Under the pieces are notes generated by a model, which was not told the DNA's origin, did not search any database, and worked only from the letters and a program-made list of their open reading frames with translations. DNA of 64,000 nucleotides from Physcia stellaris (Eukaryota; Ascomycota; Lecanoromycetes; Caliciales; Physciaceae): contig JABSSW010000037.1 in assembly GCA_018902385.1 (NCBI GenBank), positions 1 to 64,000 on the forward strand, given 5' to 3'. Below, in pieces: positions 1 through 64,000 of the stretch (position 1 is its first letter; the number at the start of each line of letters is the position of its first letter). The position numbers were made by a program, and so were the translations under genes.

Positions 1-566
1 GAAATTGATTTTACAATCGTTAAGCGTTTTCGTTATTTTGATTTCATTGAAATCGAAACACGACAAGAATCGATACAAATTTTATGAAATTGAAAATTAA
101 TCGAAAAACGAATTAAAAATACAACAAAATTTTCGTAATTCAATATATCGAATGAATCGACTATGAATCGAAATATGACGAATGACGATTAGTTTTCGAA
201 TTACAAAATTTTCAAAATTTCATCAACAATACGAATTCAAACATTCGCAAACATCGATTATCAACGACAAACGAAAAACGAAAAAATAAATTGATGCATA
301 ATATGATTACGCATGATGATAAAACATGAAATTCAATGAAAACATTGATTTTTTTTTTGATTGACAGATTGTTATGACACAAAAAAATCAAATTAAATGA
401 TATGAATTTAAATCAAATATTTTGACATGATTTTTGACAAAAATCTTGTCGTCAGTTCATATTAAATGAATGATAATCAAACAATTGATTCGCAATTACT
501 GTACATAAATTGACATTTTGTCGTTCATAATTTTTAAATCAATCAATTCACACATTACGCATAACA
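1..566 (+). mobile_element. Ty3/Gypsy retrotransposon fossil, 3' end only
   Basis: This is the 3' internal end plus one LTR of a Ty3/Gypsy element that enters from beyond the left edge of the window. Positions 1 to about 200 match, in the opposite orientation, the post-integrase end of the element at 38346-45800 (around 38.7-38.96 kb), and 370-566 match its LTR. It is therefore another insertion of the same family, on the plus strand. It is broken and heavily C-to-T mutated, with many breaks. It is an old or fast-decayed copy; the age cannot be read from divergence because the mutation process is directed. The 5' part lies outside the window. Confidence 0.85.
370..566 (+). repeat. LTR of the left Gypsy copy
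   Basis: A 197-base LTR starts TGTTATGACAC and ends CATAACA. It aligns along its whole length with the reverse complements of the LTRs at 38346-38539 and 45607-45800; the differences are mostly transitions plus a few bases of length change near the start. Confidence 0.85.
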
Positions 567-2331
567 ATTTACGACGTCAAAAATATAATTTTAAGAATTG
601 ATGTTGAACATCAATAACAACGAAAAAAATCGACGTGTTTGATATGTTACAAATATTAATCGTGTTCATAAAACAAAAAAAACGAAAAAAAAAAAAAAAT
701 GATCGATTCGATCGAAATGTTTTGCCGAAAAATGATTCGAAAATTTAATTATACATTGAAAAACAATATTGATCAATAATTTAATGTTTTGTACAAATAT
801 ATGAAAAATTGAAAATGTAAAACAAATTGAAAAAAATTTCAAAAATACGCATCATTTTATCGAAAAAATATTTCGATGTATTTTCGATTGACAAAAAATT
901 GAACGAACGTCGATACGATTTTTTGTATGAATTTAAAAACACGAATCAAACAATTTTATACGAAACGACGAATTTTATTCATTAAATAAAAAATGATAAA
1001 TTGTTCGAATTTGATTTTGACTATTAAAAATTCGCGAAATTTTCGAAACAATTTTGACTCGACAAAATACATTGAAACGTTGATTTTTTTGTTACGAATG
1101 CGTAATAAAATTCAAATCAATTCAATTCACGACATGATAAAAATAAAAATGACATCAAAATGTTGGAAATTAATCGACGATTTTTAGAAAATCGACAATT
1201 TTACGTTTTGTTTTCATTAATTCGAAATGTTCATGTAATTTCGAAAACAAAAAACATCGACGACATTGATTATATCAACAATATAATCGATTGAAATTAA
1301 TTTCAAAATTGTACAATAAAAATTACATGAATAATGACATGAAATTCGCGAAACAATATAAAACGACAACAAAGAAAAATCAATCGATGTCGTCGATTAT
1401 GAAAAAACGAAAATAACGCAAAAACGATCGTATCGACAGATGAAAAACAACGAAATTGTTTAAATTATTAAATAAATGAAATTTTGTTTCTGTATAAATT
1501 TGATGTTGAAAAAGAATTTTTATTTGTAAATTTTCGATATCGAAAAGCAAATAAATAATCGAATTTCGCGAATATGCGATGAAAATATTCGATGATTTCG
1601 AATTGATTTTGAACGTTCAAATATCAAACAAAACGAATTTTGATTCGCGAATCGATGCGTCGAAATTTTTTTCTCGACGTAATTTTGTTGACGAACGTTA
1701 ACAAAAAATTTCAACATCGTCGATTAAAACAATGAAAAAACAATTTATTTTGACGTGCAAAATTCATTTGTAAATTTCGTTCGATTGATTACGAAAATTC
1801 ATCAAATTCATTTGACATCGTTTCATGACAAAATTGATTGTGATTTGTTTCAAAAAATCTTTGACGATGACAGAATTATTTTTTTGACAAATTTCGCAAA
1901 TAACAAAAATATAATTGATTTTCGCTTGCGAAACATCGTAATATTTGTCGCGTATGATCGATCAAATTCGATTTCGATCAACGTGATTTTGATGTTTGTG
2001 TTCATTCATGACGAATTGATAAATTCATTGAATTTCGACGATTCGTTTGAAATCAAATTTTATTATTTTTTGTCGATTTTGATATTCGAATTCGCGATGA
2101 TGCAATATATTTTGACGAGAAAAAATTTTCGTTTGACGCGACTTTTGAAATTACGTTTCGTTTGATTGAAAATTGCGATTGTCGAATTTTTCAAATAATA
2201 ACAAAAATAAAAAAAATTGAAAATTCAATTTGATTTTGTTGTCATGTTCGCGTAATCACATCGTGATTTCAAATTCGATACGAATGTGAACAATCTCATT
2301 CGAATCAAAAATGTAACAACTGTTTCGACGA

Positions 2332-2391
2332 TCGAAAAATTGAATGATGTTTGAAATTTGTTCGAAAAATTGAATGATATTTGAAATTTGT
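2332..2391. repeat. 30-bp tandem duplication
   Basis: Two adjacent 30-base units (2332-2361 and 2362-2391) begin TCGAAAAATTGAATGAT and differ by one transition (G/A). Confidence 0.8.
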
Positions 2392-2634
2392 TCGAACATT
2401 TTGAATCAAACAGAATAATAGTAACGCGTAAACGTGAATTTGACAATTATCAATCAAATAATCGAAAATCAAATAATCAAAAATGATCGAACATTCGAAA
2501 GTTTCGAAACAAAACGCACATATAAGAAAATTCGTTCATTTTTCAATTATTGTTGTTTGCGTCATTTTTGTTTGTTGTTGTTTCAAAATTTTGTTTGTTA
2601 TCTGTAAAAAATCGCGAAAACGACGAAATATTTT

Positions 2635-2732
2635 GATTTGTCGAAAATTCGAAACGATTTCGAACGTCATGATTGCAAATTGTGATTTGTCGAAAATTCG
2701 AAACGATTTCAAACGTCATGATTGCAAAATTC
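2635..2732. repeat. 49-bp tandem duplication
   Basis: Units 2635-2683 and 2684-2732 both begin GATTTGTCGAAAATTCG and are nearly identical; a third partial unit follows. The duplication lies inside the AT-rich block. Confidence 0.75.
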
Positions 2733-2884
2733 GAAACGACATCAACGATTTCGATTGCAAATTGCAAAATTTTCATGTTTTTTTTGTTTTAATTCGTATG
2801 CGAAATTTTTGCAAAATAAAAGCAACAATAATAAACACGTTGATTTGATAATAAACGAAATGATTTGTCAATGATTTGAATATT

Positions 2885-2972
2885 GATCAATGAACGCGTT
2901 TATTGGTCAATGAACGTTGATTGATAAACGAACGACGTTGATTGATCAATGCTCGTCATTGATCAATGAACG
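2885..2972. repeat. TTGATCAATGAACG-type short repeats
   Basis: Four to five irregular copies of TTGATCAATGAACG or close variants stand at the extreme right edge of the AT-rich block. I see no coding role. Confidence 0.6.
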
Positions 2973-3639
2973 GGTACATTCTTTTCTATTCAACGATCTT
3001 GCTATTTTGCTGATGTTCTTCCGAGTCTGGGTAGTACTAAAACACAGCCTGACCATGGGGTAAAGAGTTAGCATCTCGAGCACGACTGACATTGTAGTAT
3101 TTCAAACATTTGCGGGTCGAGAATCGACAATGAGCAGCCATCCATCAATCATGATTTCGATTGTCTCTTATCAAATGAGTCAAAAATATTCGGTAACAAG
3201 GCCGACCTTGTAAGTCCCAGAAACAAGATCAATATGAGAAGGAAAAACACTAGAGACTATGCAGTCCAACGGTGTTATACACAACCACGGTCTACTTAAA
3301 GCTTGAATCCGAGCGGTATTGACCATTAGTCTGCTACCTGAACTTTGAACTCTGCAAGGACCCATGGAAGAATGGATTTTAGACTTTTCTCGATTTTGAC
3401 TCCCGACGGGCCCTTGTTGGCCGTTGGCCGCAGCCGGAACCATGAATGGTATTGGAGTTGTGACCCAGACATCTGCTTCAATTTTTTTACTCGTATTCTC
3501 TGACCCTCTAATTCTATGTATAGTATCACACATAGACGACTCTCACATTTCTGTTCACCTCATACTAACCGTCAAGCGGCCACCTTCTAAGCTATCACTA
3601 AAATGAAGCACGAATCATCACTAAGTCGGCCATCATCTC

Positions 3640-5110
3640 CCTGCCCCTTGGCTTTTCCAGCTCCTCATCTGTCGAGGATAACGTGTTCAATCCCCCTCAA
3701 TGTGCAACAAGTCCGTCCATCAATCGTACTACACCCACGATAGACAACTGGAACATTCCCACGCCTGACCCGACGCCAAAGAAACCTGCTCGCATCCAAT
3801 TCAACAGAGAACATACCGTTCGAGCAAAGGAAACCGGCTTTGGCGTAGACTGAGTCGCTTCGAAGCTCATATTGCGTTCGCCGAGAAAGTCGCTACAGCT
3901 GGGACGCCAGCGTATCAAAGAATTCGCGAAGAGTATCCTTAAAAGAGCATTTGTGAGTTGCGAAATCAACCGAACGAAAATAACAAAGATTCAGCCTGAG
4001 ACCTTCGAGGCTATCGATCTTGATGAACCTGTTGATTACAATCGGAATATCAGCTCTAAATGTTACCTTGATGGATACAAATACTCCCAGGGACAAAGTT
4101 TTCATCACGATACTTCTTAACCTCATTCGAGGGCGTAGGCGTAGAGGCGTAGAGAAATTTGTAACAGGACCAAGGGTGAGTTAAAAAAAAAAAAACGGTG
4201 AGCAGCTCAATATCTTTTACTTCCATTTAGCTGAAAATGATCATTCCTGCACCTGTTAGGTCCCGAAACGACGAGTCTCTCATCCTCTGATTCGCGTCCT
4301 TTCTCATGATGACAAGCAATTTAATTCTCGACTTCGCGCTAGAGCATACACGACTCGATCGTCATCGTCATCTTCACAATTAGCTGAGACAATGATTGTT
4401 ACAGTGACGCTGAGTTCGTATCTGCTTGATGCCTACTCGAGATATAGTGAGCAGGACGCTAGACGAATTCTCGACGACGTACATTGAGACTGAGCAGTTG
4501 ACGACGAGTGAGCTGGAGAAAGCTTTGGGTGCGCAGACGATGATTGCGGCTTCCTAATTTCTCTCCGGCCAAATCCAAGTATCAGAACGACATCCTTGAA
4601 GTGGGCTTTGCGAAACTGTTTGACGCATTGGAACAGTACTGAATGCCGTCTGGCCAAAGGATCTGCAATGGCTGGACCGTGCTGATAGTGCGGGATCATC
4701 GCAGAAGATAGGACGTCCTACATTCTCTGTTGACTTCCTTGCGATAACGGAGTCTTATTCACAGCGTCGAGCTGTCTCAAAAGTATGGGCTCAGACCGGG
4801 CGGATCACAGACGCATGTACCAAGCAATGGGCGCGAACGCTTCAGACTTCGAAGACCACATTGCTTGGCTATCGCACCACGACTCGCCCGAATACCGTGC
4901 AACGATAAAATATGAAAGAGATAAGATCTCAGCCAAGATCACAGACCGAAGTATTCCAAAACAGCTTACCGACGACTCATACGAGTCTACCATTCCACGT
5001 GTCGCAGCTCATGAGGAAATAGCAGCAAGGATTAAGAAGCAAACACGGTCAAAGAGCAAGTCCTTGAAAGTACCATATCAAGACGACCAAAACAGTACAC
5101 CTTAAAGGTA
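3640..5110 (+). pseudogene. decayed protein-coding remnants
   Basis: Base composition is ordinary, but no full gene can be built. Several short plus-strand stretches read like protein in different frames: about 3655-3850 (ending AKETGFGVD before a stop), 3990-4120 (containing ETFEAIDLDEPVDYN), 4440-4550 (containing TEQLTTSELEKALGAQT) and 4785-5105 (containing SDFEDHIAWLSHHDSPEYRA). Frames are broken by stops and shifts, and I found no convincing set of introns that joins them. I do not recognise the family. It may be one or two dead genes beside the mutated block; a live, intron-rich gene is less likely but not excluded. Confidence 0.3.
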
Positions 5111-5971
5111 CAATTCAGTAGACTGGCTTTACCGCCACGACGTGCGAGATGGGTTTCGAAGGTGAGCACCGGGGAGGCTCGGGATGGACATTTCGTTCCT
5201 TTGACGACGTACATGACAAGAGAAGTACAGTCGATCATCAACCGCATCCGGATACGAAGATAAGCTGTGTAGGAATGCAGTGAACTGGGAAGAGGTTGTG
5301 GCGGAAACTCGGATGTTGTAGAGAGAAATTTGAGGGGCTGTGATGCTGCGGACTACCTTATGATACAAGGGGCGGACCCAGAGGAAACCTATTCGAGCCT
5401 GTATGATATCGACACCCTTTTTTCAAATTTTGTTCCACGATCTCAGGATCTTTTTTGCTATCCGCGCTCGTTAATATCGACTTCAATGCTGATATCAGGA
5501 TGTCTAAATGTGGGGCTCGCTCTACTCAACATTCACAATGATAGCGGTTTCGACTCTACATGATCATGCTGGCCAATTGAATTGATATTTGGCATCTAAA
5601 GTTCTGTTCGGCCCACGAAAAGAATAGAAAGGGTTCTCACTGACGAGCGATTCGGCGCTACATCCATTCGCCCCAAGCAAATTTGAATGTGGATCGAGTG
5701 GATCTAGGCCGGATTAGAACTAGGCACACTCCAGATTCGAGATGCTTGGCATGTTGCGTTGTGAATTCAGCTGTCACAATGTCAGATTGCAATTGCATGC
5801 AGCTTTGTTGACGCCTTCGTGATTGGACCTTTTCGAATCCCTTTCTAGCCGAAGATATCTTCCTAAAGTTTCAATGCATCGGAGACGTCTGGATTCGGCT
5901 GAGTCGCGGAGTCGTAACCTCCGTATACTGCTGGCGATCAAGGGTTGAACTACCAGCTCTGAATCGGCATC
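5111..5971. other. intergenic, no gene seen
   Basis: No supported coding region. Around 5415-5480 there is weak resemblance (TTTCAAATTTTGT, then GATCTCAGGATC) to the subterminal right end of Tc1 copy A near 30730-30755. It could be a relic transposon end, but the match is short. The rest is the upstream region of the SCYL2-like gene. Confidence 0.4.
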
Positions 5972-8853
5972 ATGTTCTCCTCAGCACTGAAATCTTTTCA
6001 ATCCAATATATCCGCAAAGTACTCTATTGCGCCCCAGCCTAATTCGGTCTCAGGAGCATGGAAGATCTTTGACGGGAAGAATAAGACATCAGGCAAATCC
6101 GTCTCGATATTCGTCTTCGAGAGGAAATCCCTAGACCCAAACTCTGGGAGTCTTGGAGGAGTTCGCTCGGGCAGTTCTCAGTTGAAGAAGCTTCATGATG
6201 AGGTCATCGCCAGAATCAAGAAAGAATGCAGCTTACTCGCTCGGCTGCGGCACCCGTGTATCTTGGAGCTGGCGGAGCCCATCGAAGATACCCGAAGCGG
6301 AGGATTGATGTTTGCCACCGAACCTGTGACTGCATCTCTAGCTGGCTTGTTGCAAGAGAAGGATGATCAAGAAAGAGCAGGTGGGATTGCTGGCCGACCA
6401 AGTCGCTTTGTGATAGAAGAAGCAGATGGGCAGAGGCGAAGAAGGGAACTTGAGATCGACGAGCTCGAAATACAAAAGGGGCTGCTACAGGTCTCACAGG
6501 GCCTTGAGTTCTTGCACGAATCGGCTGGCCTAGTGCACGGAAACCTGACGCCTGAGGCGATCTACGTCAACGTCAAGGTATGTAGCTTCTGTACCGCTCT
6601 GTATGTCAAAGCCAGGCTTCACAGTCACTCGGAAAGACACCCATACACTCACTTGAAGGACGGATTCTAACGGGTGTATTAGTCCGACTGGAAGATTGCT
6701 GGGTTGGGTTTCGCAGGACCCCCAGACAATTCCAATTCGCAACATACCTTAAGTCCCATTTCACTTTCCGAAGTTCTCTACCACGAGCCTCGATTACCAC
6801 GTTCTCTGCAGCTCAACCTTGATTACACCTCTCCGGACTTTGTCATTGATAGCAATGTTTCTCCGTCTGCGGATATGTTTTCATTGGGCCTTCTTCTACT
6901 TGCTCTGTACAATTCACCTCACACCTCGCCGTTGAAAACGAATTCAAATGTCTCTTCATACAAGAAGATTTTTAATTCTTCCTCTTCTGTGCCCTCATCC
7001 AGCAACAACTTTCTCTGCTCAGGACCCTTGCCTAGGGATCTACTAGCCAGCGTTTTGCCAAGGTTGATTACTAGAAGGCCAGCTCAGCGAATGAACGCTC
7101 GTGAATTCCAGCAATCCCAATTCTTTGACAACATCCTTGTATCAGCCATCCGATTTTTAGACACGCTTCCTGCAAAGACTCCCAACGAGAAGTCTCAGTT
7201 TATGCGAGGTCTGCCAAGAATTCTGAATGACTTCCCAAAGTCCGTGCTCGATAAGAAGGTTCTTCCTGCACTACTTGAAGAGACGAAAGACCGCGAGCTG
7301 CTTTTTCTGATATTGCAGAATGTCTTTAAGATCATTAGAATCCTTCCATCTGCCAAACGTGTATTTCCGGACAAAGTCATTCCACAGTTGAGAGAAGTTT
7401 TTCTTACGTCAAGTGGAAGATCGGTACAGTCCGAGAGAGACACTGCCAAAGAGGCGGGTCTTGTCGTCGTGCTTGAGAACATCGATGTGATCGCTGAGAA
7501 TTCTTCTGGCAAGGAGTTCAAAGACGGTGAATAGACTGATCCTATTCGACGATGCCAGGCTAACAGAAGGTAGACATTCTGCCCATTCTGCAACTGGGCT
7601 TAGAGTCTCCCACTCATTCTATTGTTGACAAGTCCCTTGGTTGTCTACCTACGATCCTCAAAATACTTGACTTCAGTACCATAAAGAACGAAGTTTTTCC
7701 CGTAATAGCCGCTGTGTTCAGCAAAACCAGCAGCCTGGGAATCAAGATTCGTGGGCTTGAAGCCTTCGTGGTCCTCTGTGGCGGGTCTACCTACAGCAAG
7801 GGCGAGCTTGGGGATGATCTTAACGAAAGTGTCAATGGCTCGAAATCGTCCAAGAATGGCCGTAGCACCATCCTCGACAAGTACACTGTCCAGGAAAAGA
7901 TCGTCCCTCTCTTAAAGGTGATGAAGACTAAAGAGCCAGCTGTTATGATGGCCGCTCTTGCAGTGTTTAGACAAGTTGGAAAGATTGCGGACATGGAATT
8001 TCTGGCGATGGATGTCCTTCCGATTTTGTGGAGTTTCAGCCTTGGGCCACTGCTCAATCTTCAGCAATTCGAAGAGTTCATGACGCTGATCAAATCTATT
8101 TCATCGAAGGTCGAGCTGGAACAGACGCGCAAGTTGCGAGACTTGTCTTCGTCCAGCGCCCGTGGGCTTCCGAATAGCTCGCGAGCCAATGATCTCATGA
8201 GCATGGGTTCGACAGCTGCGATGTTCGGAGCTAACGGGACGGAGGACGTCGGCGAGAGTGATTTCGAACGTCTTGTACTAGGACGTGGAGGAGCATCAAA
8301 TGCCACAAGCACCGATATGCTCGGGGCAAGCTTGAAACCACAGCCTCAGCGAGCATCATCGGCTCAAGCACAAACTCCAGTATTCTCATGGTCAACTCCG
8401 ACCATGAGTCCGACGCCTTCTTCGGCGATCGCCGCGACCAGCTTTGCCAATCCTGGCTCACGCGCAATCACACCAGATCACACACTGAGCTCTTTTGCGA
8501 CGCTGAACCCAACGCCTGCAGCGGCAGCACCCCTATCTGGTCAGCCAACAATGAATGGCCTTAACTCATTTGCACCTATGCAGCCAACAGCTCCATCGAC
8601 TTCATCTTGGGGTACTATGAGCACCACTGCGCAGCCACGCCCATCAAACTTCTCAATTGCTCCTCCCTCACAAACTACCAACTCGTTTTCCACTTTCTCT
8701 ATCGCGCCACCGCCTTCACTGAGCCAAAGAAGCAATTCCAATTCGCAATATGTCGGTAGGCAGGGGCTTCACTCCACTGCAAACCAGTCTTCTACAAGGC
8801 CGATGCAGCCTCCAGCTAAAAAGGGTCTGGATGCCTACGAAAGCCTCATTTGA
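5972..8853 (+). CDS. SCYL2-type SCY1-family pseudokinase
   Basis: Probable membrane-traffic scaffold of the SCY1 family (SCYL2/CVAK104 type). Three exons, 5972-6577, 6683-7526 and 7574-8853, give 909 residues. Intron 1 has donor GTATGT and branch TTCTAAC; intron 2 (47 bases) has donor GTGAAT and acceptor GGTAG. An N-terminal kinase-like fold (about 20-300) contains SGAWKIFDGKNK and ARLRHPCILEL. The catalytic loop reads VHGNLTPEAIYVN instead of HRD-type, and the DFG position reads GLGFAG, so it should be catalytically dead. A HEAT-like middle (about 330-600) contains LDFSTIKNEVFP and FSKTSSLGIKIRGLEA, typical of the family. The C-terminal 280 residues are low-complexity Ser/Thr/Pro/Asn/Gln. 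The SCYL2 rather than SCYL1 assignment rests on the N-terminal motif pattern recalled from the family. Confidence 0.88.
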
Positions 8854-9060
8854 CCTGGAAATCATCATCGAACCGACTAGGAACCCTGCACCAAATCGAC
8901 GTCTTTTCCGCACTTAGCGCTGGAGGTAGGACGTCATGCCACATGCCGCCCTGTGGCTTACGTACACTCACCAACCAACACGCAGCCAGCCAGGCCGGAA
9001 TACCAATACACCTGCCCCCAGATCGCTTGACACTGGAGCTCTCCGTGACCTTTCATAACC

Positions 9061-10086
9061 ATGGCATACACTCACGAGAGGCAGATCTACAAGAACGTTG
9101 GCGGCAGCAATGACAAGAATGTTCCATGGTTTACGAAGGACGTCGATGACTCAAACATAGGAAAGGCAGCTCGGGAATTGCTCGAAACGTACAGTGGGAT
9201 CCCAGCTGAACAAGTTCTCGCCCATGTGCTCGCGATTGTAAGGGACAGGCAACCTCCTACGCTATCCCCAACGATTACACCTCCTGCATTTTGTCAATCC
9301 TGCAAATACACCATGCAAAGCAGATTACCCCCTAGCCTCAAGTCCAGTCTAATGAACTAACATTTTCTTCCTCACCAGCGTGATCGCGCGTGGGCCATTC
9401 ACCCTTATCCGTGCATCGGCCAGCTCCGCTTCCTCGACCTCTCGATAACCACCCACGCTCTCTTTAACACCCTCATCTCGCGTCTCCAAAATTCCCAAAC
9501 CCTTCTCGATCTGGGCTGCTGCTTCGGGCAAGACATCCGCGCGCTTGTCGCTGCGGGTGCTCCGGCCTCTAATCTCTACGGCGCAGATCTCCGCCCCGAG
9601 TACACAGATCTCGGCTACGAGCTCTTCAAGGACAGGGATCGAATCAAGGCAAAGTTCTTCAGTGGCGATATCTTCAGCGACTGGGCTCGTGACGAGGGGA
9701 AAGCGTTTGCAAAACTCAGAGGAAATGTGGATATCATCCACGCCGCCTCCCTCTTCCACCTCTTTCCCCTCGAAGACGAAAAGCGCCTCGCTCACAGGCT
9801 CATCACGCTCTTGCGCCCTGTACCCGGCTCCTTGATCTTGGGCCGCCAGGCAGGGAATGTGGTCGCTGGGGATATGGCTTCGCGCAGTGATTCTTCGAGA
9901 ATGGCGTTTCGGCATAATGAAGATAGCTGGCGCGAACTTTGGCAGGGTGTTGGGAGGGAGTCGGGCACGCGGTGGAAGGTGGAGAGCTGTTTGAGGGAAG
10001 TGGAGGGCTGGTCGGTGGGTAGGGGCAGGGCGGAGGGGAGGGGCGAGGGGGATCGGATGATGACGTTTTCGGTGGAGAGGATCTAG
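9061..10086 (+). CDS. SAM-dependent methyltransferase
   Basis: Two exons (9061-9237, 9379-10086) give 294 residues; the intron runs GTAAGG...CACCAG and joins in phase 0 to make the smooth sequence LAHVLAIRDRAWAIHPYPC. A Rossmann methyltransferase motif I, TLLDLGCCFGQD, lies at about residues 100-111, followed by acidic motif II (LYGADLRPEY) and a motif-III-like VDIIHAASLFHLFP. The family is the fungal class I methyltransferases of the trans-aconitate/AusD type, several of which work in secondary metabolism, but no biosynthetic cluster genes surround this one, so the substrate is unknown. The gene lies 207 bases after the SCYL2-like gene in the same direction. Confidence 0.85.
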
Positions 10087-11037
10087 AGAGGGTCCTGGCT
10101 GTGTCTAAGTCTAGTCCATTGAATAATGAGAGGTAAGGAGGCTGTCGGTATACTCCAGGCCTTTAACGTATGAGCTGAAGTATGCTTTGCTACGTCCAGA
10201 CACAGATAAGCTTAAGCCTTAGAGCTAGAGCACGAAAATAGAAAAAGGGACTTCAGAGCTGAGAACGAGACACCTTCTTATTCGACTCTTCCGAGGTGGG
10301 AGAAGACGACGCGAGCCAAAGAACTCCAAAGGGGCGAAGATTTATATTGTTGCTCTGCTCATGAGAAGAACCTACCTCGAACCTTCATTACCTCTCTATC
10401 TCCAGATTTCTATCTTCGAAGTAAGACAGTATTCTCACCTCTGAAAGGGTTAGAAAGGGTCATTTCATGATACAATCTATGCAGCCGATAGGGGCGATGG
10501 TCATGACTTCATGGAAGAAGAGGGGGGGGGGATAAGACGGAGATGAGGATTTCCGGAATCGCCGAACCATGTGCCCCAGAATCGAAGGAAAGATGTTTTA
10601 GTTCATCCCGCTTTTTTGTCAAGGGGATGGTGAGGAGCTCTTGAGTGGTGGAACAATACGTGGAATAATAGGCGAGAGAGGGCGGTGGTAAGGATGTCGA
10701 AGCACTAATCGGTGTTTACCGGAATATCATCCCAATGTTGCAAAGAGTGAACTTTCGAATTGTTGAACTTAAGGTATCGTGAATATGCTAGTAAGAATGC
10801 TGAATCGCTCGCTCGCTTGCTCATCAGGGCTCTTCGTCCTGGAAGGGGTATCATCGTAAAAACCAAACCACCTGCTCTGGGTGTAGCTCCTGCAAACCAC
10901 ACTAAGTAAAGACAAGCCTCCACGGTCAATGGCCCATAAGCCCCACCCCCCCTCGGATATTAACTCCTCAACATGAAAACAGACTTAATTCCATGCTCTG
11001 CGCCGGAAACCCACCTTTATGAACACCGCAGTCTGTC
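10087..11037. other. intergenic between convergent genes
   Basis: About 950 bases separate two converging 3' ends. Only small spurious frames are seen, along with a G-run near 10522-10531. No RNA gene recognised. Confidence 0.5.
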
Positions 11038-13563
11038 CTATCCGAGAATCTCCTCCTCGTGATCCTGCACCGCCTTGAAGCACGCTTCTCTTGCGTTCCT
11101 CGCTGTCTCCTCTTGTTTTTCCGCCGCCTCGTTCTCTTCATGCACTTCCTTAAGTACGGCGAGCGCGGTTCCGTAATCAGCAAGGGTGTTAACCGCACCT
11201 TTGGCCGCGAGCCTCGACTCTCTATCTCTAGTCTGTGATCTAGCCATTTCGACGACCGCACTGGAGCCGCGGCGGCTGGGGTTAGTGCTGAGAGCGATGC
11301 CTGACTGCCGATTGGCCTCGATTTCCTTGATAGCTATGGCCATGGAATGAGGTGGATGGGGTGATAGGCTGTTAACGTGTTTCATAAAGTCAGGCTGCTT
11401 CTCCCAGGAGACAGAAATGGGGTGGGCCGGGATATTGATGGGAATACTGCTTGACCTTGGAAATTCATTCGCCCAGTCGACGGTCTTCTTTTCCGACTGG
11501 CGTTGGCAGATGTCCTGGGGGTTTGCTGGGTTGGTCAAAATTGACCGAAGAGGAGGTGAATTTTCTTCAGGGGATGGAACCTTGGTTGAGTCTCCTCTTT
11601 CAGGTAAAGATCCCATGTAGTAATCTAAAATGGAGGACGTGCTAGAGGATTCCACATTCTCCTTACGATCTATTGGCTTGCTGGAACTATCTTTGAGCAT
11701 TCGTAAAGAGGTTTCAGCTAAAGCTGCCTCCTGGCGCTCCAGCTTTACTGCAGCTCCTCTATTGACTTCATTCTTATTCTGGTTTGCTGATAAGTCTGCT
11801 TTCGATTTGAATCTCGGTCTATATGACTGATCTGGTATCAACTTTGTGTGTTTCTCGCCGACACCTGGCTGATCTATCAATTGAGCTATCCCAGAATGCT
11901 TCGGGGATGGCCTAGGAAGTACAGGTGACCGCCCAAAACATGGTTTCGCTTCTTCGAGCGTTTCATCGAGAACCTCCTCTAAATCATCTTTCTGCTCTAC
12001 GTCTTTGTCTTTAGAGACTGTGCGCTTGTTGCCCAGTAATGCCGAAGCGTTTTGGAATTTCTTTCCTTTATTAGAAAGCTTTCGACTCATCGAGGGCCTT
12101 GGTTTTGCGTTAGTAACAGGTTTGGCTCCAACCATGAGAGCTCTAGCGCGCATAGTCGTTTCGTCCGGCATAGGAGGCTCGTCACGAGCCTCTAGAGCTT
12201 CCAAGTCGGAGTCTTGGAGACCTGAACGACGACCTGGACGAGTTACGTGGCTTGGCTTGGCAGGATTGGTAAACTTGACGTGTTTAGGAATATTCGCCCA
12301 ATCGTGCGGTGGGGCAGGGTATGTATTCTCGAGAGTATACCGCCTTGGATCGTCTTCCTTAGCCTTCTGTGGGGTCCAATAATGGTTTTGAACCAGTCTA
12401 TGGTCGGAGATGCGCCCGAAGGGGTCTAGATAGTCGAAGACCTCGTAAGTCGTTGGATAGAGAAAGGTCTCTGCAATTCTCATGCCATTGTTGAATTCGC
12501 TCGGAAAGCCGCGTACAACTTGGACGCCATCGATGATCTCTGTTTGCGGGGGTAGAAGTCTCTCGTTCATCTCCTTCTCATACTTAACACAGAGGAGGCT
12601 ATGAAAATCAAGGTCAGGATGCCCCTCGATTGACACCCCCTGGCCGAAGCCTCCAACAATGTCAGGAAAGTCTCCCATACGTGCCAGGAGATTTTGCGCG
12701 AGCTTGTCGTACGGTAAGTCCTTGGATACGCAATATCGTCCTCGACCGACCGTCCGAAAGGGCTTCCAGTGAGGGAAGTGCATGATCAAGTTTGGCTCAA
12801 GGGCTTCCTTAATCAGCTTCCGTTGGATTGCTATTGGAGCTTCGTCATAAGTCCTTGCTTCAAGACCTTTCTGTTGCTCTGGGAGGAACCAGTAGCTCTT
12901 TCCCCATGTGCGCAATTGAAAATCAATGGCGTTTTCCTCCCGCTTGTGTGGTGGAGGTATGCGAGAAGGAACAAATGATCCGCGCTGAAAGGAAGATGGT
13001 CTGCTTGGAGCGGGCAGACAGCGGACATCATCGCCAACTCCTGCAAGCAGACGCTCAACATAGTCTCCTTCTTCAGAGGTCGAAGCCAGGACAGGCTTGC
13101 GATTTCGGATACTGTCCAGCAATTCTTTGATCTCTTCGTCGGACTCAGGTTCAGTTGACGCGGTGTCGCGTCTCACCAGAGCGCGCTCCTCTGGAGAGTA
13201 TAATGACGGGGGGGTTGCGCCATCGAGGAGGGTAATGAAGGATGTCGTGCTGGATGATTCGATGCTTCCGTCCACTTGATCACTGCTGCGCTTTTGCAGA
13301 GTCGAATATAGATCTTCTTGCGCTCTCATGCTCAGCTTTCGTAGAGCAAGACCTTGACGAGCAATCTTAGCCTCTTTTGGATTTCTTGATTTGGCTTTCT
13401 GTTCCATGCTCTCAACATATTGGCGGTCTAGAGCTCTCTCATTCCGGATGTCCATCCATTCTAGATTCAAGTCTTAGCAACATCAATTCTAACTATGAAG
13501 TTGAATTCAATACTCACTTGAAGCACCGACTAGCCCAGCTGCCCAGTCTGCATAGGGCGCCAT
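11038..13563 (-). CDS. conserved-looking fungal protein, unknown function (822 aa)
   Basis: The start is in a short first exon (13518-13563) reading MAPYADWAAGLVGAS. A 57-base intron (donor GTGAGT, acceptor ATCTAG) joins it to 11038-13460, giving 822 residues. I do not recognise the family. The N-terminus is basic and helical (WMDIRNERALDRQYVES). The middle (about 180-420) looks folded, with aromatic-rich FGQGVSIEGHPDLDFHSLLC and RISDHRLVQNHYWTPQ. The second half is low-complexity, charged and Ser/Pro-rich, and the C-terminus is Glu-rich coiled-coil-like (EEVHEENEAAEKQEETARNA). There is no signal peptide or membrane segment. The long intact frame and clean intron support a real gene; it is probably an intracellular, partly disordered protein. 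Confidence 0.75.
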
Positions 13564-15181
13564 TTCTACTGAGTCCTCTCACTAGTCTACAATCTGTGAT
13601 GTCCGGCTTGTGATCTGGCAGGGTTTTTGACTTGACGGTTGAAGGATGCAGTCAGAAAAGATGGTGAAGACAGGGGTGATGTAAAGAGAGGCGGGCACGC
13701 CAATGAGTGAATTGTGTTGACCGGCGGATCTGATAAGGCCTTGATTCTTCCACTTCATTCTCAACCCTATCACATGATGAATTGGGATATTCCGAAGCAT
13801 TGGAACCAATCGAAGCAGTGTCATCCTTATCCAACACCATTTTGCGGAATAATGTTAGAGTGGACTGATAAAGGTGTAAAAGGATGAGATTCTGCTCGGG
13901 GAGAACTCAATTGTTGTTACACAATCTTAGCAAAACTTTGCTCATGAGTTGGCTTTTCAAGTGGCGATGACAAGGGTCTATCGCTCCTTCCTGTACTTGT
14001 TGATTTCCTCCTCGGTACAACCCAGTCCCGACCTCAAAATGAAGGGCTCACTCAAGAATACTAGACAGCGCAGGATGTGATGTAGAGGTAACGATGTGAC
14101 GCTGCTTAGGAGCGGAATGGAAGTGTAGATACGCAAGGAGAGCATTATCTGGCTACGAGACCTACCGAAGTGACAATAATGTCCTGTAAAACTCGGTTCA
14201 TAAAGTGTCAAAATAGGCTTAAGATGAGACACGTCGATCTTCATGTAGAGCTGTCCATTGTTTGTGCCACGAGATATTTGCCATGTTAGTTCCACACAAG
14301 GAAGTCCTGGCTGCCACGGAAAGTCCATGATCATCCTCTCGCATGACGCTCCTCAATGTATTGCGGTGAGCTAGTTAGTCACACAACTGAAAGAGGAAGT
14401 GGAAACTTTGCAAGATCTACGTTCGAGCAGTCGAGAAGTAGGATAAGAAATGCGCAAAGGAGGCATGACTTCGCCCACCAAAGACGGATGTCTGACTTAA
14501 GGCCAGCTCGAACCTTGCGTATGGCATAGCTGTTGATTATGGTAACTATTGTACCTGAAGAATATTACGTCAAGCAGAGCAGATTCAAGGAGTGCCGACG
14601 TCAACGCGACAATCAGTAGCTGTAGACTGGGATTCCAACAACTCACGAATGCCTTGTAGCTATGCGGAATTGCCTCATGGTGGTCAGGCTATCTTCTGTT
14701 CATATGAGGTTCTTCGTTTTGAGGCTAAAGAATGGCAAATTATCGCCGTCTTCAACCGTCGAATATTTAGCGCTCTCAGAATCTTTGAAGCATTGGACGA
14801 AGAATGTATCCAGCAGGTCATGCCATGAAAATTTGGGGAATGTCATCATCCACAACAAATTCTTCTGGATTTGTATGTGGCTCAAGTAGTAACGACGTTG
14901 AGCGGTGATGTTATGTCGTCTGATGTTTTGGGTTTAGGGATCAAAACTGCTAGTGCTCTTGGGCTGCAGCCTTACCCGAACGATGCCCCGCCCCGCCCCG
15001 CCCCCACTACTTATCCTAGTGAGCCTAGGTACCTTACGGAGGTACCTTACTACCTTACTCTGGCAGAAGAGGGGTTGCAAGATCTCTATATCGTCTGGAG
15101 TTGATCAGTACCTAAAGCGCTTGCTCCACTACTGCAAGCTCCCACGAGTACCTTAGTCGGGTCAACGTCGAACCAGCAACA
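13564..15181. other. intergenic, 1.6 kb
   Basis: It separates the diverging starts of the 822-residue protein and APS kinase. The longest open frames (13978-14334 minus, 14592-14828 plus) have no recognisable content, and I reject them. A pyrimidine-rich GC-box-like run of CCCCG units lies at 14985-15004. Just downstream, GGTACCTTAC occurs twice (15028-15052) inside a run of ACCTTAC repeats, about 130-190 bases before the APS kinase start; these may be promoter elements. Confidence 0.45.
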
Positions 15182-15931
15182 ATGGCAACGTAGGTACACC
15201 TCCCCTCCTCCCTCTCCTCCTTCTCCCATCTGATATCCTTCCACAGCAACATAACCTGGCACCCGCACTCCCTAACCCACGCCGAGCGCTCCTCCCTCCG
15301 CCGCCAACCCGGCCTGACAATCTGGTTCACAGGCCTCTCCGCCTCGGGAAAATCCACCATCGCCACCGCCCTCGAGCAACACCTTCTCCACTCCTCCTAC
15401 GCCGCCTATCGCCTCGACGGCGACAATATCCGCTTCGGACTGAACAAAGACCTCGGGTTCAGTGAAAAGGATCGCAATGAGAACATCCGTCGCATAGCGG
15501 AGGTCGCGCTGTTGTTTGCCGACAGCTGCACTTTGGCGCTGACGTCGTTCATATCACCCTATAGAGCCGATCGGGCGCTGGCGAGGAAGCTGCATGAGGA
15601 TAGGGGCATTGCGTTTGTGGAGGTGTATGTGCAAATCGCGGTCGAGGAGGCGGAGAGGAGAGATCCGAAAGGGTTGTACAAAAAGGCAAGGGCGGGGGAA
15701 ATTAAGGAGTTCACGGGCGTGAGCGCGCCATATGAGGAGCCGGAGAATGCGGAGATTGTGATTAGGAGCGGGGAGACTGGGGTGGAGGAAGCGTGTAAGC
15801 AGATCTTGCATTATCTTGAGGGAAAAGGCTTGATCGATAGGAGGTTGGTAGAGGGTGTTGCGCAGCAAGAAAGCGTTGCGGAAGAAGTTGGTAGCGGAAA
15901 AGATGTTACTCCAAATAATATGATGGATTGA
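15182..15931 (+). CDS. MET14: adenylyl-sulfate (APS) kinase
   Basis: Phosphorylates adenosine 5'-phosphosulfate at the 3'-OH with ATP to make PAPS, the second step of cytosolic sulfate assimilation. Exon 1 is only 8 bases (15182-15189, ATGGCAAC). After a 57-base intron, exon 2 (15247-15931) completes [16 protein letters not shown], nearly identical to the start of yeast Met14, which fixes the start. Total 230 residues, slightly longer than yeast (about 202) because of an acidic tail. Walker [10 protein letters not shown] is at 32-40, [20 protein letters not shown] at about 60-79, and FISPYRADR and [19 protein letters not shown] follow. All key motifs are intact. It converges on VMA5, 116 bases away. 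Confidence 0.96.
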
Positions 15932-16047
15932 GACCATGAACATGGGTCAAACCTGCTGGTCCTTCGTCTCGCCTATGGTGTAGGAGGGCTGTTTCAGGTA
16001 CGCCAAAGCTCCAGTCACTGCTAATATGTACCACCTGAGGTGAGTGC

Positions 16048-17504
16048 TCAATTGATCTCAAATTCATAACAGACATAAGCTGAGTAGTCGCCGCCATCCC
16101 CTGTGTGTCCTGCAGCCTGCATATCTGCGGACATTGCGGAGTCATCTTTCGTCATGCGACCCTTTTATCGCGTCCAAAGGCATTGCCAGCAAGGTAGGAA
16201 TATGAGTTGTCGAGAGAGGTTCGGACACGTTTCAACAATTTTGGTGTTGTCTAAGGCAAATACATCAGCCGGTGGTACTCAAAAACTCATCGCAAAGTCT
16301 AAGATTCCGATCCTCAATTGGAGCATAGAGGACAATGTACAGATGGAAATGAGCTTGCGACTTACCCTGACCAAGCCACACACAAAACTCAGAGGCAATC
16401 CATACCGCAGTACCGTCTCTACGAAAACCCTGAGGGCGAGTACATGGACCCAGGCCATGACTGCCTCGCCCCAAGCCGTTCTCCCTAATCTTAGAGCTTC
16501 TCCCCACACCTTTTTCTCGTCCTTGGCTACCTTCTCCACCTCTTTCTGCTCCTCTTCCCTTCCGCCCTCTTTGTACTTAAAATCTCTCGGAGTCCACTTA
16601 TGTTCTCTGCATTTATGTATGAATTCTTGGCTTGTCTTCTTAAAGGTCGTTACTGCGTATAGTGTGAATTCCTCGTCGGCGTCTATTTGCGTGGCGGAAC
16701 GAGGAACAACCATTTTGCAAAGGGTCTCGTAGGATTTGATGAAATCTTTGGTGATGGTGTTAGGTACAGCGATAAGGTGGGTTTCGAGGTACTCGGAGTC
16801 ACGGATGATAAGAGAAGGGTCGACGACTGTGGTGAGGGACTTGTTGGAGAGATTGCCTCTGAGAAATGGTTATTTCAGGACTTAGTAATACAAGAAGAGT
16901 GGTATACGTTTGCTTTCTTTGGAGGACGGTGAGAGAGGTTTTGACCTGATTGTACTGATTGTACTTGTTCTTGACGTCGTTATCTATACTGGTGACTTCC
17001 TGATATTCAGAGGTCAGCGTACCAACAGCGCTAGAACCTCGGTTTCTTAGACCTTTTGCAGCATATCTATGAGCTCCCCGATGGACTTGTCTGCCCTATA
17101 TTTGACCTTGTTCCAGTGGAAAGACTTGAGATACTGATCGACTGGCTCTGATCTGGTGTCAGCCATTCTTCTTCATCCTGACGACTTTCTTGATTCGACT
17201 GACTATCGTTGACTGTCTTCTGCTGCGCGATCTTCTCATCGTCCCCCTCTAATATTGTTCGTAATGAGTCCCCAACTTTACTCACAACCCCCTCACACCC
17301 TGACTCGAGCTTGGCTAGCTCATCCGCTTGCTGTACCAAAGCATCGAGAGTCCCAATCTTGAATTCTGGTATCTTGAATGGCACAGTGGTACCGTTGTCG
17401 GTCGTTACGGCGGATCGCAAAGCTGTGAGAGCTTCATCGTGCTCGTTGGCGAGGGTGATATTGGTTGGGAGGGATACGAGGAGGTACTTGACGCCTTTGG
17501 ACAT
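16048..17504 (-). CDS. VMA5: V-type proton ATPase subunit C (apparent frameshift)
   Basis: Subunit C of the cytosolic V1 sector, which bridges V1 stators to V0 and governs reversible assembly of the vacuolar proton pump. Five exons: 17204-17504, 17053-17147, 16908-16999, 16366-16858 and 16048-16250. Junctions give VNDKPVDQYLKSFHW, ELIDMLQKEVTSIDNDVK, LQRKQTGNLSNKS and GLVRTTPKLLKRVRTS, all typical of the family. Exon 4 has HKCREHKWTPRDFKY and WVHVLALRVFVETVLRYGLP. In exon 5 the frame breaks at the A-run at 16163-16166: before it the sequence reads GNAFGRDK and after it GRMTKDDSAMSADMQ, one base out of phase. With one more base the protein is 394 residues, the usual family length (about 392). 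I read this as an assembly indel; a truncated allele is possible. Confidence 0.93.
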
Positions 17505-18032
17505 GCTGCAGCGAGCTCACGAGCAATTCATCCACCTAGATAGCACCAGTAGTTCCCGTATGAGTGCAGAAATCAAGATAGTGGAGGAATATGAGGTTTG
17601 GAAGCGAAAGATGTCCGCAACGACCAATCACGTTCTCATGCATATTCCTTGCTAACCCTAAGCAAAGACAAATCCCCCGAGAGGAATCATCTGGGTACTC
17701 CTTGAGTAGACTCCGTCCTCCACAAGAAGCTTTTTGCTCTTTATGTCTAAATAATTCTTAAGACAAATGCTTCTCGTGAAAGACGCAACATGTTGTTCAG
17801 AAGCTGACAATGCAGCGGTGGTTGGTGAGAAAAAGATTGTCAGTAGTTGTGAATCATTTCGGGGTATCTATCTAGATGGTAAAACAATGTCTATATCTCT
17901 CGTTGCCCTCTAACGCCTTGCTAAAACGATGTAAAATGACGACTATATTCTCCCATATTACAACACGGGATGAGTATGCCTCGACAATTCGGCAACGACG
18001 TTGGATCCTGCATTGGAAATCGAACGCTGGCG
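17505..18032. other. intergenic, VMA5 upstream region
   Basis: No supported gene. It holds the promoter of VMA5 (minus) and the 3' end of the thioesterase gene. Confidence 0.4.
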
Positions 18033-19038
18033 TTAATTCACGATCTTTGCAAGATTCTATATTTTATAATCAGCATTTGAAGTGGACAGACTGAGTAAAA
18101 GAAGATCAGACTCACTGCAGCATATTTTGGTTCCACGAAAAGGCCGGTTGCCTCAACCAAGACCTTTCCGGGCTCTTCTCCTTCGCCTAAAGTCTCAATC
18201 CTCCCCTCTACCCACGCTTTTCGGCCTTCAACCTTGGTAGTCTTCGCCTTCAGTACAACATAAGACCCTGCTTTTGCTGGACTCCGGTAATTGATGGTGA
18301 GACTGGCCGTGACGCCGATCCTATTCGGCAAGGCCGCAAAGCAACATCTAGCAAGACCTTCGTCGACCATGGTTGCCAGCATCCCTCCGTGCACAATCCC
18401 TACGTGCCCGCATAGGTCTGTCCCGAGGTACGTTATGGACACAAATTCGTCCCCTTCGCGAGCAAAGGCTAAAGGCGGTACAGGAATTCTATTCGGACCT
18501 AACAGCGTCCCGGATGTAAGGCTGTGTTGCCGCACATTTGGAGGCATTCGCAGATGGGGTCTGGACTCGGTGAATTCGGGATTTGCACGCAGCTTTTGCG
18601 ACAGAGGATGGTTATTGATGTGCTGATCGATGGCCGCGGTTTTCTCGTCCGTGGTCTTGAAAGCAGCAAGTGACTCGGCATCGGTAGGAAGACTCATTAA
18701 GGATATAGCGGTGGCGAAAGCAGGGGCGGCCGCGATGAAAAACCCAGCGGTGGTGAAGACAACTGAGAGCGCAGATAAGGTGAGAAGTTGACGGAGGCGT
18801 GATTGACGGGCTGTCGAGCCTGGAGAAGCTGTGCGAAGCCTTTGAGTTACTTAAGGAGCAGTTCAGAGGGATTGCAGTATTGACATGCGGTAATACCTAT
18901 TCTTGATGTAACCCAGCGCCTTTGTAGTTGAAAACCAAGCTGCTGAGGTGATCTCTGAATGATTGGGCGCGGGCCTCTGCTACCGCAGAGGTTCCGATAT
19001 CGCGCGAGAGAAGCGGATGTCTGACGTGATAAAGACAT
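18033..19038 (-). CDS. mitochondrial hotdog-fold thioesterase (PaaI/4HBT type)
   Basis: Probable acyl-CoA thioesterase-like protein of mitochondria. Exons 18897-19038, 18116-18828 and 18033-18056 give 292 residues. A downstream ATG at 18697 would give a shorter protein, but the frame is open upstream through a hydrophobic segment (LTLSALSVVFTTAGFFIAAA). It splices cleanly to an Arg/Ser-rich presequence-like exon (MSLSRQTSASLARYRNLCGS, ending RRWVTSRI), so I prefer the long form. The hotdog core is GTDLCGHVGIVHGGMLATMV and GVTASLTINYRSPAKAGSYV, with the conserved HGG turn. The last exon encodes only NLAKIVN. The nearest yeast parallel I can think of is mitochondrial Fmp10; orthology is not shown. 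Confidence 0.85.
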
Positions 19039-19284
19039 GATCGTAACGAGTGACGGCGAGAGGGTAGAATATGGTCAGAGCTGGGTGATGTGAGCACAAA
19101 TGCTCATGAAGCCGGTCCATTATTTGGTGAGACGTTGTATTCGTAGAAGCTCGGTCCGAGGGTCCGGGTACATCTACATTTATGCATTAGGGTTGAACGG
19201 ATTAGGAGTTGGACTGGTCATTCATTATCATTTTGAGTGTGCCAAAGCTTCTAATGCTGGATTGATATTGCTATGACGAGCATC

Positions 19285-22229
19285 TCATTCATCATCGCCC
19301 AGCATATTTGCGTAGTCGTCCGCAGAAGCAAACGTAGGCAGGTTCTTCAGCTTGCGCCTCTTTGCCCGTTTGCCTTTCTTGTCCGTTTCCTGACTCCCCA
19401 GCCTACCGTTGGTGCCTGCTTCCTCTTCAAACACCTTCTCCAAATCTTCAGGAACATCGTCATCACTCGCAACCAGTGCATCTTCCTCTTCCTCAAGATC
19501 CAAACCCCCTTCAGCCTCTGAATAGTCGTCTACTTCTCCGGAGTCTTCTTCGACATCAATGCTGTGGGTATCATCATCATCGATAGACCCGGGGATATCT
19601 GAATCCATTCCTGCATCACTGTCTTCCTCCAGCTCGGGCTGCGAGCGAACAAGAGCCTGCCATATCTCGTCTTCATCTTCCTCGGCATCGCTGCCTTCCG
19701 TAGTCCGCGACCTTTTCTTCTCTTTCTTCTTTCTTGCCTTTTCCTTACCTTTACCCAAGGTGTTGAAGTACTTATGGAAGAAAACTTCGTCAGGTGCGAC
19801 CTTTCCAACATCTTGCCCTAAGAAAGCTTCAGAGTTGACGGGATACTTATTGCGGCTCTTTGATAAAGCAGATACTAGTAGTCCACTGGTATCATCTCCG
19901 ACCATAGGCTGCATTGTTGACGCTCCACGAGATTTTGTTGTAGCTTTGGGATTGCGGTACACGAAGCGATCAAGAAAATGCGTTAAGGTATTCGAAGCCA
20001 GATCTGGCTTGGGTGGCATAGGGTCATGACTGGCTAGTCTCGAGGCGAACAAGGACACCGAGGGATGGAAGTGATTGACAAGCGAAGTCTGCATAGATTT
20101 AGAAAATAGAACAATCCCAAAAGAGTGCACATTACTCAGCAACTTACAACTTCCCAGAAACAGCTGTGCTCAGCATTGCTATGTTGCGGGTCTCGTTTAC
20201 GCCCATCGTATACAATCCGTACATTGCTTCTGTCTCCTATACGGGTTCCATTGACTTTGCGTGATTGCGATGATATCTCGTTTTTATCCTGCACATCTTG
20301 AAAGACTTCCTCTTCGTCACTTTCTCCTTCCTCTGCCCGATCGATAAAGGCTTGTAGGCTTGGAAAGACGCCTTCTAGCTCTCGGACTAGGTAGATGGCA
20401 GCACAAGCAAAAGGTGGCTGATGCATTGGTATTATTTGTAACAAACGTTTCATGAAGGCTTTCACTCGCTTTATGTTAAGGTCGGACCGCAAAGCTTTGA
20501 AGAGCAGATTCAGATAAAGCGCCTGCTTTGACGTTGTGAGCAGTCTAGGGTCTAGTAAAGATTCGTAAAGCGTCTTGTAAAACCGATCCGCCGAAGCAAG
20601 ATGACCTGTAACGAGTTGTTGTATGAGCATCAGTGCTTGTATGCTTGTGTTGAAGTTGGAAGAGTGGGTCACCCTGAACAGCGTGTCTAAGTGCTTCTCG
20701 AATGCCTCGTCGTTGGTGTTTGTATATGGTGTCGCGCGGTTGACGCCCGTCAGAACCGCAGAGATCACTTTTTCACGCAATTGATCATCCGTGGCCGTGC
20801 TTCTCTCCTGCAAAGCCAGTTTCTTCTGAGCTTTCTTACCTGACAGGCCGCCGCCTCCTTGTATCTCTCCCTTTTTGTTGATGGCTATCAGATCCACAGG
20901 GGTGTTTGTAGGCTTCGCTAGAAGCTGAGTAAATAAGCTAAAGTATATATTGAGTAATTGCTTGGTCACATCATCCTGTTTGACGCTCAGGGTAGTCTGG
21001 TTCAAGGTTATAATGGCATAATATTTAGCGTGTAGGCTCTGGCCAGGTCGGAAGAGTAGATCTGATTCGATGGCTGAGATGATGGTAGACTTCATGAGAG
21101 GATGTGGAATCTGGAGTTGCAGGAGATTGTACGACGTTTTAGAAGCTATCTTTTTGTCCGAATCACCCAGTTTGTTGACCAGAAGGCGTAGCAAATTAGC
21201 TTCTTGTTCAGGCTTTTCGCGCAGCAATTGCGATACATAATCAACAGCTTTGCCTCTTGAGAATACGACTTCATCATTACACCAGATTTCGATGATTCTG
21301 ATAACCTCAAAATACGTCGACTTTAACCAGTCTTCATAGGCCCATGAGATAAGATGTACTTCCTTAAGCGGCTTTGGCAACGGACTATCGGCCGTCCAGT
21401 TAGGCTTCGTCTGGGCGAAGACCACAGACAAGCCAGGCTGGTTGGCGAAATGCCTCAACTTCCTGTCCGAAGGCAGTAAAGCGCCAGGCCCAAATAAGTC
21501 TTTCAACGCCCCAAGGACTTCGACAGCTTGGCTTCTACTACGCTTGCCTGCTAGCCCGAGCAGAGTTTCCAGAGCCTTCATATTATGCACTGGAGACTCC
21601 TGGACTGATAAAGTCAGAGCGGAGATCTTGTCCGACAGGGTACCCGAAGACATAATGGTAGAGTAGAATTGATGGGCGGAAGTAGCAGACTTGTTTCGGG
21701 ATCCATACTCATTATTCTCTGCCTCAAGTAGCGCTTTCGCATGAGCATGAATGCGCTCTATAAGATCCAGTGGCAGCCCTTTGACAGGTCCAGCCACAGC
21801 AGGTAAAGACGGCAGCTCAGTGGAATGCCATTCAGACTGGGCAGGGAATTGAGTGTTCCCTCGTCCAGCTTTGATAGTACGGCCTTTTCCCTCATCTGGC
21901 ACGAAGCTTTCCCCTTCGTCTTGTGCATCTTCACTTTCTTGGTCAGAATGTATGACTTTCCCCAATTCTTGAGCAGCTGCCTTCTCAATGCCAAGCTCTT
22001 GAACCAGTCTTTTCAGATCCTGTTGCAATGATTTCTCGGATATCTTGTTCGATTCGGGGTCTTCATACTCTGAGTCTGATGGAGCGCCAGTGATCAAGTC
22101 GTAGTCCTCTTTGCTACCTCCCAATGCGATTATCTCTTTCTCAAGATCGGCGTGCAATACGCCATTTTGTACCTTCCCTTGATCTTTGATGGAGGTCTTC
22201 GTCTGTCCGTCTCTCAGTCTTTTAGGCAT
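19285..22229 (-). CDS. MAK21: ribosome biogenesis protein MAK21/NOC1 (CBF domain)
   Basis: Nucleolar 60S-subunit assembly factor (Noc1-Noc2 complex) that escorts early pre-ribosomes. Exons 20148-22229 and 20088-19285 (donor GTAAGT, acceptor TGCAG) give 961 residues, close to yeast Mak21 (about 1025). The start MPKRLRDGQ at 22229 is the first ATG of the frame. The HEAT-like body and the CBF/Mak21 domain span about 480-730 (THSSNFNTSIQALMLIQQL, DPRLLTTSKQALYLNLLFKA). The junction rebuilds CFWEVTSLVNHFHPSVSLFA, a hallmark of the family. The C-terminal third has very acidic tracts and a Lys-rich stretch (GKEKARKKKEKKRS), usual for nucleolar factors. The gene is divergent from PCP1. Confidence 0.95.
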
Positions 22230-22454
22230 TGCAAGCGTGTTGGCGAGCGATCGCCTCAACCTAAGAGCGATACAAGATATTCAATTGACTGGCGAGACCG
22301 AAGAAGCAGTGTCGGCATTCAGGAAAATATAGCGGAGACATTCCGCTTTCAAATCAGATTGAAATGCTCGCATCATCATCATTAGTATCGCTTGTCGGTA
22401 ACCAAACTACTCCGCTGCACAACCCTGCTGCCTTCTGGCGCATCCAGATGTGAG
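22230..22454. promoter_or_regulatory. divergent promoter MAK21 / PCP1
   Basis: Only 225 bases lie between the two start codons, so both genes must share this interval for transcription initiation. No TATA box stands out. Confidence 0.6.
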
Positions 22455-24216
22455 ATGAGCGCTGTGGGACCGGCGATATGGCGAACAATCGGCCGTGAGC
22501 TTTCAGTCTCGCCTCTGTCACATCGGACGACGTGTGTGAATCTGACACCCCTACGGCGAAACTTGCAGGCTCCTCGACCATGGTTCAGGTGCTTGCAGCC
22601 GTCTATGCATGGCTGTCGCCCTAAGTCCCAAATTGTGAAGTTCACAAGTGCGGCAGTCTGGAAAGCACAAGTTCCTCTACAACCTGAGCAAATACCACTT
22701 CCTTCCCAGGATGCCGCCTCCGCTCCACTTGAGCTCAAGCGCGTATCGCCATCTGCTGTACAGGAGATATTCGGGCCTCGAGTGAGCTATCAACGAGGCA
22801 ATGATATCCTGCAAACGCTACAAGAGCAAAGGATCGCGGGGACACTGGATGAGAGTATCCCCAACGTCGGTGAAGCCACTGTCAATCAAGGCCTGGAATG
22901 GCTACGCACAAATTACCCCCTTGACGAAGACGCTGCCATAACGTCACGACTGGAGAGGGAAGAAGCGCAAGAATCCCAAATCCTCATCGACCGTGCCGAA
23001 AAGCTAGGAATCTACAAACCGGAGACGTCCGACGGGCAACCTGTTACTCAGCTTCACACCGCTCCGCGAAATCCCGTCATCTACGTCCCCCAACAAGATC
23101 CAGAGCGCAATCGCATCCTAGGTACATCCCTCCTCGACAAAAAGCGGGATGCAAACAAAGCAGCATACGAAGCCGAAGAGGCCGCCAAAAGAGCAGAGGC
23201 AGAAGCCGCAGAGGCAGAAGCCATTCGCATCGGCAAACCCATTCCCACCGCAGAGACGCAAGCCGTCGTGCGGCGGCAGAAGCGACTGGAGAGCAAGGCG
23301 CAATGGGTCGAGTACGCGCAGAGCGTTTTCGGCGAGAAGGGTGCAAAGCAGAAATGGCCAACCATGACGATCTCCCAGCGACTCTGGCCTTCGGCTTTAT
23401 TTGCTGCTGCTGTTGTTGGACTGTCCGTTCTGTTTGCCACGTACTATACTCCACCGCCCAAGAAAGCACGTATATGGCCTGACATCCCTCCCGCGGCAGC
23501 GACGGTGTTGGTGCTTATCGGTATCAACGTTGTGGTATTCGGAGCGTGGCATGTCGTCCCGCTCCAAAGGTTCCTACTCAAGAACTTCATCAATGTACCG
23601 GGCTACCCCCGTGCAATTTCGCTCCTAGGGTGTACGTTCAGCCATCAAACCCCTACACATCTGGCGATGAACATGATCGTATTGTGGCTTTTTGGGACAA
23701 GGTTACACGATGATATCGGGCGTGGGCCATTTCTTGCGACCTTCATGGCATGTGGAGTGATTTCCTCCTTCTCCTCCCTTGCCGTCCACGTCTTCACATC
23801 AGCGTTCCAGTCAGGGGCTCTCGGCGCCAGTGGCGTGATAGCGGGGATCATTGCGACGTGGTGTGTGGTTAATTCGGAGTAAGTCCGCCTCTTCCGAGCT
23901 TCTTATTCATATCTCAAATCACTCATACGTCCGGCACAGCAAATACATCTCCATACTCTTCCTACCAAAGGAATGGACGAAATGGTTTCCGTCACTGGGA
24001 CTCCTAGCCTTCTTGATCGCCGGCGATTTATGGTTGCTAAGGAAAGGGACGATGGCTGAGCCTTTCAAGGGCATTGATTACGTGGCACATTTGGGCGGTT
24101 ACATGGGTGGCATTGGGGCCGGGATGTTCATAAACAGGAGAATGCATCCAAGGAGGAGCCGGGGTACGCGTGTAGTGAAAGAGACTCCAAGAAGAGTGGT
24201 TCAAGTGCTGCCTTGA
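22455..24216 (+). CDS. PCP1: mitochondrial rhomboid protease
   Basis: Inner-membrane rhomboid of the Pcp1/PARL class, which in yeast cleaves Mgm1 and Ccp1. Exons 22455-23878 and 23940-24216 (donor GTAAGT, acceptor CACAG) give 566 residues. The first ATG in frame starts an Arg-rich presequence (RTIGRELSV, TPLRRNLQA). Residues about 235-290 form an Ala/Glu/Lys-rich coiled-coil-like stretch. About six to seven membrane segments follow. The catalytic serine motif is GASGVIAGI and the catalytic histidine is in VAHLGGYMGG; HLAMNMIVLWLFG supplies the conserved His-Asn segment. It is longer than yeast Pcp1 (346 residues), as is usual in filamentous fungi. The family is certain; orthology to PCP1 is likely. 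Confidence 0.9.
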
Positions 24217-24462
24217 TTGGACTCAAAGGGTTTGTCGACGCCCATGCATCCCTGGCGCCAGAGATAAGCCAGGGAGCAAAAGCATTGAAACGCTTAAGTC
24301 GATAATACATTAGTTTTGTACAAAGATTTTTGGAGCCATAATATCCAACGATGCTTTCTGACCTTTCCAGCCGGATTCCCTTGTGCCCTCATCTCCATCC
24401 CAACGCACCTTGCTCCGTACTCCCAAACCTACCAATTATAGCCAAATCATCAATATTCTATC
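24217..24462. other. short convergent intergenic
   Basis: The 3' ends of the rhomboid and PhoD-like genes face each other here. Nothing else seen. Confidence 0.4.
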
Positions 24463-26964
24463 CTACATCTGCAAAGGGGGAATGCTGAACCCATACCCAT
24501 GCGTCCTACCTTGCGCGTCATGCTGATCGATCTCAACCCGAAAAGTAACATCCAACCCCCCAGCCTTCCTCTCAGTCGTAGGCGCATGTGTGCTGGCCTT
24601 CAACCCATCCTGCCCACCATTCGGAAGATCTCCATTCCCGTCCGCATGCCCATTGACCCCATTCACTTCCCCTCCACTCGCCGACTCAGATATGATGGCA
24701 TAATTCCGACTCGGCATCGTCAGCTTATTAAACGCAGAATTCTTCTCCACGCCCCCCGGATCCTTGTCCCACATAGGAATCAGCGTCTCATCCGTATCAT
24801 GATCGAGATGATGCGTTTTGTTCCTCCGTGCGAGCAGATCCGCGACCGCTTTTGGCGGGGGATGGTTCGTGATCGCGCTGCTGATGACGTTGGCCATGTA
24901 CCTGTGATCTTTCTCTTTCCCCAGTCCCTGCTTGGGGTTGCTGTAGAAGCTGCCGAGAGCGGCGAGATGCACGTCTCCGCCCAGAATGGTGATGCGGACC
25001 GAGTGCTTGGCTGCTATATCCTGGAGGAGAGAATGAGCTGTTTACGCTCGTGCTTGTGTTGGCGAGCGGTGTAGTGGTCGTCTAGATCATCGAGGAGGTC
25101 GGGCTTTCCGTCGAATTTGTTGAAGAATGAACCTGCGATGCCGAAACGTTTGTTGAGGAAGCGGATGGGGCCGATGAGTGGGGATGTAAAGATTTGCTCG
25201 AGCCAGGCGAGGCGGGGATAGGCGATGGGTACACCGAGGAGGACGATCAGGTGTTTAATGTTCGGGTTTGAGGAGAGGGAGGAGGAGACGCGGTCGAAGA
25301 TGGTAGAGTACGTGGATGGGTAATTAATTTGGTGGCGTGTTCGTTCTGTGCGGGCGTCGATACCAAGGAACGCAATGGAGGCGCCGAGTTGAGTATAAAT
25401 CGAGAGACTGGGTCGAGTGATATAGGGTCCTAATTCTGATCCCATTATGTATGAAGGGTCGGGAGCAGGTCCATCGATAGCTCCTTCAACATTGGCGCCT
25501 GCGCCAGTCTTCTGCGCCGAGGCAGGAGGAGATACATGATGTTGGAAAAGACAGTAGTATTTGTAGGCAATCGCACCAATGCCTCGGAAAACAGGACATC
25601 GCATAAAATGATCCGTATAGCTTCCATAGCCATCAATGATGTCTATTTCACCTGGTCAGGCCTTTCACAATGAACCTAAAGGAGAATTGGTGGGGCCTAC
25701 CATGATCATCCCATATATTGATTTGAGGAATCTGACCGTTGGCCGTAGCAAAAGGCTCAGTTGAATACCATTTGCAGTAGTTCTCGAAGTAGAACAGATC
25801 GCATTCGGCTTGCAATTCCCCTCCGAATGGATGATCCCTTCTTCGCTTCGGAATGGCCATGTCAGCCCATTCTCTGAGTGGTCCATCTACCCTTACTCCG
25901 TCGTTATATATTTGATCCCCTCCTCCAATCATGACATGGAATGGCTTTTGCTCGTGCTCGCGAAGGACGTCATTCCACAAGGCAGGTCCAGACCAAGCTT
26001 CCTCATCCGTACCTACGGAGAAGCCATTGCAAGAGTGGAACATTATTCTCATTGACTTGTTACTTGCCGGCACGTTGAATGCCTTTGGCGATATTGAGCG
26101 AGCATGCAATAAAGCATATTCCCATCGAGCTTCGATGTCTTGAACGGGGACCTCAAGCTCAAAACACCAAAAGGTCTTATCTGAAGCCTCATGTAGCTTG
26201 AGTGCTCCAACAACGCGCACCTCGCCCGGTGCCTGTCCTCCTTGCTCGGATGGTCTGATGCTTAGCTCAGGCCGAGTTCTACCAGGTTTGGTGACTATGA
26301 GTACACTTCCATGCCACTTTCCACCCTCCTGCTGAGAGTAGTTGAGGCGTCTAAAGTTTAGTAACGGCCCGCACAAGACAGCGACTTCATCGCCCGGTGT
26401 CGCCACTGGTATCGTGGTTCGATGGCCGTTTTGCGCCTGCGACATATGATCCTGTCCATTGGGACTAGTAGCCAAACCATCCGGCCGTTGCGCCTTGACT
26501 ACTCCATTCGTCGGTGCATGCGTAGCGTTGCTCTGAGCTGTCGCGTAGCCGAGCGGCAAAGATCCTTTACGCCATTCGAGATTCCATTCCTTCCTGAATC
26601 GATATTCAAAGGATGCCCTGACTCCCGAGTGGCCTGGATCATAGCTTAGACGAAAAGCAAGACGCTTCGAGCTCTAAGAGGCGGTCGACGGATCAGCGAT
26701 ATGCTACTCCAAAATGATAAAGATAACAAAGAATGATATAACAAGTGATTTGAAAAGGTAGAAGAGGTAATGAGCGACATGCTGCGATATAAGGCCACCG
26801 ATGATCACAAAGCTGGGTCGCTGGGGAATGAATGCCAAGAATACCAAGAGCGAGGCGCATGCGATCTGTTCAGATGACAGCTTTGACCTTGCCTGAAGCT
26901 TCAGCCACCTGTGGCAACACGGATAACATACGAGTACATGTTTCCATAAACGCTCTGTATACAT
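24463..26964 (-). CDS. PhoD-like metallophosphatase, membrane-anchored (apparent frameshift)
   Basis: Probable PhoD-type phosphatase/phosphodiesterase. Well-supported exons are 25701-26673 and 24463-25642, joined by a 58-base intron that rebuilds QINIWDDHDIIDGYGSY, the metal-binding signature. FHVMIGGGDQIYNDG carries another metal motif, and ITILGGDVHLAALGSFYSNP the C-terminal one. The frame breaks between 25020 and 25036: upstream reads HKHERKQLIL, downstream LQDIAAKHSVRIT, one base out of phase. This core then reads as 717 residues. The N-terminus is uncertain: the acceptor before SSKRLAFRLSYDPGHSG implies an upstream exon, probably the hydrophobic frame starting MYTERLWKHVLVCYPCC at 26964, which holds two or three membrane segments (SLLVFLAFIP, SLVISFFVIFIIL). 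The donor there is not clear. Confidence 0.85.
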
Positions 26965-27463
26965 GTAATGTGGTATACTCCGTCGAGGTCGAGAATCTAT
27001 ATCATGTAGTACAGCGCAAGCACGTACACACTTTTCGGGGTGAATGCAAAAAGTAGGCATTCCCCCATATGCTATCCTCGATTGCCTTTGCGTAAAGACT
27101 CGATTGGCGAATATAATACCAGGGGTATTGCCTATGCTTAAATATTTGCACACGAATATTTCGCTTATTCAGAATTGTAACACGCACCAAGTAAATTAGG
27201 CGATTTTGGATGAAACCCCTGTGGGAAAACCCGTGACCTATAGGGCAAACAAACTTGCCTTCACGTATTCTGAGGACGAGTAGTAGACGTAAAGCAATGT
27301 GTGCGGAACGAGTCGAACGCCAACGACCACAGTCATCTTGGTCGAGAAAAGCTATGCATTCAATGCACATTCACAAACGCCGTAGTTTGACCGCTATGCA
27401 TCAATCGCCATGGGATAATCGATATGCAAGACCCCTACGGAACCATAACCACGCTGCCAGCAC
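26965..27463. other. intergenic, nothing seen
   Basis: 500 bases between the PhoD-like start and the MOB stop. Small frames only, none supported. Confidence 0.4.
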
Positions 27464-28610
27464 CTACTGCGGATTGGTGACGCTGCAAGATCCATTGGCA
27501 GCATCAGGTGGGATAGACCCGTTTCCAATCCAGATATCGATCAAGGGCTGCATTGGCTCCATATCTTTGTCGGACAGCAGACCAAAGAGCTTGCCGACCG
27601 AGACATAGTGGACGAAGCATGAGTTCAGGTCTGTCCAGCCGTTAGAATTGGTACCGTTGGTCATGTGCCAGAAAGGGTCGATCCAGTGGGAATGGTAAAG
27701 ATGGGCATAAAGGCGAAAGATCTGACGGAAACAGGTCTTCACATCGCCCAGGAAATTTTCTGGAAAACCAGCAACCTTGCCAATCCAGTCCCGGCCTGCG
27801 AGAGTTGACAAAGGAGCGTTGAGAGTAGTAGATGGCATTGCGATTGGAGTGCTAGAATGGGTGGTGTTGAGACCTCCGGAAGGATAGGTGCTCGCGATCC
27901 CCGTCCCAGTGATATTGTCTATGGGGAAGGCCTTGACGTCACTCAACTTCCCCAAGATCCACCGTTGAACAAGCGAAATATACTGGGAGGCTGGTACTTT
28001 GATCGGGACTTTCTCGTTGTTGAGCCAGGTGTATGTATGGCTTCTGTAATCGTTTAGTAAAGGCCCGTGGAGCATTCCCTGGAACATTGGAAAAGGAATA
28101 CCGTCCAGCAGACATAACAGGGCATGAAATCGGATTGCAGATAGGACGACCAGTGTTCGCATCCATTTCCTGAATGCATGCAAGCAGTGCACTGACCAGG
28201 CGATATTGCTCCATGCCTAAGCGATTGTGATTAGCCATATAGGCCAGTAACAAGCCAAGGTACTTACATTGGTGAGCTAACCACTCCCCAAGATCAACGT
28301 TCTTTGGCTGAGCAGCCAGTGGCATGAAGTTTCCCTTCACGCCCAGTCGAGCGTATTTCTCACGAAAGAAGAACTTTGTAGGTTCCACATCCTGAACTTG
28401 GTTCTCCACCTGCGGAGAATTGGTTTGGGATCCAGCGGTAGAAACAAAGGATGTCGACGTATTCAGCGGTGGCATAGCTGGAGGATACGGTCCAGTTGGG
28501 GAGGAATTTTGAGAATCAGCTCCTTTTTGCTGATTGAGGCCCCCGTTCCCGTTTGCTTTACTGGCTTGCTGACCAAATCTACCGCGTCTAAAGTGATTCA
28601 GGTCAGCCAT
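27464..28610 (-). CDS. MOB-family (Mob1/phocein) kinase-activator-like protein
   Basis: MOB proteins bind and activate NDR/LATS-type kinases in the mitotic exit and morphogenesis networks. Exons 28268-28610, 28102-28216 and 27464-28043 give 345 residues. Both junctions are exact: the second rebuilds SCPVMSAGRSHTYTWLNNE. The domain starts about residue 95 (NVDLGEWLAHQ) and includes IKVPASQYISLVQRWILGKL, FRQIFRLYAHLYHSHW and FVHYVSVGKLFGLL. The Cys of SCPVMSAG and the His pair in YAHLYHSH fit the structural zinc site. The first 90 residues are Gln/Asn/Ser/Pro-rich. A 45-residue Ser/Thr/Pro loop sits between the two halves of the domain, unlike compact Mob1. It is a divergent fungal MOB subgroup; which kinase it serves cannot be told. 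Confidence 0.85.
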
Positions 28611-29198
28611 CAGACATATCAACAGCACAGTAAGATGGATCGAGGGTTTGCCATAGCGCTGGAGCAACCGAAGACGATCAAGCTAGAAACTCGTGTAGAC
28701 ATTGGCAATGATATAGTTTTTGCCAAGAGCCAAAGCCAGTAGAGACAAGTTCAAGAAACGTTGTTCAAAGGACATAGAGACGCAATACGAGTCCAAGCAC
28801 ACAAGGCAAGATCCGTAAGCCCCTCGTCCCAATCTCTATGAGTCCAGCTGTGTCATTCACTAACTCTAGCCATGATTGCATGTTTCTGAATAGCTCTTGC
28901 TTTTCTCCATATTTTTTACCACAACAGAATTCTCAACACGCCACAACACTACGGCCGGGTAGACCTTGTAAAGAACTCTTGATGCACTCACACATTCTGA
29001 AAGAAAGCTGCCATCATTTGTGGACTTTTTGACTCAATCAAGGAAGCGAGGACGGGACATAGATCGCTCTAGTTCTAGGTGAATTGCATTGCAAGAGGTA
29101 TATTGATTACAGAAGTGAATGTCTCGCCGGAGAAGTGGAGAAGAGGAAGAAGACAGCTCAAGTGCTCCAGATCAATTGAGGATAGGAGTAAGGTGCTG
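28611..29198. other. intergenic between MOB and Tc1 copy A
   Basis: Upstream region of the MOB gene. No coding region supported. Confidence 0.4.
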
Positions 29199-29200
29199 TA

Positions 29201-29247
29201 CTACGTACCCGGGAGGTTATATGTTAGTGTGCCAAGGCTACATGGGT
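29201..29247 (+). repeat. left TIR of Tc1 copy A
   Basis: Begins CTACGTACCCGGGAGG and pairs with 30760-30806 in inverted orientation with few mismatches. Confidence 0.9.
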
Positions 29248-29353
29248 CTCTACGATCTGCACCCGTTTCTAGCAGCTTCCATGGTCACTTCTCATACTAA
29301 TTTGTACTGCAGAGTACTTCACACCTTGCTTAACAACGGTATTACCAACAGAG

Positions 29354-30650
29354 ATGGATATCGCACTTCTATTGAATCCGGCGCCCGATGCGCCAGCAAG
29401 ACCTGTTACTCCTGCAAGGCCTGTTACTCCTGCAAGGCCTGTTACTCCTGCAAGGCCTGTTACACCGTCACGTCAACGTACTGCTCTTTTGACGCGGGAT
29501 CAAAGGCTACAAGTGCAAACGCTTCGAACGCTCAATTGGAATTACGAGAGAATTGCTCAACATCTCCGCTCAATCGGTATTAATTGTACTGCAAGACAAG
29601 TACAATATGCGGAGAAACACAGACCTACTCCGCAGAAACAACGTTGTGGCCCGAAGGCCTTGCTGAACACGCCTACCAGACGGCGAATAGCTGATTTCAT
29701 TACAAGCTCAAAGCGTACACGAAGAATGCCATTCATTCAGGTCAGCGAAGAATTACATCTATTCGTTTCCGAGGCAGTCATGCGAAAAGCTATGCAGAAA
29801 GAGGGGATATTTCGAAGATTGGCTAGAGGAAAGCCACCCATCTCCGAGAAAAACAGGCTTTTGCGACTTGCTTTTGCTCATGAGCATCTCAATTGGAGCC
29901 AATTACAGTCGAACGTTATACTGTGGACGGATGAGACTTGGGTAACGAACGGCAGGCATACACGGTAGGTTTTGGAGACGTTTTCAAGCTTCTCAGCTGA
30001 CTGAATTACTTTAGAACCTGGGTATCTCGGCGCGTTGGCGAGGAATATGAGGCCGATTGTATAGTGAAAAAAGAGAAATATCAATTTGGCTGAATGTTTT
30101 GAGCAAGCTACAGTTACAAAACACATACAATCGTGCCATTTCTGACCATAATCAGGGTGTATCTCCGGTGGTCTGGGCAAAGGACCGTGTTTATTCTGGG
30201 AGAAAGAATGGGGAACAATCACCTCAGAGACCTATTTTGCACGAATTCTCCCGCTTATTGATGGTATGATTGCCTCAATTGCTTCAAGAACAAGAGATAA
30301 CTTGAAATATAGGCTGGATTCGTATGCATTTCGAGCTTTGTCTCATGCAAGATGGAGCTAGAGGACACACTGCTCGCGCCACAATGACTGAGTTTGCGGA
30401 AAGAGGAATTCAGCCTATACAATGGCCTCCGTACTCTCCAGATTTGAACTCAATTGAAATCGTATGGAATTGAATAAAGAATTACATACAGGATCACTAC
30501 GATGAGAAGTTGAGTTATGATCGTTTACGTGAAGCGGTGAAAGTGGTCTGGAATTCAATTGAACAGTATCAATTGGACGATTTGATTGAATCATTACATG
30601 ATAGATGTTTGGCGGTTATAGCTGCAGATGGGAAACATATCAAATTTTAA
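29354..30650 (+). pseudogene. Tc1-type transposase, intron-containing, with premature stops
   Basis: The N-terminus has an 18-base minisatellite encoding PVTPAR repeats. A helix-turn-helix region follows (LLTRDQRLQVQTLRTLNWNY, then RIAQHLRSIGINCTARQVQ) and then the DDE domain. The first Asp is in LWTDETWVTN, the second in CLMQDGARGHTA and the Glu in PPYSPDLNSIE, with 34 residues between the last two (DD34E, Tc1/impala-like). Introns: 29965-30014 (GTAGGT...TTTAG), 30103-30155 (probably GC-AG) and 30264-30312 (GTATGA...ATATAG); each restores the family sequence (for example LPLIDGWIRMHFELC). TGA replaces Trp at 30091-30093, at 30100-30102 (next to the GC donor) and at 30471-30473 (WNWIKN), all in the GG-to-GA sense. 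The protein should therefore not be made in full unless these stops are suppressed. Confidence 0.88.
29396..29467 (+). repeat. 18-bp minisatellite, 4 units, in the transposase N-terminus
   Basis: Four tandem units of GCAAGGCCTGTTACTCCT (first and last slightly different) are in frame and encode repeated ARPVTP. The matching place in copy B has no repeat. Confidence 0.92.
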
Positions 30651-30759
30651 GCAATATCTCTTGTTCAGCTGCTTGATTTGTATGGTGATTTGTATGGTAG
30701 TCAGGCAAATTAGCTTGGGGACCCCTCTTCAAATTTCGTCTGATCTCAGGGTCCTTTCT

Positions 30760-30806
30760 ACCCCCTGCAGCCTTGGCGCACTAACATATAACCCCCGGGT
30801 ACGTTG
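30760..30806 (-). repeat. right TIR of Tc1 copy A
   Basis: The reverse complement begins CAACGTACCCGGGGG and continues TTATATGTTAGTGCGCCAAG, matching the left TIR. Confidence 0.9.
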
Positions 30807-30808
30807 TA

Positions 30809-31192
30809 CCTTGAGGTAGCAAGACTACTAGGTTGGGGCTAATGCTTGTTATCCACTCATCCAGCTGGAAGCTAATGTGTTGTCGATCTCCCGGCCGTAG
30901 TGCAGGATGGGGTGTGAGTGATATGCCGACACCCTTCAGTATCCGTACTCTAATCTATCAAACACTGAACACCATTCATAAATCTAGCCCTCACTTGGCC
31001 CCAAGAGCTTACAGAGCCGAACCTCCAGCTTCTCCCCTCTCAACACTTATACATCGAGAATTGGATTGCAGGCATTATCACCGGCTTTGAGCTTCCTCCC
31101 CATGGCTTGAGGGTGCTATTCGAAACAATCTCATCCCACAGCAAGCCGAACTCCATCCATCTCTTCGAGAGCCACGGGTTCTGCTCGTAGAC
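30809..31192. promoter_or_regulatory. LEO1 upstream region
   Basis: 384 bases between copy A and the LEO1 start. The transposon has displaced whatever lay further upstream. No specific element recognised. Confidence 0.4.
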
Positions 31193-32606
31193 ATGAGTGG
31201 CCACAGCTCCGATGACGAGGATGCCAATGCTCAACTAAATGGCGAAGAGGGCGCAGGTTTATTCGGATCCGGCTCAGAGGATGAGGGTACTGGCGAAGCG
31301 CGCAAGCTCAGTGACGAGGAACTCGATTCCGGCGATGACCAAGGCCGCAATGATCGTGTCGAAGACAACCAGAGTGAAACAAAAGAGGCCACTCATATAC
31401 GCGAAGAGAATGTGATAGACGTCAGCATTGGTCGCCATGCTATCCCGCAACCAAGCGACGGCGAAGTAAGTTCTCTGCCAAGCTAATCTAGTGATCATTT
31501 ACTGACGTTCGCAATAGATCCACCTTCTCCAGTTTCCAAGTTACCTGGGCATCGAGCCGAAAGCTTTCACCCCGAGCGATTGGAAGCCTCCAACCTCTGA
31601 GCATCATACCAACGAAACCCCATCATCCAATTTCTCCGCTTACCAGACCTCAAATAATACTATCCGTTGGCGGCACGCGCCAAATAATCCAAGTCAAATC
31701 CAGTCTAATGCTCGGATCATCCGTTGGTCGGATGGGTCTTTGACCGTTCAAGTCGCCTCGAATGCCAAAGAACAATTCGCGCTCTCTGCAAAGGCGCTCG
31801 CGCCTCCACAGATCAATCCTCCCAAACCAACTCCAACGTCTCTCTCGGGAAAACAAGCAGAGGGGAAAGTGCCGTACAATCCTCGCCTCGACTCGCACAC
31901 CTACCTCGCCTCCTTCCATGAATCCAGTTCAATTCTCCAGATTACCAATCACATTACCTCATCCCTCGCCGTACAGTCGTATGCAGACGAGGATGACGAT
32001 GCCTTGATCAAATTGCAGGAATCTCTAGCAGGTGCCACTAAGAATCACAAAGGGGTCGAAGGCGTCGAGATCATGCATATCACCGAAGATCCGGAGCTGG
32101 CAAAGAAGAAAGCCGAAGTCGCGCAGAAGGAGGTACAAAAAGCGGCACGTCGCCGACAGCTACAAGAAGAAAAGGAGCGCGACCGGAGTAACCGTGTACT
32201 CGGTCGCTCTGGATTGCGTGCTGGTGGCTACGGCGGTGGCCTTACTATCGGAGGGTTGGAGGATGACGAGGGCATGGCTAGGCCGAGGGCACGACCGGGC
32301 AAACCAAAAGCCAAGAAGCCGAGGCGCCGGAACAGCGAGTACAGCGACGAGGAAGAATTCGCAAATAGGGGACGAACCCGAGAAGATGAATACGATGAAG
32401 ACGATGGCTTTTTGGTCGGCAGCGATGAAGAGCCGGAGTTGGTGGAGGATGAAAGTCCTGAAGAAAATGATATCGATATGGAAGAGGAGCGCCCCAGTAA
32501 GAAGAAAGATGCGGTAGTTGAGGAAGAAGCCCCGGCTGCAGCAGGTAGTCCTCGTGGCCGGACCAAGCGTAGGCGCGTGATCGACGACGAGGACGAAGAT
32601 GAGTGA
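31193..32606 (+). CDS. LEO1: Paf1-complex subunit Leo1
   Basis: Subunit of the RNA polymerase II-associated Paf1 complex, acting in transcription elongation and co-transcriptional histone modification. Exons 31193-31465 and 31518-32606 (donor GTAAGT, acceptor AATAG) give 453 residues. The N-terminus is acidic (SSDDEDANAQLNGEEGAGLF, SDEELDSGDDQ). The Leo1 core (about 92-245) has FPSYLGIEPKAFTPSDW, NTIRWRHAPN, RIIRWSDGSLTVQV and PRLDSHTYLASFHESS. An Arg/Lys-rich helical region (KAARRRQLQEEKERDRSNRV) and an acidic, Lys-rich tail ending DDEDEDE follow. All features and the length fit fungal Leo1. Confidence 0.95.
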
Positions 32607-33423
32607 AGAAACTACCTTCAATCACATTTGGTGTTTCGGGTGGCGCAAAAACAACTGCATGTTTTGTACGATAGACATAGGGCGAGTGATGGATACCGGC
32701 CATGGACCGACAGGTTAGGCTGCATTTTGATCGCACTTGATAATGTGCATTGGAGTTGTATACCAAGTCATGCGAGATCTTCATCAATTCATAGCTGTGA
32801 TACATTTGCGCGTCCGAATTTCTCACCATTCAATGGAAATTGGCAGTGGTAGAAGGAGTGTTTGAATTCCCTTTCATCTCAATTATTTATGAATGATATC
32901 CTGCTTGATCGAGTGCCGCTTGAATCTCCGTCGCACCCAGTCTAGAACACACACAGAGTATTTTCCTCTCTTCCCTAATTCCTAGCTGCTATCAAGGCCA
33001 CCTAATCCAGCACCCTCATCGTCGAAAACATCCTCATCTTTATAAGCCCTCAAGAGAAAAAATTCATGTAGCACCAATTCCACAGCCCCATCCTGCGCCA
33101 TCCCCCCGTAGAAGAAGGAAGGTATAAACAGACAGACCTGAATAGGAAAGAACCAATGCAAAAAGCTCATTCGCTCAAGGGAGCCGGGAACGGAAGACCT
33201 TCCACGTGAGAATCCTTTGAAAGAACAAGGGACTCATCCGGATAGACCCTCAGCAAGCCGCCCGGAGGCGGAGCTCCCATGATTTTTGTAGATTATGTTG
33301 TTATCCACTGATGATGGGGAAGAAGAGAAGAGAGGTTGATGGAGGGTGGGAAGGAGAATTTATCGGGTGGGAGGGGGCTAGGTGGGATTGGGTGTGGTGC
33401 GGCGAGCTTGGCGAGATAGCACC
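32607..33423. other. intergenic, LEO1 3' side
   Basis: No gene supported. G-rich at 33305-33415. Ordinary composition continues up to Tc1 copy B. Confidence 0.45.
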
Positions 33424-34944
33424 TACTACGTATCCAGCATGTTATATCCTAGTGCGCCAAGGCCGCATGGGTCTCTCAGATCTGCACCCTCTTCTAGCAG
33501 CTTCCATGATCACTTACGCATACTAATTTGTATGACAAAATACCTTCACCGTCGCTCAACAACGGCATCAACAGTAAAAATGAATATATCACTTTTGCTG
33601 AATCCAGCGCCCGATGTGCTTGCAATATCACCAATTCCTGCTACGTCTCAACGTCAACGTACAGCTTTATTGACTCGAGATCAACGTTTGCAAATACAAA
33701 CTTTACGCACACTGAATTGAAGTCACGACAAGATAATCGCACATCTTCGCTCGTTGAGCATCAATTGTACTACGTATCAAATGCAATATGCGACAATCAA
33801 TCGAGTTACTTCTCAAAAACAACGCTGCGAGTCTAAAGCCTTGTTGAACACTCTCACAAAACGACGTATAATCGATTTTATCATCAGTTCAAAACGTACA
33901 CGTCGTATGTCTTTCATTCAAATCAGTGAAAAGCTTCATCTCTTTGTTTCTGAGTTCGTTATGCGAAAAGCCATGCAAAAAGAAAGAATATTTCGAAGAT
34001 TGACTCGAACAAAGTCACTCATCTTCGAGAAAAACAGACTTTTGCGTCTTGCGTTTGCTCAAGAGCATCTCAATTGAATTCAATTACAATGAAATGTTAT
34101 ATTGTGAACGAATGAAATCTGAATAACGAATGACAGACATACACGATACGTTTCGAAGAAATTTTCAAACTTCTGAGCTGACTCAATCAGAACTTGAATA
34201 TTTCGACGCGTTGACGAAAAATATGAAATCGATTGTATAATGAAAAAGAAAAAATATCAATTCGACTGAATGTTTTGAAATTGCATTTTCGATGATTTGA
34301 GCAAAAATTTCTGCTTGTTTTGAAAGAAAAAGTGAAAAATCATTACATCGAAGTCATATTGTCAACGTATTCTTTCGCTTATTAATGATATGACTGTTTC
34401 AATTGCCGAACGAACGAAAAATAACTCGAAACATAAATTGAATTCGTATGCATTCAGAGTTTCGTTTCATGCAAAACGATATTAAAAAACACATTGCTCG
34501 CGTCACAATGAGCGAATTTGCAGAGAAAAAAATTCAATCTATACAATGATTTTCGTATTTTTTCGATTTGAATTCAATTGAAACAGTATGAAACTGAATG
34601 AAAAACTATATACAAGACAATTACGATGAAAAATTGAACTATGATCGTTTACGAAAAGCTGTGAAAACAGCGTGAAATTCTATAGAACAACGTTAATTGA
34701 ACGACTTGATTGACTCATTACATGATAAATGTTTAGTCGTTATAGTTGCAAATGAAAAACACACGAAATTTTGAGCAACATTTCTGATTCAGCTGCACAG
34801 TTTGTATGACAAATTGTATGATAATCAAACAAATAAATTGAGAAAACTTTTATGCTTTTCTTTTCGATTTTCGTTTCATCTCAGAATTCTTTTTATTTTC
34901 TGCAGACTTGACGCATTAGAATATAACATGCTGAATACGTAATA
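33424..34944 (+). mobile_element. Tc1/mariner DNA transposon, copy B, heavily CpY-mutated
   Basis: The element is 33426-34942 (1517 bases) with flanking TA at 33424-33425 and 34943-34944. Left end CTACGTATCCAGCATG and right end (reverse complement) TTACGTATTCAGCATG form the TIRs. It aligns with copy A throughout, including LLTRDQRLQ near 33665 and the HTH and DDE regions. Most differences are C-to-T or G-to-A at CpC or CpT. Its first 150-200 bases are hardly mutated, whereas the interior is saturated. The transposase frame (33582 onward) is destroyed by many stops. It lacks the 53-base segment that copy A carries at 30103-30155. Confidence 0.9.
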
Positions 34945-34948
34945 CGTA

Positions 34949-34983
34949 CTCAGAACGATTTCACGTGAAATCTCAAACTAGCG
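34949..34983 (+). repeat. left TIR of the outer transposon
   Basis: Begins CTCAGAACGATTTCACGTG and is the inverted partner of 46501-46535. Confidence 0.82.
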
Positions 34984-35607
34984 TGCAATTAGATTAGTTT
35001 TTTCATCAAAATATCGTAAACAATAAATAAATCTTTTCATTTGATCACATTAATTGCAATTGCAACGCAATCATTTTATTTATACGTTTATAACTTTCTG
35101 ATATGTTTCGTAAAATTAAAAAAAAATAAACGAATTATCGATTCGAAACAATGCGATCAATAAAAAGCGCGAAAAATCGATCGACGATGTTTCACAATAT
35201 TTCAACAAATGAAAATAATTACTTTGAAAAAACACGATAATACAAAGCGAAAAATGAAAATCAAAACGAACATAAATCAACGAAACGTAAACAAAATATA
35301 GAAACGAATCATGAACAAATTAGTGATTTCAATGAATATAAAAATTTCTCGTTACAAAATTTCGTTAACGTTTGACAAATCGATGAAATTTGAATTGTTT
35401 ATCATCGATTTTCGTTGTTACGAATACAAATTCACATCACATGCAAAAACAATCACGAATGAACAAATCGAACGTATAATTGATTACGTAATGTCGATTT
35501 CAAAAATCAAAAAAATGATTGCTTTGAAATTTATCAAAAAAATGAATTTGAAAAATTTGAAACACGACAAATATGAACGTGAATTATTTTTATCGAAATT
35601 TTGTTTT

Positions 35608-35795
35608 TGTTACGAACATGTCTGAAAATCTCGATTGAAATCTTATTTTATCAGCGAGAGTTCTTATTGAAATTAGCGCGATTTAGAGATTTGACGCTCA
35701 CAATTTACTTCTGACATTCGATTTTCTTGTACATATTTGCTCTTTAGATCAAATATTCTCGTTATGCTATTTGTTTTCTAGGCATGCGTTTTACA
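35608..35795. repeat. left LTR of the short element
   Basis: Starts TGTTACGAACATG and ends GCGTTTTACA; direct copy at 37412-37599. Confidence 0.85.
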
Positions 35796-36059
35796 TTATA
35801 TTTGATTTTCATCGTGACGAGCGATGTAAACTTCACATTCGCAAGATCAGCGAGTAGAAAAAAACGCGATCATTCAATTCGTGACGATTTCACTTTCAGC
35901 ACGAAATCTCAATCAATTTCGTGACGATCGCACACTTTCAGCACGAAACATTCTCAATTCGCAATGACGATGATTCATTGTCTTTAGCACAGCAGATTTC
36001 TCGTACAGAATTAGCGAAATTAATTGTTATTCGATCAAATTCTGTTTCTGTGAATTGTT

Positions 36060-36250
36060 CGTCGAAATACGCGAGTAATTAAATAAAATCGCCAAATATG
36101 CTCGTAGAAATACGCGAGTAATTAAAGAAAATCGCCAGTTGCTCGTAAGAAAAGCGAATAGAAACAATGTTTTCATCGCTCGTAAAGATACGCGAATGTT
36201 CAAAAGAAAATCGTCGAATCACTCGTAGAAATACGCGAGTCAAAAGAAAA
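36060..36250. repeat. degenerate tandem repeats inside the short LTR element
   Basis: Four to five irregular units of about 40-50 bases contain CTCGTAGAAATACGCGAG followed by AAGAAAATCG. Confidence 0.65.
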
Positions 36251-37411
36251 TCGTCAATCTGAAATTTTTTCTTTGAAAACAATGATTGCATTTCATTTTC
36301 ATTATGCGCATCGTGAATCAGCGAAAATGATCGTGAGTTTGCGAAAATGACGATCTTTTAATAGTTGATTTTTTTGTTTTGAAAGTCAGTCAATCAGTGA
36401 GTTTGTTACAACGACAGTCAATAGTCGATCTTCTTGTTCGTCGAAATCAATCGACATTCGATCAATAAACGATTTTCATGTTTTTTCGAGTCAGTCAGCT
36501 CACTCATCAAATGATTTTTACAATATTCATCTTTTTAAGCGTTGAAACATCGCTTGATAAAGAAAAAAATAAAAATCACACACACACATACACATCAAAT
36601 CAACAAACAATCATTAAAAATTTCAAACAAAAAATTTGAATTACGTTTCGTTTCGTTTTTGTTTCAACGATCTGTCTGCTTCAACGGCACTCAGTGAGTT
36701 CGCTAAAACGATTAGTGAATTTGCTTCAATGAAATTTTATTAACGAATCTGTTATAGCAATCTCAATGAGTTCGCTACAACGACACGAAAAGCGCATGCG
36801 TTCGATTCTTTACATTTTTCGCAATCAACATCAATGAGAAATGAATTTATTACATACAGCGATACGAGAACAAATGACATGAAAAGATGAAAAACAACAA
36901 TCAACGTGAATTTGTCACGCAGCAAATTCAGCTCGTCTTTTTCGCAATTTTTTGTCTGTTTGTCTGTCTGTCGTCAACACGTCATATTTCGAATATCTGC
37001 AATCAATCAGAACGCGTCGATTAATAAGAATTCGAAAAGTCCAAATTCGAAAAATTTGAAACAGCATACGTTCGCGAAATCGATATCGCTTTGTTGCTTT
37101 TCTGTTCGAGAAATCGATCGTTTCATCATACTAATTTGCAGATATTTTTCGCATCAATTCGACAAGATTTTCAACAAGATTCTCAACAAGATTCTCATTT
37201 CGATTGTTCTGACATATATTCTGTTTTCGTTTTCGTTTTTCTGTTTTCGAATTTATCTCTTCACGTTTATCGCATTTGATTTGAAACTTTCAGCGTCAAT
37301 CGTGATCAGACAGATATTTAGATCACAATCAATGAATTTCGTCACGATGTCGATCGATAAAAAAAATGAATATTCGTTTCGGAACGAAGTTTGAAAAAAA
37401 GAAGAAAATAG

Positions 37412-37599
37412 TGTTACGAACATGTCTGAAAATTTCGATTGAGATTTTATTTTATCAGCGAAAATCTTTATTGAAATTAACGCGATTTAGAAACTTGACG
37501 TTCACAATTTATTTTTGACATTCGATCTCTTTGTACATATTTGCTTTCTAGATCAAATATTCTCGTTATGCTATCTGTTTTCTAGACATGCGTCTTACA
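37412..37599. repeat. right LTR of the short element
   Basis: Starts TGTTACGAACATG and ends GCGTCTTACA. Followed directly by the duplicated GTTTT. Confidence 0.85.
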
Positions 37600-38345
37600 G
37601 TTTTAAACAAATAATGTACGATTTTGAATATGATCGTGAAATAATTGATTGAAAAATCGATTTGAACAATAAACATCGACAAAATCGATTTTTTTTTGCG
37701 CAAAAATATCGTCATTTTGATTGAAAACGTCGAAATATATCGTTTGACGAAATCAAAATTAAAAAAATCGAACATTATAACAAAAAAATATAAAAAGTTT
37801 CAAACGAAAAATTGAACGTCAATGTGATCAATAAATCAAAACAATCACATAACAAAATCATGAAACAAATATTTGTTCGTATTGAATACAAATACAAATT
37901 CAAATTGATGTTTTTTTGATTCGAAACAGAAAAAAAAAGCAAAAAACAACGATCGATTTGAAATCAAAAAACGAAAATCGAATCAATTGAAATGTTTTGT
38001 TATTTGCGATCAATCAAGAAATTAAACAACAAGAAAAAACGATTGTTGATCGCAAAAAATTTGAACGTAAATTTCAATACGAAATGTTCAAACGAAATCA
38101 ATTGCTTATTCGAAAAAATCGCTTTAATGAAAACATGAATTGATATATATATTTCAATAAAATATTGAAAATTGACGCGTTTTTTGAATTGAAACGATTA
38201 CAACAACAAAATCGAAATTCGATCATGATCGAAAACAATGCAAAAAATCACATCGTTTGTGACGAATTTTGAAATATATATAAATGTCACAAATTCAACG
38301 ATTGATCAACGAAAAGTTTCGATTTGAATTCAATCGAAAAAATTT

Positions 38346-38539
38346 TGTTAAACGTGATGTGTGAATTGATTGATTTAAAAACTATGAACGACGAAATGTC
38401 AATTTATGTACAGTAATTGCGAATCAATTGTCTGATCATCATTCATTTAATATGAGATGACGACAAAATTCTTGTCAAAAGTCATGTCAAAATATTTGAT
38501 TTAAGTTCATATCATCTAATTTGACTTTGTGTCATAACA
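38346..38539 (-). repeat. 3' LTR of the Gypsy element (minus orientation)
   Basis: 194 bases, TGTTAAACGTG...GTCATAACA on the plus strand. The same length as the partner at 45607-45800. Confidence 0.93.
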
Positions 38540-41500
38540 ATTTGTCAATCAAAAAAAAAAGAAAAATCAATGTTTTCATTGAGTTTCATGTTTTATCATC
38601 ATGCGTAATCATATCATGCATCAATTTATTTTTTTTTCGTTTTTCGTTTGTCGTTGCGATCACTAAAATCATTCGGATGATTGAATTCGTATTGTTCAAT
38701 AAAATTCGTGACGTTGTTCAATTCTGAAATATTTCGTCATTCGTCGTATTCTGAATCGTAATTCACTCAACGAATCAGATACTGAATGACTAAAGTTTTG
38801 TTGTATTTTCTGATTCGCTTGTCGATTAATTTCTCGACTTCATAAAACTTGTATTGATTCGTATCACTTTCGATCTCAATGAAATCAAAATAATGAAAAC
38901 GAAAACGTTCATAAAAATCAATTTCGACAAATGTTGATTCGAACTGTGCAATAAACACGACGAAATGAATTCGTCATGTTGATGACAATTTCAATTTGTA
39001 CGCGAAACGTTCGATGCGTTCAAAAATTCGAAATGATTCGCAACGTTGTTGAAATAATTTCGAATTTGATCTGTCAAACAGCTTGTAATTTTTGTTGAAT
39101 TGTAAATAAATTTTTCATTTTGTTTTAATCGAATAGAAATATGACGCGAGTCATAATATATTTTGATTTTGACAGTCGCAAAATTCGTAACATCGACAAT
39201 TTCTCGCTAATATTTCATGCGTTGAGTTGACAAATTTTGTATTTTTGCTGTGTTAAATGCGATTAAATTTGATATCGCGTTTTTGATTTTGAATTCGTAT
39301 ATGATTTCGTTGAATGATAAATTTGTAGCGATGTTAAACGTGTTGTTTAATTGAATTTGAATTGTCGAAAAAGCTAAAATGTAATCGATGTTCGAAAATT
39401 CGATAACGAAATATCTGATAACAATTTCAACAATTTGATTGATTCGTTTTGACGAGTCATTCGTTTGCGAATGATATGTCATTGAAATCAGCAATTTCGT
39501 GTTTAATCTGATAAAAAATATCTGTCAAAAATTCGACATGAATTTTGAATTTCTGTTTGAAATTATAATTTCAAACACATTTCAATCGACGATTAATAGT
39601 TTGTTCAATAATGCGTTGATTCATTTTTTCGCTTCATAAATGTTTTTGTCGAAAATCAATGAAACTCGACGAAAGTGTTTACAAATTGCGAACATAATCG
39701 TGTTCATTTCGTCAAACATAATTAAAATGAAATCAATGACAATGATATGAAACGAACGCGAAACGAATGTGATAAACATCAATTTTTCGTAAAATCGATG
39801 ACGCTTGATTTGTGTTAATTGACAAATAAAACAGTGCTCGATGTATTTTCTGATTTTTCGCGAAAATCGAAGTATGTATAACGTATTGAAAATTTTGTCA
39901 TAGCATCGATGAACTTTCGAATGATGATTTTGATCGTGAACTAAACGAAATATTTCGCGTTTCACAATGACAAATATACACGATCGACGCGAATCAATGT
40001 TAACGTGATATATAATGTCATTCGTATTTATTGCGAAATTAATTTTTGTTTTGAATTTCTTTGATATAAATTTCGTATCGTCATTTTTTTGTTCATTGAC
40101 GTTTCGCTTCGCTACGTTGTCTTCGAACGACGATGAAATTTGAAAATTTCGAATCGACAATTTTTGTTTTTTTTTTGCACTCGAATCGTCAGCGATTTTA
40201 ACATTCTGATCATGTTTCGTCATGTTTTTTTTTTTTGATATTCGTTCTTGATTTTTTTCTTTAAATTTTTCGACATGACAATAAGAATGTCTTGAAGAGC
40301 GTAACAATCGAAATTATTCGAAAAATCGATTATTTCGTCATGATATGTGTTCAGATCAAGTCTATTTTCTGAATTTTTGTCGATTTGTTCATTTTCAAAA
40401 GTTAATCTTGATAGCGCATTCGAAACGACATGATTTTTTCTTGATTTATATTTCATTTTCAATCTAAACTGTGACAAATAAACTGAAACACGAACGAAAC
40501 GAAAATTGAATTTATCGATGTTGTTCGAGTTCATCGTGATTTGTTTAACGATGAAAATATTGACGACATGATTCGTGAAAACGACAATGATATTTTTGAT
40601 TGTTTTTATCATATATCGAATTTTTTTGACAATTCATATTAAATCACACATTTCGAATTCGATGAATCAATATTTGATTTCGATTTCGTTCAACATTCTG
40701 CTTAGAAATAAAATGAGTTCGATGTCGTTACGCTTGAATTTGTCTGAATTGTTGTTTGCTTTAAAATGATAAATCATCGCGTCGAATTCGCGTCGTTTAA
40801 ACGCATCGATGTCGATGTACAATTTTCGATCGAAATTGAAATGTATCAGAAATGAAATTTTGCTAGAAATCTTTTGCAATAGTCGATATGATTTTAATTT
40901 TTCAATTGAAAAATTGTTCATTACAATTTTTTGCGAATAAATTTTGCGAATCGTTTTCTTGTTGTTTGAAAATTGACGTAAAAATAAAATTTTGCGACGT
41001 TGTAACGCGTTCGTTTTTTGAACATAAAACGCGACGAAATCTCGTAATTATTTTGTAAAATTTAAATAAATTTTCAGATTTTTGAAAATATAAAAAAAAT
41101 TCAATTTGACTATTGTTTTCAATTTGTCGATTGCGATAATGAAATCAAAAACGTCAATTTTTTGATCAAAAAGTGCGATCGTAAAATAGTCGAAAAACGA
41201 TTTTTTCGACGATAAATTAATTTCATAAATATTCAATCGTTCGAATATCGAATGTAAATGAATCATATGTTTTTCAAAAGTATTGAAAAAAACGACAATG
41301 TCGTTTACGTAAACACGAACAAATTCGCGAAAATTTCGAAAAATAGAGTCGATTCGTCGCTGTACGTATGATGATAAATTTTTGAAATTCATCACGACGA
41401 CGTTAAATTGTTTCTGTCTTTTATGTGAAACGACGATAAATTTATGTTTGTTTGCAAACTTTATCAATCATTGATGAAAGAAATTCGCAACGTCAAAAAC

Positions 41501-44500
41501 GAATATGAATTTGCAATCGACGACAATTGAAATAATGTCTGATTGAAAAAGCATAAAATAAAAATCGATTAAAATGATTTTGTTTAATTCGCGTATATTC
41601 ACGACGATTCGATTTTTGCGTTTTGAATCGTTTGATTCAAATACTGTTTTTCATATTGCGAAAACAAAATAATCATGCGAAATGAATTGATTGATATATT
41701 TCATGCGTTTTTGAACGTGCAATTTATCGAAAATTTCATCAACTAGCTTTCGATTTGCGAAATCGAAAAAATAAATTTTTGCTGCTTTTATTTTCGCGTC
41801 GAATTTGAATTCAATTGACATTCATTCATTTTTCGAAATTCGTACGATAAATTCATTGTCGTTTCATAATTCTGAATAATTCAACGCAACGTCTGCAAGC
41901 TTAATTCGAGCGTTAACGTCATCGTAAACGATAATTTCAACAAACAAAACTTCTTTCGCACTAATATTAGAATTTACAACAATAAAATCGTTAAAATTGC
42001 GTGCAAAATTGAACGCAAAATCGACATTTGCATCGACGAAATTAGTCGCGATCGCATCGTGCAAATTCTCATAATTAATCGTCATAGTCGCGTCAATTGT
42101 CATGATCGAAACATCAAATTTCAACGTTTGCTTGAATCAATTTTTAGAAACAAACTTATGAGCATTAGCAACTAAATGAACGTATTTCGAATTAACTAAA
42201 TAGTATTCTTTTTTTTCGTATTTTTGTACGAATTTCAAACGCGTATTTTTGAAAATGTAAACATTTTCAAAGTTGATGTTGTGAACTTGAACGATTTCTG
42301 TATGTGCATCGATGATATGTGAAAACACGTCTTCATTTTGATTTAATCGTTCAATTCGTGCTGACGTAAACATAAAGTCGCGTTCAATAAACAGATTATC
42401 TTTGTCACGTAACTTGAATGAAATTGTAAAAGTTGATTTGATTGAAATTTTAATAATTTCGTTAGCACGAACAACGCGCTTGATTTGTGATTCAACATTA
42501 ATAACATTTAATTTAACTCGTATATTTTTGCAACTTTTTATAATGACGACTTGTTTGCTTACATTTATATTCATTTGCTCTGAACTCAGTATATCATTGT
42601 TTAGAAAAATTTTTGTTTTCAGTTTTTTCATTATGTAAATTTGTCGCGTAAATGTGACAATCGCATTCTCGTCATCAATCGAAATTTCAAAAACACGAAA
42701 AATTAATGAAATATGATCAGTTGTTGTGACGACGACATTTTCGATATCGCGAATTTTGAAAAATTTCATGATTTGTCGCGTATGAACTCTGTAATCAAAT
42801 ATTTTTTGCATCAGAAATTTACGATCGATTAATGACGCATCGCATTCGATATCGACGCACATATCGATGAAAAATTGTTTTATGTTTGTTTTCATCGTGA
42901 CGTAACGTCACGAGCGAAATTCGAAACTGAATCGTGTATTTGTTTTGACGCTTGATTGTATGATAAATGTCTGATAATTATGAACATCTTTCGTCGACGA
43001 TATGTCAAATTTAATCGAAACTGTCTGACACGAACGCAAATGTCGATGAAATTTGTTATTAAAATAAAATTCCGATTGACAACGTTTGCATGCATAAATT
43101 TTTGTCTGTTTGATTGAAATATTCACAAAATATTCAAATAACTCATGAATCACATAACTTTTATTAAATTTCTGAATTTCGAAATGTTTCTCGTCATGAT
43201 ATTTTTCATTTATCATAAATATTTTTGACGCGTTTTCAATATTCATGTTGTGATTATTTTGATAATTTTTTTCATCGTTTGAATAATTGTTTTTTGTTTT
43301 TTTTTTCGCAAAGTACGTTCGTCGATATGATGTTTCATTTTGATTTGACGTTTCATTCTGATTAAAATAAATATCTTGCTTAGACGAAAACGGAAATAAA
43401 TTTGAAAAATCAGCAAAATATTGATTAAGACGTAAAAATTGCGAATATTGAGATCGCGAATCGAACGTGTTTCGATTTTTTTGAATTTCGTTTTGTTGCG
43501 TTTGTTGAAATCGATATTGCTGATTTTCGTATGAACGTTTTTGCATATTTTGTGTCGATTGTTGTCGATTTGAATAGTTTGATTGATACGAACGTTGTTG
43601 AAAAATGTAAACGTTATTTTGCTTTTCAAACTGATACGATGTCGAATATTGAATTTGACGAAACTGCGAAAAAAATTCATTGAAATTTTCGTAATCTACA
43701 CGTTCATTGATAACAGAAAGAGTATTATACGAATCGAATGAAATTGATGTTGATAATTGAAAACGATAAATGAATTGAGAACGACGCTCGTTTTCGAACG
43801 AATGATAAAATCGATATCGATTTTCGATGTTTCATTATATTTTCTTTTTATCATCGAATTGTTGAAAAAACTCATTCATTGTAATTTTTTCTGTTGATTT
43901 GATCAAATTTCGTCGAAATTTCAATTTCAATTCATTGTAAATTAAATACAGTTGCGAGTAAATTGATATCATTGTCGATTTAGTTTTTCTGATTATAATT
44001 TCAACGAAGTCGAATGACTCGCGATGTCGACGAGCATTTTTCATCGTGTATTTTTTTTTCGTGATGATCGTCAACGTTGTTGATGACGATTTTTTGTATC
44101 GTTTCAACAACAAACGTTTTCATTTTTTTACGTCATTTTCGAATTTGATCAATCGTTTTTGATCATCGTTGATTATTTTTGTGTATCAACGTAACGCGTG
44201 ATCACGCATGCAATTATAAAAATTTGTTCGAATCACATCAACATCTTTGAACAATGTCATATTTTTAATTTTTTCAATGTAAAAATGAACATTTCGAAAG
44301 TATGTATTTTTGTTCGAATGCTCGATCGAATTGTCGATAATAGCGTTCTTTTTTTCGTATCACGAATCGAAAAATTTTGTTTTTTGAGCATTTCATTTGA
44401 CGTCATCGTCATTGTCAGAAAATTCGATTGAATCTGATGATTCGACAAAATTTTGAAATTTTGTCTGAACATCGTTTCGAACATTTGTAATTAATGTCTG

Positions 44501-45606
44501 AAAAATTTGTCATTGCTGTTGTGTAAATTTCGTGTTCTGTCAATTGTTATTTTCGCTCGTCATGTTTGTATTGAATGCAAAAATAAATTCGATATTTTTT
44601 GTGTTTCGAGAAATAATATTCAGCGAAACTATGATGCTATTTCGTCGTTGAAAAAACGAAATCGACGAAATGACTTGAAATTTACGACGTAAATTTTCCG
44701 AAAAATGAATGTAAAAAATATCAAAAAAAATATTTGCAATCGTCGATTTTAAATCAAAAATGAATGACGTAACACGATCATTGATTCAATCGAAAAATGA
44801 TTGACTATTTCGATAAGTTTTTGTGACGATCACGAAAGCTCTAAAATCTTTGCGAAAGCGAATTTTGTCGACGATTCACTTTGTTGAATAAACAATGTTT
44901 GTCGAAATCGAATGATTAATGATTGACAACGATGTTGATTTAAAAAAACTGATTACGATGTTGTTCACAATAATTTCTGTCGATGTATTGACAAAATAAA
45001 TCGAATCAATTGTATCGATGTAATCGAATAACTCGAACGCAATGCGAATGACTTGTGATGTGAAAACAGTCAAAATGATTTAAATGAAAATGACAAGCAA
45101 TGCTAAATTCTGAAATAAAAAATAATAAACAAAACAAGAAAAAAAAAACGAATTGAAATTTTCAAAATAATTGAGCAAATTTTCTGTTGTTGAAAAAACA
45201 AATGAAATCGTTGAACTGAAACTGTTCGAATCAGACAAAAATTCAAATGTGAATTGACATTCAAATGCGTCGTCATTGAGCGATGACAATGCGAATTTCA
45301 GCGAAAGTTCGAAATGCTTTGAATATTTGAATGAAAAATCAATCGTTTCTGCTGAAAATTGTAAAAAAAATGAAAAATTTGATTGAAATTTTCATTTTCA
45401 ATTGAATATTTGTTGCTGATGATTGATTTCGATCGACACGTCAATCAAACGACAATCAAATTTTTGATTGCGATCGTGAAAAAAATACTGATGAACAATT
45501 GATTTGCATACAAAATGCAAAATTGTTCGAAAACTGATACGTTAAAAGACAAAAAATGATGTCGTTTTGTTTACGTACAAATCATCGCTTGAATGATGTT
45601 ATCAAT

Positions 45607-45800
45607 TGTTAAACGTGATGTGTGAATTGATTGATTTAAAAATTATGAGCGACGAAATGTCAATTTATGTACAATAATTGCGAATCAATTGCCTGATCAT
45701 CATTCATTTAGTATGAGATGACGACAGAACTTTTGTCAAAAATCATGTCAAAATATTTGACCTAAGTTCATATCATCTAATTTGATCTTGTGTCATAACA
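45607..45800 (-). repeat. 5' LTR of the Gypsy element (minus orientation)
   Basis: 194 bases. Thirteen transitions and no length change relative to 38346-38539. Confidence 0.93.
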
Positions 45801-46500
45801 AATTTGAACGTGATGTCGTCAATGATTTAAAAACAACGATATGATGTTTTATAATCGACGAGAAATCATGATTGAATGAAAAACGATTTGAAAGATTTTA
45901 TCTTATCGATTAATCAACAAATGATTCAAAAATATGAAAAGTTTATTAAACAAAATCATTGAACATGAAAACAACAACGATTTTCAAATTTAAACGACGT
46001 TTACACGATTTTCGATACAAATGTTGTTTTGATATTGATATGTACGAATTATCGAATTGACAACATCACGTACAGATATGATTTGAATCATGCGATTGAT
46101 GATTTGTACGATTTGATTTTGACGAATTCATTTCAAAAAAGTTGTTTCATTCATGAAAATCATTTCATCGTTTTGTTGCATGATATTGTTGATTTTTGAT
46201 ATAAATTTTAGTGTATCGTTTGTTTGAAATCGTCTATGATTCATAAAAAAATTATTTGAATTGTTTGAAAAATGTTAATTTGCTGAAATGAAAAAGAAAA
46301 AAGAATTCGAATTCGACGCAATTCTAAAGCATTTACACACAAAATCGATCGTAAATTGCACGAGTACGTTAGTCATAACGTAAATCTAATCGTATAAGAG
46401 ATAATAGAGCAACAGATTGTGTGATGATGATGCAATCGAATTAATAGAGAATATAATTGAAAATTTCTGATATTTTTGGTGAAGCGGAGCCGGTTATTAG

Positions 46501-46535
46501 CGCATTTTTGAGATCTCACGTGAAACCGCCCTGAG
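46501..46535 (-). repeat. right TIR of the outer transposon
   Basis: The reverse complement begins CTCAGGGCGGTTTCACGTG. It is unmutated compared with the left end. Confidence 0.82.
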
Positions 46536-46611
46536 TAAGTCAGTTAAATTCAGCAACTGTTGAGCTGGTTTCCTCTCTTCTCTCCATTCCCTTGCTATCC
46601 GCTCTTCCTCA

Positions 46612-46876
46612 ATGTCTCAAACACGCCTCTGTAAGTCTAAACATCATCAGCACTGTACTCTAGTGAAAAACTGACATTTCATTAGTTCTTGGGGCGTTTG
46701 CATATCCGGGCGATTTACTCCTCGCTACCACCTTGTATCAAGAGCGTGTCACGAAGCGTGTCACGGAGAGTGCTGTCACTGCTCAACTAGTTCCCATTCG
46801 TCAGGACATCAGCACAATCAAAAAGAATGTGTCTGCTTTGACGGCACACCAGCAAGCGATGCAGTCAATGGATTAG
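46612..46876 (+). CDS. small spliced gene, 69-residue protein of unknown function
   Basis: Exon 1 (46612-46630) encodes MSQTRL. A 55-base intron (donor GTAAGT, acceptor ATTAG) leads to exon 2 (46686-46876), which stays open to a stop after AHQQAMQSMD. The product has a short hydrophobic N-terminal half (FLGAFAYPGDLLLATTLY) and an amphipathic helix-like second half (VPIRQDISTIKKNVSAL). I do not recognise it. Good splice signals and frame continuity support it. It begins only 75 bases from the end of the outer transposon, so it could be a recent gene or the 5' part of a larger broken gene continuing to about 47150. Confidence 0.5.
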
Positions 46877-47340
46877 TTTTGCCGAGAAAATCTTAAAGTC
46901 TTGTGAGGAGTCCACGATGGAGAAAATGCAAAAATTCAAGAAATGAGGAGTTGTTGATGGACTATGATCATGCTCTGGCAAAATTGCCTGAAGAACACGC
47001 CCAGATGTTCCGAACCCCAATCAAAGACTATCAGCATAAGTTTTGGAACATTCCAGTGAGTCGATTTATTTACAGAGATTCCTTTCTAGCAATTGACATT
47101 CGAGCAGATCATCATGCATTCATACAGATGATATTGCTCAAAGGGCGTGAGTGATGAGTGATGAAGGGTGAAGGGTGTGAGTGATCGGCTTGAGAATTTT
47201 TGAGCTTGCGGAGGACTTTGGTAGGGTCTCAAAAAGCTTCGCTACGGATGCAGAATAGGGATCATGAGTAATGCTTGAATCGTCTATTGATCAGAGAATC
47301 TTGCAGCATCTGTATCTAATTGAACGAATCGGTATCAAGC
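46877..47340 (+). other. possible continuation or remnant of a small gene
   Basis: The frame 46903-47154 contains protein-like ELLMDYDHALAKLPEEHAQM and a possible intron at its end, but stops separate it from the 69-residue gene. Nothing else is supported before the uL1 stop. Confidence 0.25.
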
Positions 47341-48204
47341 CTAGTAGAGCCGCTTCGGTGGGCTCATGCTCGCCTTAACGGTCAAGCTGCCCACATTCTG
47401 CCACCCTTTCTTCAACAAGCTGACCAGGTAGTTGATGGACAACATGATATTCGAGATCAACTCGTCCTCCGTCATGCCGACGTTCCCAACCGCAACTCCC
47501 AAGCACAGCACCTTCTTGAGCTGGAATTTGATCGTTGACTTGACTTCGGTGATCTTGGCGGCGAGGTCTTCGTTGTGGGAGATTGGGGTGGGGAATTTGC
47601 CGGCTAGGTGTAGATGTTAAGTCAGTAGGTGGCTTATGCGGGAGAAGCGAGGTGATAGACATACCCTTTGAGAGACCTGGACCCAGGAGACGGGGGATCT
47701 GTTTGATCAGGGTATCGGATGCGACGAAGGCGTCATACTTTCGTGCGAGCTTCTTGATCAGCTTCTTGTTCTTATTGAGCTTCTTCAAGTCATCGGACGA
47801 CATAGCATCAACGCCGTGGTGCTTAGCTCGGTCAATGTCGTGCTGGTCACCGAGGACGCTGTATATCCAAATGTCAGCAGCGAACAGTGGCCATGTCTTC
47901 GACTTCCTATTCTGGATCGAACGGAGATCGAGTTCAGTAGTGACATACCAGACGCTCATGCCCGGCCTTGGAACCCTAGGTAACTTGACTGTTCCGGAGA
48001 AACGCTTGTCGCGCTGAGGGTCATAGTTCTTTAGGCCGATCTGTAGCTCGACAGTCTCGAGGAAGTTGCGCTTCTTCTCGTTGTGGGAGTAATCGAGGAG
48101 GGATTGGACGTTCGTGCGCACTCCGGCTGTAGAAATGGTGATTGATTAGCTAGGCTCTGCACCTGAACCGATGCTGGAGACTCACCGACTGTGATTTTCG
48201 ACAT
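47341..48204 (-). CDS. RPL10A: 60S ribosomal protein uL1 (L10a)
   Basis: Stalk-base protein of the large subunit, acting in E-site tRNA release. Four exons: 48186-48204, 47949-48126, 47665-47858 and 47341-47603. They give exactly 217 residues, the standard eukaryotic length. The product begins [17 protein letters not shown] and ends [11 protein letters not shown]. Conserved parts include [39 protein letters not shown] and [20 protein letters not shown] tiny 19-base first exon with an early intron is typical of fungal ribosomal protein genes. Confidence 0.96.
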
Positions 48205-49084
48205 CGTGAGGACAGTCTTCCAGAAGAATGGTCAATTCTTTTGGTGAGGATTTTTGCACGGTGTCGATGAGAGCTAAGGGAGGCTCAAAGATTGGAGGGG
48301 GTTTATTTGTGTGCGGGCAAGACAACGCTAGCCGAGCTCAACCCTAACGACTTCTATCGCCCCACGCGCCCTTCCTTGAGCCACCCCAGCCAAATCCGAT
48401 CTAAACTGTCTTGACGGAGGTACTCAGCATTGGGCAAACCTTATTACCGCCATGAAGTTCCTGTAGTCTCGAACGTTGCATGCATATTCTACTGCCGAGT
48501 ACTGGCCGGGGAGAGACCCACGAGCATTCAGTCACTGTCAGCCTTTGGCGGCTACAGAGTTCACATGTTTTGCTCCGCTCCCGTCTTTAGCAATCAGCGT
48601 GTGATCTGGCGCGCGCATGATTCATGATACACAGCGTGACGGCGAAATAGGAGACATCTGCGAGCTTCCGAGCGGCAAGACGAGAAGATGGTGTTCTCCG
48701 CGCAGAATAGAAGATCTCAGCCTCGGGATGGTCGGGTTCTGATTGGACGAAAAGATGTCGTGGCAGTGACCCCCTGTTCCATAAATGACTCCTGCATCTG
48801 TTCGACGTTGACTATCCCTCCCAGCTCGTGACCATTCACCGAGTCAAGCCACGAGCTTGAAACGAGTCATCGTGGGTCTGGGGGCGTAAAGCTGATATCA
48901 TTTCTATATATTCTGCTCTTTTCCAGATCTTGCTATCACTTTCACCGGAGGGGTTCCTTTCCTTCAATTTCCAATATTATATTGTCGATGCACTTGTATC
49001 AATATTGCTTCTATATTGATCACGCAGTTCCTAGGTAGTCCGTTATCAGTGTCGATCTCTTTCCGGTATCCTAGTGTGTAAGGT
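48205..49084. other. intergenic, 0.9 kb, divergent promoters
   Basis: Between the uL1 and CorA-like starts. A small frame at 48430-48627 is unsupported. No RNA gene recognised. Confidence 0.45.
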
Positions 49085-50956
49085 ATGGACGGATCGCGGG
49101 TGTTGCCTAATTTCAAAGATTTCGATAATCCAGATGTGTACAAGGCCGGTGAAAAATACAACCTTAGAGCTGATGCGCTAAACTTCGCTCTCGAATTCGA
49201 TAGCGACGAAGCACTCTACGCTTCCGATCTTAAGACAGACTCGGTGATCTCTCTCTTGCAGGCCACCCCTAAACCTACAAAGACACGATGGATCAACTTG
49301 TGGTGCCCAGAGCGACAAAAAGACACGGTCGAGGCAATCGGAACACACTATGGATTGTCTCGTCGTAACATCGGCCTTATGACTACGGACCCCAACAAAC
49401 CTGTTGTGGCAGCTACGGAAATCCCCCAAAGTCCGTTTCGAGCTATGTTTCATCGGTTGAAAGACCGATCATCTTTGGATAGTCATTCGGCAGACGTGGA
49501 AATGACATCTACAGACGAATCCATGGTTTCTCATTCTGCGAGCTTGGACTTGAACCACTACCTCATAATTGATGAAGTATGGTATTTCTGTTCAATTGAT
49601 TGGGGTGATAAATGTAAGGGGTCCGGAAGAAGTTGTGACCAAGGCTAATCAAAACAAGATCTTTGTGTAGGCTACAATTCCCTGTCCCAAGTGGACCCCG
49701 ATCCAGTTGGTGCGAATAAGCCTTCAGAGCGGATGCAGAACAAGCCCCAAGGAAAGCGACTATGGACTTGGCTCATCCTTTGCCACGATAGTGAGTCGTG
49801 CTGGGATCTTAACGAGACTGCGTCACTGAAACCTTTCAGGGACAGTGATCACCATCACCGAGAACCCATTCCTCTATCACGAAGGGTCTCCCACGGCTCG
49901 TGAGGAGCACAAACTTTCTGTCATGCGCCGGAATCTCATGAACGTCTTTCAGCAATTATCTAAAGCCGATCATTCCACGAGAAACCAAAACCCAATAAAC
50001 GTGCTACCCATTCGTTCAGGCATTATCAAAACCACTGAGGGCGATGAAGAGATCTCAGATGCCCCGAGCTTGCTATTCCACTACATTTTCGATGATTGGT
50101 ACGCAAGCTACAGTTTGGTAGCCAAGAAAGAACATCAGTACGGCAAGCAGCTTGGTAAATTGGTGTGTGGACTCTCGAGTGCCTACCATCTTGATACTGA
50201 CGCCGCGGAAGCGTGATGAAATGTTTGAAAAACCCATGGTTGATCATATCAAGAAGCTTCACCACATAGGCCAGCAGCTGAGCGTTCTTAAGAGAATATA
50301 TCAAAGCTACACTCTAATAATTGATCGTATACTGGAACGACAGAAACCGGTGGATATGTCAAGCAGCACCCATCTCCTGAAAGAAAATCTCAGCGAGGAC
50401 ACATCTCTCCTTACCGCGAAAACGCGAACCTATGCAGTTGCTTTATCCTCGGCAGCCACTGTCAGATTCGAGAGACTGAGAGACAGAATCCAGCTCTATG
50501 CTTTGAGCGAGATCCAAGACTGCATTGAAGAGAAGGAGGCATTGGTCGGCCTGGTAAGTTACGGCGTCCCTGTCACTTGCTGGCCCAAGTCGTTAACTTC
50601 CCAAACAGAATTTCAATCTCATCACTCTCAAGCAATCTGACGCGGTAGAACGCCTGACACGTATCACAATCTTGCTGGCCAAGGTCACGATACTGTTCAT
50701 GCCAGTGAGTCTGATGACGGCATACTTCTCGGTGCAGATTGAGGATCTTCAAGGAGCTTATACCTCCACAACATACTGGGCTTGTTTTGCCGTCGTTATG
50801 GCTTTGTCCGTGTTGCTACTGTTCGTTTTTGGAAAAATAAGCAATACCTTGGAGGGTACAGTAATTTACAGGTCGATGACTCGGGCATTGTTCGATTCGT
50901 CTCGAAAACTGCTCGGTTTGAAAGAGAGACAGAAAGCCGCCATAAAGAAGATCTGA
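49085..50956 (+). CDS. CorA-like two-TM membrane protein
   Basis: Five exons: 49085-49613, 49671-49790, 49840-50162, 50212-50553 and 50609-50956, giving 553 residues. The long N-terminal soluble part contains WINLWCPERQKDTVEAIGTH. A helical region (HIKKLHHIGQQLSVLKRIYQ, RLRDRIQLYALSEIQDCIEE) leads to two C-terminal membrane segments (ITILLAKVTILFMPVSLMTA and YWACFAVVMALSVLLLFVFG), the CorA/ZntB layout. Where true Mg2+ channels have the loop motif GMN, this one has YFSVQIEDLQG, as in the large fungal CorA-like family whose ion and role are mostly unknown. All introns have GT(A/G)(A/T)G-like donors and are 49-57 bases. Family placement is good; function is open. Confidence 0.85.
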
Positions 50957-52460
<1,504 letters not shown>

Positions 52461-53373
52461 GAGTGTTGAATGAAGACAGTACATTGTCGAGCTTTGCGAC
52501 GAAGGAGCTCCATCTTGAACCTCTCTTCCACCTCGAAAATTCTCCCCTTGCCTTTGGTTCTCCGGCTCATTGAAGTACCCAGCGTTTGTGTAGCATCAGG
52601 TCCGAGGCGCTGATGTATCTCTGCGAAGGCAGCACACTCTGTTGTGCAATGCGGTCTAGCTTCATATTACGGTGTGCTCTTGCTGTTGTATTTGCCATGC
52701 GAAATGATAGGTGTTACATGCGATTCTAGAGTTTAGTCCCAGACGGCGTCTGCGGAACACTTTCCCAATCATCTTCCCAAGACCTGTGTTTTGATCCTGA
52801 TTCGTAATCTGCCAAAATGATATATGCTGGTGGCGACTCATTCGTTCCCAACGCCTGAATTCGTGGACCAGTGCATCGCCCACTCTATTGCGGTACGCCT
52901 TACCACATTCTCCTTGCACAGTCCCTTCGGGCCTCTACTCATCACACAAAGGATGACAAGAAAAGCAATAATTGTAGAGATGGGGTCTCCAACACGTCAG
53001 TCTTTGCTTTAAGCCACCCAAGCGTAGGTCTTTCTCAGCCGAGGATGTTATCCTTCTTACAACTCTTCCTCGTCAGCGATGTTTGGTGTAGCACATCACG
53101 TGAAGCCACGAGTGATAGTGAGATACCTCTTAGTAGCTGTCCGTCTCGCGTAGAAAGAGTTTGTTTCTAAGATCATCACGCTAAATGGGTTTGTCTTTCA
53201 AAGAGTGACTCATCTATCCAAACGGCAAGTGGCTCCAAACAATCTCCTTCTCACTCCTGTGCATCCAACATATCAACATATTTTCTTCTCAAATCCAAGT
53301 CTACCTCGTCAAACAAACCTTGCGTTGTTCTTCACAACGTGAGAAATAAGGTATCTTTTCTGCATCTTCCAAG
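52461..53373. other. intergenic, 0.9 kb
   Basis: 3' region of ARF1 and 5' region of the RtcB-like gene. Only small unsupported frames. Confidence 0.45.
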
Positions 53374-55079
53374 ATGCCGGCTACTCGAGTAACGGTCGCT
53401 TCAAATGCGAAACAGTCGCAGAAAGCTCCTCTTCTCGTTCCTTCATCGACTTCATTTGACCCTACTTCTCATGTCTCAGCTCGTTCTTTGGTGATCAAGA
53501 CCGCTCAATCAAAGCTACGCTTGAAAAAAGCAAGCCGCGTTTTTATCTCTGGCGGCAAAGAACTGACTACGGACGACGATTGGAAGGCGGCGCTCAAAGA
53601 CGACGTTTTATTGCTCGTATCCGCCGGAGAGGACTATGTAGGATCCCGTAGTGATGAGAATTCGAATCCGCAGAGTGGCAATGCACCAGCTGCAGAAACA
53701 AACCTGGACTGCCCAATTGAGATCCTTGCCGAAAAAGCCTTCATCGACGACCTCTCAATCAAGCAATTAGAGACTACCGCTCGCACGCTTCCAGGCATCG
53801 TCCATGCCGTCGCTCAACCAGACCTGCATCCTGGAACGAAATTCCCAATCGGCGCCGTCTTCGTCTCGAAAGGATGGATCCATCCACCGCTAATTGGAGG
53901 CGACATCGGCTGTGGCATGGCGTGGTATAAAACCACCTTAACAAGGTCCAATGTCGAAGGCGACAAAGGGCGAAAGATCGCAGAGAAGCTACGGGGATTA
54001 GAAGGACCTTGGCGGACGCAGCAAGACCGCGAAGTCTGGCTACAAGACGACGCTGGCTGCGCAAGCTACAGTGCTGGCGAGGAATGGGATGCTTCACTGG
54101 GCACCATCGGCGCTGGTAATCACTTCGCCGAAATCCAAGTCGTCGAAGAGAGCTCGCAGCAAGACGATTCCACCGACTCGCAGCACCAATTACACGAAGG
54201 CGAAGTCGTGCTCTTGGTCCACTCCGGCTCTCGAGGCTACGGCGGCGATATCCTGAAACGCTACACCGCAGACGGCAAAACCAGCATTCAAGAAGACGAA
54301 CCGCTCGCGGCGCAATACCTCGCCGAGCACGACCTCGCCTGCAATTGGGCCTCTCGAAACCGCGACCTCATCGCCCTCCGCTTCCTCGCCTGTCTCGAGC
54401 CCAGCGACGAAACCTGGGAACCGGGCACCAACGCCCCCTCCCCCACACCCACCCCGTCGCTCCCCCTCCTCCTCCTGCAAACCCGCTCCTCAATCCAATC
54501 CCGCAAAGTAGTAGATATATGGCACAACAACGTCTCCCGCACCCCCTGGCCCCCTCTCCCACCCCATCTCCAACCCCACAATCAACAGTCTACATCCACC
54601 GCAAAGGCGCCGCCCCAACCACAAACCCACACACCAACCATCCCCTCCCCATCCTCCCCCTCCCGGGCTCCCGCGCAACGCCAACGCTAATCCTGCACCC
54701 CACCTTCCCACCCTCGACCTCCTTCGGCCTCACGAACGCACTCTCCCTCGCCCACGGCGCCGGGCGCGCCATGTCCCGCGCTAAAGCCGCCGGTTACGTG
54801 GAGGGGAAGTATAAAGGGCGCGCGGAGGATTTACTGAGGGGGGATTTCGTGGGTCGGCGTGGAGGGAGCATTAATGGGGATGGGGGAAAGGGCGAGGGGG
54901 GAGAAGATATCCACGGCGGCACGTGGGTTGTCTGTGAGGATAAGCAGCTTGTCTGGGAGGAGGCGGGGGAGGCGTATAAAGATGTTTGGGCCGTGGGGGA
55001 GGATCTGGTGAGGAGGGAGGTGGCGGAGAGGTGGGGGTGGTGTAGGGGGCGGGTGAGCTATAAAGTTCGGAGGGAGTAA
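53374..55079 (+). CDS. RtcB-like RNA ligase with N-terminal beta-grasp-like extension (apparent frameshift)
   Basis: RtcB proteins join RNA 2',3'-cyclic phosphate and 5'-OH ends using GTP and Mn2+. The N-terminal 95 residues look like a ubiquitin/doublecortin-type beta-grasp (LRLKKASRVFISGGKELTTD, then LLLVSAGEDYVG). The catalytic part has GGDIGCGMAWYKT (about 175), IGAGNHFAEIQ (about 247), LVHSGSRGYGGDIL (about 283), VVDIWHNNV (about 381), VYIHRKGAAPT and LAHGAGRAMSRAKA, the last holding the guanylylated His. The frame changes between about 54530 and 54585, a C-rich stretch, as if one base were missing; the whole then reads 568 residues. A 57-base GT-AG candidate there keeps the wrong frame, so an intron does not explain it. 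Fungal tRNA splicing uses Trl1, so the role of this RtcB relative (release-factor-H-coupled type) is unknown. Confidence 0.88.
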
Positions 55080-55635
55080 GAGGAATGTCGGTTGGCACTT
55101 TTCAACGAGACATTTGTATGGGAGCATTTAGAAAATGGGCGTGCAGCGTTGAGCGTGGAAAGTGGAATGAGTGGATAAGTAAGATGGGAGAAAACTGGAT
55201 ATCATATTGAGCTCCCAGAACTTAGCAGGAGGGAATCTATGCAATGCGGAAGGCGATTGCAAGGGTGCGAGGACCATTTTCCTGAAAGGTTTCGATACAT
55301 ATGAAAGATTTGCGATATAAAGGAGCGAAAGCTGGATGTACCAGTCGAACATCAGCTGGTGGTAATCTACCCTCATGCAAAAGGGATCAGAGAAGTAGTA
55401 GGCGGTTGAAAGCCAATTTACATACTCGTATTTACTACCACGCTTTTCCCCTGCTACGGGGGTACTAGAATTACAATATCCACTGCTCTGCAGATTACCA
55501 TGGTATACCATGTCATGAAAATAGTATCCATGCTTGCACCTACCATTACCATATCCCATGCATGCAACCACATAGCAGTCTAATTCTCCCCAGTTACATC
55601 ATCCCCTCAACTTCCTATCCGCTAGTCGTCGCTGC
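55080..55635. other. convergent intergenic
   Basis: Between the stops of the RtcB-like and SOD genes. Nothing supported. Confidence 0.4.
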
Positions 55636-56481
55636 TCACAACAAAAAGGCCGCCATTCCAGCGAGGATCGCACCAGCGCTAATGAGCGTAGTGGCGGCAC
55701 CGCCAGTGAAAGGAGTAAGGGTAGGCGACACAGGCGAGGTGGTGTTGGAGCTGCTGTTGCCGCCGGAGGTGGCGTTGCCGGTAGCGAGCGTGAAATTTGC
55801 GCAGGTCAAGCGAGTGGTGTTGCTGGTGTGGATGACGATGGAGCGGTTGCCGAAGAAGGATTGTGGGCCCTTGGCGGTGGAGAGGTAGAGATCGAGGAAG
55901 CTGCGGGGTGTGTCAATAATGAGTCAGGAGTTAATACGCAGACGGACGTACGCTGTAGAGAAGGAAGATCCGGTGATGTTGCCGTGCTTGCCGGCTAGAT
56001 CGCCGTCCTGGCACGAGGCTGGATCAACGGGGTAGCAAGGTGGCTTCTCTCCACGGATATAAGAGTCCAGATGGGCTTTGGTGCCGGTGCAGTTGCCGTC
56101 GGATGGGACGGGCTGATCGTGGATATGGTACACTATCAAGATGCGTTAGCACGGATTCCATTCCCACCTCTGCGTGCGAGTGCGCGATAGAAGCTAATTG
56201 TAGGACTCACAGAAGGGACCAAGGCTCGCATCGGGAAGGCCGGAAAGAGAGATTTGGAAATTCACGCCGGTGCCGTTGGAGTTGCTGGTACCAACGACGG
56301 AACCGCGAATATCGGTGGTGTCGCTTTCGGGGAGTGTTGCGACGTATGATACACCGGCCGGGTTGTTCTCAACGATGCGAGCGTTGCCGAGCTTGCCGGT
56401 GACGCCTGGCACAGGAGTGGGAGCTTGAGCGTGGACGAGCGCAAGGCCAGAGGCCAATGTGAAGAGGACTGAAGAATGCAT
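55636..56481 (-). CDS. GPI-anchored Cu/Zn superoxide dismutase-like cell-surface protein
   Basis: Extracellular Cu/Zn SOD family; detoxifies superoxide at the cell surface in related fungi. Exons 56211-56481, 55952-56132 and 55636-55900 give 238 residues. Signal peptide MHSSVLFTLASGLALVHAQA; SOD-like region with YHIHDQPVPSDGNC (metal-ligand His pair), CYPVDPASCQDGDLAGKHGN (further ligands) and FFGNRSIVIHTSNTTRLTC. The active-site set is shorter than in cytosolic SOD1, as in other fungal surface forms. Ser/Thr/Asn-rich linker, then a hydrophobic C-terminus (TLISAGAILAGMAAFLL) after GGAA fits GPI anchoring. Activity is inferred. Confidence 0.88.
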
Positions 56482-58212
56482 CGTAAAGGTTGCTGGAGAT
56501 GAGCGAGAGTGGTAAGGAGTCTATGGAGGTTCAAGTCAGAAAATTGCGTTGAAATAGACTTGGTGAAAGATGTGGCGAACGGATGACGAGGTGAATGTGA
56601 AGAGTGACCGAGAGAGGCGGGTAAATACAAACGCGCTGGAATGGACTCACCAGACAATTGACTCGGTAAATGATTCAACGAGGAATTATCTCTCTGGCAA
56701 TAACGACCGGAATTGAGGAGACGAGGGTGAATTGATGTTGGCGTGAAGAGATGGACGATGAAGCGAAGAAAGGAGGTTGGGGGAGGTGAAGTTATAAACA
56801 AGCCGGGTGCCGCCAAACAGCTGCAGGTTCTCTCCAATTGGGGGAGGTTGACTGGTTGCCACCACCCAAGATTGGCTCTTTCCTTCCGAGTCCCCCAAAA
56901 TACCACAAGTTGACGACATGCATCGGCGGGTGAGGCTAGCAGGCTCTTTCCCAGATTTAGCGATGACTTTCGTTTCAGGTGCCAGTCAACTTCCACGGTC
57001 GGGGAAGCGCTAGGGATGAAGCTTGAGTGAAGCGCTAGAGTAGATGTTTCCTGAGGAAAGCGCCAGCCTGATGTTTGCTCCTCCCCCATCCTGAGACCAC
57101 GGGTAGCTGCCATGTTTCCCCACCACGTGCACCTGTTATTTCGGTGGCGCGACACTCTTCACCGAGTTTCCATAACCAAGGGCAGCTCGAACGCTGACGC
57201 TGACGCAAGCAACGGCGATGACAGCTCGATGATGCTTGCGTCTTTAGCGTGTGGTGCTAGAGCCGGTGGCGATGAGGCACAGATCTCCGGTGAGATCTCA
57301 CTGCAGTCTGCAGGGCCTCACTCTCAGCTTCGGCTCCATGTCTTCAAACTTGTTCCACCAGCTGCCACATGCCTTCCGCTCCTATCTGACACCCGTACTC
57401 GGCTCATGCCTCGATGCAGCTCTTCTTTCTGGAACCGCCTGGTCGAGATGACTGTGTTGCTCCTGGTTGGTGCACGATAGGTTTGACATCATGATGCCCA
57501 CATGGGCTGTAATTTCTCCGCATCGACAATCTCGCTTGCTGAGATTCCGCTGCTGGTCCAGGCGAGGGAGCCAGGGTCTGGCACCAGTCGTTTCACGCTC
57601 GTGTTCGGCCCGTCTCGGCATGCCTTGGCTACCTACAAGGTTAGGGTAGGAGGCTGTTGTCTGTGGATGAGCGTCCCTTGGAGGATCAAAGTGGACCTAC
57701 GAAAGGAAAGAATATAAAAAGAGAGAGGATCACGTAACGGGGTCGAGGCATACTTGTTATATGTACGCCGAAGTCGGGGTCATTGCCAGCCAACCTCGGA
57801 TTGCGCAAGTTTGCGCATTTCAATTTACCCAATCTGGACTTAGCTTCCACACAAGGAACAATAACAGAAACTCATGGTCAATGCAGAATAGACATTGACT
57901 AAGGATAAGTGACTTGCTGATATAACTACCCAATGCTGATTTTAGATGACGTTGTGGTGATCTAGCTGATGTTGCCGTGTAGGAGGTATATACACAGTGG
58001 ACCAGAAAATGATGCTCTCAGCTTTTACAAAACAACCCAAGAGTATACTGCTCTGAAATGCTCCTTCGCCGCCCCCTCAACTCCATTAGATCCATCTCAG
58101 ATGCTTTGATGCAATTCTCCACCCCATCACTCTAGCCCGCTCCTCCATCTGGTGGAACCTCCTCTCGGTTATGCCGTACTTGTAGGTCCAGAAGAGCGTG
58201 GTATTTGGAGAT
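56482..58212. other. intergenic, 1.7 kb
   Basis: Upstream of the SOD gene and downstream of the SnoaL-like gene. Frames such as 57112-57480 have unlikely composition and no recognised motif. Pyrimidine-rich minus-strand stretches near 56490-56780 fit a promoter. Confidence 0.4.
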
Positions 58213-58707
58213 TTAGAAGAGCGCAATCGGGTTGGTCGCATTGGCAGGCAGCGCCTGGTTGACATCCCAATGCTCGACGACGCAGCTTCCATTGAGTCGG
58301 AAAAGGTCCACCAGCGCCAATGGGGGCTGGCCATCCACCTTCAGGTGTACCGCGCCGATATCGCCATCGTAAGTCTCGTGTAGGATCGTCCTGTTCTTGC
58401 TTGGGATCAAGAAGGACAGGAACTGGATAGCGGCTTCACGACCCTGTGGTGCATAGGGACTGTGGTTGATGTAGTCGGGCGAGACGTAGGTCAGGTACGC
58501 GTCCGTGGCGTTCTTCTGCACGTAGAGCTTGTTGATGAAGTCGAAGAAGATCGCGTGCTGCTGGGCCGGAGAGACCGACTGGGGAGGGCAGTAGGGGCCA
58601 GCCGGAATATAGCTGGGCTGCGAATTACGGTGGCCACGACCCCAAGGAGATGGGATGGCCATGAGGGTGGGGACAAGCCCGAAGATAGCAGCAATTTGAA
58701 GACGCAT
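58213..58707 (-). CDS. secreted SnoaL-like protein (NTF2-like fold)
   Basis: Single exon, 164 residues from ATG at 58707; the frame is open further upstream, but MRLQIAAIFGLVPTLMAIPS is a clear signal peptide, which fixes the start. The mature protein shows the SnoaL/NTF2-like pattern: QQHAIFFDFINKLYVQKNAT, YVSPDYINHSPYAPQGREAA (ligand-binding His region), GAVHLKVDGQPPLALVDLFR and VEHWDVNQALP. Members include polyketide cyclases and many ester- or ion-binding proteins; the substrate is unknown. Secretion is inferred from the signal peptide. Confidence 0.8.
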   Translation of the reverse strand: MRLQIAAIFGLVPTLMAIPSPWGRGHRNSQPSYIPAGPYCPPQSVSPAQQHAIFFDFINKLYVQKNATDAYLTYVSPDYINHSPYAPQGREAAIQFLSFLIPSKNRTILHETYDGDIGAVHLKVDGQPPLALVDLFRLNGSCVVEHWDVNQALPANATNPIALF

Positions 58708-60889
58708 TGTGACTGTCAATAACGTCCTTGAATGTTGGAAGGTAGGGATTGCTTCTATGGGAGAAGAAGCGTACACAGGAGATAACGGAGAGAGAGAAGT
58801 AATGGACAAAGAGATCTATATATTCACCTCATCGTCTCCATTTGCACGAGATTTGAACGGCGAAGCTGCTCCAAAAGCCGAGATGACGTCCATGAGAAAG
58901 CCAATAGAGAACGACTGTCGTACACGCGTCGATTGTGTGGGCGTGAGTTCTGTAGCTGAACCCAATGGGTGCTAGATGAAGTCACGGTCAAAGGATAACA
59001 GACCGATTGCCTGCTGGAATCACCTGAAAAGGCTGAAATAGAGAAATGCCAAGCGGCACTAGCACTCGGGCATGTGAAGCTCGGTGACCGTCCGTCAACC
59101 ACCGCATAATCCTGCAGTAACCATCATCCATCAGCCATAAGGTACCATCAAGCACGAACCATAACTTCTCTTTCACTAATCGACTGTTAGTCTGAACATA
59201 TTCAGTTCGAATTTGGCGCAAAGACTGGCCCACTCGGATCCACCACCGGGGACATCCGCCACGCACCATCTCTCGTCGGATGCTCCAGTCACTGAAGGCC
59301 ATTGAATACCTGACTTTGCGCTCAAGGCTTGGATCCTTTTCGACGATAATTTGCGCAAACCTCCCTGTGAAAGGCTCTCCGTTATCGATTCCAACCCATC
59401 AGAAGAAGACTGCCGACTACCGATGAATTCTGACTTTCAGTATGTGCATACTTTAAACGTAAGTTACTTGGCCATTCCGACTTCCTAAGTAACTGACGCC
59501 TACTTAACACGGCCTGGGATCCTGAATTTTGCAACTGACTTTCTACGGGAACACGCTTTCAGTTCGTCTCTGGCAAGCTCCCGAGACTGAGACTTGACTG
59601 ACTGGGGACTATCCCCTCTTTCACAGGAATCTTCTTCCACGTTCGATCATATTGTAGAACCACTCATATCGTTTTTCCTCTCTCAACCTGAAGCTTCTTG
59701 CTCATGTTGAGATCTTTCAATTTCGATACGGGAGAAAGCGCTAAGTCCTGCTTCAGGATCTGCCTTTATCTCCAAACACAGGGCTAGAATTCCATTGAAT
59801 ATGGCAGATGCCATCGGATGTGAGCTCATCACAAATAGGTGCCAGACGCTGTATACTTTTGTATGATCAGGTAACGTAAATGGTAGCCGCAAAGACCGGC
59901 CCAGCACTAAGGTGCTGCAGCCCCTTTGAGCTCGTGAAACACAGACCCCCATCTGACCTAGAAAAAGCTTACTCGTTCGGCGGAGAAAGCGAATAACACT
60001 AGCAGTAGGAGCGCCATATGCATTCCTGTTTGCTCAGCAGTGACGAGAAGTGTTTCACAAACCGTCCTACAGTGGCGGCCCAGGAAGGGCGCTCCGTAAA
60101 CCACGTTCTCTATTACCTGAGTTGATGTCAAGAGGATGGAAGATTTGCGCGGTGCCTAGATGCCTACTCAACCTCATAATATCTGGTAGCAAGGTAGGTT
60201 TTACTGCGTAGGTACTCCGTACCTAACCTAGTACATTAGTACCTGTCTCTCCGGCATACAGAGGGATTATTGGTCGGCAAAGTATGACGCCTTATCGCCT
60301 TTGTGTTCAACGCCATCGCAGAGTCCATGACGTTGCAAAGGTGCTATCAACTCCTGAGTAACAGGGACACTAACAAGTCTTTCCCCAATCTCGGGACCGT
60401 TCAATGTTGTCGAATACTCCTCTCTGAAGATGCGACAATTCAAAGCTAGCCTGCAGTATATTCAACGACTTCTCCACCTTTATCTCTAGCCATTCATCTC
60501 GTGCATTGCATGATGAATCACAAGATCACGAGATTTGTGCCCCACACGGTTTCATAACATTTCAATCAACGCATCAAGGATAGGAAAGTCACAAAGTCCT
60601 CCATAATAGCCTTTATGTACCGTTACGAAGGGTCATATCGGCTTGCATGGAACAATGCGGCTTATGATCTAGTGTTTGTGTTGTTCTCAAATTTAGAGAG
60701 TGCTAAACAATTGCGCAGATTCGACCTAATCCATACCAGACTTCAGAAATCCCTCTAATGCTCACTTCGCAAACGCCGATCTCCATTTAGACTATGCAGC
60801 TGCCAGCTATGCTGTTGTGAGTACGTCGCAGTCTTGTTCAACATCCCCGTCCGCTTGGTAATCGTTGTACGATCATTGTCGTACTCCCC
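58708..60889. other. intergenic, 2.2 kb
   Basis: No gene that I can support. An imperfect palindrome TAGGTACTCCGTACCTA lies at about 60209-60225. Small frames (58824-59302, 59683-59952) have no motif or splice pattern. Confidence 0.45.
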
Positions 60890-61432
60890 TTACTCTTTAT
60901 CCAGCTCGTAGCTCACGGTACCGTTTGGCTGTCTGACGAAGAGCTGTGATTGTAAAAGTGCTGCCACGGTCCGTCTCTTACTCCTTAATTGCCTCATTGT
61001 ATCGCTGAGAAGTATCGCCTCGGCCCGCGACTGTCTGACGCAGTCTTTACAGCCCAATCCCCCCATCGTCGCTACACAAGCATCACAGACGGGATCTATA
61101 AATCTATAGAGATGTTATTGATTTTGCCAATTAGATGAGCGGGGAAGCCGAGATGCGAGAACTTACCCTCCAAGATCACATGGAATAAAGCATGCACCCG
61201 TAGCAAGAGCTACACATAGGGTCCATTCTCTCCAATTGCAACTACCTCCCACGGATCGGGGCTGGCTGAGGTCGATCTGGGAAGGGTTGACGCAGGATCC
61301 TTGGGGTTGGGTGATTGCCGAATCTCGATCCACCAAAGCTTTAGATGATGATTCCACCGGGCCTGCGAATAAACCGGGAACAAATGCTGCAAATAGCATC
61401 GCCAACGCCGCGAAGCTCCTGTTGAGACGCAT
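60890..61432 (-). CDS. small secreted cysteine-rich protein (effector-like)
   Basis: Two exons (61167-61432 and 60890-61103) with a 63-base intron (donor GTAAGT, acceptor CTATAG) give 159 residues. Signal peptide about 1-23 (MRLNRSFAALAMLFAAFVPG, cleaved near LFAGPV). The mature part has nine cysteines, clustered as GSCNWREWTLCVALATGACF, IPCD, VCDACVATMGGLGCKDC. It thus has two CxxC pairs, one encoded just after the intron. The last 50 residues are basic and Cys-free (RQLRSKRRTVAALLQ). The second exon is open for 70 codons only in the spliced frame, which supports the model. No family recognised. Confidence 0.65.
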
Positions 61433-61972
61433 CGTGATGTCCGTCGGTTTGATATGACTAATTTGAAGGTTCTCAAGAACAGGTCGAGATTGACATACAA
61501 GAGTCGCGATTTCGAAATTGGGCTTAGAAAACGGAGTGAAGCTTGCATATATACAGAAGCGCCTCTTCGTCAACACATAGGGCGTAAAGCCAGCGGGTAA
61601 CGAACGGCAGAGACGAGCCCAAAAAAATAGGCGCACTCAATTGATGCGAGCAACCTTATCGTAAAGCCGACAGAAATCACGCTTGTTGCTGGCCAGATGC
61701 GCGTTTTGGTACAACACGCGGGGGTCTGTCAAGAGGGCTTTACGAATGTCTCCAAGCTATGGTATAATGTCCCACTCATTTCTCTAGTCTCGTTCGCTTT
61801 GCCATGACTGGAAGTCGTTGAGCCGTCCTAGGTTTCTCAGTCATCAGTCGATTGTTCCTGGCGCAAATATCCACGAGGCTTTCGAGCCGTCCCGATTGGA
61901 TGCGCTGTTCCTTCTCAATGTGATTCATTCTCTTGTGTAGCGCTGAACAGTAATTACCTCTACATCTGCCAT
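61433..61972. promoter_or_regulatory. upstream region of the cysteine-rich gene
   Basis: The frame stays open upstream to 61636, but the downstream ATG with signal peptide is preferred. Nothing else seen. Confidence 0.35.
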
Positions 61973-62186
61973 GCGCGTTTATTTCTCTCTCCCGACCACC
62001 AACAATGCTCTAGGCGGTGTGGAACACAATAGTACAGATGAACCATTTACGGATGAGAGGTTCAATCCATACGAGAGCGCGTTTACTTCTCTCTCCCGTC
62101 TCCATTGATAGTACCATTGGCGGTATAGACACAACAACGTGGTACGAAACGACTGTTTACTGATGAGAGGCTCGCTTCATGCGAGA
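61973..62186. repeat. diverged tandem duplication, two units of about 105-110 bp
   Basis: Unit 1 (61973-62076) and unit 2 (62077-62186) both run GCGCGTTTA.TTCTCTCTCC, GGCGGT, GATGAGAGG and end near CGAGA, with many substitutions between. Confidence 0.7.
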
Positions 62187-62735
62187 TCAATAATATCACA
62201 AGCGAATCTCAATTACTGTTGCTGGCTAAAATTAAAGTGGCTTCATTCGGCAGGTAGCCAATAATCGGCCCCGAGCATGAGAGGCGACATGATGCAATGC
62301 TTTTGTTACTTCTAATCTTACTTGAGAATTTCCGGTCCTGCAAACATCCTCTCTGCATGATACCTTGGTCAACTTTCCAGAATGGCTCCCTTGGCAACCC
62401 ACCGGCTAAATACTCCATAAGCTACTTGGCTCTTGTTGACGCTTACACGTAGTGTTCATGACGGTATCAACTCGAACTTGGTCGCGATTGCTTTAAAAGT
62501 CTGTTTGCTCTTTGGACATGGGTCTGTCAACGCCGAGGTCAGGGACTGGTCAGCTTGGACCTTCACAACACAATGGTCCAAAAACAGCAGCACACTGTAT
62601 AAGCGATTCGCGCAGAAACCGAGAACGCGCATAGCACCAAGGTCATTTAATCGACTGTCTACTTTATAAAATGCTTTCGCAAACTCGTCCGCGGTTCACA
62701 GACCATGTCCCCATATTTGAGATAGGTTTAGCACC
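62187..62735. other. intergenic, no gene seen
   Basis: Upstream region of the following secreted-protein gene. The frame at 62433-62669 has no support. Confidence 0.35.
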
Positions 62736-63335
62736 ATGTCACCCGTGTTCGTGTTTCTCACGCTCCTGCTCTCGTCCGCCTGGGCCGCCAATCCTATAAT
62801 ACGACATTCGAATCTTCAGGTTGCTGGCTCCTCAGCGACATCATCTCCAGCACCGACAGCGACCCCGTCTGAACCTGAACCTCTATGTTTCACTCCACCG
62901 GATCTACACTCCGTGTCCCAAGTCACAGACGTTTGTGCTAAGTTAGTGGTGGATTTTGTAACCAGCTTCGGTGAACGGATGAACGATCGACTGCGATGGA
63001 CAGGCAATAACAGTGAAAGTGGTCCGGGCATGGTTCATCTTCCGCAGGTAGCGACACGTCGGAACCACGATGATACAGGAGCTTGCTTAATCGAAGTTGT
63101 GGACCGGGGCAGAGGCGATATGTACTCAGCAGCTAGCATCAGGGCTCCGGCCTTGAAGATCCTCAAGGAATGCTTCTCCAAGGATGATTGTGGTGAAGTT
63201 GCACTACCACCACACGGTACAACAACATTGGCTCTTTGCGGAACCTACCGTCCAGATGGAACAAGTCTATTACGACGACCCGTGTCACCAGTAGCAGATT
63301 CGGATGTTGCCGCCAGATATTTGACCTTGGGCTGA
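62736..63335 (+). CDS. secreted protein of unknown function (199 aa)
   Basis: Single exon. The signal peptide MSPVFVFLTLLLSSAWA is followed by a Ser/Thr/Pro linker (SSATSSPAPTATPSEPEP) and a Cys-containing domain with six cysteines (LCFTPP, DVCAKL, GACLIEV, KECFSKDDCG, LALCGTY). Even cysteine number and secretion fit disulphide bonding. The spacing resembles the many orphan fungal secreted proteins; I recognise no family. The intact 200-codon frame with a clear signal peptide makes a real gene likely. Confidence 0.7.
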   Translation: MSPVFVFLTLLLSSAWAANPIIRHSNLQVAGSSATSSPAPTATPSEPEPLCFTPPDLHSVSQVTDVCAKLVVDFVTSFGERMNDRLRWTGNNSESGPGMVHLPQVATRRNHDDTGACLIEVVDRGRGDMYSAASIRAPALKILKECFSKDDCGEVALPPHGTTTLALCGTYRPDGTSLLRRPVSPVADSDVAARYLTLG

Positions 63336-64000
63336 ATCAAGTTGATGAAGCGGGTTTGAGGATGCTTTACGCTGTTGGAGAGATTCTTCCGGCTTGAGTA
63401 TAGCCATCCGGGTTGCGGGGCGTGTGTTATGAATATGGGAGGTGTTTTGACGGTGGAATTCGCTTCATGGTGGCGTCCATGAGCTGGTTGCCGGATACAT
63501 GGGCGTTTGAGTAGGCTTGACTTATGAGCAACATGAACGATTTCCACCCCGATCGTTTGCTGGAACGAAGTATAGTACATATCTTGACCACACCCTAGAG
63601 ATTAGGCACGATTGCAAAGCAATATCTCAAGTAGGCGCACCAGGCACATAAATCTATACAAATTATACATCAGATTATCACGTGAAAGATCTCCATTAAA
63701 GTACACTCAGCTTATGGATATCCATGGAATACTCGTAGAACCCGCATTCGCCCAGTCTATTGATGATTCTAAACACTATTCCGTCTGGGAACTATATGGC
63801 TATCATTAACGCGGCTATGTAAGTAGTTCAGTGATAGCACTGAGGGCTAAGGTTCTGTAGCCGCATGATGCGCCTTCCGATGGGCCGGCACACGGGAGCC
63901 ACTATCTCTACGCGAGTACAATTGTAGACTACCATGGATCAGGCCGGGACCGTCTGCCTGCTCTTAGGCAACGTTAAAAGCATTTAGAGCTGATTACGAG
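63336..64000. other. right window end, no gene seen
   Basis: The frame at 63612-63809 is unsupported. Nothing else recognised. Confidence 0.35.

Follow-up and report, generated by a model that had tools for sequence, protein, structure and literature searches.

Repeats of Physcia stellaris carry a RIP-like mutation pattern that favours cytosine before pyrimidine and spares CpA

In the parts covered of the literature cited here and below, RIP is described as acting mostly on CpA, and in some species on CpG or CpT; it is commonly detected by CpA/TpA indices. The order of preference is CpA>CpT>CpG>CpC in Neurospora crassa, and in Trichoderma reesei CpA and CpG are about equal, followed by CpT, with CpC lowest; this last order, specific to the species, was shown in crosses (PMC5496416). 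RIP in N. crassa can also mutate rDNA copies (PMC5555474). A CpT signature besides CpA is described for Botrytis cinerea, Sclerotinia sclerotiorum and Magnaporthe oryzae by Amselem et al., who report RID/Masc1 genes in one or two copies, with Botrytis B05.10 and Sclerotinia seemingly listed with two, and a CpG/TpCpG target in Microbotryum tied to Masc2-type enzymes (PMC4352252). CpT to TpT is also dominant in Neurospora Tad1 (PMC2621366) and in the fungi used as controls in a survey of 58 species (PMC7882544). For Rhizoctonia solani AG8, SNP spacing is shortest at CpC (214 bp), followed by CpG (370), CpA (422) and CpT (491) (PMC4014442). Badet and Croll (2025) screened 1,239 genomes kingdom-wide by k-mers, reported AT-rich repeat signatures in ascomycetes and concluded that a CpA preference is common to RIP-like defences (PMC12543289).

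The genome of P. stellaris resembles that of N. crassa in its C:G to T:A changes on both repeat strands, its RID-type and DIM-2-type genes and its AT-rich blocks. However, the order of contexts here is CpC>CpT>>CpA, CpG, and TpA falls where it rises in N. crassa. CpC, the last context in T. reesei, comes first. Botrytis, Sclerotinia and Magnaporthe share the CpT target but have a CpA signature, and no CpC signature is named for them in the part of that source covered. Basidiomycetes such as Microbotryum likewise use a context other than CpA, but their target is CpG. The table for R. solani AG8 is CpC-rich, but it deals with heterokaryon SNPs, CpA and CpG are not spared, and its authors call the pattern CpG-biased in the sections covered. 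A CpC-preferring, CpA-sparing RIP was not found in the parts of the literature covered, where the context survey of Clutterbuck 2011 enters by citation alone. Within that coverage, the CpC-first, CpA-sparing rule is new, and CpT-dominant cases and one CpC-rich basidiomycete table were already known. A CpC-preferring genome contradicts a shared CpA preference as a general rule.

The window, i.e. the whole stretch of DNA that was analysed, comprises 64,000 nucleotides of contig JABSSW010000037.1. The features used below are as follows.

1..2950, no strand assigned: AT-rich block, GC 0.26, with its right edge at ~2.9-3.0 kb
29206..30805, plus strand: copy A of a Tc1-type element, free of hypermutation (GC 0.45 and CpC o/e 0.89 over 29237-30790) and used as the reference copy
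29207-29246, minus strand: short terminal inverted match of copy A
31193..32606, plus strand: Leo1-like gene lying between the two Tc1 copies (Pfam Leo1 match on exon 2, 31518-32603, E 3e-40)
33426..34945, plus strand: copy B of the Tc1-type element; both strands are hypermutated at CpC and CpT, whereas CpA and CpG are spared
34946..46500, no strand assigned: AT-rich block with a degraded retroelement, GC 0.29

Both AT-rich blocks are nearly devoid of CpC: o/e values are 0.02 for CpC, 0.11 for CpT, 3.66 for CpG and 1.30 for CpA over 1-2900, and 0.03, 0.40, 2.81 and 1.25, respectively, over 34946..46500, with TpA at 0.44 in the latter. The second block contains on the minus strand, at 39621-41467, a reverse-transcriptase piece below the Pfam cut-off and an integrase zinc-finger piece; a search with window positions 40000-43000 gave 40 scored matches among 128 candidates in the genome, the window itself counted. 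The composition of the Leo1-like gene, which serves as a control, is unmutated. The borders of mutated DNA with gene-like DNA are sharp to within ~100-300 bp, with no visible spread.

The earlier note had proposed from a hand alignment of copy A (29830-29965) with copy B (34011-34146) that C-to-T type changes occur at CpC (13), CpT (4) and CpG (3) but never at CpA. Our recount reproduces these figures except for CpC, at which we find 12; relative to the available sites, the changes are 12/13 at CpC, 4/16 at CpT, 3/16 at CpG and 0/20 at CpA. The absence of CpA changes has a chance probability of 0.0002, and CpY exceeds CpR (16/29 vs 3/36, Fisher p = 6e-5). Over the whole element (1,498 aligned sites), the comparison gives CpC 89/139, CpT 91/185, CpA 25/206 and CpG 16/138. 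The two copies are 72.8% identical, with transversions making up 109 of the 407 differences, which indicates that they belong to somewhat different subfamilies and that ancestral differences are included.

A third copy (C22:377673-379150) was used to assign changes to branches. Polarisation against the two unmutated copies places 202 changes on the branch of copy B, 165 of them C:G to T:A. By context, the counts on this branch are CpC 73/96, CpT 57/115, CpA 9/137 and CpG 3/82 (p ~1e-38). Both strands are mutated, with 60 and 82 changes, and the left end of the element has the fewest mutations. The branches of copy A (CpC 0/19, CpT 16/87, CpA 17/169, CpG 14/104; p = 0.39) and of the third copy (CpC 0/14, CpT 6/61, CpA 8/141, CpG 4/80; p = 0.41) have no significant CpY excess; their CpC sites are few because copy B lost its own. 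These two copies are 80% identical and both unmutated. A large share of the differences at CpA and CpG that A and B show before polarisation therefore lies outside the branch of B. Thus, the CpA-sparing CpY preference first noted on the short stretch is upheld, with two corrections: CpG is spared as well, and CpC is clearly preferred over CpT. The suspicion that A and B are different subfamilies proved partly right, but ancestral differences do not account for the pattern. Such differences do separate A and B, and a neighbour base might be misread because it is itself mutated; an artefact of either kind is nevertheless hardly credible, given that polarised branches, an Rfam reference, alignment-free dinucleotide counts and stop-codon types all concur, and that a simulated CpA process was read back as CpA by our counting routine.

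An rDNA copy at C41:41500-50400, read against strongly conserved Rfam positions, provides absolute polarity. At these positions, the changes amount to 87/94 at CpC, 54/100 at CpT, 0/80 at CpA and 0/70 at CpG, and CpC is affected at a higher rate than CpT (p ~7e-10). C>T or G>A accounts for 201 of the 210 changes, all other types for 9. Both directions are common (C>T 49, G>A 92). An unmutated rDNA copy was looked for in the assembly and not found. CpC and CpT are pyrimidine pairs, as UV-type damage would require, but such damage should also affect TpC and CpC before a purine; YpCpR is changed in 0/89 cases vs 65/99 for RpCpY, and the gene-like DNA examined is unaffected, so that we give this explanation almost no weight.

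AID/APOBEC mutation is characterized by a 5'-base context and a strand bias. A deaminase of this type acting on repeats or element cDNA, as the earlier note had suggested, would fit the predominance of C-to-T type changes. In the rDNA copy, however, the 3' base decides and the 5' base has little effect, except that GpCpT is lower (5/24 vs 49/76). Both strands are mutated there as in copy B, and besides retroelements a DNA transposon and an rDNA copy are among the targets. This leaves the suggestion without support, and we consider it very unlikely. An APOBEC_N search gave 0 matches in this genome but also 0 in the control genomes, and absence is not thereby shown.

Depletion is also seen in an eight-copy retroelement. 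Columns in which C has been kept in all eight copies number 0/7 for CpC, 0/421 for CpT, 446/681 for CpA and 542/643 for CpG. Only 0-5 CC+GG remain per 6 kb, vs 715-765 CA+TG. C/T variation affects 235 of 681 CpA and 101 of 643 CpG columns, and hence sparing is not absolute there. Fungal cytosine methylation sits in repeats, and passive deamination of 5-methylcytosine at CpC and CpT over long times, with no hypermutation event, might be envisaged; the 28 pairs of copies differ by 2,116 transversions (~1.3%), which is not negligible, although pre-insertion differences are included. However, the near-complete loss of CC and GG goes along with private transversions of only 0.17% per copy (82 in 8 x 5,920 sites), and in the rDNA copy the 201 C>T or G>A changes stand against 9 others at conserved positions. 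These data make passive decay improbable.

The same signature is found beyond the window in the 44 Mb genome, which is ascomycete by its gene content and of which we examined 226 one-kb pieces. All 90 distinct AT-rich pieces, from 25 contigs, have CpC o/e <=0.37 and CpA o/e >=0.99, and CpC o/e is 0.64-1.20 in 122/122 of the pieces with GC >=0.42. None of these pieces is CpA-depleted; a dominant CpA context, which would have spoken against the initial proposal, is not seen in them. In the AT-rich pieces CpG o/e is 1.92-4.80, without the CpG depletion of 5mC deamination or MIP-type decay, and TpA o/e is 0.27-0.60. An older CpA layer under the CpY layer was considered and rejected on the TpA and CpA values of these 90 pieces. 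Altogether, the directed C-to-T system with a C-before-pyrimidine rule put forward in the earlier note is borne out by Tc1, the eight-copy retroelement, rDNA, stop codons and composition on 25 contigs. The changes are of the C:G to T:A type, follow one context rule and affect several kinds of repeats, the gene-like DNA examined is spared, and the borders are fairly sharp.

The canonical RIP criteria (product >= 0.89, substrate <= 1.03) are passed by 0/127 segments of the window. As the context rule nearly reverses the usual fungal one (C before A), standard RIP tests would miss it: CpA/TpA indices move the opposite way where the DNA is most heavily mutated, and such a method would therefore call this genome RIP-free. 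If our reading is true, lineages of this kind are scored RIP-free by index surveys, and RIP would occur more widely, with a less rigid specificity, than has been assumed.

The search for RID and DIM-2 called for by the earlier note yielded two RID/Masc1-type genes and one DIM-2-type gene, which look intact in gene models; methyltransferase genes lie at C6:791557, C5:499307 and C3:340323. PF00145 is present in both RID/Masc1-type genes, whose catalytic parts share 40% identity over 307 residues; we take both to be of this type on the basis of a motif and the N-terminal part. The methyltransferase gene on C6 has two TGA within the six-frame match, probably explained by introns of the predicted gene model. 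The DIM-2-type gene has an open frame of 1,118 aa.

We regard as probable a RIP-like defence by an enzyme of the RID/DIM-2 family with a changed reading of the 3' base, in the order CpC > CpT >> CpA, CpG. Repeated DNA, i.e. transposons and the stray rDNA copy, would be recognised as target, and cytosine would be converted to thymine on both strands where its 3' neighbour is a pyrimidine. CpC would be nearly exhausted, with CpT changed at about half of its sites in moderately mutated copies and close to exhaustion in the worst, and hits on CpA and CpG would be rare. One methyltransferase, more likely a RID paralogue, would carry this specificity, and it may act during the sexual cycle, as is the case in Neurospora; a MAT1-1 alpha box gene is found at C4:738502. 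Whether this represents a fungal lineage with a RIP-type defence that reads a 3' pyrimidine, a near mirror of the CpA rule, by way of a re-tuned RID paralogue is in our view an even call. A natural context switch together with two RID-type genes in one genome offers a direct route to what sets RIP specificity.

Within the same explanation, the mutating enzyme might be of the DIM-2 rather than the RID type, acting via the DIM-2 branch described for older Neurospora repeats. The gene exists here with a long open frame. In the sections covered of these sources, Neurospora DIM-2 methylates all CpN with a preference for CpT (2026 review, PMC13297926), and older Neurospora repeats lose RIP only when RID and DIM-2 are both deleted (PMC11969663). 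The higher rate at CpC than at CpT in the rDNA copy and the sharp gene-side edges argue against this variant, which is possible but doubtful.

For a RIP-like defence that reads a 3' pyrimidine, the effect on genes is also altered, with stops arising mainly from tryptophan codons. They would come chiefly from TGG>TGA; no stops are expected from CAA, CAG or CGA, and CAG>CAA would be silent. In copy B, TGG>TGA is found in 5/5 cases and CAA>TAA in 0/11, counted over the two frames of >=100 aa that are open in copy A, one of them probably non-coding. In-frame stops are TGA in 250 cases, TAA in 33 and TAG in 3 in 150 RVT_1 (reverse-transcriptase) matches, scored among 527 candidates; 23 DDE_3 matches have 47 TGA, 6 TAA and 2 TAG. 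Same-family copies in these sets are not independent. This TGA surplus is predicted by GG>GA.

Some repeats have remained unmutated, including copy A and the third Tc1 copy. Two retroelement copies that are 95% identical over 3,468 bp also look unmutated, with C/T differences leaning slightly to CpY (74 vs 49, p = 0.025). The process may therefore be intermittent, inefficient or lost. Duplications shorter than ~400 bp escape RIP. Seven short Tc1-derived copies of 232-327 bp have a pooled CpC o/e of 0.91, yet the value is 0.48-0.68 in 3 of the 7.

The earlier note had aligned by hand two Tc1-type elements of the window and proposed a RIP-like mutation of cytosines followed by a pyrimidine (CpC or CpT), sparing CpA. 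Changes were assigned to branches using a third full-length Tc1 copy, found on another contig.

29206..30805, forward strand: Tc1-type element, copy A
33426..34945, forward strand: Tc1-type element, copy B
C22:377673-379150: third Tc1 copy, C22 copy

Over the 136-base stretch of A and B aligned by hand, our recount of C-to-T type changes agrees with the earlier tally within one site (CpC 12/13, CpT 4/16, CpG 3/16, CpA 0/20; p = 0.0002 for zero CpA changes by chance). At full length, the counts are CpC 89/139, CpT 91/185, CpG 16/138 and CpA 25/206, and 109 of the 407 differences are transversions, showing divergence beyond directed changes. On the copy B branch, changes affect 73 of 96 CpC, 57 of 115 CpT, 9 of 137 CpA and 3 of 82 CpG, with a strand split of 60 and 82; in total, this branch counts 165 changes of the C>T or G>A type vs 37 of all other kinds combined. 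The excess at CpC and CpT is not significant on the branches of copy A (CpC 0/19, CpT 16/87; p = 0.39) and C22 (CpC 0/14, CpT 6/61; p = 0.41), for which CpC sites are scarce because B lost most of its CpC. Thus, of the three copies, only B was attacked; its hits lie at CpC and CpT on both strands, and A and C22 have a normal composition. The strand order of changes in B is weakly clustered (69 runs vs 81 expected, p = 0.03). The N-terminal part of the copy A transposase frame harbours an in-frame tandem repeat, ARPVTP x4 (window ~29395-29465), absent from copy B.

Ribosomal DNA provided an absolute reference, its unmutated state being known because rRNA is universally conserved.

C41:41500-50400 (L075, L078, L079): hypermutated rDNA copy with LSU, 5.8S and SSU parts

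This DNA has ~30% G+C, and its 5.8S match, flanked by LSU and SSU, is the only one above cut-off in the assembly, with two weak ones below. DNA searches of the assembly found no second rDNA copy, and no unmutated rDNA. Against the Rfam consensus, counting only positions at which C and 3' neighbour alike are strongly conserved (upper case) and excluding length-limited and ill-aligned stretches, changes amount to CpC 87/94, CpT 54/100, CpA 0/80 and CpG 0/70, and C>T or G>A accounts for 201 of the 210 changes recorded at conserved positions. The CpC rate exceeds the CpT rate (p ~7e-10), and the 5' base has little effect, except that GpCpT is less hit (5/24 vs 49/76, p = 0.0003). Inclusion of weakly conserved positions gives CpC 281/389, CpT 146/263, CpA 32/234 and CpG 55/300; we take the CpA and CpG changes there as real differences between this species and the pan-eukaryote consensus. 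The SSU and LSU also contain several insertions, possibly introns.

An alignment-free survey of the window and fetched loci, chosen mostly by similarity to repeats, yielded 226 distinct 1-kb pieces. Ninety of them, on 25 contigs, have a G+C content below 0.35, and in all 90 the observed/expected ratio (o/e) of CpC is 0.00-0.37 (median 0.00), with CpT at 0.02-0.74, CpG at 1.92-4.80, CpA at 0.99-1.67 and TpA at 0.27-0.60; CpA depletion occurs in none of these pieces. The 122 pieces with G+C >= 0.42 look normal (CpC o/e 0.64-1.20), and the remaining 14 lie between the two groups. Two of ten positions fixed beforehand are AT-rich, with CpC o/e of 0.00 and 0.09, CpT o/e of 0.08 and 0.51, and CpA o/e of 1.22 and 1.44. 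The proposed rule, C-to-T change with a pyrimidine 3' of the C and CpA spared, thus holds on the copy B branch, in the rDNA and in AT-rich pieces on 25 contigs.

The window's AT-rich block is a member of a retroelement family; of 128 candidate matches, 40 were scored, counting the window itself. We aligned eight excised copies (L037-L044) and scored the columns whose 3' neighbour does not vary. All eight copies still have C in 0/7 CpC, 0/421 CpT, 446/681 CpA and 542/643 CpG columns, and each 6-kb copy retains 0-5 CC+GG, 28-210 CT+AG and 715-765 CA+TG. Private transversions number 82 in 8 x 5,920 sites, and pairwise transversion differences 2,116 over 28 pairs (~1.3%). Since CC+GG is nearly gone and private transversions are few, directed change is far faster than background in this family, and passive decay, the rival source of such a pattern, fits poorly. 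Sparing is not absolute, as T is found in 8.5% of CpA and 5.0% of CpG cells. CT+AG varies between copies despite near-zero CpC, and CpT loss could rank them by number of attacks.

The rule predicts TGG>TGA stops and none from CAA, CAG or CGA. Copy A has two open frames of at least 100 aa, one of them probably not coding; within these, from A to B, TGG>TGA occurred in 5/5 codons, CAA>TAA in 0/11, CGA>TGA in 0/8 and CAG to stop in 0/5, with CAG changed to CAA in 4/5. Among 527 candidate reverse-transcriptase matches, the 150 that were scored contain internal stops TGA 250, TAA 33 and TAG 3, and 23 DDE_3 transposase matches contain TGA 47, TAA 6 and TAG 2; these events are not independent, as family copies share codons. 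The TAA and TAG stops need other sources than the rule.

By the RIP criteria in the available part of PMC2621366, TpA/ApT >= 0.89 and (CpA+TpG)/(ApC+GpT) <= 1.03, none of the 127 window segments pass, and (CC+GG)/(TC+GA) < 0.3 flags 31 of them. Simulated on copy A, a CpA process gives values of 1.53 and 0.39 for the two published indices, and a CpC/CpT process 0.48 and 1.45. Index-based surveys would thus overlook this type of mutation.

The process works like RIP. We do not call it canonical RIP because the CpA preference fails here, and a premeiotic step and RID-dependence are putative. In the available parts of the cited papers, context orders are CpA>CpT>CpG>CpC in Neurospora and CpA ~ CpG, then CpT, with CpC last, in Trichoderma reesei (PMC5496416); CpT is targeted together with CpA in Botrytis, Sclerotinia and Magnaporthe, and CpG in basidiomycetes (PMC4352252). 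A large share of CpT has precedents, as CpT to TpT dominates some alignment-based analyses (PMC2621366; PMC7882544). The same parts describe CpC to TpT double changes alongside classical CpA in Monilinia (PMC8959702), and, in the basidiomycete Rhizoctonia solani AG8, a tabulation in which CpC SNPs lie closest together of all classes, the authors describing a CpG bias (PMC4014442). In other ascomycetes, CpA is the main site hit in mutated rDNA or ITS, and Neurospora shows a comparatively high share of CpT (PMC5555474; PMC7493409), and a 1,239-genome screen concludes that CpA preference is common to RIP-like defences (PMC12543289). We found no report of a CpC-preferring, CpA-sparing RIP in the available parts of the openly licensed literature searched.

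Hypermutation is absent from two long retroelement frames, L046 (C5:1166521) and L047 (C12:60312), which match at 95% identity over 3,468 bp; between them, C/T differences favour CpC/CpT only slightly (74 vs 49 at CpA/CpG, p = 0.025). Most other copies examined in the genome are ruined. Given these two and the normal copies A and C22, the process was not seen to strike every repeat, and it may be rare, dependent on a cross, or ended. Exemption of short copies is not clean. Seven MITE-like copies with both Tc1 ends (232-327 bp; L015, L017, L018, L021, L023, L025, L026) have a pooled CpC o/e of 0.91, yet a CpG o/e of 0.37, unlike gene-like DNA here.

The search proposed for RID and DIM-2 genes found the cytosine methyltransferase domain in three genes of the genome, one of DIM-2 type and two of RID type.

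DIM-2-type gene: open frame of 1,118 aa
C6:791557 (L005): RID-type methyltransferase, 513 aa (own gene model)
C5:499307 (L007): RID-type methyltransferase, 934 aa with a long N-terminal part (own gene model)

The RID-type label follows from an EQT/EET motif in place of ENV, which we take to be typical of RID/Masc1. The SPPCQ and GNAVPP motifs are conserved in both models, and the 934-aa and 513-aa proteins are 40% identical across 307 catalytic-part residues and 34% identical across 149 N-terminal ones. The six-frame match of the 513-aa gene contains two TGA, both placed in putative introns by our gene model. Such a pair is not novel in itself, because RID/Masc1 genes are on record in one or two copies (available part of PMC4352252). 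A MAT1-1 alpha-box gene is present. The two RID-type proteins of this one genome differ widely in length.
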